Shown one piece after another: positions 1 to 64,000 of a DNA stretch of 64,000 nt. Under the pieces are notes generated by a model that was given only the letters and a program-made list of their open reading frames with translations, was not told the origin of the DNA and searched no databases. Both the position numbers and the translations under genes were made by a program. This DNA comes from Cordilura impudica (lineage: Eukaryota; Arthropoda; Insecta; Diptera; Scathophagidae). Within the stretch, counting starts at the first letter, position 1, and each line of letters opens with the position of its first letter. The stretch is taken from contig OY821518.1 in the NCBI GenBank assembly GCA_963682025.1, positions 221,326,868 through 221,390,867 of the forward strand. Reading direction: 5' to 3'.

Positions 1-1452
1 AAAGCAGAATAGTAATTCTATATAACTATGTAGAACTGTTTTGAAAGCAAAAACTCATTGATGAACTCGGTAACTCTATTTTGTAAAGACAACAAAAAGT
101 TAATATTTCAAACTTCATATTTGAAAAGAGTAATGAAAAAACGTATGAAATAAAAGACCAGCCCGTGTATACTCTTAACATTGTTCTGTATGATATCTAG
201 TTGAAAATATTATCATTCATGTTAAAATAGGAAAGCTAATTAGAACAAACAAAAATTGTGGCGCCATCTACTGTGGCATAGTCACGCTGAGCAAAATGAA
301 GTGACACTCTGTTAATGCAAAAGAAATGTATTTTCCCCAAAACAAAATATTGGAGAATTTTATGTAAATATAATAATATACCGATTTATTTCTAACTTTT
401 AGTTATTATAGATATACATATATAGAATATATGTATATTATTTGTATTATTTAATATGTGTACGTATGTATATGTAAATATTACACACAAAAAATACAAC
501 AGCAAACGTTATTTTTGTGTTTTTCTCTTTAAATAAATTTATACATAAAATTTTTTTTTGCTAAATTTACATTGTTTTTGTTTTTATTAACAACTAGCTA
601 TTTTAGCATTATTTGCTTTAGATACTGGTGAATTTTAACTCCCTTTACATATATTAACTCGTAGTGTCTGCTTGTCGAAAAAATTTTGGATCGGTTTTAA
701 CCCCTTTCCCGTGACCCATTCGATCTGAAATATTGCAGGCAGGCTCGTGGTAATAAAGGAAATGATCCAGCAAATTTTTTTAGTGATGCCAAAACAATGG
801 AAACTTTTAAAATATTCTACCAGAGTTAATTGAAAAATGTACAAAGGGTTAGTTTTTATTATATTCTTACCACAACGACCACAAAAACAACAAATCCAGC
901 TATGACAACAACACAACATTTAGAATAACAACAAGAACAATATAGAAACATCATATTTTTCTTTTTTTTTAACTTTTCAGAGATTTCCCTGGACCTGTTC
1001 CACCGATTTTAATGATTTTCGAAACACAGTTCTTCCAGTGAATTTGGTGAATCATTCTCACTAAAAATGATCACTGTAGCTGCACTATTGAGGGCGTGAT
1101 CGTGACAAGAACAACATAGAAAATTATATTTTTTCAAGACTTTTTTTAGTTCTTCATTCAAATCTCGGGCCCTAATCGACCGATTTGGACGATTTTAAAC
1201 AGTAAACTTTTCAGGATTTATTGAATCATTTTTTTGCCAACGAGCACCCTAGCTGCCCGATTGATGCCGTCATCGTGATTTCCACAGACAGACGGACAGA
1301 CGGATAGACGGACATCACTATATCAACTCCGGTTGTTATAAAGATCACAAATATATATATTTTATGGGGTCCAAAATTTTTTTTCTAATTATTAGAAACG
1401 GAATGACAAACTTATATATACCCTCTGCACACTGGAGTGGAGGGTATAAAAA
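1..1452 (-). repeat. 1.4-kb Helentron/DINE-like repeat, copy A
   Basis: This block is the reverse complement of 54045-55463, with many scattered differences. Read on the minus strand it begins with TTTTATACCCTCCACTCC, then a self-complementary GGGTATATATAAG segment, then GTCCGTCTGTCC-type microsatellite steps near 1290-1310. That start plus microsatellite layout is the one known for fly INE-1/DINE-1 (Helentron-associated) repeats, but the sequence differs from the other DINE-like copies here. The opposite end lies at or beyond the left edge, so the full length is unknown. The 94-codon frame inside (635-919) looks non-coding. Confidence 0.65.
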
Positions 1453-1511
1453 TATGCACATATTTACGCACTTTAGGGTTCAAAATATACCAAGACGCAT
1501 GCGCTTTCAAC

Positions 1512-1842
1512 TTTTTATACCCTATACAAGTATGTAGCCAGGGTAATATAACTTTGTGTTGATGTTTGTAAATATCGAAAATATTATACCGATCGACTCA
1601 GAATCAATTTCTGATTTGATATAAGTGACCTTAAATTTTTCGACCTAAACCCCATATAAATATAGCATCGATATGAACTTTTTCATATCCGAAAGCAAAT
1701 AAATTAATAACAATGCCACTCATATTTGGTTTATGCTTATTTTCTATATCTAATTAGTTGAACCTAAGATATGCGGTCTCTAAACGCATGGTATATGTTA
1801 TCGTATAGTCGGTCTAGGCTGACTATAATTTTCTTACTTGTT
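1512..1842 (+). repeat. DINE-1-like repeat, internally deleted
   Basis: It starts TTTTTATACCCTATAC and ends in GACTATAATTTTCTTACTTGTT after an imperfect hairpin (CGGTCTAGGCTGACTATA). Both ends match the other DINE-like copies, but most of the middle, including the GTCC microsatellite, is missing, so it is 331 bp against about 800 bp for full copies. Confidence 0.75.
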
Positions 1843-1994
1843 TATTTATTTATCTGTACATTGGTCAATGGAATTAATTCTTACAGACTACAAAAAAAAA
1901 AAAAAAAAATAATAAAATTTATTTTAGTAGCATAGCTATTCATGAATTTAGAAAACATGTTATTTTACTTTTAATTACATTTGTATTTACATTT

Positions 1995-2525
1995 CATTAA
2001 ATTGAATACGCATTCCCCTGAGAGGAATCCAATAATGACCCAGCACATAATTAAGAGTTATAAGCCTCTTTCTGACAAAGCGTATATTTGTACACATTTA
2101 GAGGTTCAGCTCCATTAAATTTAAATTACAACGTGTATAAAAGGAATTCAAATCATTTTCGAGAAAACCATGATCAGAGTGTTGGTTATAAATGAAGAAG
2201 ATCTTATCATATTCATACATCAAGATGTTTGAAAAACGAATAATATTTGGAAAATTGTTTATGAACAAATAAAAAAGAAGTGATCCAAGATGATTGCTTT
2301 GAGGTACTACTGACTTTGCATCTATCGGCTCTGAAGTAACATTATTAAAACATACTTTTTGTGGTCTATTAGTTATATAACAATATATCCAGTTAGCGCT
2401 AATATTGGCTAATACCATAAAATGTAATTTATTAAGAAGAAGTTTATAATTGAATTTATCAAAAGCCTTGCTGAAGTCAGTATGAATTTCATCTGTTCGT
2501 TTGTTATACTCTGTGTGTAAAAATT
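1995..2525 (-). pseudogene. LINE (non-LTR retrotransposon) reverse transcriptase fragment
   Basis: On the minus strand the frame reads TDFSKAFDKFN (RT motif with the first catalytic Asp), then W-(x)-YITNRPQKV, then VVPQSNHLGSLLFYLFIN (the SGVPQGSxLGPLLF block), then a position equivalent to the F/YADD box that reads YEYDKIF, so the catalytic DD pair is lost. After an in-frame stop at about 2098 the same frame continues with FVRKRLITLNYVLG, the usual LINE segment downstream of the palm. The frame is open only to about 2525. Clade is not certain; jockey/I-like elements fit best. It is a dead fragment of a family that copies its RNA into DNA at a nicked target. Confidence 0.8.
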
Positions 2526-4190
2526 ATCCATAAACATACCACGCATGATAAAAAAATTTTTGTACAAATTCATTACCTTCCATTCAATATATTGTTCAAA
2601 ATTTGTTTTCAATCCCTGTCTTACATTATTTTTTTTTTGCGCTAAATAGGTTTTCATAAAAAACAACATATAAAAAGGAAAAACATTTTGTTTGCAACGA
2701 TTTAAGGTACAATAAATCTTACTTGGAGTGTATTTTTCGGAACAATTAAATAAAAAAAGAAATTCAGATTTGTAGTTTTGTTTGTATATTTTATAATCTT
2801 AGTAAATCCTTTACTGCCAAACTGCTCTCAATAAAACAAATAAAGAAAAAAGCAAAACCAAAACAGATTTTTTGTGCTAGACATTTTTGTATTCCTATCA
2901 AGTGAATAGTAAATAGATGCAAAATTGTCAAGAAAAAACAATGGAATGGAATTTAGAGGAAAAATAGGACATGGATTTTTGACTTAAAAGAAAAACCAAA
3001 TTAAGTTTTAAGAAATTGGTGAATTTTGTAAGAAATAAATTTTTTGTTGCGATATAAAAATATTTTACAGTAATGTTTTTTGATATGTAATTTTTCGGTA
3101 CTTTAACTAAACATTTTTTGCTTTTTTTTCTCTCAAAATATAAAAAAAATATTACTTCCAAATGTAACATCATCCAACAGCTGTGTAGCGGTTTTAAAAA
3201 GGAATAGTAGAAATGTGAGACACAGGAAGTTGCTTAAATGTATTACACAAAGAAGAACAGCACCACTAAGTAATCACGTGTCTAGAATTTTACTAGCTTT
3301 ACAAATTGCTATGTGAAGCAGTTGTTTTCTGTTACAGTTAGTAATAGAAAGAGTTTTTATTTTGGTGCCTTTAGGTGTTAAGGACTAAAAAGGGACTAAA
3401 GAAAAAAAATTATAATTTAAGCTTGCAAAAAGGAGATGGTACAACTAACTAAAGTTGAAAAAGCTGACTAAATGATATGAGTATTTATTTTTATACCCTA
3501 TTGTAGTGTATCCATCCCAATGGAACACCCCATAACATTTTGACGTAATTACATTCTTCACATACTGACCAAATTAAATTAATAAACAACATTCTTTCAC
3601 TTTAAAAGTACAATGCACTTATGAGTAATCATATAACATTAATAATATTCCTTTAACGTAACCCTAAACCTTTACGTTAAATACGCTTGTTAAAGTAATT
3701 AAAAGTGCAATGCACTTTTAAAAGGTTTACAAATATGCTATTAAATAATAGTAAATGAATAATGTAAACAAAGAAAAAGAATTTTTTTATTAGTCACCAC
3801 AAACACAAATTTGTAAACAATTATTTAGTATAAATATAAGTGTAAAATTGTAAATAAAATCAGATACAAACTAGATTCAATTTAGAAGTAACAAATTGTG
3901 TTATATTTGTTTCTCATTCTAACCAGACAATTAACAGTGCTAGGAAGAATTAAACATTGTTGCGAATCCTAACGCAACATTCATTAAAAATTGGAACCTT
4001 TTTTTTTTTGAATAAATAAAGGTCAATTAGAAAATCTAATTGACAAATGAAAATAAAATTTCCTTATAAATTAAAAATATTAAAATTCCTTTTATGAAAA
4101 ATCCTTACCCTTACTGATTCATAATACGGCAATCCTGCCATCGTATAGAGATTCATAATAAGAGGAATAAAAGATATAGAGATTCATAAT
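2526..4190. other. AT-rich non-coding stretch
   Basis: No credible gene. It holds homopolymer runs, a DINE-like 5' end fragment near 3491-3516 (TTTTTATACCCTATTG), and the near-palindrome AAAAGTGCAATGCACTTTTA at 3701-3720, whose core recurs at 48351-48366. The 81-codon and 86-codon minus-strand frames are compositionally random. Confidence 0.6.
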
Positions 4191-4726
4191 ACTATACCAC
4201 TATGTGGTTTGTTTAGACCTAGCCCCCATACAAATGACCCCTATGAAATCGACATAAATTGCCATAAGATCCAAATTGTCATATAGATCTTACACAAATA
4301 GGGTTTGTATACATTTATTACATCCATTAATGAGTAGTCCAAAAATTATCCCTATGGTACAACTCTTACTCATAGGCCCCATATAGAGCTGGTTCCCGAT
4401 CTTTACTTAAATCTATCAAAAAACAAAAATATTGCACTGATTCTTCTCAAATTTTGTTTGTATATATTTTTGTAAAATACAGGAGACTTTACCAAACATG
4501 GTCAGGATCGGTCCAATTTTGGACCTAGTCCCCATGTAGATATAGCATCCGATATGAACTTTTTCATATCTGCAGCCAAAAAAAAAAAATTATAAAAATC
4601 CCACTCAAATTTGGTTTATGCTTATTTTCTATGTCCAGTTAGTTCGGCCTAAGAGATAGGGTATCTAAACGCATGATATAGGGTATCGTATAGTCGGTCA
4701 GACCGACTATAATTTTCTTACTTGTT
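4191..4726 (+). repeat. DINE-1-like repeat, 5' region deleted
   Basis: It begins at ACTATACCACTATGTGG and lacks the microsatellite part. The middle (ATGACCCCTATGAAATCGAC, GATCCAAATTGTCATATAG) and the 3' end are well preserved, with the hairpin TAGTCGGTCAGACCGACTA followed by TAATTTTCTTACTTGTT. Confidence 0.8.
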
Positions 4727-5345
4727 GTTTTTGCGATTATTGATTTTGGCCATTTTTGTTATTCGGAATTTTTGGTTTTGGCGATTTTTGATTTTGACAA
4801 TTCCGCCCAAATTTTTCACGATTACTCACATTGTCAAAAGTTTCAAGATTATCATTTTCATAGAAATTTATAATTTTTTGCATAGGAGTTGCTACGGCCA
4901 TTGGTCCGATCCCACCGAATTTCTGGGCAACTACTCACATTAATAACCTATGAACTCAGACAAATACCACAGGCTTTTTCTATTATAGTACTCCAGTTAT
5001 ATGACATCAAATATTTACCTTGTATGGGGAGTGACATGCCCATCGGTCAAAGATCACCCATTTTTGTCTGAATACCCATTTTCCGCGACTCTTCAAATTA
5101 GTTTAGTATGTACCTGTACATAGTATCAGAGCTCTTGCTTTCGTATACTCTAGATTTTACATGTTAAAATTAGATGGTAAAAATTCCATTTATATGGGAG
5201 GTGCCACGCCCTCCTGAAAAATCCAAAAATATAGCCTATTGTTCCTTCCGTATATGCAGTTACCTACTGTAGAAATTTCAAGACGATGGGTACATTGGTG
5301 CAATTTCCTGTTAACCACAAACAAACAAACAAACGTACAAACATA
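4727..5345 (-). repeat. Fragment of the minisatellite-bearing Helitron family (H2)
   Basis: On the minus strand this carries the roughly 120-bp unit typical of this family: gggcgtggcacctcc, a stretch matching catatatctggagtactgta, then gagttattaatgtgag. It is preceded on the plus strand by the 17-20 bp minisatellite gcgatttttgattttgg (4734-4800). It abuts the TC end of the next Helitron at 5346. No end of its own is visible. Confidence 0.6.
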
Positions 5346-7207
5346 TCTATTTTATATATATAAAATTGAATGTGTGTTTGTTTTTTTGTTTGTTTGTTTG
5401 TTTGTGTGTACCTTATAGGAGACCAAACCTCTGGACCGATCTTCCTGAAATTTTCACAAAATTTAACTGGGACTCTGGCATGATTAATAGGGTACTTTTT
5501 TTTGACCACGCCCACTTTTACGCCCACTTTTTTAAAATTATGTAATTGCTCCCATATAGTTTTTAACAGATTTACTTCAAATTGTATACACATTATACTC
5601 CAGGCGAGGTAGAAATAAACATTTCTTACGCCACGCCCCCTTTTACGCCCCTTTTCACGCCAAATTTTGTTTGAAAGTTTTAAACTTTTTTTTCTCTGTA
5701 CAAATTTGTTCCTTCCAACGGATTTTTTTATTTGGTAGTATATTGCTCTTAATACTGTTAACGTCGCCATATAACTATGAACCACGCCCATTTCACCACC
5801 CCCTTTTTTTACTTATACCACTAACAATGTTTGCTATACAAAATAATTTTTTTGTAATATGTATTTATCTAAAGTTTTATACACTTTTTATCTACAGGTA
5901 AGGTAGCCATACATTTTTTTATTACCAAGTCCCCCTTTTTCGCCCCATTTTACCTTAAATCATAATTAATCTGCTTTCAATCTATCTATATATATAAAAA
6001 TGAATGTGTGTTTGTTTGTGCTTTATAGGAGGCCAAACCAAAGAACCGATCTTCCTGAAATTTTCAGAGCGTGTTACTGTGACTCTGGAAGGAATAATAT
6101 GCTATATAAATTTTTGATTGGACAAAGGGGCGGTGCCACGCCCATATAACCCAAAATTTGAAAAAGTCATATCACGGGAATTTTTTTACCTACAGCAGTC
6201 ATATTTGGTACATATGGTATTAGCATGAATAGAAATACATAGAAGAAGAAAAGTGGGCGGGACCACGCCCCTTTTTAGAAAAATAAAAAATCGTAATATC
6301 TTCTAAACTACTGGAAGGATAGTCATGAAAGGATATTTTTGCGAAATAATAAGACCTTAGATATATAAAGTTGTTAGTGGGCAAAGGGGCGTGGCGTATA
6401 TATAAAAACGTTGATGCATTTGATTGTAACGAATGATCTCCGGAACCATAAGAGCTGTCGAGGTAGGATTTCCAGCATAGGTTCGGTTCGAGCTCTTCTG
6501 TGTTTTTTTTTTTAGTTTTAACCCTCTAGCTGGCGTTGGGGTCAAGTTAAAAACAAAAATTTTTACTTTCAGCGCGATTTGACTGCAATTCAGAATGAAC
6601 GTATGTTTCGTCATAAGAAATTTTTGTATGTATAAATGGACCCGATAGGTGGCGCTGGGTAAAGTTATTTCGAATATTCTTATTTATGGTGTGATTTTAA
6701 TGAAACTAAGAATGTACATATATGTATGTTAGAAACATTTTTTTATTGGACCCGGTAGATGGCGCTGTCGTTCGAAAAATAATGAGTTGTCAAATTTATA
6801 TAAATTTTAATAAATAAACTCACCAACGTTTTTATATATAAATATTCTAACGAAAAAGAAGGAAAAAGCCGCTACATTATTGCATGGTGGCCGCACAGCT
6901 CATTCAGCACTCAAATCACCGTTAAACGTACAAAAAAATGAGAATGCCGTCTGTAATATCAAAAAACATTCCGGTATGGCAAAAGTTCTGCAAAAATGCA
7001 GTATTTTTATTTGGGATGAATGTACCATGGCTCACAAACATTGTGATTTGATTTGATAAAAGATTTGAAAGGCAATGAAAGATTTTTTGGTGAAGCTCTC
7101 ATTTTATTATCTGGAGATCTTCGTCACACATTTTATATAGGTATATACAGATTCTAACTAAAATAAAAATTCATTGAGGGCAAAACAACGTTTGCCGGGT
7201 CCAGCTA

Positions 7208-7208
<1 letters not shown>
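5346..7208 (+). mobile_element. Non-autonomous Helitron, family H1, copy 1
   Basis: The element starts with TC after an A and ends in CTAG before a T, the A|T target preference known for Helitrons. Eight bases upstream of CTAG is a terminal hairpin, GGCAAA-(6 nt)-TTTGCC. A second Helitron-like 5' end (TCTATATATATAAAAATG) sits inside at 5985. A near-identical copy is at 43587-45455 in the same orientation. Copy 1 lacks 13 bp near 6329 that copy 2 retains. The interior holds a decayed helicase fragment. It is followed by a (TA)n run at 7209-7243. Confidence 0.85.
6868..7143 (+). pseudogene. Remnant of Helitron PIF1-type helicase
   Basis: The frame from 6868 reads ATLLHGGRTAHSALKSPL (helicase motif Ia region) and then FIWDECTMAHKHCDLI (the Walker B-like WDEC box) before a TGA. 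A one-base shift then restores ALILLSGDLRHTFYIG, equivalent to the GDFRQTLPVI motif III of the intact-looking helicase at 39.7-41.0 kb. Walker A is absent. This is a dead internal piece of an autonomous Helitron carried in the 1.86-kb derivative. Confidence 0.8.
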
Positions 7209-7248
<40 letters not shown>

Positions 7249-8063
7249 GAGTTAATTCACATATATGTTCCTCATAGATGATTAAAAAACTTTAATAAAT
7301 TAATTACTATAAAATTTGCTTTACCTAAACCTCCAATATCGCTGGGTTAACTAACAAATGTTGGTTTCCAGTTTATTAGGAACAATTGATTTAATTGCAT
7401 GATGAGAGAAAGTTTAAAAACTAAAATACATTTAAAAAATCTTTATACTGGTAGCTTTTAAATTATAACAAAATCTTAAAAATATAATTTTAGTTGAAAA
7501 TTAACTGAAGTTCTAAAATGTATTAAGAGTAAGTACAAAGCTTGAAGATGGATATATTTAATGGCTCAAAATATTAGAGCTTAAAGCCACCACTTCACTT
7601 AAGACAGTTATATATGTATAAAGCAGAAGCTGCTTATAACATATATCCTATGCTTTAAAAAATGGACCTGTGGCAATTATTGCCACTAAAAAGTTTTTCA
7701 TTAATGTGCTTTAAAAAACATACTGATTTTATTTAGTGTAATTAAGTATTGCTATTTAATGTTTTTTAAACATTTAAAAACTTGTGTTTAGTTCGTTTAA
7801 GCAAAACACAAATAGCTATTGAAATATTTTAGTTCAAATTATAATTTTCGTCTGTTTTATAATATCCAATTTAAATGAACAGTCTAAGTGTTCTAGCAAA
7901 TAATTTCTTAACAACTTCAACTAATTCCAAAATAACAGGTACTTTCACGACTTGAACAATTTCTATATTCTACCTCAATTTGCATTTCATAACTATTAAA
8001 AGTTATTTACTCAATTGTAGTATAACCAATTGTATACAGTTTTGTAAATATATTTGACTGTAT
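7209..8063. other. (TA)n run and AT-rich non-coding DNA
   Basis: A TA dinucleotide run at 7209-7243 follows the Helitron end. The remainder is AT-rich sequence without repeats or frames that I recognise. Confidence 0.6.
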
Positions 8064-8071
8064 ATGTAAGT

Positions 8072-8558
8072 CAGAGTGGGCCAATTTGTTTCCCGACCAA
8101 GCGGTTGTCAAAATCGAATTCTAAGAAGGTATGAACTAGAAACCATGGGTTAAAATCAAAATAGAGCTTTCCATTTTTAACAAGAAACTTTTCTTTTCGT
8201 AATTCATTAAGTCATCTAAGAAACTTGACAAAAGTGATTATGTTTCGGCTTGTCCGCAAAGAAATTTCATGGGCTTTCGAAAGCTGCTTAGATAACTAAG
8301 CATAAAAAGCATTTCAATTCTTACATCATTTTGAATATATTTGCTTATACGTTTTTCTTTTTTAACTTAATTTTAACATATTTAAATATATATATATATA
8401 TAAAATACTAAAGGAAATGTTGTTCGTTAAATACAGGAAGCTCGATTTTGTTTTAGACCAATGGTTTCTGGGTAAACATTCGTAAAATTCATCGTAATTT
8501 ATGATTTTGAGAATCGCTTGGTGAACTTTTTTTATTTCACATAAATTGACCCACTCTA
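8072..8558. mobile_element. hAT-like MITE
   Basis: The left end reads CAGAGTGGGCCAATTTGT and the right end, reversed, TAGAGTGGGTCAATTTAT, with further similarity inward (CCAAGCGGTTGTCAAAAT against CCAAGCGATTCTCAAAAT). Eight bases flank each side: ATGTAAGT (8064-8071) and ACGTACGT (8559-8566), six of eight identical, as expected for an old hAT-type 8-bp target duplication. 487 bp and no coding capacity. Family assignment is an inference from TIR start and duplication length. Confidence 0.6.
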
Positions 8559-9117
8559 ACGTACGTACAGTTTATAACAACTGCAACAAAAACTATAACT
8601 ACTTATTTAAATTTTATCATCTATTTAACATCAAAGCAAACGAAATTAAATAAATGTTTAGAAATTACAGAACAACAATATTTGGGGCGTTTTAAATGGC
8701 TTTGAATTCTCGTGATGATTATAATCAAAGATTGTTGAGAGAACTATTTTAAATATTTAGTTGAAAATGTCTGTCATTATTACTTTATTCTTTTCATAAT
8801 ATCCTACGACCGCCCAAAGTATTTTACCATGCAGATACCTACAGTCGTGTATTATTAAAAACAAAATGTTTTCTTATTGAATTTTTTAAATTAATTATTG
8901 TTAAATTGATCTATATCAAAATGTTCGTAACAATTATAATAACATCCACTAAAATGAATATTTAGATGATTTGTAATTAAAGTTCCCACGTCGTGGTTGA
9001 AATTATAATAATGGGTAAAATAAGGTTTTCGGATGATATGCTTCCGATGTAGCTATTCATCATTTATTATGAAGATAGCTTTCAAGAAGATTTACAATTT
9101 AGAGTAAACATATAGTT

Positions 9118-9400
9118 TTAAGAAAATGGGATTCTGGAAAGGCACTTTCCAAGGAAAATATACTTTTTTAAAAAAGGCGCTTCGTAAGAAAATGTATTTT
9201 TTAAGAAAATATACTATAAAAAACAAAATATTCATCTCTAACAACTGTACTTTTTTGAGAATATTAACTTTTTTAAGAAAATGAAAGAAATGTACTACTT
9301 TTAAAAATAATATATTTTTTTAACAAAAGGTGCTTTTTAAGAAAATGTACATTTTAAGAAAGGAGTCTATTTAAGAAGAGGAACTTTAGTAAATGATACT
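9118..9400 (+). repeat. Degenerate TTAAGAAAATGTACTTTTT array
   Basis: Roughly a dozen imperfect repeats of a 20-30 bp unit built from TTTTTTAAGAAAATGTACTT. Related arrays occur at 35430-35695 (opposite strand) and 42630-43040. Confidence 0.6.
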
Positions 9401-10083
9401 TAAAAAATATTTGTTCCATATTTTTTGTCCCCAAACATCGCCAATGCTTTTGTCTCTGTTGAAATGCGCATATCAAATTTCATATGCCTAAATAACTTTA
9501 TAAGGAAGATACAAGAAGTACTATTTTACACTTACAGATAATTTTTAACATTTAATTTTAACATATAACATAGTTCTAAAACTATGTACATATTAAATTA
9601 ATTCGAAGAGTTGCGAAAAAAATTTTCGGGATCGGATCAATGTGCGTGGCACCCACCATACAAAGTAAATATTTACTGTCATATATCTGAAGTACTGTAA
9701 CAGACTATCAAGAGTACTGTAAGTATTGGGACATAGTGTGAACTCAACGCTACTACTCAGAAAAAAAAATGGAGATGATAATATCAGTTCGCGTGGTAGC
9801 CCCGTACAAAGTAAATATATAAAGTCATATATCTGGAGTACTGTAATAGTGATAGCCTTGCAACTTTGATTGACTTCATGACCTATTAGTGTGAGAAGTC
9901 CGGTAAATAATGGGCGGGATTGGACAACAGTGGGCGTGGCATCCCCGATACAAAATAAGTATTAAATAAGTATTTAATATAACTGGAGTACTACAACAGC
10001 GAAAGCATTGGGATTTTGTGTTAGTTCATAAGTTATTAACGTTAGCACCAGAAAGAAATGGGCAGGATCAATTGAGTGGTACC

Positions 10084-12006
10084 CAGTCTTGCCATATATG
10101 TTTTGGAAAAAACTTTTTATTTCTGAAAAAAAACTTTTTTTGTTAAAAAAAAAATTTTTTTGTTAAAAAAAAACTTTTTTTTAAAAAAGTGCTAAAATCA
10201 ACAAAAAAAAAACACATGATAAAAACAAATATATAAATTTTGAATTCAATTTTATTTACATCTAAAAAAACATAACATAAAAAAACATTTTTCTATAGTA
10301 CTATAGATAAAATAAAAACCATAACATATTTTTCACTTTAACTTTTTACATATAAAGAACTTATACAAGGGAATTAAATTCACATTTTGAGATCATAAAA
10401 AAATAATATAAAATAAATAAAATTATATATAAATATTATATATACATGGTTTTAATACATTTTAAAGCCATTTCTTTTGATTGTAAAAAGTTTGTGCAAT
10501 TGTTGCTATTTTTTTAAAAAAAGTCTTTTATTCTTAAATTACTAAATAAAGTTGGAATTTCTAATTTGTTTCTTGTTTTGTTTTTATTTAAATTAGTTTA
10601 GGAAAATATTAGCTCTACGTTGGCTATGGACACAGGTACCGATAAAATTGCATAAACTAATATTTGTAAATTAGGAAAAACCTTAGATCCATCACAACGT
10701 TTAACTTTAAAAATTACCTCCCAAAACTGTTCAATATTTCGCTCCTCCAATAAATTAAATTCCGCAAAATAAAAATGGAGCAGCTCTCGCCATTCATCAT
10801 CAGTTTTTTGATGATTTGGTACAAAAGCACATAATTGCACAATACTCTTTTTGTTACCTTTTATCACATTAACGGGTGCTAAAACCTCAATACATTTGAG
10901 GAAATCATTTTCAAAATCAAACTTTTTTACAACAATTAGTTCTAAAATCCATTTCATTATCCTCAGATAGTCTGTTTGAACTTATTGCTAAAGATACTTC
11001 AGCACCTAAGTAAATATCTTTGACATCTTTAAGATATGTGCTATTGTTAACATCAATTTGTTTGAATTTTCCGAAACTTATATATTCATCCTTTACTACA
11101 TATTCAAATATTTTGCTGTACAAACGATTTATTTCGCCATTAAGCAAATGTATTTGTGGACTTTCGCTTTGAAATAATCGGTTCAACTTATTGATGTGGT
11201 TCAGTATAAATTTTAAAAATAATAAATACGGCTCAAATTCAGGTTTTTGTATAATTTCGATAATTCTTTTATTAGAGTCAAGTTTTTCTAAATCTTCGGT
11301 CAAAAAAAAATAGCATTAAAGCATCCAATCGGCTAAGAAGTTGGTTTACGGTATCTTCGAGCGAAAGCCAACGTGTTTGCGAAGGGTGCAACTCTTTTCG
11401 GGATTATAATCCAATAATATTTGAAGGTCTGCAAATAAATCTATCCACTTTGGGCTATTTTCAATAAAATTGTAAATATCCCTGGCACCACCTTCAACAA
11501 ATTTGTGCAAAAATTACATGCATATTTAGCACAAAGTGCAAATGAATGACAAGTAAATTTAAATATAATAAGATTACGACAATCTTTTTTTAAAAGAGTG
11601 ACCACTGAATGGTTAGCAAAAAAATGTTTGAAAAAAAACAATGTATATCATTTTTGCATTAAAATGGTAGTAACAAGAATTGTTACATAGATGCAGTAAA
11701 AAGGGTGTAAAAAAGTGTGATATCGATGCAGTACAGGATAGTATAAAAGAATAGTCTTAAATTAAATTTAAAAATTTACTTTTTTTTAATGAATTGAAAT
11801 TGGAAGATTAGTTCTGTAATTTTTATAAAAAATAGTCTTAAATTAAGATTAAAAATAAATATATTTTTTAAATGAATTTAAATTAAAAAAACTTTAAAAA
11901 CTTAATAAATTTCGAAAAAACTTTTTTTATAAAAAAAACTTGAAAACTTTTTAGCATCTCAAAAAACTTGCAAAAAAAAGGGAAAACTTGATATATGGCA
12001 ACGCTG
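10084..12006 (-). mobile_element. hAT transposon with perfect 8-bp target site duplication
   Basis: The left terminus is CAGTCTTGCCATATATG; the right terminus, reversed, is CAGCGTTGCCATATATC, so the inverted repeat matches at 14 of 17 positions. GTGGTACC flanks both sides exactly (10076-10083 and 12007-12014), the 8-bp duplication of the hAT superfamily. Both subterminal regions are packed with AAAAAACTTTTT motifs (10110-10195, 11880-11990), plausible transposase-binding arrays. The internal transposase is broken. Confidence 0.88.
10598..11641 (-). pseudogene. hAT transposase, C-terminal half, frameshifted
   Basis: Three minus-strand frames join into one hAT-like order. 11641-11441 gives TCHSFALCAKYACNF followed by a small helical segment. 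11390-11300 gives HPSQTRWLSLEDTVNQLL, the conserved RW block of hAT transposases. 11303-10917 is a helical middle. 10957-10598 ends in LVYAILSVPVSIANVELIFS, the C-terminal hAT dimerisation motif (ILSxPxSxAxxExxFS). Several frameshifts and the missing N-terminal part (BED finger, first catalytic Asp) make it inactive. Subfamily not assigned. Confidence 0.85.
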
Positions 12007-12810
12007 GTGGTACCCCCCATACAAAGTGAATATTAAATATCATATATCTGGAGTATTGTAATAGTGAATGCCTTGGAACATTGTCTGACTTCATGAGTTA
12101 TTAATTTGTGTAGTTTGAAAAAAATGGACGGGACCGGACCACTGCGCTTGGCAATTCCATTCAAAGTAAATATTTAGGTCATATAACTGGATTAAAATAA
12201 TAGATAAAGCCTTTGCACTTTGTCAGAGTTCATGAGTTATTAATATGAGTAGTCGGACGAAAAATGGGCGATACCCGGACCAATGGGCGTGGCCCCTCCT
12301 ATAAAATAAAATATGAAGTAAGATAAAAATTATAGTCTTGAAACTTTTGACAAATACACTAATTACGTATGTGCGTTTGGGCGGAAGAACCAAAATCGCC
12401 AAAAACCGAAAATCTCGAATACCAAAAATTGCTAAAATTAAAAACCGCCAGAAGCGAAAATCATGAATAACAAACTCACAGAAATAAAAATCGTCAAAAT
12501 CACAGAAAACAAAAGACGCTAAAGCCAAAAATCCACAAAATTCAAAATTCGTTAAAATCAAAAATCGCCAAAATAAAAATCTCAAATAACAAAAATTTCC
12601 AAAATCAAAAATAGCAACAAAAAAACTATGTCAAAAATCACCAAAAACAAAAATCGCCAAAGCCACAAATCGCCAAAATCGAAAATCGCAAAACAAAATC
12701 AAAAATTGCGAAAATTAAATAAAATGCTTTTCTATAAAATGTATTCGCAGTTTATTTATTTCGGTTACAATGGGTGTAGCGAAGCTGCTAAGATTACTGC
12801 TAGTATATAT

Positions 12811-14310
12811 GGAGCGTTTTAAAACCGATGTCTTCCGATCGGGATGAAATTTGCACCAAGGTTAATCCTATTGGATAGTAGCTCAGACACAATTTTTCAA
12901 GAAGATTGGTCCAGCACTATCTGAGGGGGTCAAAAGTTGACATTTTGACCAAACAGGTGTTTTTTCTTATCCATGTAACTTCTTACCAAAATTTGTCGCA
13001 AGTAGTTTAGATAGCTATTTCGTCAGTCTTTCGGAAAATAAAATTTTATAAAATAAATAAATTTTTTTACTTTTTTTTTTAATCAAAAAGATCGCATCTT
13101 AGATGCGACTGCTTTATTCCATTGGGCAATGAGTTATTGTAAAGGAACTAAAATAGTTTTTAGTAGCAAAGAGGATCATGAGGAAACATTGAAAAACTGA
13201 AGAACAGATGCTGCGATAACAATCGAAGGTACCGCTCAATACCATGCTTTTATACCGCTTGTCGATGGAAGAACCTAGTTTTCTGCCTCCACACAATGCG
13301 AGTTCTTTCTAAAGCCAAAAAAGAAACCAGCAGCGAAATCAACAGCTGAACCTAGTAACGCCAAGAAAAGATTGGCAAAACAGCAGTAAATAAAGGCGAT
13401 TAATAAGGTGGATGAAAGACGGGGTATTTAAAAATGTACAAAACTTAAATAACTAAATAATTAATCAATAATTTAATTAAAAAAATAGTTATGTTATAAA
13501 TGGACCTAATGTGATTACGATAAAATTTTATTAAATTCTTTATTTTTTTATTTTTATTATTATTATTATATATATTAATTTAATTATTATTACAAATAAG
13601 TTAAAAAAAATAATTTTTCAACATTAATATAAAAAAAACGTAATTTTTCCTGAGGTTAACATATTAAGTTTATTACAGTATCGAAGGTATAAAGTTTTAG
13701 TTAGGTATGTTACATACGGTGGGAAAAGTTAGTTTGCCTAGTTTCTCAGTGTATGCTTTATTTTTAAGATTTTGGAAACACTTACACAGTAATAGAAAAA
13801 ATTCAAATTAGTGCATATTCTAAAAATTGAAAAACCGCTGTCTCGAGTTACAAAGCATTTTCTTTTGATAGATCTACCAATCGCATCCCACTAGGCGACC
13901 AAAAAGCTCTTAAAGGAAAAAAGTTTTCTTTTGAGCCCAAAAAAAAAAAAAAATAAATAAATTTTCTTTTTTGAAAAAAAGTCAAAAAAAATTTTGATTT
14001 TGAAAAAATTCGAACAATTTTTTTATTTTTTTTAAATTTTGTTTTTCCGAAAGACCGAAGAAATAGAGTTCTAAGCTATTTGGGACAAATTTTGGTAAGA
14101 ACAATAGGTAAAAATTTATGTGGATGAGAAAAAAAACCTGTTTGGTCATAATGTCAAATTTTGACCCCCTATAACTCAGACACTTCCGGACTAATTTTGC
14201 TGAAAAATTGTGTCTAAGCTACCATCCAATAGGACTAACCTTGATGTAAATTTCATCCCGATTGGAAGACATCGGTTTTAAAAGTTGGATTACTTGACAT
14301 GAAACGCCCC
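12811..14310. mobile_element. 1.5-kb element with long inverted ends
   Basis: 12811-13050 and 14030-14310 are inverted copies of each other: each contains ACCGATGTCTTCC, a GGGATGAAATTT block, CCTATTGGAT and GACACAATTTTTC. The right arm begins GGGGCGTTTCATGTCAAG; the left arm has lost about 20 bp just inside its end. Both sides abut TATATAT, so a TA-rich target duplication is possible but cannot be measured. The middle holds a broken orphan frame. I cannot name the superfamily. Confidence 0.7.
13090..13389 (+). pseudogene. Orphan ORF inside the long-TIR element
   Basis: One continuous frame reads FHWAMSYCKGTKIVFSSKED, a TGA at 13198, then EGTAQYHAFIPLVDGR, a TAG at 13276, then a Lys/Ala-rich basic tail (PKKKPAAKSTAEPSNAKKR) ending at TAA 13387. 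Composition and the preserved frame across two stops suggest a once real protein of about 100 residues or its C-terminal part, possibly the element's own protein with a nuclear-localisation-like tail. I do not recognise the family. Confidence 0.45.
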
Positions 14311-14479
14311 ATATATATATATAGGTTAATATATTACGAGGATGTAAAAAGTATCGTTTTCGAAAAAATTAATCCTGAGCCAATGTTTGTTTCTCTGATG
14401 GAATCTACAAACCAAATTTTAAATTTTTAGATTCATTTGTTCATTTGTTTGTTAAAAGTTGAATGAAAAAATAATATAT

Positions 14480-14521
14480 CCTAGAGTTTGCACTCGAATT
14501 TCGAGTGCTGGTATATACTAG
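14480..14521 (+). mobile_element. Helitron 3' terminus (family H3)
   Basis: A perfect hairpin, GCACTCGA-ATT-TCGAGTGC at 14490-14508, lies 9 bases before CTAG (14518-14521), and a T follows. A cognate end is at 58374-58407. The element's 5' end was not located; it probably starts soon after 14320. Confidence 0.75.
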
Positions 14522-14569
14522 TATAAAATAAACACTATAAAAAATTATCATAAAATTTTTATTTCAATT

Positions 14570-14942
14570 TTGTATTGGTGCGGCGGTGGTTGGAAGTTCC
14601 GCTTCCTGTTTCCCTGAGCCTTTGCTGGTCGCACGTGCTGGCGTGGGGCCTAGCTCGCCGGATGGGTGGGGTCTTGCTCAGGCCCAGGGAAACCGCACTA
14701 CAGATTTTCACGTGCGATTTATAAAAAAACTGTCAAAAAAACGGATACTAAATGAATGGATGGATGGCATACTTACCTTCCGGTGGGGACTAGATGTTAT
14801 GCCCCTTTTTGCCCTCCCTACCATGTTACCTGATATTCCATCTTACTTGGAGGTAACCCGCTTCAATGATAAGATTTGGTTTGGTTTGGTTTTCTACATT
14901 GAGTTAAAAAAAATTTATTTAACATTCATTTTAAGGTTATAA
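14570..14942. other. GC-rich block of unknown origin
   Basis: This is by far the most GC-rich segment of the window (14577-14720 in particular). A plus-strand frame of 118 codons runs 14586-14942 but its second half becomes AT-rich and I recognise no domain. On the minus strand there is a textbook 5' splice site, GGAAG then GTAAGTAT, with the intron starting at 14776. On that strand the block ends in ACAAAATTGAAATAAAAATT, like a polyadenylation region. It may be an inserted retro-element tail or a captured host exon. Confidence 0.4.
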
Positions 14943-15950
14943 TTTTAAATTATTTTTCGTAACATGTTAAATTTTTAGCCAATTTTTATTTTTAGCAAAA
15001 TTTTAAGCTTAGCAAAATTTTAGTTTTAGGGAAATTTTAATTTTAGGAAAAATTTTAAATTTAGCTTAATTTTAATTTTAGAAGAATTTTCAAATTTTAG
15101 CAAAATTTGGGTTTAGGAAAATTTTAGCAAAATTTCTATTATTAACTTTATGATTAGATAAATTTTATATTTAGTAAAAATTTTTTCTTTTAATAATTAG
15201 AAAATCCTTATATTTATACAAATTTTATATTTCGAATATTTTATATTTTGTCAATTTTGATATTTCGAAAATTATATATTTCTTTAAATTTTATAATTAG
15301 AAAACTTTTTTATGCAATTTTAGAAAAATTTTATATTTAGGTAAATTTTTATATTTAGAATACCTTACACTTAGCTAATTTTTAATGACAAAAATTTGGT
15401 TTAATTAGAAAACATCACTTTTAGAAAACTTTTAAATTCTAATTAGAAAAATCTTAAAAAAATTCTCATTTATAGTTAGACAAATCTTAGGAAATTTTTG
15501 TTTTTCTTTTTGTTTTTCTTTTAATTTTATACCATAATTAGCAAGGTTTAGGAAAACTTTAATTCTAGGATAATTTTTTTTTTTTAATTTTAGGAAAATT
15601 CTTAATTTTTAGGAAAAATTTTTAATAGTAGAAAGATTTTAATTATAGTACAATTTTAATTTTTGCACAATTTTAATTTTAGCAAATTTCATATCTAAAA
15701 AAATATTGATATTTAGTTTAAATTTATAATTTGAAAAAAAAAAATTTCTTAATGTAGTAAAATGTTTAGTTTAATTTTATATTTAGGAACATTTCTTAAT
15801 GTAGGAAAAATATTATTTGATTTTATATTTTAAAACATTTTATATTTAGCAAATTTAGTACAATTTTTTTTTAGTCTTAGCAAATTATTTATATTTTATA
15901 AAATTTTTATTTTTAATTTAAATGTAGAAAATTATTTGTATGTAAAAATC
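14943..15950. repeat. Degenerate TTTTAATTTTAGGAAAA array
   Basis: About 1 kb of imperfect 18-25 bp units of the form AATTTTAGCAAAATTTTAAT and AATTTTAGGAAAATTTTAAT. Units drift in sequence and length along the array. No gene. Confidence 0.7.
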
Positions 15951-15962
15951 AAAATTACCGAC

Positions 15963-16070
15963 TTATTGTTGTTGTTGCCAGAGGCCGGGGTTTTCCTTCT
16001 TTAAGCCTTCACGGACAGAGTTAAGCCAGATCATATATCCGGATAGAGGACGTTTTGGTTTGTCTGCCAT
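15963..16070 (-). pseudogene. HMG-box protein N-terminus (HmgD/HmgZ-like), truncated
   Basis: The minus-strand frame reads MADKPKRPLSGYMIWLNS followed by VREGLKKENPG, which matches the first helix region of fly single-box HMG proteins (MSDKPKRPLSAYMLWLNSAR in HmgD). These proteins bend DNA non-specifically in chromatin. After 29 residues the similarity stops; LW, four CAA Gln codons and TAA (15963) follow, where HmgD would continue with helices 2 and 3 and an acidic tail. The start context CACAAAATGGC is an excellent fly Kozak. No GT splice donor fits the break, so this may be a truncated duplicate or retrocopy; a first exon of a gene with a distant second exon remains possible. Confidence 0.7.
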
Positions 16071-16400
16071 TTTGTGTTCTTTGAATTTATGTTCTTTCAC
16101 AAAGTTTAAACTACTGCAATTAAGTTCTTTTTTTTTGTACATTTATTTCAAAACTTTCAATTATTTTCCACAATTTTGTTTTTTTTTATTTTACGCAGTA
16201 TTTTTTTATGTTTAATTTACAACTATTGAAATGAAATTTTTAAACAATTGAAACTCTTTTTTTTTTTAATACAGTTTAATATTTATGTACAATATTAACA
16301 ACGAATTGAAATACGTTTTACGCGACTTTATTGCACCACCGCCAACACTTGACTCCTCCACTTGAATTCTTCGTATTAATAAAGATGAGCATTAATTGCA
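16071..16400 (-). promoter_or_regulatory. Putative 5' leader/promoter region of the HMG-box fragment
   Basis: Upstream of the ATG on the minus strand lies about 230 bp of A-rich, T-poor sequence typical of a fly 5' UTR (AAGAACATAAATTCAAAGAA). It is followed by a more GC-rich segment at 16318-16370 (GGTGGTGCAATAAAGTCGCG, CAAGTGTTGGCGG). No clear TATA box or initiator can be placed. The call rests on position and composition only. Confidence 0.3.
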
Positions 16401-18160
16401 GATTTAACAAAATAATTTTAATTATGATATTATTTTATAGTTATTGACGATAATTTAACATAAACTTATGAATAGTTGTAATTTTTTTCTACGTTTGAGT
16501 TTTTAGTTTTCTTATGAATTGTTTATTTAATAGATTTAATATTCTGAGTAGCTGGTGGTTGTTTAAATATTTTTCACGCAAATATTAAAAAAATATAATT
16601 AATAACAACCGAAAAACAAATGTCATTAAAATCTATTTTTTTTCTTAAAGTTTATTTAATTTTAATTTGTTTTATTTCTTAACTTTTACACTTTCTTTCT
16701 TAAATTTTAATTTGTTTTTAATTTTTATACTTTAAACTTATTTGAACGCTTCACTTAATTTTAATGTCTTAATTCAAATTTTTATACTTAAAGGTTATCT
16801 TCAACCGTTTCTTTTCATTGTCCAAATTCAACTCCTCGATTCAAATTTAACTTTGTTATATTAAACCTTCTCATCTTCATTCATTCATGTCCAGATAAAA
16901 ACCTCTTTATTAAAAAAAATCACCACGAACTCATTGAGAACATTCATATTCATTCATAATGTTCTCTAGTATTTATAACACGCCCACTCATATATGACTA
17001 TGAGAGCAAGTGAGATCAATACAAGAAAATACGTGGTTTGACCAGCATGATTGCATATGAATGAGTTCATGATTTAATACAACACAATGAAGAGACTAAA
17101 AAAAAAAATCGCGCAATAAATCAGTTTGCAAAAATAGAACCAAAAAAAAATTTTCCATTAACATATTACCATATAAGGTGTTGTTTACATGTACATACTT
17201 GAACTTGAAAATAATTTCAAGATCAAGGTTATTTTTTTTTCTGCTTTCTTATTTCTGCTTGTACCAGAAATTCTTTTGCTACAGTGAAGAGCAAAACAGA
17301 TCACCGTCACAATTTCAAATAATATCTAATTAGTGTATACTAATTTAAAAGCAAAGATCAATAATTTTGGTATCCAAAATTTTAATCTCAAATATTTAAG
17401 AGCTAATCCACAAAAACGGCTACCACTATCATTCTGGTCGTTTTCAAACTGAATTAACCCACTTGATACTCAGCTTTTTAAAGAAAAAAAAAACTTCCCG
17501 ATTTCAGCGTTGAATATTAAAATATTTTACTATCATATATTTCACTTAACTAAACGTGTTTATGGTTTTCTTTTGTATTTTTAGAGTTTGCTGTATTATG
17601 AACAAATATTTTCTTTGTAGATACATATATAATAAACTAATCCGATTATACCTTTTTGTAAAACACAAAACAACAGAATTTGTTTCCATTGTAGTTTTTG
17701 TATAGTTATGTTCATACCAGTAATCAATTATTTTCTAGTGATTACGACTTTCTGGTGACTGATTATCTAATATTAATGATAAATAAAAAAGTTCAAGTTG
17801 ATTGTAAAGGACATGTTTTTGATAAGCTTTCAAAGTACTCGAGAGAAACTTTTAAAGTGGCTTATGTGGCGTATGATTGATAATTATATGGTTATATGAA
17901 GATTGTATAACTAATAGTTTAGTCTTAAATTTTTGCGGATGTATGAAACATTTGAAAAAACATGAGCATAAACTTAATTCTGGGATAAAAACTTGCCTTT
18001 ATAAATACGGTTAATTAGATAAGGTTATTTTCCTATTATTTCACTATTAAAATCTGCTAACAAATCTGATATTACTTATTATTGTGGAGTTGCAAAATTA
18101 AAGATTATACCTAAAATTTTTTGAAAAAAGATATAATTGCCAATATATAATTGTCAATAC
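16401..18160. other. AT-rich non-coding DNA
   Basis: No repeat or gene recognised. A cluster of CATTCAT repeats lies at 16870-16965. The 60-codon frame at 17698-17880 has no recognisable motif. Confidence 0.5.
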
Positions 18161-18162
18161 TT

Positions 18163-18836
18163 TTAAGTCAGAGGCAATCTGCCATTGGAATAGTTAATTA
18201 AACTTAGAATTTTCCCCAATGTTGCATATGTTTCTTTCATACCAGTAGCATATGCTATAGGAACTGATGGCAACTGATTCGCGTTATGTGATCGATGTTC
18301 GTGACTGAGACAAAAAAATAACTCATCCACATCCGTGCAACATACGAGCTTGTTTTTGATATCATGAACTTTAAAAATTTTTTTGTACGACGTTAATAGC
18401 ATAGTTTTTCTTCCAAATGTAGCTTCGAAGTTGCTTTCCACTACACTCCATTGTTTTAATCGGGAATCGAAAGTTTCGGTTTGTCTCCACGATAATCCCA
18501 ATCACGCACAAGATCACGGTAATCTTCTTTGGTTATTAAATGATGTTCCGACGATAATGTTCCCAATGGTAAGAATGTATGGTCATTTTCCATTCTATCA
18601 AATATTATATTAATAGGTGTAGATGAAATTTGCAGTTCTGTAATTTCATCTTCCTTATTTTCAATTTCTCTTAAAACTGGCTTACATACTGTTGAAACAT
18701 TAGCATATTGTATGCGATCACGCATTTTGTACCGATGACCAACAACATTTGTTTGGCAGAAGTAGCATATCTCTGGTTTATGGAAAAATTGACGATGCCA
18801 AAGCATAAGGTGTCGAGGAGCACCTTAAACAAATAT
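18163..18836 (-). pseudogene. Fragment of an unnamed arthropod CYFC-type protein family
   Basis: Minus-strand frames 18836-18456 and 18501-18163 join by one frameshift near 18490. They read MLWHRQFFHKPEICYFC then VVGHRYKMRDRIQYANV; later EDYRDLVRDW, then FDSRLKQW, and NQLPSVPIAYATGMKETYAT. I recognise this order (W-x-E/Q-H..CYFC, DLVRDL, SRLxQWNLL, NQLPSVPxGHAxxMKExY) from a multicopy insect protein family without an assigned function that behaves like a mobile-element protein. The start and end are both missing. The N-terminal module of the same family appears separately at 26857-27180. Confidence 0.6.
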
Positions 18837-18839
18837 ATT

Positions 18840-19474
18840 CGGGTTCATACTAAACACTTCTAACGTAAGAGCGATCAAAGTATAGATAGAAAGCTAAAAC
18901 CATTGCTTTATTTTTGATCCCTTCTAATCGGTTACCTTCTAAATTGACTACGCTTATTACACATTGTAGGAGTAGGGAAAATTTATATCGGTTTTACCAT
19001 AAAATATAAAACAAAAAAACACTCAAAAAACTCAATACAATTTAATATTTAAGATTAGCTTTTCTTCATGAAAAAATATGTGTTTTTTTTTTTTTTTTTT
19101 GAAGCTGCACCACAAATACTAACCAATAAACAACATGTTTGCTGGTATCAAAAAAAAGGAACAGTATTATTACAAAAATATTTTAAAAATATTTTATTTA
19201 CAATGATAAAATACTACACAATGCAGAGTGGATTTTGCTTCTTTCTCCTTCGCACTTATGTCTTGTTTGTATCAAACTAGCTTCTTATAATAAGTACTAA
19301 AGCTAGAATTGTAATTGACTTAAGTTCCTTAAGTTGGTTTTGGCATACGCCGAACTTGAGTAAGCAAAAAACAAGAAAAGTTTAATTAATTTGTTAACTG
19401 AAACATAAATAACAACACAAGAGCCAATTTTAATTGGGTTTTAACGGCGATTCTTTAACAAAAATGAAAAAAAA
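18840..19474. other. AT-rich non-coding DNA
   Basis: Holds a 19-20 nt poly-T run at 19083-19102. No gene recognised. Confidence 0.5.
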
Positions 19475-20262
19475 AACAAGTAAGAAAATTATAGCCAGTC
19501 TAGACCGACTATATGATACCCTATACCATGCGTTTAGAGACCCTATCTCATAGGCCCAACTAACTGGACATAGAATATAAGCATAAACCAAATTTGAGTG
19601 GGATTTTTTTGGCTGCAGATATGAAAAAGTTCATATCGGATGCTATATCTATATGAGGACTAGGCCCAAAAATGGACCGATCCAGACCATGTTTGGTAAA
19701 GTCTCTTGTACTTTGCAAAAATATATACGAACAAAATTTGAGAAGAATCAGTGCAATATTTCTGTTTTTTGATAGATTTAAGTGAAGATCGGGAAGCAGC
19801 TCTATATGGGGCCTTTGACTAAGAGTTGTTCCAAAGGGATCATCTTTGGACTACTCATTAATGAATATAATAAACTCATACAAATCAAATTTGAGTAAGA
19901 TCTATATGACAATTTGGATCTTATGGCAATTTATGTCGATTTCATAGGGGTCATTTGTATGGGGCCTAGTTCTGAACATGGAGCGATTCGAACCAATTTC
20001 AACAGCCTTCATCCTGTGGCCAATGGAAGCTTATGTGCCAAATTTCGTCAAAATGTATTCATATTTGCGACCTGCAGTTTGATTACAAGGTTTACATGGA
20101 CACACAGACGGACGGACGGACGGACATCGTTAAATCGAATCAGTTAGTGATTCTGATTCGATCAGTATAATAAAAGATGGGTCTAGGTCAAATATTTTTG
20201 GTAGTTACAAACAGCAGAACAAAGTCATTATACCCAAACCACATAGTGGTATAGGGTATAAA
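19475..20262 (-). repeat. DINE-1-like repeat, full length
   Basis: The plus strand runs from AACAAGTAAGAAAATTATAG with the terminal hairpin (degenerate in this copy), through the conserved middle, a GACGGACGGACGGACGGAC microsatellite at 20107-20126, to GGTATAGGGTATAAAT. In INE-1 orientation this is the minus strand. The short inverted motif TACCCTATACC/GGTATAGGGTA is present near both ends, like the subterminal repeats of DINE/Helentron elements. Confidence 0.85.
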
Positions 20263-20589
20263 TACTTTAAGGATCTCAAATCTCACCCACACAACAATGC
20301 GTCACCCTAAAGTATATTTCTTTATTTATTTATTTATAGTAGAAATATGTATTAGTTATAATATGTAGCCTAAAATATGCCCATAAGTTTATTTAGTATA
20401 TTTGTCCTAAAAACCACTATTTTTATATCTATATCAAAACCACTAATTTATATAATGTTAATGTCATTTACATACACAACACAAATTAGCAACGACCCCT
20501 ATTGCGTATATTCCTATAGTTAACCAAAACTAGTTCTGTTCGTTTAGCCAAGCCAGCGTTGTACAGCGTTGGACGCGATCGTTGACACG

Positions 20590-20730
20590 TCAGCTTATTT
20601 CTGATTGGTCGATGGGTGCGTTGCATACGAAAGTGTGTGTATGTTACGACATATAATGAAAACGTATAAAAGGCCGAACAATGTGAGACTCATGATGAGT
20701 TGCGTATCAGCTATCACGGTAAGCGGTTAC
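20590..20730 (+). promoter_or_regulatory. Promoter-like segment (possible LTR U3)
   Basis: The segment contains GATTGG (inverted CCAAT), TATAAAAGG at 20665-20673, and about 50 bp further a 5' splice-site-like CACGGTAAGC at 20715-20724. Local GC content is higher than the surroundings. This is the layout of a Pol II promoter with a short leader, either an unrecognised LTR or a host promoter. LTR ends could not be defined, and the downstream frame (20605-20835) looks non-coding. Confidence 0.3.
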
Positions 20731-21223
20731 GTTGAGTGCACACGAAAGGAGCTAAATATAAGGATTTGTGGAGTTGGATTTTTCATATTTGCGATAGGTT
20801 GTCTGCAATATGAAATTAATTCAATGAAGCGATAAAATAACCGTGTCATTTTTTTGTAAATATTTGTTCGGGTTTAAGTCGTGACCGTGTAGAATTTGTC
20901 AAAGTCAACCATTGTCAGCATAAATATTTAACGTTTTTGAAAAGAATATTGTGTTCCTATGTTTTATTGATCAACATACTACAGAGCAGATTTGTATGGA
21001 AAAGAGCACTATTGGGCTATATGGTTTTGAGCAATATGTACTCTAATATCCACTATTTTCATACAAAGTTTAACACGTTTTTGAAAAGAAATTTCTTTAA
21101 TTTTTGTTTTTAAAACTTTTAAAAATTTCCTTGCACTTCAAAATAATTATTCCCTCAAAATATTTTGTTACTTTTCTTAGAAATTCTTTCCATATTCACC
21201 ATTCTCAATAACAATACTCTGCA

Positions 21224-21960
21224 TTTATACCCTATACCACTATGTGGTTTGGGTATAATGACTTTGTGCTGCTGTTTGTAACTACCAAAAATATTTGACC
21301 TAGAGCCATTTTTTATTATACCGATCGACTCAGAATCACTATCTGATTCGATTTGGAGACGTCCGTCCGTCTGTGTGTCCATGTAAACCTTTTAATCAAA
21401 CTACAGTTCCCAAATATGAATATATTTTGATGAAAGTTGGTATATTAGCTCTTCTTGGCCGTAGTATGAGTGCTGTTGAAACTGGTGAAATTCGATCCAT
21501 GTTCAGACCTAGTCCCCACACAAACGACCCCTTTGAAATCGACTTAAATTGCCATAAGATCCAAATTATCATATAGATCTCGGTCAAAGTGGGTTTGTGT
21601 GTGTTTATTACATCCGTTTGTTAGTTGTCCAAAAATAAATCCTACATGACAATTCTTTGTCATAGCCCCCATATAAAGCTGCTTTCCAATTTTCACTTAA
21701 ATCTATAAAAAAAAAAAAAAATATTGCACAGATTTTTCTCAAATTTGGTTTGTATAAAGTTTTTCAAAATACAAATAACAGTACTAAATATGGGCAGGAT
21801 CGGTCCATTTTTCGACCTGGTCCCCAAATAAATATAGCATCCGATATGAACTTTTATGCTTATTTTCTATATCCACTTAGTTGTACCGGAGAGATAGGGT
21901 CTCTAAACCATGGTATAGGATATCATATAGCCGGTCTAGACTGACTATAATTTTCTTACT
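21224..21960 (+). repeat. DINE-1-like repeat
   Basis: It runs from TTTATACCCTATACCACTAT through GTCCGTCCGTCTGTGTGTCC at 21361-21380 to CCGGTCTAGACTGACTATAA and ATTTTCTTACT. The final TGTT is lost. Frames of 60-75 codons inside are shadows of the repeat. Confidence 0.85.
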
Positions 21961-22542
21961 AATTTTATTTTTTTATTCTTTTCTTTTTTCATTAAAAAAA
22001 AACTTTTTTCATATATTTTTTTCATTAACGTTTTTTATTTTTGTATAAAATAAACTAATCTGATTATGTTCTTACTAATAGGAATTAAGTTTCACCTAAC
22101 GTTTTTCTCAATTCAAATATTCTTTTCCACATCAAAAATATATTAAGATTAAAAGCTAATTTTCAAAAAAAAAAAATCCTTATATATTTGTTCAATATTT
22201 GCCAATTACTAATGCGATTACTTTGAAATTCAGTTTGTTTCATCAGAAAGTTGAACTTTTTCGTGCGCTATATATAACTACTTATAACATTTTATACAAT
22301 TTCTAAACCAAATATTACACCAAGTGTATCATTTTACACTTACATTTTTATTTGTTGATTAACAAATAAAAAAATTTAACTACTCTTTGCAGTTCAATGG
22401 TTTTGTATTTTTTTATGTGTTTTTATTTTTGTTTATATACAAATTAAAATGAAATAAAGGGACAATGATGTCTAATTGAGTTTAACTTTTAAATAAACTA
22501 AAACTCTTGATTGTTAGGGTTTCATATAATAGAAAGTGGATC

Positions 22543-22822
22543 TGTAGGAAACGTAGGTTGGGAAGGGCAATAAGAGACACTACATCTTGTCTCCTATAAC
22601 TTATAATAAACAAAGTATTTATTTATCGTAGTTTCTGGTTTCCTCGTTTAGTATTAGCACGTCGAAATTTTTTTGTAATGCGGACGTCCCTGGATAACTG
22701 GCAAAGATCTCACTCCCCTACCCCGTCGAAAACTAGCCATTGCCAGTACGTGCACTTGCCAATAGTCCAGAGGCCTTGCGTTAAGTCCCGTTCATTACAG
22801 AAATGGCGCACAATGTGGGGCC
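22543..22822 (+). mobile_element. LTR end with primer-binding-site-like sequence
   Basis: TGGCGCACAATGTGGGGC (22804-22821) resembles tRNA-Lys-type retrotransposon primer-binding sites (TGGCGCCCAAC-type). It follows, after four bases, a segment ending CATTACA. A matching TGTAATG lies at 22674 and a TGTAGG start at 22543, with AATAAA at about 22606, so the LTR could be about 126 or 257 bp. No gag or pol frame is recognisable downstream, so this is a 5' remnant at best. Confidence 0.35.
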
Positions 22823-23914
22823 GATTCGTTCCTGCTTTTCGTGTGTCTTTTTAAAAAAGTTCTTTAGAGTTTTATTTGAGCTTTTGTTTTAATTTTTTTT
22901 TGTGTTTTCCATCTTTACAAACTTAAATACTTTCTGGCAAAAGTATAGGTAATTTATCTTTCGTGTTGCTGTTACAGATTTTTAGTTAGTTTAGCTGGAA
23001 TTGCAAAGTATTTTACAGACTTGTTGTTACTTTGACCGCTGATGATATTAGATTTCGAGTAAAAAGTACACGATTTCACACGGTTTGTTTTAGTTCCTTA
23101 ATTGTACGTGGGTAGTATTTCGGGGCGCTTTTGAATCGATAGTAATTGTAGTTACGAAAACTTTGATATATAACTGGTTGTTTGTCCTACTTTTTATTCA
23201 AGAGATTACCCGAAAATTCCTGCCTCGCATAATTCCTTTATGGTTAATAAAACTTGTAAGTTCAAATTAAAATAAAATTAAGAGAGTTTTGACGTTTTTT
23301 TTTTTGTGTTTTCTGATTTGAAAACTGTCATTTTGATAGTAGCTCATATTTTTTTCTATGAAGTAAATTGTGATTTTTTTATTTTATTTGATTCAGATCC
23401 CCGATTGTTGTTACGCGCTGCTTGGTAAGATATTCCAAAAAATTAAAGTATTATGGAAAAGCTCAAAATTCGCCCTGACTAGCTCTATCAAGTTGGTAAG
23501 TCCTTTGACCCGTTTTCTTAACGCGTAAGCATATATCTAAACCCGCCATGCCCTTGAAACCCGGCTTTATTAAAAAAAAAATTAATGTTAGTGACCCCTT
23601 ATACCCGTGACCCCGGTGACCCCTTGTACCTACCATGGTAACCTGACACTCCTCTTAAATAAATATTCAATTAGTGTTTAATTTCTAATTTAACGAAAAA
23701 ATTTAAATTTTTATTTTGTCAAAATTTTGGGTTTTTCTTATATATATTTCTACTTAAAATTTTAGTTATATATTTAATGTACATACATATATAAATGAAT
23801 TTCTAAGTCTATCTTCACAGTAATAGTGATTTTAATTATTTTATGAAATGTGACCCCTTTAGAGATTTATTTTGAGGGGGTTTTACTTTCCCAGAAAAAA
23901 TTTCATTTTATTTA
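22823..23914. other. Unassigned region after the LTR-like end
   Basis: Could be leader or decayed internal sequence of the LTR element. A short GTGACCCC repeat cluster (gtgaccccttatacc, gtgaccccggtgacccc) lies at 23588-23620. No protein motif seen. Confidence 0.35.
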
Positions 23915-24269
23915 TCTATACTAATATAATAAAGAGGTAATGTGTGTTTGTTTGTTTGTTTGTTTGTTTGTAGGGGGTAATCTCCGTAACTAGCCATCTG
24001 ATCTTCCTGAAATTTTCACAGAGTCTTACTGCGGATATGGGAAGTGCTATAGGCTATAATTTTTTTAATATTTTTAGTGGGCGTGGCACCTCCCAAACAA
24101 AGTAAATTTTTAATATCATATACATATATTGAGTATTATGATAGGGAGAGCTTTGCAAATTTGTGTGAGATACCCTATTGTTAATACTAGTGGATTGTGT
24201 GGCGCCTAGGCGCCCGTTTATTTTGACTTTAACAAACAATTTTTTTTTTTCCATTTCAAAATTTTCCTA
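23915..24269 (+). mobile_element. Helitron family H2, 5' portion
   Basis: Starts TCTATACTAATATAATAAAG after an A, then GTTTGTTTGTTTG and GATCTTCCTGAAATTTTCAC, the same 5' end as at 24270 and 25470. After one GTGGGCGTGGCACC unit it ends at an unrelated TTTTTT-rich boundary; no CTAG end of its own. Confidence 0.75.
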
Positions 24270-25265
24270 TCTATACTAATATTATAAAGAGGTAGTGTGT
24301 GTTTGTTTGTTTGTTTGTTTGTTTGTAGGAGGTAATCTTCGTAACTACCGATCTGATATTCCTGAAATTTTCACAGAGTCTCACTGCGGATATGGGAAGT
24401 GCTATAGGCTATAATTTTTTAAATATTTTTAGTAGGCGTGGCACCTCCCACACAAAGTAAATTTTTAATATCATATATATATATTGAGTATTATGATAGG
24501 GAGAACTTTTCAAATTTGTCTGATGTCACCCATAATTAATGTGAGTAGTCGGACAAAAAATGGGCAGTATCGGATCAATAGGCGTGGCACCTGCCATCCA
24601 AATTAAATGTAAAATGCCATATATCTGGTGTACTGTTATGGTGAGAGTCTTGGGACTTTGTGTGAGCCCATAAGTTATTCATGTGATTAGTTGGACAAAA
24701 ATGGGCGTGATCGGAGCAGTGGGCGTGGCACCACCCTAAAAATTATACAACTGGTGTACTAAAAAGGGAAGCTTTGACACTTTGCACGACACCATCAGAT
24801 CTTAGTATGGGTAGTCGGACAAAAAGTTGGCGTGGCACGCCCCATGCAAAGTAACTGTTTAATGTCACATATCTGGAGTACTGTAAAAGATAAGGCTTTG
24901 TGACTTTGCATGAGCCCATAGGTTCTTTGTATGATTAGTCGAACAAAAAAATGGGAGTGATCTTAGCAGTGGACATAGCACCGCCCATGCAAAGTAGATA
25001 TCTAATATCATATAACTGGTGTACTGTAAAAGACGAAGACTCGACATTTTGCACGAGTCCATCAGTTATTAATGTGAGTAGTCCAACAAAAATTGGGTGG
25101 GATGGGATTAGTGGGCATGGCACCTCCTATATAAATAATTGCAACAGCCATTTGACAAGTGCATTAGTTATCAATGTGATTTATCGTGGAAAATATATCG
25201 CCAAAATCAAAAATTCGCCAAAACCGAAAATTGCGAAAAATAAAAATCGCTAAAAAGAAAAATTC
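24270..25265 (+). mobile_element. Helitron family H2 copy with tandem units
   Basis: It starts TCTATACTAATATTATAAAG at 24270. About six imperfect units of roughly 110-125 bp follow, each with gggcgtggcacc, a catatatctgg(a/t)gtactgt block, and gttattaatgtgagtagtcgg, and then a short minisatellite of cgccaaaaccgaaaat type to about 25257. The 3' CTAG end is missing. Frames of 60-100 codons within it are repeat shadows. Confidence 0.75.
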
Positions 25266-25469
25266 CCAAATGATATTCTAAGTTCAAGGCCAATAGTTAA
25301 GTGTTGCCAGATCTAATTTTGATAATCAATCTTCTTCTCATGGGCAGCAACATGTACCTTGCTCGAGGGTGGTAATGCCGAAAAATCTGATAATTGTTGT
25401 ACCGAATGAAAAAACTAAAAAACATTGAATATCAGCAAGTGTTTGAATAAAAAAAATCTATGCTAATAA

Positions 25470-25892
25470 TCTATACTCACATAATAAAGAGGTAATATGT
25501 GTTTGTTTGTTTGTTTATAGGAGGTAATCTCCGTAACTACTCATCTGACCTCCTGAAATTTGCACAGGGTCTTACAGCGGATATGGGAGTGCTGCAGGCT
25601 GTAATTTTTTTTTAATATTTTTAGCGAGCGTGGCACTTCCCATACAAAGTAAATTTTTAATATATATATTAATATGATAGAGAAAGCTTTGCAAATTTGT
25701 CTCAGGTCATCTATTATTAACGTGAGTACTCAGACAAAAAAATGGACGGAATTGGACAAATGCCGATATATCTGAATTACGGTATTAGAGCCTTGGGACT
25801 TTGCGTGAGCCCTCTAATAACGATTCGTGGGGGTGGGGATGGGGATGGGGGGCAGGGGGAGGGTGTAGCGAAGCACACCGGGTTACATCTAG
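25470..25892 (+). mobile_element. Compact Helitron family H2 copy with both ends
   Basis: The 5' end is TCTATACTCACATAATAAAG after an A. The 3' end is GGTGT-(loop)-ACACC, then GGGTTACATCTAG before a T. It is 423 bp with about one and a half internal units. This copy defines the termini of the family; the same 3' end closes at 30445. Confidence 0.88.
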
Positions 25893-26640
25893 TATTTTAT
25901 ATATTTAAAAAAATTAATTTTAATGTTTTTAAAATTTAAAAAAAATAAAAAAAATCGGAAAAAAGTTGTAAAAAATACAAACCAAAAACTTCGATTTTCA
26001 AATGAAGTTTTGTAAAAGGTCCTTTTATGTATATTTTCGCATAAGTTTGCCAGTAGCCAACCTTTGCTTTGTACTTTCTGCTTCTATACATAAGGAGTTT
26101 TTAATATTATATGATTTTAAAAAAATATTTTATTTTGATAGAAACTCGGTAATTTTAGTCTTAATAATTTAATAACACTGTCCAACAGCATTTTTGGAAC
26201 AGAATAGCGACCCTATAATTCTGAAAGGGTATGTTGAGTAGATCATTTTTGTAGAACAAACTTATGGTCCAGCATATCTGAGTATTTTTTTTACAGTGGG
26301 TCAAAGTTTTAATTTTTTGGTCGAAGGGAGCATTATACTTTATGAAAAAAATGCTGTAAGTTAATGTCTGAGAGAATTCTTATGGTCAGAGTTGTGTTGT
26401 GGAATTGTATGAGGATTATTTTTGTGGAAGATCTTAACCCTCTAACTGGTCTCTTTATGGGTCAGTTTGACCTTTTTTTCGAGAAAATCAAAAAATGTCC
26501 TTTAAAAAAGGACATTTAAGGATTAAAATATTCTACGAAAATGTTTGCCGAAAAATTTCAGTGGGGGTCACACAAGACACAATTGTTGTAAATAAAGCTC
26601 TTTATGCTTAGTTAGTAAAATTATACACCAACATATACAA
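25893..26640. other. AT-rich non-coding DNA with a hairpin
   Basis: No gene. A perfect hairpin at 26493-26517 has an 11-bp stem (AAATGTCCTTT) and a 3-nt loop. Confidence 0.55.
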
Positions 26641-26699
26641 AACAGGTAAAAACGGCGTCAAGTTCGGCCGGGCCAAATACTGAGTTCTTGCGTCTAGTC

Positions 26700-26845
26700 A
26701 GCTGTGACTTACAAATCGGGTGTGATATTTATTAAAATTACTAATAAAAAATAAAAGAAAAAATTCAGGCATAATTGAGCTACTAAGCAGTACATATCGG
26801 GTGTGATTTTTACTTAAATTAATATAAAAAAAAGAAAAATTAAAG
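26700..26845 (+). repeat. Imperfect tandem duplication upstream of a CDS
   Basis: Two copies of a roughly 75-bp segment: each has ATCGGGTGTGAT(A/T)TTTA, a run of TTAAAATTA type, then AAAAATAAAAGAAAAA or similar. It directly precedes the ATG at 26857 and may be part of its leader. Confidence 0.5.
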
Positions 26846-26856
26846 CTTAAATAAGC

Positions 26857-27180
26857 ATGGCGGATTCTGTTTGCAAATTAAGAAATTGGTTTTGTTTTAT
26901 TTGTGGACATTTTACGCACCATCAAAGCAGAAGAAAGATATTGCCTACAATTGAAGAACCATATTTTCTTTTCTTTGGAATACGATTTTTATATGAAGCT
27001 TTGATACCAAAAACCGTATGTACTACTTGCGAAAGTGTTCTTTTGACCTGGTACGAAGGCGGTACTAAGGCGCTGCCATTTTCTGCGCCTATTACATGGA
27101 TTGAACCTGAAGATCACAAATCAGATACATGCTATTTCTGCGTAAATCACAAATTTGGTAGAAGCCAAAGGCGACAATGA
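26857..27180 (+). CDS. N-terminal zinc-ribbon-like module of the CYFC protein family
   Basis: A 107-codon frame begins at an ATG in the context ATAAGCATGGCG. It has three CxxC pairs: CFIC near residue 13, CTTC near 56 and CYFC near 91, the last in the block FSAPITWIEPEDHKSDTCYF. The spacing and the W-x-E-P-x-DH...CYFC block match the first ~100 residues of an unnamed arthropod repeat-protein family whose middle part is at 18163-18836. It probably binds zinc; no function is known to me. The frame stops at TGA after RRQ, where family members normally continue for several hundred residues, so this copy is truncated or its next exon was not found. Confidence 0.55.
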   Translation: MADSVCKLRNWFCFICGHFTHHQSRRKILPTIEEPYFLFFGIRFLYEALIPKTVCTTCESVLLTWYEGGTKALPFSAPITWIEPEDHKSDTCYFCVNHKFGRSQRRQ

Positions 27181-29240
27181 CATACGAAGCAACAAATAAT
27201 GTTTTAAAGGTTTTAAAAGTTAATAATAATAATTAATTGCATAATTCTTTTTTGAAGACATGAATACACGTTATAGCATAACATTTAAAGAATCTTTGAA
27301 AGAATTTTCAAATAAAAATATTAATAAATAAGTCCGTGACAGCCAATATCCGTAGGCGTTGTTGTTTTGCGGTGAACATCATAACTCATTACCGGACCAT
27401 GTGAAAAAAAAAATTGAAATGCGTTTAAAAGTTGACATGTTTCCTGAAGTAGTGACGAAGAATTTTGCAATTTTTTTTTGCAGCATTTTGAAGCGAAAAA
27501 CGATTTTTGCTATACAATTTCGGAAATTTGTTGTTAAAAAATGGGGAAGAAAATGGAATTAAAAAATGGTTACCTGATGATTTTTGTGTAGATATAGTGT
27601 CTAAAATTTCAAAAGAATCGGTTAAGAAGATGTTCACGGACTTCGAACATTTATTTGCGAGAAAATCGGTGTAAAGTTTTTTAAAAACTGATTTGTATAC
27701 TATATACCGTCCGGTCGCTGGAAACGCTGTATCTTTTTAAGTTTTGCTCTGATTTACTTAAAATTTTGACACAACACTCTCGACATGTTGTGCATTCAGG
27801 AAGAGAAATGCAAAGAAAGGTTTTAAAACCTACCATACCACACCTTAACGAAATGTAAACACCAATACACCAATGTACACAAAAAAGAAAAAAATATTTC
27901 ATATTTCATCATACATGTAAACTGAAAAAAAAGAGAACTATATTTTTTGCAAAGTTATCTATAAATCCAAAAAAGAAAAAAGAAAAAATGCGCGCGTATT
28001 AGTTTTACTTTAAAAAAAATCGCTTTTAATTCTTCCATGATAATTTCAATAAATTATTCAAATTAAAATCTTAAATATACCTTTTTACGTAATTTATGTT
28101 TATTCAAATTTTTTTAAAAGCATATTATGCAAAAATTAATATTATGAGTGAAAAAAAAAATTATTTTCCCACCTCTCTTCTAAAATTGCAATGTAATTTA
28201 ATTATGCAAAGTTACAATAATTTATATTTTAAACTTAATATTGCACTATTTTTTCAAAGGCTTTTCAATACAGAGCTATAAACGAAATCATACGTTGGAC
28301 AACAACAAAATCGACATTGAAGATCTCTTTTTTCTCAAATATTTATCAAAAAAAGCATACTCTTTGGTAAGTGCTGGCCATCAATGAACTGAGCGAAAGT
28401 ACTCTTAACAATACAAAACAATTTTGAGATGAAAAACAAAACAGACAAACGAATAAGTTTAGTAGGTGTTGCCAATTTTGACAACTTATTGTAATTTCGA
28501 CGATTTTGCAATTTTGCCAATTTTGACAACTTATTGAATTTCGACGATTTTTCAATTTGTTAAAATGATTTGTTAAATTTGTAAAAATGATGATTGAAGA
28601 TTTAAAATTATCAGTAGTATAAAAATTACGATTTCAAGGGTTACCAATTAATGGGTTGTTTATCGCAAATTGATAGTTTTTGTTCAGTGTAAATGGAAAT
28701 TACAAAGTATGTATAGATTTAATTCTGCGTCAAGTCGTTTCAAAACGGAAATACCTTGAATAGCATCTCTATTTAAGATTTAAGTTTCAATTACGGCGAT
28801 ACTTTAAATCTATATTATATGTTTCAGCTATAGATACATGTCAATAAATTTATTTAGTTGATTGGTGTGTTAAATTTTTTTCGTTGAAATTTCACCACTA
28901 ATACTTTAGAAATAACCAATGCTGTAATAATATTCGTAATATGAATGATATAAATAAATTTGATTGTTTCCTTTTGTAATATTTTGTAGAGTTTTATTTT
29001 TATTTTCTTGACAATTTCTTGTTTTAAAAATAACGATTTTGGCGATTTAGTTTCCAAAATTGTCGATTTTCAGAACATTTTATTAGCAGCACTGGTTGGT
29101 AACATAAAAGAGAGAAAATTGTGTGTGGGTTTGTATAAAATGAGAAAGATTAAATTTTGTTTGTGTATTTCGCATAGCTTTGTAGGGAGTGGTATGTGTA
29201 TTATTTCAGCGTTACAGAATCAGTCAGTCAGTCAGTGAGT
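27181..29240. other. Non-coding stretch, no recognised gene
   Basis: AT-rich. A plus-strand frame at about 27557-27675 (IKKWLPDDFCVDIVSKISK) is coding-like but unassigned. A 48-bp duplication (TTTTGACAACTTATTG...TTTCGACGATTTT) sits at 28455-28550. A CAGT repeat lies at 29219-29240. Confidence 0.45.
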
Positions 29241-29254
29241 CAGGGATCAGGGTA

Positions 29255-30445
29255 AATATATATAAGATTAGTAGCCACGCCGGAAATGGGCCGGATCGGA
29301 GAAATGGGCGTGGTACCTCCCATACAAGTAATAATTCAATGTTATATATCTCGAGTACTATGATAGAGAGAGTTTTTCAAATTTGTCTGATGTCACCTAT
29401 TATTAATGTGAGCAGTCGGACAAAAAATGGGCAGTATCGGACCAATAGGCGTGGTAACTGCCATACACATAAAATATATAATGCCATATATGTGGAGTAC
29501 TGTTACAGTGAGAGTCTTGGGACTTTGTGTAAACCCATAAGTTATTCATATGATAAGTTAGACAACAAATGGGCGTGATCGGAGAAGTGGGCGTGGCACC
29601 GCCCGTACAAAGTAAATATATGATATCATATAACTGGTGCACTAAAAGAGGGAAGCTTTGGCACTTTGCAAGACACCATCAGATATTAATATGAGTAGTC
29701 AGATAAAAAATTGGCGGGTTCACAGCAATGGGCGTGGAACTCCCCATGCAAACTAACTATTTAATGTCATATATTTGGAGTACTGTAAAAGAGAGAGCTT
29801 TGTGGCTTTGCGTGAGCCCATAGGTTCTTTGTGTGATTAGTCGAACAAAAAAATGGGCGTGATCGCAGCAGTGGGCGTAGCACCGCCCATGTAAAGTAGA
29901 TATCTAATATATAATTGGGAAAGGCTCGACATTTTGCAAGAGTCTATCAGATATTAATGTGAGTAGTCCAATAAAAATTGGGCGGGATGGGATAAGTGGG
30001 CGTGGCACCTCCTATATCAAAAATATGATGTACTGCGAAAGCGACAGTCTTTTGACAAGTACATTAGTTATCAATGTGATTTGTCGTGGAAAATATATCG
30101 TCAAAATCAAAAATCGCCAAACCCAAAAATCGCGAAAAATAAAAATCGCGGACGTGGCACCTCCCATACAAAGTAAATTTTTAATATCATATATATTAAG
30201 TACTATGATAGAGAGAGCTTTGAAAATTTATCTCAGGTTATCTATTATTAACGTGAGTAGTCAGACAAAAAATGGGCGGGATTGGACCAATGCTCATGGC
30301 ACCGTTTACAAACTTAATATTAAATGTGATATATCTGAATAACTGTGTCAGTGAGAGCCTTGGGACTTTGCGTGAGCCTTTTCATAACAATTCGGAAGGG
30401 CGGGGGAGGGGGAGGGTGTAGCGAAGCACACCGGGTTACATCTAG
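29255..30445 (+). mobile_element. Helitron family H2 copy with tandem units
   Basis: It carries about eight imperfect ~120-bp units and a short cgaaaaataaaaatcgc minisatellite near 30100-30150. It ends in the full family terminus GTGTAGCGAAGCACACC then GGGTTACATCTAG at 30445 before a T. The 5' TC end is replaced by a CAGT repeat region. Confidence 0.78.
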
Positions 30446-30639
30446 TTAATTATAAAATTAGGAAGCTAGACAGGTGGTTTTCTCTTGGTGCTGCTTGCCG
30501 TTGCCGCCTGGCGCTGGGAGTATGACTCGATGGTGATTATGCTGCTTTGCTGCAGCTGTTGTTGCCATACTTTTTTGTATTGTAGTTTTGGTGCTTTATA
30601 GTTGTCTTTGTTTCAGGTTGTAACGTTCTCGTTTGAGTA

Positions 30640-31202
30640 GTATTTAATTTAGGTTTTAAAATTTTCACAATATGTTTTTATTTTGACCTTTAGAATTTAT
30701 TTAAATAAATTTTCTTTTCATGTTAATTTACCAATTTGCACGTTTTTCTTAGATTTTCAGTTTTTAGTATTTAAAATTTATATTTTACATCAAAATTTAA
30801 GTTTTCTTGTCAGTTTTTCTCTACGAAATTTATGATATACATTTCCTTTGAGTTTTTCTCTACAGAATTTTTTTTTTTTTTATTTACATAAAAATTTAAG
30901 TCTTAAAGTTTACAAAATTATAGTTTAAAGCTTAAAAAATTTTAGTTTTACACTTTTCGCATGTTTTACCTAATTCATAATTTTCACGTTTTGGTTCTAA
31001 TATTTTACAATTTTTTCTCTATATTTTCAGGTAAGTTTACTTCACACATTTTGTTCCACATCTTGTTTTAAAAATTTTACGAACTATCTTAAATTTTCTT
31101 TACATATTTTTATTCAAAGCTTTAATTCTGCGCTTTAAATTTTCAGCTAAGTTTACTTTACACATTTTGTTTTACAATTTTCTTTCTATTTTTATGTAAG
31201 TT
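30640..31202 (+). repeat. Imperfect ~80-100 bp tandem repeat with CAG|GTAAGT-like junctions (left part)
   Basis: Units contain a T-rich tract, TTTTCAGGTAAGTTTAC (31025-31041) or TTTTCAGCTAAGTTTAC (31140-31156), then CACATTTTGTTTTACAATTT. The array is continued after the 1.35-kb insertion at 31203-32548. Confidence 0.5.
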
Positions 31203-32548
31203 TGTAACGAGTGTTTTATCTTGCGGCTGGGGTAGTCAGTCGCGTCCAAAGTCTATTTAAGGACCATCAAAACCTTAAATAATAAGTCAGCTGTTTTCCT
31301 TCCTTAGGATTGAGTATAAAAACTTAATTTTATTGTTTAATTGATATATCTATATTGTAAATAACGACACACTGGCGAATGGCTCTTCGTCTCTTATTCG
31401 GATCTTCGAGGCTTCTTATAGGGGGTTGAAATGGTTCGTTTATCCGTAGATCGACAATATCGGCTGTGGTTGATTGTATCGGTAAGTCGGCTGCTTAATC
31501 GGTAGCAGTCGGTTTTGCTGGTGAATCGATTACTTAATCGGCAGCCGTCGGTTGTATCGGTAGATCCGCTGCTTAGTTGGTAGCAATCGGTTGTATTTGT
31601 GACTCGGTTATTCAATCGATAGCAATCGGTTGTATTGGTAACTCGGTTATTCAATCGGTAGCAAGCGGTTGTATTGGTAGCTTGGTATATCAATCGGTAG
31701 CCGTCGGTTGTATCGGTAGATCGGCTGTTCAATCGGGAGTAATCGGTTATATCGTTAGATCGGCTGCTTCGCTTCGTATTAGGCTGGCTTGCTCGGCACA
31801 GATCGGTTGTGACGGTAGCTCGGTTGCTTCGTTGAGTTGTCGGTGGCAATCGGTTGTATTTGTAGTTCGGTTATTCAATCGGTAGCAATTAGTTGTATCG
31901 GTAGATCGACTGTTTAATCGGGAGTAATCGGTTGTGATGGCAGCTCGATTGTTGAGTTGTCGGCTGGCTTGGCTGATCGGTACAGATCGGTTGTGATGGC
32001 AACTCGGTTGTTGAGTTGTCGGCTGATTTGGCTGCTCGGCAGGGGTCGGCTGTAATGGTAACGTAGGTTGATGGCAATCGCCGACCTCGAAGCAGAAAAG
32101 AAGAATTAGCGAGAGCAGTCAACCGGAGATTGCTGGAGTAGCGAGAGCAGTCAACAGAAGTTACTGGAGTAGCGGGAGCAGTCAACAAAAGTTGCTGGAG
32201 TAAAATTTATTGATGGCGACCGAGGTCGATCGTCAGTACAAAATATGTCCTTGGATATATCTACGTGGTGGGAGATTGTTCCGACATAGGGTCTTGTCAC
32301 CACCTAGACTTAACCCAGAGTCTTGTCATTAACTCGACTTGACTCCTTTGCCTATACCAACCTTGTTTACTTATGTGTATTAATATATTGACTGGATGAG
32401 AATCAATAAAAGATGGTACTTGAGTGTAATTTGATTGGTATAGGTTCAGTCAGTATTCGTGTTGTTAATGTGTATGACGTCATGTACGATTAATTATGGG
32501 TAGTTGTAGTACGTATTAGTTATGTACGTTGTATTTTGCGACGCTACA
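31203..32548. mobile_element. Solo-LTR-like insertion, 1346 bp
   Basis: The segment begins TGTAACG and ends CGCTACA, near-perfect 7-bp inverted ends of TG...CA type, and is flanked by AGTT on both sides (31199-31202, 32549-32552). It interrupts a tandem array that resumes on the other side. On the plus strand it has GAGTATAAAA near 31313 and AATAAAAG at 32407, so a promoter and polyadenylation signal are in LTR order. No internal region is present. Orientation and clade are unsure; a DNA element with short ends is the alternative. Confidence 0.6.
31440..32190 (-). repeat. 39-bp minisatellite inside the solo-LTR-like element
   Basis: About 15-20 units of CGGTTGTATCGGTAGATCGG plus about 19 more bases (AATCGGTAGCAAT at the end) with drift. 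Because 39 is a multiple of three, the minus strand stays open and reads as 13-residue repeats (TNTTDCYRLNNRV), giving a 151-codon frame at 31394-31849 that is most likely not a gene. Two longer units with GTCGGCTGGCTTGGCTG lie at 31960-32040. Confidence 0.75.
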
Positions 32549-32552
32549 AGTT

Positions 32553-32819
32553 TTCTGTACACATTTTTTCAAAACTTCCAGGGTTTTCTTTGACTTTCGG
32601 GGTAAGTTTCTTTATAAGCTTTATTTTAAAATTTTACAATCTTTCTTAGTTTTTCTTTAGACTTTCAGGTAAGTTTTTTTATGCGTTTATTTTAAAATGT
32701 TAATATCCTTTTTAGTTTTTATTTAAACTTTCAGGTAAATTCCTTTACACGTTTTATTTTAATATCTTACAAACTTCCTTAGATTTTCTTTACATATTTT
32801 TGTTCATTTTTACGATTTA
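32553..32819 (+). repeat. Tandem repeat with CAG|GTAAGT-like junctions (right part)
   Basis: Three units of about 75-80 bp: TTTAGACTTTCAGGTAAGTT at 32660-32679, AAACTTTCAGGTAAATTCC at 32723-32741 and a variant CTTTCGGGGTAAGTTTC at 32594-32610, each preceded by a pyrimidine-rich tract. Confidence 0.5.
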
Positions 32820-33168
32820 GTTTTTATACCCTATACCACCATGTGGTTTGGGTATAATTACTTTGTGCTGCTGTTTGTAACTACGATAAATATTTAACCT
32901 AGACCCATCTTTAATTATACCGATCGACTTAGAATAACTTTCTGAGTCGATTTAGCGATGTCCGTCCGTCTGTGTGTCCATGTAAACCTTGTAATCAAAC
33001 TACATGTCGCAAATATCAATATATTCTGATGAACTTTGGTACATAAGCTTTCATCGGCCATGGAATGAACGCTATTGAAATTGGTGAAATTCGATCCATG
33101 TTCAGACCTAGTCCTCATACAAATGACCCCTATGAAATGGACATAAATTGCCATAAGATCCAAGTTAA
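32820..33168 (+). repeat. DINE-1-like repeat, 3' truncated
   Basis: Has the TTTATACCCTATACCACCAT start, GTCCGTCCGTCTGTGTGTCC, and stops after ATTGCCATAAGATCCAAG. Confidence 0.8.
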
Positions 33169-33291
33169 TAGTATATGAGTACACATAGAATACTACAATA
33201 CACATGTCTGCTTTTATCTTGAAAACACAAAAAAACAATTTGCTTTTGCTAAACTTCGATTTAGCGTTAACGGCGCGTACCCTACAAGTGT

Positions 33292-34113
33292 ATTTACACC
33301 CTATACCACTATGTGGTTTGGGGACAATGACTTTGTGCTGCTGTTTGTAACTACCAAAAATATTTGACCTAGATCCATCTTTTATTATACCGATCGAATC
33401 AGAATCACTAGCTGATTCGATTTAACGATGTCCGTCCGTCCATCCGTACGTACGTCCGTCCGTCCGTCCGTCTGTGTGTCCATGTAAAGCTTGTAATCAA
33501 ACTGCAGTTCGCAAATATGAATATGTTTCGATGAAATTTGGTATGTAAGCTTTCATTGGCCATAGAATGAACGCTATTGAAATTGCAGAGAATCGGTTCA
33601 TGTTCTGACCTAGCCCCCATACAAATGACCCCTATGAATTCAACATAAATTGCCATAAGATCCTAATTATCATATAAATCTTAGTCAAATTCGGGTTGTA
33701 CGTATTTATTACATCCATTAATCAGTAGTCCAAAAATGATCCCTATTGGACAACCCTTAGTCACAGGCCCCATATAGAGCTGCTTCCCGATCTTCACTTT
33801 AATCTATCAAAAGCAAAAATATTGCACTGATTCTTCTCAAATTTTGTCTGTATATATTTTTGCAAAATACAAGAGACTTTACCAAACATGGTCAGGATCG
33901 GTCCATTTTGGGGCCTAGTCCCCATATATATATAGCATCCGATATGAACTTTTTCATATCTGCAGGCAAAAAAATTAATAAAAATCCCACTCAAATATGG
34001 TTTATGTTTATTTTCTATATCCAGTTAGTTGGGGTAATGAGATAGGGCCTCTAAACGCATGGTATATGGTATCGTATAGTCGGTCTAAACCGCTATAATT
34101 TTCTTACTTGTTT
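33292..34113 (+). repeat. DINE-1-like repeat, full length
   Basis: Complete copy with an expanded microsatellite at 33430-33474 (GTCCGTCCGTCCATCC and variants) and the end TTTTCTTACTTGTTTT. The terminal hairpin has lost a base on one arm (GGTCTAAACCGCTATA). Confidence 0.85.
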
Positions 34114-34620
34114 TAATTTTATTATTTTGTATAAAAATAAAAAATCTTATTTTCAATCTTTATAATTTTAATTATTGAGTTAGCACTTAATCAGGCTCAA
34201 GATTGAATGTTTTTATTTTAAATGGACCTGTCATTCAAAATATAGATCAATTCTTTTTAGACATATGTGGCAAATGGTTTTTGCTTTATTTAAAATAAAA
34301 ATATTTGATCTTGAGCCTTATTAAGTTCTAACTCATTCATTAAAATGATAAAGATCAAAAAAAGTTTTTTTTATTTTTATAGAAAATAAAACTTATTGTA
34401 TTAATTTTTAAATTTTCTAATTCAATAGCGAGCTTTAGGAGACATTCTAACACTTTTTTTATACTTAGGGTTTTCTAATTTTAATACCTAGTTACGTTCA
34501 ACATAAAATTATTACTCAATTGCATCGCATAATAAATATTTACATTTTCTTATAAAAGTAAATTTTCTTAAAACAAAATGCTTTTTCTTAAAAAGCTCAT
34601 CTTTTTAACAGTACCGTTTA
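34114..34620. other. AT-rich non-coding DNA
   Basis: No gene. Two inverted copies of ATTGAGTTAGCACTTAATCA-like sequence (34174-34200 and 34310-34340, reversed: TGAGCCTTATTAAGTTCTAACTC) form a possible ~165-bp foldback. Confidence 0.4.
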
Positions 34621-34646
34621 ATTAACAATTATCACAATGTTCATTA

Positions 34647-34687
34647 AATCGCTGATGAAGGCTGAAAAGCCAGAAACCGCTCCGATT
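34647..34687 (+). ncRNA. Hammerhead ribozyme core, copy 1 (degenerate)
   Basis: AATCG, CTGATGA, a short stem II (GGC...GCC), GAAAC, then CGATT pairing perfectly with AATCG as stem I. The cleavage triplet position reads CTC rather than GTC and the base pair closing stem II is A-A, so activity is doubtful. Confidence 0.65.
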
Positions 34688-35067
34688 AAGAATATGAATT
34701 TTTTAAATATATGCTTTCTTCTTCTTTACCACGCACCATATAAACAAAACTAAAATTTTCATATTAATTACAGTAGTAATTGCAATATGTCTGAAAAATG
34801 ACTATAAATCTAACAAATAAAAAATTTCTTCGCTTCAAAGCGTCATCTCAAATATATGTAAAGTGCATATGTAGGTATGTACAAAACCGTACATCACATA
34901 TGACAACTCTTACGAAAAACTGGGAATAGTGGAAATTAGAAGTATAAATGCAAAAAAATATTAAAAATTTAAAAATAGCGATTGTTTGTTTGACAGAGTT
35001 GTATCTTCTGCAATTAATACAAAGTAAAGCTGTATGGTACGAAAACTGACTCTAACCACACTGCTCG

Positions 35068-35152
35068 TAGGCCTGACTTTAGTTGCGTGTATTAAAGCGC
35101 TGACCAAAAAGTGAAAGTACGAGTGTATGTAAAGGTTCATGGTTCAAACTTC
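35068..35152 (+). promoter_or_regulatory. tRNA-like internal Pol III promoter (A and B boxes)
   Basis: TTAGTTGCGTGTATTAAAGC is A-box/D-arm-like and is followed about 60 bp later by GGTTCAAACTTC, a B box (consensus GGTTCRANNCC). The homologous copy at 38491-38563 fits better. It lies about 80 bp upstream of the hammerhead at 35233. Confidence 0.5.
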
Positions 35153-35232
35153 ACGGCCGCCCTAAGTTGAAAAATTTTCATATAGAAACAATCTATTCAA
35201 ATAAAACATAACAATTATGGCAATCTTCAATA

Positions 35233-35273
35233 AATCGCTGATGAAGGCTGAAATGCCTGAAACCTGTCCGATT
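35233..35273 (+). ncRNA. Hammerhead ribozyme, copy 2 (complete core)
   Basis: All type I hammerhead elements are present in order. Stem I 5' AATCG; CTGATGA (35238-35244); stem II AGGC-TGAAAT-GCCT, four pairs; GAAA (35259-35262); a minimal stem III (A-U and C-G around a 2-nt loop); cleavage triplet GTC ending at 35268; stem I 3' CGATT. The very short stem III is typical of Penelope-like and retrozyme hammerheads, which usually act as dimers. The closing pair of stem II is A-U where G-C is usual. Confidence 0.78.
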
Positions 35274-35429
35274 AAGAATACAGTGGTGCAGTTATGAATT
35301 TTTGAAATATATGCTTTCTTCTTCTTTACCACGCACCATTTAAACAAAATTAAAATTTGCATATTAATTACAGTAGTAATTGCAATATGTCTGAAAAATG
35401 ACTATAAATCTAACAAATTAAAAAAAATA

Positions 35430-35695
35430 ATTTTCTCTGAAAAAGTATATTTTCTTAAACAAGTGTCTTCAAAAAGTAATTTTTTCTACGAAAAGTAAAT
35501 TTTCTTAAAAAATTATCATTTCTGAAGATATTACCATTTGCTTATAAAAAACGTTTTCTTCGAAAAGTACTTTTTTTTACAAAAATTACCTATTTTCTTT
35601 AAAAGGTAAATTTCCTCAAAAAGTACCATATCTTAAAAAAGTAAATTTTCTCCAAGAAGTATATTACCTAAAATATTAAATTTTCATAATATCGT
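35430..35695 (-). repeat. Degenerate AAAAAGTAAATTTTCTTA array
   Basis: Units of 20-30 bp (AAAGTAAATTTTCTTAAAAA). It is the reverse-complement relative of the arrays at 9118 and 42630. Confidence 0.6.
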
Positions 35696-36913
35696 TGTAG
35701 CCTTACAACTAACAGGTATTGTCTACTCTACATATATTACCGCATACAATAGTGGAGGGTATCGAAGACATAACACACAGTAACTAATTCAATTATTGGT
35801 TTCAAAATAATTATAATAGGATTTATAATTAGCTAAGTGCTGTAAAGATTTGGATCAACGTTTTTGTAATGTTGCTATATATATAAAATAAATTAAACTC
35901 AAAATATATATGTAAGAAAATAATTTTAATTAACAAGTTATTTCCCCACCATATGAGCAAGAAGATTACATTATTCCTTTGGTCTTCTAAGCTCACTAAC
36001 TAAATACCTGTTCCATAAATTACAACTAATTACGCTTTAACATAAATAACAATGAAGATTTATTAAATCCTCTAGCTCAGCTGGATTTTCACCCAATATT
36101 ACTTGATATATTTCTTTAATCTTAAACTTAAACATTGCATTTTTCTTTTAGCCCTCTTTCTTTGTACAGTAAAACTTCTCATTAAAATTGCTTTATACCT
36201 CACGACAATAGGAAGGAAAATTTCTCTAATAATATAACATTCCTAACAATTTTCATTTTTCTAAATATTAATTTTCTTGCACTTGTTTGTAACTTGTGAG
36301 CTACGCACATATAAAATACTACACTTTAAATAATGCCACTAAAAAAAGGAGAAAAAAACTAACTTAAAGGAAATAGTATAATAGAAATTCCTCACAATCC
36401 GGGTTGTTCTTGTGCAACTTTAAAGCATTCTTTTAAAGTCTTGGGAGTTTATGCTGGCAGTTATTGCATAGAAAATAGATATAAATTTGAAGCTAATTTT
36501 TTTCTTTTTCTTTAACCGATTAAAAATTTTACATAAAAAATTGTTGAGGTAAAAAAAATTTAAAAAAAAGTTATCAAGATGACTGAAATTAACATTTTTT
36601 TGAAAAAAATTTAATTACCAAAAATCTCTGGACATTGAATGGTTCCTAAAATTTTGATGAGCTAACAGGATGCTCAAAAGTTCTTTCTTATACAAGAACT
36701 GAATTATAGAAGAATTAAACTAAGAGTCTGTGCCTTTGCATAGCAGGAACCGTTTTGACTAAAAATATATTATGAAATATCATGTTTTATGCAATTGTGC
36801 TAAAATATTGAATCATCTTTGTCATAGGTAAATTTAAAGAGTAACAATTTGAAGGTAAACCCGATTTTTATAATAATACTACCACATGGCTATACCCACC
36901 GTAACGAAATACT
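35696..36913. other. AT-rich non-coding DNA
   Basis: No gene, repeat or motif recognised. Confidence 0.5.
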
Positions 36914-37470
36914 CAAGTAAGAAAATTATAGTCGGTCGAGACCGACTATATGATACCCTATACCATGCGTTTAGAGACTCTATCTCATAGGCCCAACTAA
37001 CTGGAAATAGAAAATAAGCATAAACCAAATTTGAGTGGGATTTTTATTAATTTTTTAGGCTGCAGATATGAAGAAGTTCATATCGGATGCTATATCTATA
37101 TGGGGACTAGGCCCAAAAATGGAACGATCCTGACTATGTTTGGTAAAGTCTCTTGTATTTTGCAAAAATATATACAAACAAAATTTGAGAAGAATCAGTG
37201 CAATATTTTTGGTTTTTGATAGATTTAAGTGAAGATCGGGAAGCAGCTCTATATAGGGCCTATGACTAAGAGTTGTCCCAGGAATCATTTTTAGACTACT
37301 TATTAATGGATGTAATAAACGCATACAAACCCAATTTGAGTAAGATCTATATGACAATATGGATCTTATGGCAAATTATGTCGATTTCATAGGGGTCATT
37401 TGTATGGGGGCTAGGTCTGAACATGGACCGCTTCTCACCAATTTCAATAGCGTTCATCCTATGGCCAATA
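36914..37470 (-). repeat. DINE-1-like repeat, truncated
   Basis: From CAAGTAAGAAAATTATAGTC with the terminal hairpin (GTCGGTCGAGACCGAC) to CATCCTATGGCCAAT; the microsatellite and TTATACCC end are missing. Confidence 0.82.
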
Positions 37471-37484
37471 AAACTATTGTTTTT

Positions 37485-38110
37485 CATGATTTTCGGGTCG
37501 CCGATTTTTGATTTTGGTGTGCTTTGTTTTTTTTATTTATGTTATTCGCATTTTTCGGTTTTGCAATTTTTTGTATAGAAGATTTTTGATTTTGGCGTTT
37601 TTTGTTATTCGCAATGCATAGTTTTGGCGATTTTTGCTTTTCTTTTTGTTATTTTTGATTTTGCCAATTTTTTTTTTTTTTTGCTATTTTTGATTATGTC
37701 GATTTTTGTTTTAGGCAATTTTTGATTTTGATGAGTTTTGGGTTTAGCGATTTTTTTTTTGCGATTTTCGATTTTCGCGATTTTTGTTTTTTGCGATTTT
37801 GTCGTTCGCGAAATCAGACATAGTTCCAAGATTTCATTATTACAGTAATCCAGACATATGACATATAATATTCACTTCGTAGGGAGTGTGCTACGCCCAC
37901 TGATCCGATCCCGCCGTTTTCTATTCTACTACTCACATTAATAACTCATGATCTCAGTAAAGTTCCAAGGCTTTCTCTATTGTAGTACCCCAGTTATATA
38001 ACATTATATATTTACTTTGTATGGTCTAATCCCGCCCCTTTTTTCCGCAACTCTTCAAATTAGTTTAGTATATCCACGCACACAGTTTCAGAACTCTTAC
38101 TGTTGTAGTG
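37485..38110 (-). repeat. Helitron family H2 fragment with minisatellite
   Basis: 37485-37815 is an array of gcgatttttgattttggcg-type units, followed by three units reading ATTAATAACTCATGATCTC and AGGGAGTGTGCTACGCCCAC on the plus strand, i.e. H2 in reverse. Confidence 0.65.
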
Positions 38111-38183
38111 CTCCAGATATTATATGTTAAAATTATATGTTAAAAATTTTGAAAGAAAAATAATATTTGTTCTTTGCTTTGAA

Positions 38184-38605
38184 ACAAAGTTAAAATTTGC
38201 ATATTAATTACAGTATTAATTGTAATATGTCTGAAAAAGACTTCATATCTAACAAAAAACAAAAATTTTCGCTTCAAAGTATCATCCCAAATATACGTTA
38301 AAAGTACAATACGTAGTATGTACAAACCGTACATCACTTACCAAACTGAGAATAGTGGAAATTAGAAGTATAAATGCAAAAATATTAAAAATTGTTTGTT
38401 TGGACAGAGTTATATATTCTGAAATTAATACGAAGTAAAAGCTGTATGGTATGGAAACTGATTTTAGCCACACTTGTCGTAGGCCTGACTTTAGGTGAGT
38501 GTGTTAATGCGCTGACCAAAAAATGCAAGTACGAGTGCATGTGAAGGTTCAGGTTCAAACCTCACGGCCCACATTGGGTTGAAAAGGGTCAAAAGTGAGG
38601 ATTAA
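38184..38605 (+). mobile_element. Third copy of the hammerhead retroelement unit, without ribozyme
   Basis: It matches the 34.7-35.2 kb unit from CATATTAATTACAGTA through GTAGGCCTGACTTTAGGTGA and on past the B box to GGCCCACATTGGGTTGAAAA. The tRNA-like boxes are better here: TAGGTGAGTGTG (A box, 10 of 12 consensus positions) and GGTTCAAACCTC (38552-38563). The copy ends before the hammerhead position. Confidence 0.65.
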
Positions 38606-39409
38606 TTCAAAAATTGAAATGAGTATTTTGTAGTAAATTTTTATACCGGGTAACTGAGTATAAAATGTGTCATCACCAACTGTCAAAATTATTGTTCTAA
38701 GTTGTTTACTTTTCTTGCTATACTCTCTCAAAGTTCAACAATTTTTTTTAATTTTGCTCGAAGTGGTAAAAAGTGAAAAACGAGATATTTCAAGCTTAAT
38801 ATTGTCTCATTTTTTTTTTTTTAATTCTAACTTTTTTCAAATGGATGCATCAACTTCAGGTATTTGACTGTATTATTAAAAAATTTTAGATAAATGTTTT
38901 AGAAATATTTTTAATAATTTTTTGAAAATTGTCCTAAAAAGACGGTATTTTTAAAAAGAGATTGAGTTTCAACGTAATTCTAGATGAGATCGGGTAAAAT
39001 TATTTACATTGTAGTAAAATATGGGATTTCTACTTGTGTATTTCAAAAAAACATTTTGCCAACACTTGCCAACGAATGTAATATTCAAGTTTTTATTAAA
39101 AGTCCCCAGTATAAAATTAAAATAAAAATGCTTGAAAACACAACAGAAAAAATCTTTTTTTAGTTTTTGTTTTGTGTTTATTTTCGTAGCTGTGATTGTT
39201 ATTGTTGCTGTTGTAAATGTGTAACCTAGTGTTACAATAAATAATTTTAATGATCATGGGCATTATAGTGGAGCGAAAAATCGAAGCTCTGAAATTACAA
39301 AACGTTCTCGGGTAAAAAGTTTTAGAACAATATAAAAAAATGATGATAATTATGAAGATGCTGATTATATTTCTAAAGGTGATAATAATAAGGAGGATCC
39401 TTGATTTTA

Positions 39410-39413
<4 letters not shown>
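38606..39413. other. AT-rich non-coding DNA
   Basis: No gene recognised; a (TA)n run begins at 39414. Confidence 0.5.

Positions 39414-39456
<43 letters not shown>
39414..39456. repeat. (TA)n microsatellite, left of Helitron
   Basis: Uninterrupted TA run directly before the TC start; a matching run follows the element at 41233-41281. Confidence 0.95.
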
Positions 39457-39458
<2 letters not shown>

Positions 39459-41231
39459 TAATATATATAAAAATGAGTTGGCGTGTGTTTGTGACAGCAT
39501 AACTAAAGAACGGAGAGACGGATTTGGCTGATTCGTTTTCAATTTTGTTCAGTGTTGTCCCCGAATGGTTTGTAGACAAAAAAATTTCCATAATTTTACA
39601 TATATTTTTGCAAACAAAATCGCAATATTGATTACCTGCTCATACTACACGAGGTTATGATACGTTTTGTGGAAAAAAAACATATTTTGCTAAGAATTTT
39701 TAAAATTCTCATTTTTAAAAAAAGATTTTTTAACATCAACTCTTATCTGAATATGAGTTGTTATTAGCAACTATAAGATCGCAAAATCACATTGCACTTG
39801 CCCTCGCATCCTTAGGTATTGCTGCAACTTTATTGGATGGCGGTAGAACTGCGCATTCGGCACTTAAACTGCCATTGAAGATGCAGATTAACGACCAACC
39901 AACATGCAACATATCGAAGACATCCGGAATGACAAAAGTCTTGCAACAATGCAAACTGATTGTGTGGGACGAGTGTACAATGGCACACAAAAAATCATTG
40001 CAAACTTTGCAAATAACACTACAAGATCTGCGAGATAATGGAAATCTTTGTGGTGGTGCCCTGATACTGTTGGCAGGCGATTTTCGCCAAACATTACCGG
40101 TAATTCCACGGTCAACTGCAGCTGATCAAATAAATGCATGTCTAAAATCTTCCAATTTGTGGAGACATGTTACAACGCTGAAACTCACAACAAATATGCG
40201 AATCCAACTGCAAAACGATCCCTCAGCAGATGTTTTTTCGGTGCAATTATTGGATATTGGAAATGGAAAAATTCCCATCAACGTTACGACTGTTTTAATA
40301 AAGTTACCTAATGAGTTCTGCCATTTCACTAAATCAAAAGAAGAGCTAATTCATTGTGTGTTCCCCAACATTGCGCAGCATTACAGGAATCACGATTGGC
40401 TAGGAGAACGAGCAATATTAGCCGCTAAAAATAAAGACGTCGATGAGATAAATGCAACGATTCAAATGGCCATTGAAGGACTAATAGTGTCTTACAAATC
40501 AATTGACACTATCATGAATCAGGAGGATGTTGTGAATTATCCAACAGAATTTTTAAATTCAATCGAGTTGTCAGGTTTGCCGCTACATGATCTACAGTTG
40601 AAGGTTGGATCCGTAGTTATAATGATGCGTAATATCAATCAGCTTCGACTTTGCAATGGCACAAGACTTATTGTCAAAAAACTTATGACACCCGTCATTG
40701 AAGGAACAATTCTGAAGGGAAAGTACAAGGGGGAAGACGTACTGATCCCACGAATACCAATAATTCCGAATGATTTGCCATTCGAATTCAAACGCCTTCA
40801 ATTTCCAGTTAGACTTGCATTTGCAATGACCATTAATAAGGCGCAGGGACAGTCTTTAAAAATTTGTGGCATCAATTTGGAGTATCCATGCTTTTCTCAT
40901 GGCCAGCTCTATGTGGCATGTTCTCGAGTAGGCAAACCATCGGCGTTATTTGTTTACGCTCCCAGTAATTTAAAATCTCAATTAAATTGACTTTATTAAA
41001 ATAATCATTAAAAACTTAACAAAAATAATATTTAAAGCATTCTTTTAAATAAACATACTTTTGTAACACAATTATTTTCTCAATTTAAATATTTAAATAC
41101 GGAACCATCTATCAGGACGAAATTTGCCGGTCAGCTATTGTATATATTGCAGCACTTGAATAAAATGAAAAAAAAAATTCTGTCTCATTACAACTACAAT
41201 TCAGGGGTAGCGAAGCGCACCGGGTCAACTA

Positions 41232-41232
<1 letters not shown>
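39457..41232 (+). mobile_element. Internally deleted autonomous-type Helitron (H4)
   Basis: It starts TCTAATATATATAAAAATGA and ends GGTAGCGAAGCGCACCGGGT then CAACTAG before a T, with a GCG/CGC stem upstream of CTAG. Both flanks are (TA)n, consistent with insertion between A and T in one TA run. At 1776 bp it keeps only the 3' part of the RepHel gene; Rep endonuclease motifs are absent. Confidence 0.87.
39734..40990 (+). pseudogene. Helitron RepHel, C-terminal PIF1-type helicase domain
   Basis: The frame is open from 39734 to TGA at 40990; counting from 39758 it has 410 codons. Helicase motifs in order are GGRTAHS (about 28-34), WDECTMAHK (70-78, Walker B), GDFRQTLPVI (107-116), TTNMR (144-148), TINKAQGQS (358-366) and GQLYVACSRV (382-391). 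In Helitrons this domain unwinds DNA during rolling-circle transposition. The Walker A loop (GxGGTGKT) should lie just upstream of LLLATIRSQ but is missing, and the Rep HUH nuclease and an initiating ATG are also gone. The open frame over 1.2 kb implies recent loss. It may be expressed only if fused to an upstream exon. Confidence 0.9.

Positions 41233-41281
<49 letters not shown>
41233..41281. repeat. (TA)n microsatellite, right of Helitron
   Basis: Uninterrupted TA run following CTAG. Confidence 0.95.
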
Positions 41282-41284
<3 letters not shown>

Positions 41285-41838
41285 AGTTTCTCTTAAATAA
41301 GAACAATATAAAATAAAAAATACACAATAACAATAAATGCATACAAAATTTTCAATTATAAATGTAGCAATATATTCAATATTAATTGAATTAATTTTTT
41401 TTAAATTTTTTTTTAATTTTTCTGAAATGGTTGTTTGTTTTGTGCTTATAATTATTCATCAATAAAAACATAATATTATTTTATAATGTGAATTTTTTTA
41501 GTTAAGTTTATGGAATTATGGAATTTGGAAAATAAAATCGGATTTTGAAATTCAATTTTTATAATATAAATACATATTAAATATTTATTCCTTTTTTATT
41601 TTTAGAAAAAATTTTATTTTTTCTAAAAGCACATTAACTAAGTTCTAACTTGCAATTTCATTTACTAACTTATCGCTTTTTATTCCAAAGTTACAACGCA
41701 AATTTTTTCTAAAACACAAAAAAGCTCCTAACGGGTTAAAACAAATTTTTTTCCCACTTTTTTTTTTAAATGGTGGTTTTTTATGCATTAAGGAATATCC
41801 ATTAAAAAAAATTAACAATATTTTGAAATTACGTCTTC
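41282..41838. other. AT-rich non-coding DNA
   Basis: No gene or repeat recognised. Confidence 0.5.
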
Positions 41839-42040
41839 CCTGAATTAATCCTCACTTTTCATGCTTTTCAACCCACTGTGCGGCCGCCCTAGAAACAATC
41901 TATTCAATTATAACGTTACAATTAGCACAATGTTCAATAAATCGCTGATGAAAGCTGAAATGCCAGAAACCGGTCCGCTTAAGAATACTCGCTTAAGAAT
42001 ACCAAGTGTACTCGTAGTTATGAATTTTTGGAAAAAAAAT
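41839..42040 (+). mobile_element. Fragment of the hammerhead retroelement, rearranged
   Basis: 41839-41880 is the inverted form of the 38575-38603 segment (GTGAGGATTAATTC, GGGTTGAAAAG). It is followed in plus orientation by CGGCCGCCCTAGAAACAATC (as at 35154-35190, with an internal gap) and the hammerhead at 41940. Confidence 0.6.
41940..41980 (+). ncRNA. Hammerhead ribozyme core, copy 3
   Basis: AATCG, CTGATGA (41945-41951), weakened stem II (AAGC-TGAAAT-GCCA), GAAACCGGTC with a GTC triplet, then CGCTT, which pairs with AATCG except at one position. GAAACCGGTC is the form common in Penelope-type hammerheads. Confidence 0.65.
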
Positions 42041-42629
42041 TATTTTTAATTGAGAATTTGAGAAGTCAAGTAATTTTGTTTTTAATGCAAGAAATTTCTT
42101 CAAAAAACTCCACAGGATATTGACTGTAGCTTAAAACTAAATTGAACTTGCTTGATGGTCAAAGGTTGAGTTTTAGACTTAAACGATTAATATCGTTCAT
42201 AATAGGAAACTAGGCCTCAGGAATTCGCATCAAAATAAATAAAAATCAAATATATTCCCTTAAGTCAAGACTTCTTTTTGTTTGGATTTTGACTGTTTGA
42301 CTTGACACGATTTATACAATTTTTTTTAACTATACTTCTCACGCGAAAAATAAGGTGTAAGTTTTTTTGGTTTTTGTCGTATTGTATTTATGAATTGTTT
42401 TGAAATACAAATTTTTTTGTGATTTTAGTAACTTTTTCGCTATCGAAAAGCTTTCAGTGTGCGGTATTATCAATTTTTGTTAGTAAACACATATGCGGTT
42501 TTTGCCAGTAACATGTAAAAGTAAGGCAGTTTAAAGAATCGAATGTTTAAAATTTTAGTTACAAGCTAAGAGTGCAAGTAAAACTTCTAGTAACGATTTT
42601 TTAAATCGAAATCATTTGGTTTGATATTT

Positions 42630-43040
42630 GTACTTTTTAAGAAAAAATAATTATAAAAGTACTTTTTTTTATTTACACTTTTAAAGAAAATATACTTTTT
42701 TAGAACACATTCTTTTCTAATAAAATTTTCTTTCTAAGAAAAAAAAAAAAACTCTAAGATGTAGGTACGTTTCTAAGAAAAGTACTTTTTTAAAAAATGG
42801 CGATGTTTTCAAAAAAAAGTTATTGTTTCAAGGACATATACTTTTCTAAGTAAAGGTACTGTATCAATAAAAGTTTTGTTTCTAATAAAAAGTGTTTTTC
42901 AAGAAAACATATTTTCTTAATCAAATCGAAATCAAGAAAATTTACTTTTTCAAGAAAGGTTACTTGTAACAGAGTTGGTTTTTTCAGAGAAGGTACTTTT
43001 TTAAGAAAGGGCATTTTTTGAAAAAGAAACTTTTGAAAAC
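42630..43040 (+). repeat. Degenerate ACTTTTTTAAGAAAA array
   Basis: About 15 imperfect units such as GGTACTTTTTTAAGAAAGGG and AAGTACTTTTTTAAAAAATG. Confidence 0.6.
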
Positions 43041-43586
43041 AAATATTATTATTAAGTTAGTTCTTATATCTGGATTATTATAACAAAAAAAAATCATTAC
43101 TACCTACATTTAAGCTAGTTTTATGCCTATAACATTCCAAAATTCAAAAAAAAAAAATTACGTTTTTACCTTTTATCAGTTTTGTTTGATATTTCTTTCT
43201 CGGATTGTAAATTCACACCAAAATTCATATTCCTGAATTAGTTTTTTTAATATTTTTGGATCCTTAGTATTCGGCTTACCAAAAATCTTTTCTTAGTGGT
43301 TCACTGTGCCGATCGGAGAACCAATATTTCAAATTTCAAGGCCCTAAAATCTTTAATCAACCAGCATTATAAAATCGTTCAGTGAAGCAGTGGTGTGCCT
43401 AAATAAATATTAATATTAAAATAGAATTATCATAACCATTAAAAAAATGTTGTTGAAAATAAAAAAAATATACCTATTGGTGATTTTGCTTGTACTGCTG
43501 CATATAGTTAACTAATTGGAATTTACCATAGGCAACCAATGTGCACATATGTATAATATAAAGAACAATTTCTTGTTCTCATTATA
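43041..43586. other. AT-rich non-coding DNA
   Basis: No gene recognised. Confidence 0.5.
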
Positions 43587-45455
43587 TCTATATATATAAA
43601 ATTGGATGTGTGTTTGTTTATTTGTTTGTTTGTTTGTTTGTGTGTACCTTATAGGAGACCAAACCTCTGGACCGATCTTCCTGAAATTTTCACAGCATTT
43701 AACTGGGACTCTGGCATGATTAATAGGGTACTTTTTTTTGACCACGCCCACTTTTACGCCCACTTTTTTAAAATTATGTAATTGCTCCCATATAGTTTTC
43801 AACAGATTTACTTCAAATTGTATACACATTATACTCCAGGCGATGTAGAAATAAACATTTCTTACGCCACGCCCCCTTTTACGCCCCTTTTCACGCCAAA
43901 TTTTGTTTCAAAGTTTTAAACTTTTTTTCTCTGTACAAATTTGTTCCTTCCAACGGGTTTTTTTTATTTGGTAGTATATTGCTCTTAATACTGTTAACGT
44001 CGCCAGATAACTATGAACCACGCCCATTTCACCGCCCCCTTTTTTTTTACTTATACCACTAACAATGTTTGCTATACAAAATAATTTTTTTGTAATATGT
44101 ATTTATCTAAAGTTTTATACACTTTTTATCTACAGGTAAGGTAGCCATACATTTTTTTATTACCAAGTCCCCCTTTTTCGCCCCATTTTACCTTAAATCA
44201 TAATTAATCTGCTTTCAATCTATCTATATATATAAAAATGAATGTGTGTTTGTTTGTGCTTTATAGGAGGCCAAACCAAAGAACCGATCTTCCTGAAATT
44301 TTCAGAGCGTGTTACTGTGACTCTGGAAGGAATAATATGCTATATAAATTTTTGATTGGACAAAGGGGCGGTGCCACGCCCATATAACCCAAAATTTGAA
44401 AAAGTCATATCACGGGAATTTTTTTACCTACAGCAGTCATATTTGGTACATATGGTATTAGCATGAATAGAAATACATAGAAGAAGAAAAGTGGGCGGGA
44501 CCACGCCCCTTTTTAGAAAAATAAAAAATCGTAATATCTTCTAAACTACTGGAAGGATAGTCATGAAATTTTCACAAAAGGATATTTTTGCGAAATAATA
44601 AGACCTTAGATATATAAAGTTGTTAGTGGGCAAAGGGGCGTGGCGTATATATAAAAACGTTGATGCATTTGATTGTAACGAATGATCTCCGGAACCATAA
44701 GAGCTGTCGAGGTAGGATTTCCAGCATAGGTTCGGTTCGAGCTCTTCTGTGTTTTTTTTTTAGTTTTAACCCTCTAGCTGGCGTTGGGGTCAAGTTAAAA
44801 ACAAAAATTTTTACTTTCAGCGCGATTTGACTGCAATTCAGAATGAACGTATGTTTCGTCATAAGAAATTTTTGTATGTATAAATGGACCCGATAGGTGG
44901 CGCTGGGTAAAGTTATTTCGAATATTCTTATTTATGGTGTGATTTTAATGAAACTAAGAATGTACATATATGTATGTTAGAAACATTTTTTTATTGGACC
45001 TGGTAGATGGCACTGTCGTTCGAAAAATAATGAGTTGTCAAATTTATATAAATTTTAGTAAATAAACTCACCAACGTTTTTATATATAAATATTCTAACG
45101 AAAAAGAAGGAAAAAGCCGCTACATTATTGCATGGTAGCCGCACAGCTCATTCACCACTCAAATCACCGTTAAACGTACAAAAAATGAGAATGCCGTCTG
45201 TAATATCAAAAAACATTCCGGTATGGCAAAAGTTCTGCAAAAATGCAGTATTTTTATTTGGGATGAATGTACCATGGCTCACAAACATTGTGATTTGATT
45301 TGATAAAAGATTTGAAAGGCAATGAAAGATTTTTTGGTGAAGCTCTCATTTTATTATCTGGAGATCTTCGTCACACATTTTATATAGGTATATACAGATT
45401 CTAACTAAAATAAAAATTCATTGAGGGCAAAACAACGTTTGCCGGGTCCAGCTAG
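43587..45455 (+). mobile_element. Non-autonomous Helitron, family H1, copy 2
   Basis: Same composite as 5346-7208: TC start, second inner 5' end at 44223, hairpin GGCAAA/TTTGCC at 45426-45443, and CTAG at 45452-45455 before a T. The two copies differ at only a small number of positions, including a 13-bp deletion in copy 1, so they spread recently. Frames within (43512-43829, 44623-44862) are shadows. Confidence 0.88.
45116..45390 (+). pseudogene. Remnant of Helitron PIF1-type helicase, copy 2
   Basis: The same fragment as 6868-7143. One A fewer in the A-run after AACGTAC shifts the frame relative to copy 1, and HGGR became HGSR. The IWDECTMAHK box is intact at the peptide level. Confidence 0.78.
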
Positions 45456-46242
45456 TATAATATAAATTTAAAATAAATTTTTAAAAACTTGTTTTTTCTA
45501 TTCGAAATCTTTATCAAAAAAATAAAAAATACAAAGTTTTTAATATATTAATTCAGTTATTATAATTAAGTGGTCCTATCAAAGTCATTAAACCGCATCT
45601 GCATCCTTATGTAAAATTGGTTAGTTGCAACCGGCCTAAGGTGCCGTCTGTAAAAGGATGAAAATCCCTTTTGTTTTGAAAATACAGTTTTTATCCTTTG
45701 TATATATCTTGCAAAAAATTTTAGGTTTTTCCATCTGCAACCATAAAAAGAGTCACCGCACAATTCATTCAAATGCTGCAGCTAAAATGTCATTCCATAT
45801 TGCTCGAAAATTTTTCTCGATATAAGCAATTTCAAGTTCCCTGCCAAAATTCTAAAAATAGTTTTTAAAAATGGGGAAAAGTTTTAATTACTTTGATCAC
45901 GAACCTTATCTTTTAATTTTATTTTCCCTGACAAAATAATCCGTAGTCTTATATTCAGTACTTATCAGATGAACCAAATCCAAGAATCAGAAATTTAGAA
46001 TGTCATTTATTGGTTTTTCTTCTAAAGTTTGAAAAATAAAGTTTTCGTAGTTAAATTTTTTTTTTTTTGATAAAATCTGCAATCTAAAATTTTTGATAAA
46101 ATCATATTCAATTTAATATGTTACAGAAAAAGGAACATATCGATTATAAATTTTAAATATATACACTCAAAAAGTCATAATTTAATAAAAACCCAACAAG
46201 TAAAATATATTTATATATATATATATATATATGTATGTTCCT
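45456..46242. other. AT-rich non-coding DNA
   Basis: No gene recognised; a short (TA)n run at 46207-46231 is probably the 3' tail of the LINE on the minus strand. Confidence 0.5.
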
Positions 46243-46779
46243 CTAACTCCCATTGGAGCATAGGGCGCCAATAACAGCTGATCGCCAGCGGACCCGATTT
46301 TGTGCCGTTGTTCTTAGCTCGTTCCAAGATAGTCCAAGGCTGTTCATCTCAGTTTCTGTGGACCGTCGCCACGTTGTACGTGGTCTGCCAGGTTGCCGGC
46401 CAGTTTGTTGAAATGGGTTCCATCGAAGTGCCTGTTTGGCAACGTTGTCGTCGTTTCGTCGTAGTGTATGACCAATCCATTGCCACTTGCGCTTCCGTAT
46501 TTCAATTTCTATCGGAATCTGTCTTGACTGCACTAACAGGTCAGCATTAGAGATTGTCCGAGGCCAGAAAATGCGAAGAATTCTTCTGAGGCAGCGGTTG
46601 AAAAATGTTTGTAGACGGTGGGTAATGGTATTCGTAACTTTCCAGGTTGTGCATCCATAGAGAAGTACCGATTTGACATTTGCTTCGAAAATTCTAAGCT
46701 TAGTGCGAGGACTTATTTTGTTATTTTGCCATATTGGGGCTAATATGCCAAAGGATGATCTTGCCTTATTTATTCTACT
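46243..46779 (-). pseudogene. LINE reverse transcriptase C-terminus
   Basis: The minus strand reads RINKARSSFGIL, TKLRIFEANVKSVLLYGCTT, LQTFFNRCLRRILRIFWP, IRKRKWQWIGHTLRR and GRQPGRPRTTWRR, ending ...IGALCSNGS and a stop. This is the region after the RT palm in many animal LINEs, with the WIGHxLRR and GRPxxTWRR blocks. It is a 5'-truncated copy, as usual for target-primed insertions, with a TA-type tail at the low-coordinate end. The frame extends upstream to 46878 through unrelated AT-rich sequence. Clade not assigned. Confidence 0.85.
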
Positions 46780-46970
46780 ATATGTATACAGCAATTCAGT
46801 AAAGATTTCTATTTTTATAAACAAATAAATACTTTTACAAAATATTAAAAAAAATTTCGGATTTGTAAATTCTTCCATGCACTACAAAAGAAAGTTTTAA
46901 AATATTTGAGATATTAAATTTATAATTTCTTCTTAAATTAAGGGAACTTTTGTATTCCATTCACGTAATA

Positions 46971-47953
46971 AATGAAATGAAATGAAATGAAATGAAATGA
47001 AATGAAATGAAATGAAATGAAATGAAATGAAATGAAATGAAATGAAATGAAATGAAATGAAATGAAATGAAATGAAATGAAATGAAATGAAATGAAATGA
47101 AATGAAATGAAATGAAATGAAATGAAATGAAATGAAATGAAATGAAATGAAATGAAATGAAATGAAATGAAATGAAATGAAATGAAATGAAATGAAATGA
47201 AATGAAATGAGATGATATGAAATGAAATGAAATGAAATGAAATGAAATGAAATGAAATGAAATGAAATGAAATGAAATGAAATGAAATGAAATCTAATGA
47301 AATCTAATGAAATGAAATGATATTAAATGAAATTAAATGAAATAAAATGAAATGAAATGAAATGAAATAAAATGAAATGAAATGAAATGAAATGAAATGA
47401 AATGAAATGAAATGAAATGAAATGAAATGAAATGAAATGAAATGAAATGAAATAAAATGAAATGAAATGAAATGAAATGAAATGAAATGAAATGAAAAGA
47501 AATGTAATAAAATGAAATGAAATGTAATAAAATGAAATGAAATGAAATGAAATGAAATGAAATGAAATGAAATGAAATGAAATGAAATGAAATGAAATGA
47601 AATGAAATGAAATGAAATGAAATGAAATGAAATGAAATGAAATGAAATGAAATGAAATGAAATGAAATGAAACGAAATGAAATGAAATGAAATGAAACGA
47701 AATGAAATTAAATGAAATGAAATTAAATGAAATGAAATGAAATGAAATGAAATGAAATGAAATGAAATGAAATGAAATGAAATGAAATGAAATGAAATGA
47801 AATGAAATGAAATGAAATGAATTGAAATGAAATGAAATGAAATGAAATGAAATGAAATGAAATGAAATGAAATGAAATAAAATGAAATGAAATGAAATAA
47901 AATGAATTAAATGAAATGAAGTGAAATGAAATGAAATGAAATGTAATGAAATG
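46971..47953. repeat. (AATGA)n pentanucleotide microsatellite, ~980 bp
   Basis: Nearly perfect AATGA repeats, about 195 units, with variants (AATAA, AATTA, AACGA, AATGT) mainly at 47200-47340, 47500-47530 and 47690-47740. The minus strand is open as Ser-Phe-His-Phe-Ile repeats, which is not a gene. Confidence 0.97.
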
Positions 47954-49681
47954 GGCACTACTGAAATAAAAATGCATTTGTATAAAAACAGCTATTTATA
48001 TTGTTGTTAAATGTTGCTGTCGTTTTCAACAAAATTAAGTAGCTGACTACACAACTACAATTGCAGTCAGCAGCATTTGTAGTCGTGTATTCGTGTAGCC
48101 GCAGTCATCTATGTGTTTCATGCATAAGGGTTACAGTTCTCTTAAAATACTTATTTACAAGACTTTTTTTTTTTTTTTGTTATATGTACATACATATATA
48201 AAAATTGAGAGAAAATGAAGAGCACTAAGTGTGTTTAAGCAAGGTTACAAATGTGTTAGTAAATGTAGGTCAGTTTTATCTTTTTGCAGCAGTAAGGCTA
48301 ATAAAGCGATTTTATAACAGCTTGAATATGTTAAATGTTAAAACATCAACAAAAGTGCATTGCACTCTAGGGTAAATAAAATTAAGCTTATCTGATTATT
48401 CAATATAAATCATTATTTGTTATAGAGTTAGAGGATTTGATTTTACTATAGTCCAGCTCATGGCCATAATGTCAATTTTATCTCTATCAAACTATTCCAA
48501 TCTCTGTGTTCTCTTCATTGTTATATGCAAGAATGAAAGAGTTGTTGTTGTAGTAATTTCTCCTTTTGTTCTAAATTTCATAGCAATATTTTCATTGGTT
48601 AAGTAACAACTGTCAAATAAATGTGAGCTTGGTAATTTTAGCAATGTCTGATTATGCTAATAATGAAATTTGCATTAAACTTTGTGTGCGGAATGAAATT
48701 TCTGCAGCTGAATCATTAGGGATTGCACAGAAGACTTTTTTCGAGAAATAAAATGTTACCAAGTAATAAAAGAAGTAACAACAGAAAAAATGAAACCCTT
48801 GAAAATAAAGTGCGAACAGCAACATATAAGAAATGAGGGTATTTTTTCTTCAGTCTTAACATTTTTTCAAAAATCATATCGGTGTTTGACTTAAAATTAA
48901 ATATTTAAAAAGGGTCAACAATATTTTAAAAATACAGTCCGTCATTAAACATATTGCTTTTCTTCCACTTTCAACATTATCTCTAAGGCTAAAATTAATA
49001 TTTAGCAATAAAAAACATAAGCCAAAACAAACACACAACACAAGCATAATAGAAAAACCATGAATTTATCATCACAACATCTTCCACAAAGAAACAAACA
49101 AACAAATTTGCAGAGCAAAACGTCACGCGTTATGAACCATAAAAACTTTGCTCACTGTTCGTGACACAAAAATCTCATACATAATAAACAAACACTTGCC
49201 ATACAGCGTAACGTGCAATGCTAACTCTACCAGGCACACACTAGTCATCACACCTACAGATATATGTTCATATATTCCCATACACATTCTCAGTTCACTC
49301 AACAAACTGCAAACTTATTTATACACTCAATAAAAAATTACTTAACTATGGCTTAACATTTAACAACAACAATAGCAAGAGTAACAGCAACAAACAAACC
49401 AAAAGTCAGAGGACCACAAAATAATGTTTAAAAGGGGAAAACACATAAACAAAAACACCAGTTATAAAAAATTGTTTGGAAATGCCCCTTTTTGTAGTTT
49501 CTTGTCTGGAACGAAATCAAGGCGGAAGGAAGTATGGCGAAATAAATAACAAATTGTATAATATTTCTGTATTTATATGTAATAACCCAATAAGCAATAT
49601 TAAGCAGGATACTCAAATGTCCGAAATGAAGCTAAACCCAATTAAAATAATTTTTTTAGATTTCTATGTTAATAATTATTA
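47954..49681. other. AT-rich non-coding DNA
   Basis: No gene recognised. AAAAGTGCATTGCACT at 48351-48366 echoes 3701-3716. Confidence 0.5.
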
Positions 49682-50459
49682 TGGGTTTGGGTATAATGAC
49701 TTTGTGCTGCTGTTTGTAACAACCAAAAATATTTGACCTACACCCATCTTTAATTATACCGATCGAATCAGAATCACTAACTGATTCGATTTAACGATGT
49801 CCGTCCGTCCGTCTGTGCGTGCATGTAAAGCTTTTATTCAAACTGCAGGTCGCAAATATCAATATATTTTGATGAAATTTGGCATTTAATCTTTTATCGG
49901 CCATGGAATGAAGGCTGTTGAAATTGGTGAGAATCGGTCCATGTTCAGACCTAGCCCCCATACAAATGACCCCTATGAAGTCATCATATAGTTATTACCA
50001 TAAGATCCACATTATCATACAAATCTTAGTCAAATTGGGTTTGTATGTATATATTACATCCATTAATCAGTAGTCCAAAAATGATCCCTATTGGACAACT
50101 CTTGGTCATTGGCGCCATATAGAGCTGTTTCCCGATCTTCACTTAAATCTACCAAAAAACAAAAATATTGCACTGCTTCTTCTCAAATTTTGTTTGTATA
50201 TATTTTTGCAAAATACAAGAGACTTTACCAAACATAGTCAGGATCGTTCCATTTTTAGGCCTAGTCCCCATATAGATATTGCATCGGATATGAACTTTTT
50301 CATATCTGCAGCCAAAAAAATTAATAAAAATTCCACTCAAATTTGGTTTATGCTTCTTTTCTATATCCAGTTAGTTGTGCTTAAGAGATAGGGTCTCTAA
50401 ACGCATGGTATTAGGTATCATTAAGTCGGTCTCGACCGACTATAATTATCTTACTTGTT
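49682..50459 (+). repeat. DINE-1-like repeat
   Basis: Starts within GGTTTGGGTATAATGAC (first ~30 bp lost), GTCCGTCCGTCCGTC at 49799-49813, and ends with hairpin AGTCGGTCTCGACCGACT and TATCTTACTTGTTA. Confidence 0.85.
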
Positions 50460-50616
50460 AATACTGAATACATAACCCATGGCAGCATTTCACTGCTTAC
50501 GGTTGTCTTAAATCTTAATGGATGTCAAGTCTTAATAAAATATTCGACACAAATAAAATTCTAATAGATCTCGCTTGAGTTTTGTTTTGAACAACAATGC
50601 GATAAAGTCTATCTTA

Positions 50617-51445
50617 AACAAGTAAGAAAATTATAGTCGGTCTAGACCGACTATACGATACCCTATACCATGTGTTTAGAGACCCTATCTCTCAGGCCCA
50701 ACTAACTGGATATAGAAAATAAGCATAAACAAATTTGAGTGGGATTTTTATTAATATTTTCGGCTGCAGATATGAAAAAGTTCATATCGGATGCTATATC
50801 TATATGGGAACTAGGCCCAAAAATGGACCGATCCTGACCGTGTTTGGTAAAGTCTCCTGTATTTTGCAAAAATATATACAAACAAAATTTGAGAAGAATC
50901 AGTGCAATATTTTTGTTTTTTGATAGATTTAAGTGAAGATCGGGAAGCAGCTCTATATGGGGCCTATGACTAAGAGTTGTCCAATAGGAATCATTTTTGG
51001 ACTACTGATTAATGGATGTAATATATATATACAAACCCAATTTGACTAAGATTTGTATGATAATTTGGATCTTATGGCAATGTATGTTGATTTCATAGGG
51101 GTCGTTTGTATGGGGGCTAGGTCTGAACATGGACCGATTCTCACCAATTTCAATAGCTTTCATCCCATGGCCGATTGAAGATTAAATACCAAATTTCATT
51201 AAAATATATTCATATTTGCGATCTGCAGTTTGATTGCAAACTTTACATGGGCACACAGACGGACGGACGGACGGACGGACATCGTTAAATCGAATCAGAT
51301 AGTGATTCTGATTCTTTAATTATACCGATCGAATCAGATAGTGATTCTGATTCGATCGGTATAATTAAAGATGGGTGTAGGTCAAATTACAAACAGCAGC
51401 ACAAAGTCATTATACCCAAACCACATAGTGGTATAGGGTATAAAA
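50617..51445 (-). repeat. DINE-1-like repeat, full length
   Basis: From AACAAGTAAGAAAATTATAG with a perfect 24-bp palindrome at 50632-50655, through GACGGACGGACGGACGGAC at 51259-51279, to GGTATAGGGTATAAAA. An extra inverted duplication forms a perfect 24-bp stem at 51314-51370. It lies tail to tail with the copy at 49682-50459. Confidence 0.88.
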
Positions 51446-52180
51446 ATGTATACCCGTATATGGCTGACGTTGGCTTATTTTCTTTTTTTATTAGACCATT
51501 TTACTCGGCCTTGATAACATGTTTCAACGTTAGTAAATTATACATATCTAAATAGAAACTAAGGAAATATCTCAATAGCACTTTACATTGTCTAAAATCG
51601 AGAAATCTGACCCCATATTTAATTTCACTTAGTGCTTCTTAATATTTGTATATATTAACATGCAAGTTATCGTTTGCGTCAATAATATTTTAAGCCTATA
51701 CCTGTAAATTATTTGGTTGAGCTTTAAGCAGATTACGAATTGCATTTGAACGAATCTTTAGATATAGTTTAATATAATAGATACTACAGGACCCGTGCTA
51801 CTCCGCAGCATTATATTATATTATATTAACTTTTATAATATAATACCAAAATTTGCCAAGAGAAGTTAATGTACAGTAATGCCAAAATATGCCAAGAGAA
51901 GTTAACGTACAGTAAAAGTAAAGTTGATTGTCCACGCATAACTTTCCTCAAACCCAGCGAATTTAGGCAGTTAATAGCTCAAAAGAAAGAGCGTGATCCA
52001 CTGAATGTTCTTGTGTCAACAGCCTACGTTAATTAGAACTCTAGTTGTGAAGGTTTTAGTGAAGGAAAATATTGAATTGAGTAAATTCCAACGCTTGATG
52101 ACATACATATCTGTGTTTAAATATGTATCTTTCATTTAAAAAAAAAATAGGGGAAATCGGCCGGATAGAACGGCCAGACG
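51446..52180. other. AT-rich non-coding DNA
   Basis: Short TTATA duplications (51815-51845) and a 43-bp duplication (CCAAAATTTGCCAAGAGAAG / CCAAAATATGCCAAGAGAAG) at 51846-51920. No gene. Confidence 0.5.
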
Positions 52181-52199
52181 GACTGACTTAATTTTCATA

Positions 52200-53640
52200 A
52201 ATTCTTTTAATATATAAGATGTTCAAAACTTCACTGAATCACAGTTTCGTATGAAATCGTTGTCTATTATAAAATAAAATATCGGAATAAACTAGATCTT
52301 AAACAATTATTTTTAATTAAATTTTAATCGTAGTTTAATATAAAACAGAAATTCGAATTAAACTAGATTCTACGTGAAATTCTAGTTACAGTTTAATAAT
52401 AGACTAATAGAAAAATATCCCATTTAACAAGATTTTAAACGAGTCGTTAATTGAAGCATAATATAACAAAATTTCGACATAAAGTGAACATCTAATGATA
52501 ACATGGACATAAATCGAAGGTTAGCATAAAACACATATCAGCTTAAACTGGATTTTAAACTAATCTGAAATCGTAGTTTAAAATAATCTGGATTTTAAGC
52601 GTAACTTTAATCTTATTTGAAATTATTATCAAAATTCGAATTAGCAATTAGAACTCGTTTCAAAGAGCGATTTTGAATTAAACTGAATTTAACTAAAATT
52701 TTCACGAAAACTGAAGCTTAATTTTAGTTTAATACCTAACAAAATTTCAAATTAAACTGATTTAATTAAACAAAATTTAAACATCAACTGAATTTTAAAC
52801 GATCATTTAATTGTAGTTATATTTAAAATAAAATTTTAAATTAAACTGGATTCTGCACAAAATTCCGATTTCAGTTAAATAAATTAATACACAAAAATTC
52901 TCATCGAACTCGATCTTAAGTGAACCTTTAATTAAAATATAATAAAAAACAAAATTTCACTTTAAAGTGGATATGTAATTAACTGTTAATGCTAGTTTAT
53001 TAAAAAAGATTATAAATCGAAGGATTTCAATTTAAGTCAGATTTTAAACCAACTTTTAATCATAGTTTAAACTAAATTTTATTTTAAGTATGTTTGTTGA
53101 GTATGTATGTTAATGTAATACAAAATGAAAATACGAATTTTACTACGTTTTAAACAAATCTCTAATAATAGTTTAATATAAAATATTAAATTAAACTGAA
53201 TTTTAAACGAAACATTAAAACTTAGCCGTTATGTAATCTATAACCGTTAATTTGAACAGGACTTAAATATTAGTTTAATATAAGATAATGTTTCGAATTA
53301 AACTGGATTCTAAATTAATCTTTAATTGTAGTTTACTCAATATAAAAAATGAAATTAAATAAAAATAATATAAAATAAAAAAAATAGCCTGTTTAAAAAA
53401 AGTCTAGACGTAATAAAATTTATTTAAACCATGTTTTGAGAATGTAAAGTAAAATTTGATATACACATCTATTTCTAAGCAACCCATTAATTGTATTCTA
53501 ATAAAAAAATTCGATTTAAACAGGACTTAAATCATAGTTTAATAGAAAACTAAATCAGTTAGTTGAATACAAAATACAATTTCAAATTCAGTTTAAATTC
53601 ACTTTCAACTGCACTTTAAAGTTTTATTTTGTGTAAAATT
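52200..53640. repeat. Degenerate ~60-65 bp satellite
   Basis: About 20 strongly diverged units with the recurring order ATTAAACTGGATTTTAAAC, CTTTAATCGTAGTTTAATA, then AAAATTTCGAATT. Spacing drifts between about 55 and 75 bp. Confidence 0.65.
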
Positions 53641-54044
53641 CAACTTGAACTTAACAAATCACAGTCGTTAGTCGTTCTTCTTCAAAACTCATGATAATAT
53701 TGACGTTTTTTATTTTTTTTTTTTGTCAAAATAACAGCTTAAGTAAGAAATATTTAAAAAAGAGTCAATAATTTGTCAAGAACTCCACAGTTACGGATTA
53801 CGCATTATGGATTATATTTTTCATATAAAAAGTTAAAAAGATGAGCTTAGTCAAAACGATTACTGGCATTCACTTAAACTAGCAGTAAATTCCTAATTCG
53901 ATCTTATTAGTTATTCCTACTGAAATTTTATCACTAGTTCACACAAGTGATCTCACTTTAACTCTGCTCATTAGGCAGCAGTGAAATGGTAAATATTATG
54001 TCGAAAATCAGTGCAGAATAAAGAATATTCCAGACAAGGCATAT

Positions 54045-55463
54045 ATTTTTATATCCTCCACTCCAGTGTGCAGATGGTATATATAAGTTTGTCATTCCAT
54101 AAAATATATATATTTGTGATCCTTATAACAACCGGAGTTGATATAGCGATGTCCGTCTGTCCGTCTGTGGAAATCACGATGCCGGCATCAATCGGGCAGC
54201 TAGGGTGCTCTTTGACATAAAACATGATTCACTACCATCCTGAGAAGTTTGCTATTTAAAATCGACCAAATCAGTCGATTAGGGCCCGAGATTTGAATGA
54301 AGAACTAAAAAAACTCTTGAAAAAATATACTTTTCTATGTTGTTCTTGTCACGATCACGCACTCAATAGGATGGCTAAGGTGATCATTTTCAGTGAAAAT
54401 GATTCACCAAATTCGTGGGAAGGCTTCAATTTCAAAAATCATTAAAATTGGTGGAATAGGTCCAGGCAAATCTCTGCAAAATTAAAAAAAATATGATGTT
54501 TCTATGTTGTTCTTGTTGTTATTCTAAATGTTGTATTGTTGTCATAGCTGGACCTGTTGTTTTGGTGGTCATTGTGGTAATAATATATGTAATAAAAACT
54601 AACCCTTTGTACATTTTTTTTATCAACTCTGGTAGAAAAATTTAACAGTTTCCATCGTTTTGGCATCACTAAAAAAATTTATTAGATCATTTCTGTCATT
54701 GCCACGAGCCTGCCTGCAAACTTTCAGATCGATTGGGTTAGGGAAAGGGGTTAAAATCGATCCAAAATTTTTTCGACAAGCAGACACTACGAGTTAATAT
54801 AAAGGGAGTAAAAATTCAGCAACATCTAAAGCAAATAATGCTAAAATACCTAGTTGTTAATAAAAAAAAAACAATGTAAATTTAGCAAAAAAAAATTTTA
54901 TCTATTAATTTATTTAAAGAGAAAAACTCAAAAATAACGTTTGATGTTGTAATTATTGTGTGTAATATTTACATATACATACATACACATATTAAATAAT
55001 ACAAATAATATACATAAATTCTATATATGTATATCCATAATAACTGCATGTTAGAAATAAATCGGTATATTATTTTATTTACATAAATTTCTGCAATATT
55101 TTGTTGTGGGGAAAATATATTTCTTTTGCATTAACAGAGTGTCACTTCATTTTGCTCAGCGTGACTATGCCACAGTAGATGGCGCCACAATTTTTGTTTT
55201 AATTTGCTTTGCAATACATAGTTATTTCTAATTTAACATGAATGTCAATATTTTCAAATAGATATCATACAGCACAATGTTAAGAGTATACACCGGCTAG
55301 TCTTTTATTTCATACGTTTTTTCATTATTCTTTTACAAATATGAACATAAGTTTGGCATATTAACTTTTTGTTGTCTTTACAAAATAGAGTTACCGACTT
55401 ATCAATGAGTTTTTTGCTTTCAGAAAAGTTCTACATAGTTATATAGAATTATTATTCTGCTTT
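54045..55463 (+). repeat. 1.4-kb Helentron/DINE-like repeat, copy B
   Basis: Inverted partner of 1-1452. It starts TTTTTATATCCTCCACTCC, has GTCCGTCTGTCCGTCTGTGG at 54150-54169, and ends near GAATTATTATTCTGCTTT. The 69-codon frame at 54011-54220 is a shadow. Confidence 0.7.
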
Positions 55464-57600
55464 ACCAACAAAATAATTGATTGCGATTACATCTAATTTT
55501 TAAAAAATAGTTTATAATTATTAAAGCATTATTAATCACATAAATACAAAATTGCACTTTTAAATTTTCCATTCAAATTTTAGAAAATATCAATTCTAAA
55601 AACTGGAATTCAAATTTCCAATTATTAATTAGAAAACATTAACTGAATTTCAGAAAATCATATCAAAACGTCGGAAATAATAATTTTAAATTTAGAAGAC
55701 ATCAATTGCATCTTTAATATATAAATTTTATTTGTTAAACACAAATTGAAATTCCAAAACAAACACCAAATATGTTTACATTTAAAAAATTTTTACATTA
55801 GAAAAAATTTTGGCATTCAGGAGAAATTAATAGCTTTTCAGTAACTTTTTTTAACGATAGTCGAATCGTTAAAAAAAGAAAATAGTAATAATATTATTTG
55901 TAAAATTTTTAAACGATATTCGCTATTATTAAAGACAGCTGTTGTTGTTATCTAAACGACAACCATTTTTGTGTTGTTTATTCAATCGATAAAAAAAAAT
56001 CATAAACTAAAAAATCATAAAATAGTGAAAATATTTTGCTTTTGATAAAAAACTTTTTTATATAAATAAAAAAAAATGAAATAGCATATTCAATTCATTA
56101 TTTCCTTTTCAAATAAATAAACAGAAATATTAGTAAAAAATAAAGATATTAAGCATAAAGATAAAATCATCCTGTCAAACACGAAGTAATTTGTTTTTTT
56201 CTATTCTTCTTTGTGTTTTTCACTTATTTTGACAGAGATGCGACTCGTTTACAATTTAAATAAATAGAAAAATAGAGATGTCGACTGTCGTTAAGATGTC
56301 TGTACTTAGTGAATCACTTAATCCTTAGTACAAACAACAATAGCTGTCTACATATTTTGCGATTGTCGGATCATGGAAATTTACAGAATCGAACTACAGC
56401 AAACATTGAATTAAATTCAATGAATTTTAGAAAACTTCAAATGATATTTAAGAATTGCGAACACAATAATTGTTACATAAATAAACGCAATTTGATGAGA
56501 ATGTTATTTATATATTATTTTTCACAATTTTTTTTGGATGAAAATTTGAAGTTTTTCAGAAATTAAAGATAACAAATTATTTTATTTAAAATGTTTGGGA
56601 CATTTGGTTTTTTGCGTTTGGCATGCCTAATTTGATTATTTATTATTATTATAAATTTATTCTCTATGTTTTCCAAATATGGCAATATTTTAATAAAAAA
56701 ATTGAGAGAGCTTTTTTTCGGTTATTATTTTGTTAGTCCATCCGACCTATATGGCCGCAAGGAAGAAATATTTGGCCAGTTAAGAGAAAATATACAGCCA
56801 TCTCCAATTAGCACGATTCAATGCATGTAGCCCCCTACGCAACCATTACCATTGCAATGGAGGTTAGGGCGAGCTATTTAATTAGCAAAAACTAAATTAA
56901 ATGAGAAGTTATGTCATATAACCGCAAACGCATGCATATAGGTATATAACCTAAATGCATGCCGATCAGCAACCACAATGACCAAAAAGCAAACACCGAA
57001 ATAAATCCGAAATAATAGAAAAGACGAAAACCAACCCAAAGAATTTGCTGAAATAATTTGGTATTAAGTTTAACAAATTGTTTACTTTTTCCAATATTTT
57101 GTTTACATTTATTATCATTACTCAACCCGAGGTGGAGGGTATCAAAAATTCGAATTTAACACTCTTACCTGTTTTTTTTTTTTTGTTATGCATGTCGGTC
57201 TCAGTTTTGCAGGTCCGTCTCAGTTTTACCTTATTTTTTATTTGCAGCCATTTACGCGCTAACTAAATTAAGATTTTTTATTTTAACTCAAATGAATATT
57301 TGGCACATCATATTGAGTTAAAATTTTATGAAACTACTTTTATAAGAAAATTAATTTCTTGAGAAAACGTAATTTTCAACAAATCTTACATTTTTAAATC
57401 ATGTAATCACTACATTTATTTTTTGAGATATCAGAGATTTCTTATTAATAGCCAAAATTTTATGTTACCCGTGCATTATACGAGTATGGTTTTTCAAAGA
57501 GGCAGCAAAATTTAAACAATTTTGCTCTACAACGCTAAGCTTTCGATTTTATATTTTTATTTGTCTATATTGTTTTTTCGCAGATCTTTCAGCGTCAAAT
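55464..57600. other. AT-rich non-coding DNA
   Basis: No gene recognised. 56740-57000 is less AT-rich and non-repetitive, and could contain conserved host non-coding sequence. The 85-codon frame at 56309-56566 has no motif. Confidence 0.45.
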
Positions 57601-57619
57601 TTTGACAGATTGAATTGCA

Positions 57620-57799
57620 ATGCGGAATAAACCAAATTTTTGGCCACCGCAAAGTGTCAACGATCTTTCCCATAAATGGACATACATACACAGTTTCGCG
57701 TTAAGAGAATTTGGCCTCAAAAAATTTTATGAATATGTAGTAGAAGCTAAACTAAATAATGTACTGCCTATAATGGGGAGAGTGATGAAAATTTTTTAA
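57620..57799 (+). CDS. Small orphan ORF, 59 codons
   Basis: Begins MRNKPNFWPPQSVNDLSHKW and ends NNVLPIMGRVMKIF. Composition (four aromatic/Trp-rich clusters, balanced charges) is more protein-like than surrounding random frames, which are Ile/Phe/Asn/Lys rich. Could be a fragment of a larger exon. No family recognised and no start-context support. Confidence 0.2.
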   Translation: MRNKPNFWPPQSVNDLSHKWTYIHSFALREFGLKKFYEYVVEAKLNNVLPIMGRVMKIF

Positions 57800-58056
57800 A
57801 GAGAGATGGAAATTTTCAAAGAGATTCAAAATCCAGAAATTTATATAAATACATGAATGACTATAATAATACAATATTGTTGTTTTAAGATTGCAGTGTT
57901 CGACCTTTCAAATATTGATAAATAAAAATTCTCGAGCTCGAGGTCCGTTTTAATTATAAAAATATTTTAATTTATTTTTCAATATTTTGGCATCCTCGAA
58001 TGTCGTCATCGGGGAATATCTAAAAAACAACTTAAGAAAAGATATCTTTCGTAACA

Positions 58057-58407
58057 TCTATAGTATAAATAGGCTAGGCGATTTCTTGTGCCCGATGTTT
58101 TCTACCGTTTTATCCCGACTTTGACCAAGCGTATATTATTTGAAAGGTATTTATTTTTAGCCGTTTTGCAGATCTACAGATTTATAAAATTTTTTCCTTT
58201 ATTTTGAGTAAATTGCATATAAAATTTCTTCTATCACATACATAAAATTATACATATACTAAGTGTGTTTTATTAAATTTGTGAATGTGTTTGTGAATGA
58301 ATTTGTTATCTTCACTCACAATAATAATGAACCAGAAAAATGTTGTGTGAATTGGCTAAGTTAAAAATAAAGCTTGCACTCGAATTTCGGGTGCTGGAAT
58401 CTGCTAG
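58057..58407 (+). mobile_element. Small Helitron (family H3), both ends
   Basis: Starts TCTATAGTATAAATAGGCTA after an A; ends with hairpin GCACTCGAATTTCGGGTGC, TGGAATCTG and CTAG before a T. 351 bp, non-coding. The hairpin matches the end at 14490-14521 apart from one base. Confidence 0.75.
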
Positions 58408-58620
58408 TTTTTATAAATGCATAATAAATATCAAAGATAGCAAAGATAAGTATATACAATATACAATAATAACAAAATAGACTACATTAAAAAGCAATGG
58501 ATCACCTTACATAATATTTATAAATATGCGCACACAAACTTACATTTAATGTTTACATAGAAGCTATTAACACTGCATTGTTGACATATCGTCCTCTATT
58601 ACTACACTGAATATACTTAA

Positions 58621-58758
58621 AACTACAGTCGAACTAGTCGTATGTGGAATAAGCTCCCCGCAGAGGTCTTTCCTGACAGTTATAATCTAATAAAATTTAA
58701 GTCAAATATCCACAAACACTACCCCCTTTTTCCTCCTTCCCATAACCTGTTTTCCTGA
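58621..58758 (+). pseudogene. LINE C-terminal fragment
   Basis: The frame reads NYSRTSRMWNKLPAEVFPDS then YNLIKFKSNIHKHYPLF and stops at TGA 58756. RTxRxWNxLP..VFPxxYNLxxFKxxVNxH is the extreme C-terminus of many arthropod LINE polymerases. After about 65 bp of 3' UTR come AATAAATAAAAAAAAT (58808-58823), the A-rich tail. 5'-truncated. Confidence 0.75.
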
Positions 58759-58829
58759 GATCAACACAATGCACTGCATCTGTAGGGGCCATCCCCTAAG
58801 TGTTGATTAATAAATAAAAAAAATACTAC

Positions 58830-59258
58830 TTATTGCATTAAATCTTTTCTTTTGTTTATTAAATAACGGTAGCCCTGAGCACAATTCTCCACATCAGCCT
58901 TACAGTTAATTCCCTTCGTTGGTATGTTTATAATATGTAGCATCTCTAGAATAAAGCGGAGTCTATAGTTATTATCAAAATCTGGTGTATGTTTGTTTTG
59001 AACACAGTGGTTTGTCAATGCCGTTTTTTTGTGTATTAATATCTCTTGATTTTTGTTCTGATTTGTGTCCTCATATGCTTTAATTGTTTTTCGTCGTACC
59101 AACACTTTTTCACATTTTTCCTTATCATTACTATCACAGGGTTTTTTGTATACTATTTTCGATTTTGCCATTATTTTAATTTTGTCTTTTGTGTTACTGT
59201 ATATCTTAGCCAGGTTGTTGTCTGTTTTATGAGCAATTTTATAGTTTTCACCATCAAA
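58830..59258 (-). pseudogene. Penelope-like element, C-terminal endonuclease region
   Basis: The minus strand frame runs from KIAHKTDNNLAKIYSNTKD through VYKKPC, then RRKTIKAYED, then KKTALTNHCVQNKHTPDFDN and RLRFILEMLHI and ends ...GYRYLINKRK. This order (linker, VYKIPC, ALTxHCxxxxHxxDFxN, RRxxLEMxHI) is that of the GIY-YIG endonuclease part of Penelope-like retroelements. The GIY-YIG start motif itself is not seen (VLVRRK where YIGxTK is expected) and the reverse transcriptase is absent. It is a truncated, probably inactive copy. Confidence 0.72.
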
Positions 59259-59339
59259 CAGTTAAGATTTTTCTGAAATACATTAAATATATTAAACGTA
59301 ATAAAAAACTGGGAAAACATTCTGTAAAAAATTTGGACT

Positions 59340-60112
59340 TTTTTGATTTAGTCGATTTTTGCTTTTGCGACATTAGATTTTAGCGATTTTATTGCCTTTG
59401 CGATGTTTGATTTTGCCGATTTTTTTTTTCGATTTTTGGTTTTTGGTGTTTTTTGATATTGGTGATTTTTGTATTCGCAATTTTCGGTTTTGGCGATTTT
59501 TGATTTAAACGATTTTTTATTTTGGCGATTTTTGTTATTCGCGATTTTCTATTTTCGCAATTTTTATTTGCTATTTTGGATTTTGATGATTTCTGTTTAT
59601 TGCGACTTTTGATTTTTGCCATTTTTGATTTTAGCAATTTTTGATTTTGGCGATTTTTGGCTTGAGCGATTTTTGTTTTTTCCGATTTTTGGTTTTGACG
59701 AATTTTGATTTTTGGTATTTTCGATTTTTGGTTTAGGCAATTTTTGATATTGGCGATTCCGCCTATATTTTCTATGTCTCCTCAAATTGGTAATTAACAT
59801 ACTTGTCAAAGTTTCAAGACTCTCATTTTCATAGTACTTCATATTTTTTTTTTTTTGTATAGGAAGTGCCACGCCCATAAGTCCGAACCCGCCATTTATT
59901 TGGAAACTACTCACATTAATAACTCATGAATTCAGATAAAGTCCCAAGGCTTCTTCTACTATAGTACTGCAGTTATATGATATTAAGTATTTACTTTGTA
60001 TGGGGGTGACCACCCATTGTTCCGATCCCACCCAATTTTCTAAGATTACTCACATTAATAACTCATGAACTCAGACAAAGTTCCCAGGCTTTCATTATTA
60101 CAGTACTCCAGA
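59340..60112 (-). repeat. Helitron family H2 fragment with long minisatellite
   Basis: 59340-59760 is an array of gcgatttttgattttggcg-type units. 59850-60112 has two to three reversed ~120-bp units (GAAGTGCCACGCCCATAAGT, CACATTAATAACTCATGAAC, TACAGTACTCCAGATG). Confidence 0.65.
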
Positions 60113-60740
60113 TGTATTTTTTTTTCTCATGAATATTTTGGATCTTCACATTGGATCTTCACATAGTGAACTAACAATAATTATTCAAATCTTAGAACTA
60201 TTACTTAACTTATTAAATCCGGCCAGTGCCAGAGAAAATTTAAAGTTTTTTCTACATTAATTCGAAATAAATAAATATTCATTGGCTTAGATAACCTCAA
60301 ACATTTATTATAAGATCTGCAGTCTCTCTCCTTCTTAAGCGTTGGTGGATGCGATTGTTGAGAAGGTCACGTGCTAACAGATTCGGGTGAGTTTCTAGTT
60401 TTTTCAAGTAACTTGAACAGTTTTTCATAATTTCGACTTTAACTAAGGGTACATTTAATTCTCTATGCAATTGTGAGTTTCTCACATACCATGGGGCGCG
60501 GGTAATCAACTTTAGGATCTTATTTTGGCATCTTTGTATTTTCTCTATATTAGAAGCCGAAGCGGTTCCCCAATACTGTATACCGTAGCACCAAATGTGT
60601 TTCGTGATTGAATTATATACCAATAACTTGCAATCAAGATTTAGCTTTGAATTTCTACCACTTAGCCACGTAAGTTGAACTAATTTTAATTTTATTTGTG
60701 TTAATTTTGATTCTATGTGTTTGTTCCAAGTAAAGCGGCG
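60113..60740 (-). mobile_element. Jockey-clade LINE, 3' part, interrupted by Transib
   Basis: The 3' end is a T-run at 60117-60126 (poly-A on the minus strand), then a ~170-bp 3' UTR, then the coding part. At 60736-60740 (CGGCG) the LINE is broken by the Transib terminus. The remaining 5' part should resume beyond the right edge. Confidence 0.75.
60297..60735 (-). pseudogene. Jockey-type reverse transcriptase C-terminus
   Basis: The minus strand reads RRFTWNKHIESKLTQIKLKL, WLSGRNSKLNLDCKLLVYNS, WCYGIQYWGTASASNIEKIQ and ITRAPWYVRNSQLHRELNVP, ending at a stop at 60297. The TWKxHI, YGIQxWG and APWYVxNxxLHxDLxxP blocks identify the jockey clade. The frame is open to the insertion point, so this copy was fairly young when interrupted. 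Confidence 0.88.
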
Positions 60741-60800
60741 CACAGTGGTCAATTTCGCGAGATAGCGGTCAAAACTCTATAACTTTTGACCGGATTGGTA
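60741..60800 (+). repeat. Transib terminal sequence with RSS-like heptamer
   Basis: CACAGTG at 60741-60747; then an inverted pair GGTCAAAA (60767-60774) and TTTTGACC (60784-60791). Starting at 60771, 23 bases after the heptamer, is AAAACTCTA, roughly where a 23-RSS nonamer would be. Confidence 0.6.
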
Positions 60801-61065
60801 TTTTTTTACGCAATTTATTTTGTTCAATAGGAGGGACTTTAGGCTTCAATTTGCGTGTTCAAACATAAAAATCGACTGAGAGGAACGTAAGTAATTTGGA
60901 GTTAAAAATGCATTTTAATTTTTTGTTGAGTTTCCATGTAAAAGTTGAATATTTTGACATTTTAAATACGTATTTTTTTATAATTTCTTCTTTTCTTCAG
61001 TCATATTTTACAACCAATACTTATTTATTATTCCTAAACTTAATTTTGGTCAGAAAATGCCAACA

Positions 61066-61111
61066 TTTGGCCCCTGACATTTATTTAGTCTCAATATTCA
61101 CAGGGGCCAAA
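61066..61111. repeat. Perfect 11-bp stem hairpin in the Transib 3' region
   Basis: TTTGGCCCCTG at 61066-61076 and CAGGGGCCAAA at 61101-61111, loop 24 nt. It lies between the transposase stop and the element end. Confidence 0.8.
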
Positions 61112-61346
61112 GGTTGGTTTTTTTGGAAGAAAGCTAATTCTTGTGAGGATTAAACTGAAAAATAACACTGAAATTTCCCAACAATATCAATACCATTTGG
61201 ATATATTATATACAGAACACAACATCGATAAAATTTTAAGTAAACTTTTACTATTGATTTAAAGTGCACATATATTTTATTTAAATGTATTAATAAAAAT
61301 TTATACTAAAATTAGAAACAAATTATAATCTTTAAACTAGTATTAA

Positions 61347-63377
61347 TTAAACAATATTAGTAAAAATTTCTTCCAAATAGCTTTGATTTTCATTTTGCAG
61401 TAGTTGTTTAGCTTCTTCACCTAACTCTAATGAGGTTGATTTCCATTTTTGTCGAATACTGGACATATATGGGTCTGATGTGCACAACAAAATATTAATA
61501 AGATCTTCATTAGTACAATATCTGGAAATTTTTCTTGTATTGTGCTCGCGAAAGAATCTGTAGTCTTTGTTCCTTTTTTCTTGGGCTTCTTCTGAGAGAT
61601 CTCCAATTGGAAAGCATATTGTGCTGAATTATTTGTTCCCCATGGAACAAAATTTTGTGAACTGTGGTTGGCATATGTCTCCAAGACTATTTTGGTTATA
61701 AAGGGTTGCTGTCTCATTAGCATACTGACCAAATTTTTTTGCATCTATCTTTTTGCTACATGCTATAACTTGTAATATGATTTGGAATCGTCGTATTAAA
61801 TCATAATCTACTCCAGTTATAGAAGCTGCAGTTTCTGGATCGGAAAAAAATCTCCTTGCTGTGTTTCCATCATTAGAATTTCCTTCTCCTTGCTTTGGCT
61901 GGTCAATTATAAGGCCTATCTCACGGTATTTTTCTTGAATATCTTTTTTTTTTTGATTTCTTTTTTCCAAATTTTCTTTGTTGTTTCTCACTGTTTCGCC
62001 TAATGATCCAAATTCCAAATCGTATCCCAATTTAAGAATATGCTCCATAAAACGAATTCTAGCATGAAGAGGTGACATTCCAAATTCATATGCTTCATTA
62101 AAACTATCGTCTTGTGTTGGTGGTTGGCTCAATTGACTTGATGTTTTTTGGCATATGGTGCAGCTTGACGATGACTTTGTTTTGGTTAAAGCTTGTGCAA
62201 CTTTTCCATCAATCATTGTGAGACACATTTTAAAATTTACTTCAATGTCTTGGTCATCAAATTTAAATGTTACTGGTTGAAGTTCTTTAATTTTATCATT
62301 TATTTTTCGAACTTCTTCATCTATGACATCTTGAGTCTCCTTTTTGTAAGCAAACTTTATTGGTCTACAAAATTTTGTTGACGAGGGAATTTCATTCTTC
62401 CATACATCTATCTCTGCAGCTCTACTAGTTGACGGCTTTGAACCAATATATGTTTTTGTTAAACGTAATGGAACGAAAGAAATCATGAATATATTGGCAT
62501 CTGATGAATTTTCCGCATTACATTGTTTATATTGTTTCTGGCCAGAGGACCCATCACATCCCCATTTAGAAATTAAAGTCATGCTGCAATTTTTAAACTT
62601 CTTTAAATAGTCAGCATCAAATGTCTTTAATAACCGTTCTGCAGTGTGTTCAAGAATATCCTGCAATTTTATTTCTGCTGAACTTGAAGTTACACTAATA
62701 GCAGTTGGTGAAGGTAAGCAATCTTTTTTGGCAGAAACTATATCTCGATATGATGGAAAAATTCCACAATTTTTTTCATTGGTTCGCTTCCGCAATTCTG
62801 TAAATTGGTTTTTAGTCATTTTCAAATCCAAAAATAGTGCAAATGCTTCTTCTGGAGTAAATTTATTTTCAGTTGGTGTCGGCATACTTTCTAAAATCCT
62901 TTTTGTGCGTCTGGGGCTTGCTTCCACCATTTTTTCAATGATAGCAATTTTACCCTTTTTAGTTTTCGATGGTTGAATTTGATGCAGAAATGAATCCTTT
63001 ATGATGCTACAAGAAACTTCTTCATTGATATGTTTAAGCTTGCGTCTTCGTGATCTTTCACTACAATTATCAATTGGCTTTGCTGGTCGACCACCTTTTC
63101 CAGTTTCCATGGTAGTTACTGATGGCTTTTTAAAAATAAGTTTATTTCTTAGCCATTCTTGGTTGCGTGAGTAAAACAATTTCTTGTTTCTGGAACATTG
63201 ATTGTACCGTTTTCTTAAAGTATTTAAAAAGTTTTTTGTTTTTAAGTTATGAATTTTAATTTCTTGTTTGTCGCATATTTTGAAGAATGGATTATTCATT
63301 ATATGTAAAATAATGTCGTTTTCATCTTTCCGTTCAAAATATATATCAGATAGAACACTAAAACTGAATTTAGCCAT
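61347..63377 (-). pseudogene. Transib transposase (RAG1-related DDE recombinase) with two frameshifts
   Basis: The ATG at 63377 opens 582 codons. Residues 95-114 (GRPAK...RSRRRK) correspond to the nonamer-binding region of RAG1. D275 in WGCDGSSG and D390 in MIDGK are catalytic Asp positions; C406/C409 (CTIC) are zinc ligands; SPLHARIRFME (435-445) and SNDGNTARRFF (501-511) are Transib signatures. After residue ~563 the frame shifts: MPTTVHKILFHGE lies in a second frame (61680-61640) and FPIGDLSEEAQEKRNKDYR, with the third acidic residue, is back in the first frame, open to TAA at 61347. The protein would be about 675 residues, the usual Transib length. Two single-base lesions about 50 bp apart remove the zinc-binding His and catalytic Glu from the plain translation. 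Confidence 0.9.
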
Positions 63378-63491
63378 TGTTTAAACAATAATGAAGAAAA
63401 AAATGAATGCATGGATTAATATACTATTGCTCGAAGTTTCAACATGATCTTTTTTACCTCTTTGAAACATAATATAACAGGTAGTTGGTTT

Positions 63492-63775
63492 TACCAGTTA
63501 TTTCCATTGGTTTTAAATTTATTTGCAATTTTCACGTATTTAAGTTGTGTAATATTAGATGGCAATAAAATCTTTTTTACCTTTTCCAAATGAATTGCTA
63601 GATACCACATAATTTGAGGGTTAACAGGTACTGGCAATAATACCAGTTATTTCCATTGGTTTTAAATTTATGTGCAATTTTCACGTATTTAAGTTGTGTA
63701 ATACTAGATGGCAGTAAAATCTTTTTTACCTTTTCCAAATGAATTGCCAGATACCACATAATTTGAGAGTTCTAT
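63492..63775. repeat. 149-bp tandem repeat, two copies
   Basis: TACCAGTTATTTCCATTGGT begins at 63492 and again at 63641. The second copy is about 130 bp long and about 95% identical by eye. A degraded third start (ATCTTTTTTACCTC) lies at 63448. It is upstream of the transposase ATG. Confidence 0.88.
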
Positions 63776-63789
63776 TGTCATTTTTGTCA

Positions 63790-63970
63790 AAATTTTGATA
63801 CACCCTTCTATGTGGACTAGGTCCAAATTTGGGCCAACTTCTCCTAATTTCAACAGAATTATTTTTTGGGTCAATAAGAACTCTTGTACAAAATTTCATC
63901 AAAATATATGCATAATAGCCACTTTCACATACAAATAACTTCTCAAAAAATATGACGTGCATTTGTACCG
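63790..63970. repeat. Diverged DINE-like fragment
   Basis: CACCCTTCTATGTGGACTAG, CCTAATTTCAACAG and AAATTTCATCAAAATATATG echo the middle of DINE-like copies (GACCTAGTCC, AATTTCAACAG, TTTCGTCAAAATGTATTC). Confidence 0.4.
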
Positions 63971-64000
63971 AATATCTTACCTTGGGTCAGAAAAATTGCC

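Follow-up and report, generated by a model that had tools for sequence, protein, structure and literature searches.

The window, that is, the whole 64-kb stretch of DNA that was analysed, contains two copies of a non-coding repeated element that carries hammerhead ribozyme motifs (Table 1). Both motifs of copy 1 are present where the original prediction placed them, and the spacing of 586 bp between them is confirmed. The predicted tandem repeat is real but longer than was claimed, as 72 bp round the motif (89% identical) and a further 132 bp downstream of it (96% identical) are duplicated, and the region from about 34623 to 35425 is therefore treated as one element. The spacing of 586 bp is likewise correct for the window copy, but the family unit is about 605 bp. 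The downstream motif, which was described as having every core element of a hammerhead, does contain these elements, but in a form atypical of the family, with T at position 11.1 and a CCTG tetraloop. In the upstream motif (34647-34687), stem II has A.A at its base and the tetraloop is CCGC, and both window tetraloops are broken forms of the family palindrome CCGG. Among the fetched loci, the full unit closest to the full-length part of copy 1 differs from it by 4.7%, compared with about 0.7-1.3% for many other units and their nearest neighbours; judged by its sequence, copy 1 is an old, mutated, and degenerate member of the family. No ORF of at least 150 aa is present in the element, nor is the ORF with reverse transcriptase and GIY-YIG domains that marks an autonomous Penelope-like element. 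The sole direct repeat detected in the element is the portion of the unit that is covered twice, and a reading of this repeat as terminal repeats or LTRs was rejected for that reason.

Table 1. Features of the retrozyme copies in the 64-kb window (positions are those of the window).
Feature	Position	Strand	Description
Retrozyme copy 1	34623..35425	+	1.33 units; 5' end at unit position 546, 3' end near unit position 154 (locus L001)
Upstream hammerhead motif	34647..34687	+	Stem I AATCG/CGATT; CTGATGA 34652-34658; GAAA; predicted cut 34682/34683
Predicted unit-length RNA	34683..35268	+	586 nt here, 605 in L005; putative cleavage
A-box-like stretch, weak	35080..35091	+	TAGTTGCGTGTA in window copy, TAGGTGAGTGTG in L005; our own reading
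B-box-like stretch	35141..35151	+	GGTTCAAACTT in window copy; GGTTCAAAACC in L005, 9/9 consensus positions
T4 run 3' of B box	35175..35178	+	Possible Pol III stop
Downstream hammerhead motif	35233..35273	+	CTGATGA 35238-35244; stem II AGGC/GCCT; tetraloop CCTG; predicted cut 35268/35269
T5 run about 30 nt past downstream predicted cut	35299..35303	+	Possible Pol III stop
A-rich site, family end class A	35340..35355	+	Unit position about 68-84; putative reverse transcription start
A-rich site, family end class B	35410..35425	+	Unit position about 140-165; 3' end of window copy 1
Retrozyme copy 2, 5' part	38188..38569	+	5' truncated; start approximate
Retrozyme copy 2, 3' part	41881..42032	+	Beyond nested insertion; end approximate, truncated near unit position 35
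Third hammerhead motif, decayed	41940..41980	+	Stem II AAGC/GCCA; CCGG tetraloop; one stem I mismatch

Copy 1 is flanked by an 18-bp minisatellite (unit like AAGTAAATTTTCTTAAAA) at 34534-34584 and 35421-35689. The minisatellite was considered as a part of the element and rejected, since the flanks of the 43 copies that were printed, the window's own excepted, are unlike it, and it is therefore taken as the insertion site of copy 1. Stretches similar to the minisatellite occur on the opposite strand near 9140-9390 and 42620-43040. Just upstream of copy 1, at 34122-34389, lies an inverted repeat with 102-nt arms that are 85% complementary and a 64-nt loop. A search of the 64-kb window identified copy 2, which is split by a 3.3-kb insertion (38570-41880) with the inverted ends CACAtTGGGTTGAAAAG / CACAgTGGGTTGAAAAG and a 5-bp duplication, CGGCC, at 38565-38569 and 41881-41885. 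The insertion contains a PIF1-helicase ORF (39758-40990), followed by a stretch near 41206-41231 that we take to resemble a Helitron 3' end, and possibly consists of three nested elements. The view that copy 2 is itself part of a helicase-bearing element was rejected, because that element interrupts copy 2 instead. The window also contains an AAATG pentanucleotide array of about 197 copies (46970-47953) and a near-perfect 25-bp hairpin (51314-51370) with weak matches to several unrelated Rfam families.

The expectation that further copies would be found in the genome is borne out by thousands of dispersed motifs and by tandem units elsewhere. In the genome searched (1.49 Gb, 855 contigs), the core pattern CTGATGAN{8,24}GAAACNNGTC has 6307 matches, compared with 12 for the reversed control pattern. 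An 851-bp query returned 46 listed matches, with the best 40 of 3120 candidates scored, and these are located on six large contigs. Measured from cut to cut, the family unit is 605 bp in locus L005 and has a GC content of 32.4%, which lies below the 45% that characterizes metazoan non-LTR retrozymes. The fetched loci contain anything from part of a unit to over three units; among 67 measured stretches, six are longer than two units and 61 are shorter, while 21 of the 28 stretches in motif-sampled loci do not exceed one unit. Within arrays, identical gap-free units are present in L047 (604/604, in both its arrays) and L026 (564/564 compared), the units of L004 have zero substitutions and 14 gap positions, and both full units of L029 have an unusual length of 585 bp. 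Units of L005, L006, L014, and L029 differ from each other by 0.3-1.6% substitutions. The divergence within the array is 1.17% in L005 and 0.84% in L014, as against 1.01% and 0.84%, respectively, to the nearest other locus; the array units of L029 are closest to each other (1.2% vs. 1.9-2.1% to other fetched full units), and L006 is mixed. In 727 pairs of full units from different loci, the median divergence is 2.7% substitutions and the lowest 0.68%. When all segments are compared, the median is 1.2% within arrays (69 pairs) and 4.0% between loci (4554 pairs), with within-array values that reach 13%, in part owing to short or A-rich end pieces.

The ends of the copies were analyzed in 65 stretches, namely the 67 measured stretches minus two in duplicated loci. 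The 3' ends fall at unit positions 68-84 in 20 stretches, at 140-165 in 30, and elsewhere in 15, so that two A-rich windows, set after viewing the data, hold 50 of the 65 ends yet span 7% of the unit. For these 50 stretches, the distribution of 5' ends is consistent with uniformity (KS p=0.61, or p=0.88 when the 21 stretches from motif-sampled loci are taken by themselves), and the predicted cut junction lies inside 48 of them. Several older copies (L033, L044, and L031/L032) have a common 5' end near unit position 230-236, unlike the scattered 5' ends otherwise found; L031/L032 and two L033 copies resemble products of segmental duplication. Nine same-strand neighbours spaced at 600-610 bp occur among the first 100 motifs listed. 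In the same set, five pairs of neighbours less than 3 kb apart are head-to-head and none is tail-to-tail, and one of the five resembles an inverted duplication of older date, its flanks being identical. Seventeen of 42 elements have flank repeats of 7 bp or longer, a number that includes two L033 copies with identical flanks and some pure A runs, compared with 11% of mismatched pairs in a position-constrained test; a looser earlier test for target site duplications (TSDs) gave a weaker result, with 5 of 43 at 8 bp or more vs. 3.2%. TSDs longer than 4 bp, a property of metazoan non-LTR retrozymes, are thus found in the family. The head-to-head array of L047 lies between two copies of the 15-bp AT-rich sequence ATCATGAATATATAT, and the whole array is therefore considered to be one insertion.

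These footprints bear on the view that the family is an ordinary satellite repeat that spread by unequal exchange and in which the ribozyme is no more than a remnant. The family does include tandem units of about 605 bp, and the identical units within arrays also fit recent local duplication. However, copies lie on all six large scaffolds, 61 of the 67 measured stretches are shorter than two units, 3' ends cluster while 5' ends scatter, and the flanks are often duplicated, all of which makes a satellite origin highly improbable.

The form of the ribozyme was analyzed in 85 motifs (28 distinct) of the fetched loci, with two duplicate loci removed and at most four mismatches allowed to a two-form template. 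The type I hammerhead core and three helices are present in these motifs. The first pair of stem I is G-C in 76, A-T in eight, and A-C in one, and the third pair of stem III is C-G in 74, T-A in eight, and unpaired in three. Genome-wide, the inner pair of stem I is A..T in 244 motifs, A..C in 73, and G..T in 80, and the stem III tetraloop is CTAG in 164 motifs, CTGG in 133, and CCAG in 75. Had the two sides changed independently, roughly one A..T and roughly two CTAG motifs would be expected among about 6000. Covariation in stems I and II had been named as a test; it is observed in stem I, and also in stem III, but stem II is without compensatory change. The A-T motifs occur with both CCGG and CTAG, which suggests separate steps, though few of them. 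Both double changes are found mostly in one older subfamily and therefore count as few events.

The usual hammerhead form at positions 10.1/11.1, at the base of stem II, is a G-C pair. In the present family these positions are A.A in 84 of the 85 motifs, and A-T is found only in the downstream motif of the window. At position 11.1, 96 of the first 100 motifs listed have A and four have G, and a few further copies with T are present in the lists of tetraloop-variant motifs. The ribozyme stretch is the least variable part of the unit, with 8 of 1795 sites off the majority vs. 391 of 22648 elsewhere, and one of 559 sliding windows is as low. The set for this comparison consists of 25 loci from L002-L030, picked by similarity to the window, with overlaps merged and L018, a duplicate of L019, dropped; the low variability serves as supporting evidence only, because the sliding windows overlap and the copies share ancestry. 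Cofolding of two L005-type motifs yields a double-hammerhead pairing in which stem I gains five pairs past an internal loop, and a pair of CTAG-form motifs cofolds only partly in this manner. The energy of the dimer is no better than chance and was rejected as evidence, since 78 of 200 letter shuffles fold as stably. Rfam scans reported no hammerhead at the window motifs and no relevant match in the family sequence scanned. A genome-wide search with Hammerhead_1 alone found none, and as control genomes are equally silent, this result says little.

The original prediction further held that the element is a SINE/retrozyme hybrid in which tRNA-like A and B boxes drive Pol III transcription of the unit-length RNA. 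When scored against A- and B-box consensuses, the B box of L005 matches at 9 of 9 positions, and the joint A+B score is reached by two of 400 shuffles, chiefly through the B box. The schistosome SMalpha element, which is SINE-like, has a Pol III promoter. In favour of such a hybrid, schistosomes have a hammerhead-bearing SINE-like family (PMC8490949). In the window copy, however, the boxes are weak, and the A box of L005 is at best 6/8; the scoring script favoured a different 6/8 stretch that is closer to the B box than the one in Table 1. The A and B boxes each have a variability of 1.55% compared with 1.74% for the rest of the unit and are hardly more conserved, and no tRNA was reported by ARAGORN or Rfam scans. 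The unit also has two runs of T4-5, one about 25-30 nt past the B box and so between the boxes and the ribozyme, and one about 28-31 nt past the ribozyme cut, and such a run is located within 60 nt downstream of the B-box block in 47 of the 47 occurrences counted. If active here, Pol III would therefore be expected to stop long before 605 nt. The T4-5 runs, the poor A box, and the lack of a tRNA match speak against production of the full 586-nt RNA by Pol III, and transcription of the whole unit by this polymerase is unlikely. We consider the hybrid as a whole improbable, though less so than a satellite.

The genome also contains Penelope-like elements, which are candidates for the source of a mobilizing enzyme. 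At least 46 GIY-YIG matches were found, with the best 150 of 379 candidates scored. The two places that were opened, L061 and L062, are Penelope-like elements that are 98.8% alike over 2 kb. L061 has 284-bp pseudo-LTRs round an ORF with reverse transcriptase and GIY-YIG domains, together with a hammerhead-like stretch without the canonical CUGANGA and with predicted cuts at 1003 and 3908. Its own 3' end lies 76 nt past the predicted hammerhead-like cut; in the L061-type family, 30 of 45 listed matches end 104-116 nt past the cut and three at 67-87 nt, with the best 40 of 472 candidates scored. The sequence of the L061-type end site, TCAAAAAATTCT, resembles that of the second end site of the retrozyme, ACAAAAAATTTCT. 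L062 carries an inverted 5' piece. A partial second Penelope-like frame is present in the flank of L004, where the reverse transcriptase match is just below the curated cut-off. This partial copy has its own hammerhead-like motif, CTGATGAGGACACCAACCATAGTGTCGAAACGTCGC, at L004:1334-1375, tail-to-tail beside the retrozyme array.

A Penelope-like element of the lizard Anolis has been characterized biochemically (PMC11167929). Its reverse transcription begins internally, at two neighbouring sites, of which the major one lies 111-118 nt into the ORF; with the ribozyme cut at 26, subtraction places this start about 85-92 nt beyond the cut. The enzyme favours AT-rich DNA, and both strands are cut and extended (PMC11167929). 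Clustered ends past the hammerhead, AT-rich insertion sites, and head-to-head fusions are footprints that would be expected of a Penelope-type enzyme, and the present family has clustered internal 3' ends past its hammerhead, 5' truncation, and inverted 5' fusions. The retrozyme or Penelope-like arrangement that was originally proposed is upheld, with tandem hammerheads and a tiny stem III in the window, tandem units elsewhere, and covariation in stem I. The most probable explanation is that the element is a non-coding retrozyme of about 605 bp, present in thousands of copies, the RNA of which is likely cut by its hammerheads, circularised, and reverse-transcribed by Penelope-type enzymes.

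In the mechanism that we propose, a transcript spanning at least two ribozymes would be cut at GUC/C. Stem III consists of one A-U pair closed by the palindromic tetraloop CCGG, so that two ribozymes would probably act as a dimer. The cut unit would be closed into a circle by a host ligase, and a Penelope-like protein would open AT-rich DNA and begin copying at the A-rich site 68-84 or 140-165 nt past the cut. The enzyme would travel round the circle over a variable distance, which would result in 5' truncation as well as in tandem units, and copying would at times proceed from both sides of the break, which would result in head-to-head pairs. A stricter form of this model, to which we give an even chance, is that the 605-nt retrozyme parasitises Penelope elements through look-alikes of both internal start sites downstream of a dimeric hammerhead, with repeated rounds of copying of the circle into AT-rich DNA that start on one side of the break or on both. 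If true, this would identify the enzyme that mobilizes animal retrozymes and establish that its template is a circle.

Alternatively, the template may be an uncut linear tandem transcript, on which a Penelope-like enzyme starts at the internal A-rich site with a dispensable ribozyme and no circle. Such multimers would also yield clustered 3' ends and variable 5' ends. The lizard Penelope enzyme not only starts internally but also uses uncut RNA in vitro, where ribozyme mutants insert normally (PMC11167929); as insertion in this system needs no ribozyme cutting, the circles are a putative intermediate. However, most motif-sampled loci cannot yield multi-unit transcripts, as 21 of the 28 stretches are no longer than one unit, and linear multimers would tend to shrink in every round. 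The low variability of the ribozyme stretch and the pairing kept in stems I and III also argue against a dispensable ribozyme. We therefore regard linear templates as doubtful, though they are the most serious alternative to hammerhead-cut, circularised RNA.

Among known systems, the family is closest to the metazoan non-LTR retrozymes, for which insects are named among the hosts and Penelope elements are called 'a strong candidate' as the mobilizing machinery (Cervera and de la Pena 2020, PMC7229834). Like the present family, these retrozymes have a type I hammerhead and occur in thousands of copies as low-GC tandem repeats from dimers up, and they co-exist with Penelope-like elements, as is the case in this genome (PMC7229834). 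The unit of 605 bp is larger than the range of about 170-400 nt given for metazoan retrozymes, a range that we take as non-defining (PMC7229834). Compared with the metazoan retrozymes described in PMC7229834, the B-box-like stretch, the 3'-end footprints, and the head-to-head footprints are additional features of the present family at the level of DNA. The axolotl HHR_Amex1 shares with the present motif a one-pair stem III and a palindromic tetraloop and works as a dimer, while HHR_Amex2 has a mismatch at the base of stem II (U.U there, A.A here) and still cuts (PMC7229834). At the level of sequence, the present motif unites the traits of both axolotl ribozymes (PMC7229834).

The Anolis Poseidon element PAc resembles the family in its two internal reverse transcription starts tens of nucleotides past the hammerhead cut, its AC-rich start, its AT-rich targets, and the cutting and extension of both DNA strands (PMC11167929). 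Unlike PAc, the present element is non-coding and must borrow its enzyme, and its two sites are farther apart (PMC11167929). The schistosome SMalpha SINE-like element is also a non-coding repeat with a type I hammerhead, a likeness drawn from its description only, and its unit is shorter (335 bp for the member W36.2) (PMC8490949). Plant LTR retrozymes are non-autonomous and ribozyme-bounded, as is proposed for the present element, and their circular RNA is 600-800 nt, but they have a type III hammerhead, true LTRs with PBS/PPT, 4-bp TSDs, and Gypsy machinery (PMC7229834). Dipteran hammerheads related to HDV-like agents are also located in fly genomes, but these are of type III with long helices I and II, in contrast to type I here (PMC7936874).

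No published description of the present family was found among the titles and abstract openings listed from a literature collection with few subscription journals. We regard it as a new family of a known kind, the metazoan non-LTR retrozymes, that is unusual for its size and for how clear its insertion footprints are. The account in PMC7229834 left the moving enzyme and the circular template as a proposal. Both are now directly testable, since the family is large, some copies are less than 1% apart, and its footprints resemble both those of the Penelope enzyme characterized biochemically and those of a Penelope-like family that this genome contains. The family also provides a natural hammerhead, with A.A as the basal pair of stem II and with a palindromic stem III, in which dimer action can be tested.

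Related motifs were also searched for elsewhere. Two patterns gave zero matches in a viral collection. The exact family core CTGATGAAGGCTGAAATGCCAGAAAC, A.A included, is present at L070:3768-3793 (-) and L071:6790-6815 (+), which are bacterial records (Cysteiniphilum litorale and a Caedibacter MAG) with mutually similar flanks. There, GTAAAA would pair with TTTTAC as stem I of a type I hammerhead; these stretches have no Rfam match, and their fold is no stabler than that of shuffles. In the genome that holds the window, L035 (C1:1162934-1162963) contains the core pattern, with a different stem II (AGTC/GTCG) and the tetraloop CTAG; it has no BLAST match to the 605-bp unit and may be either a relic or a second hammerhead family.
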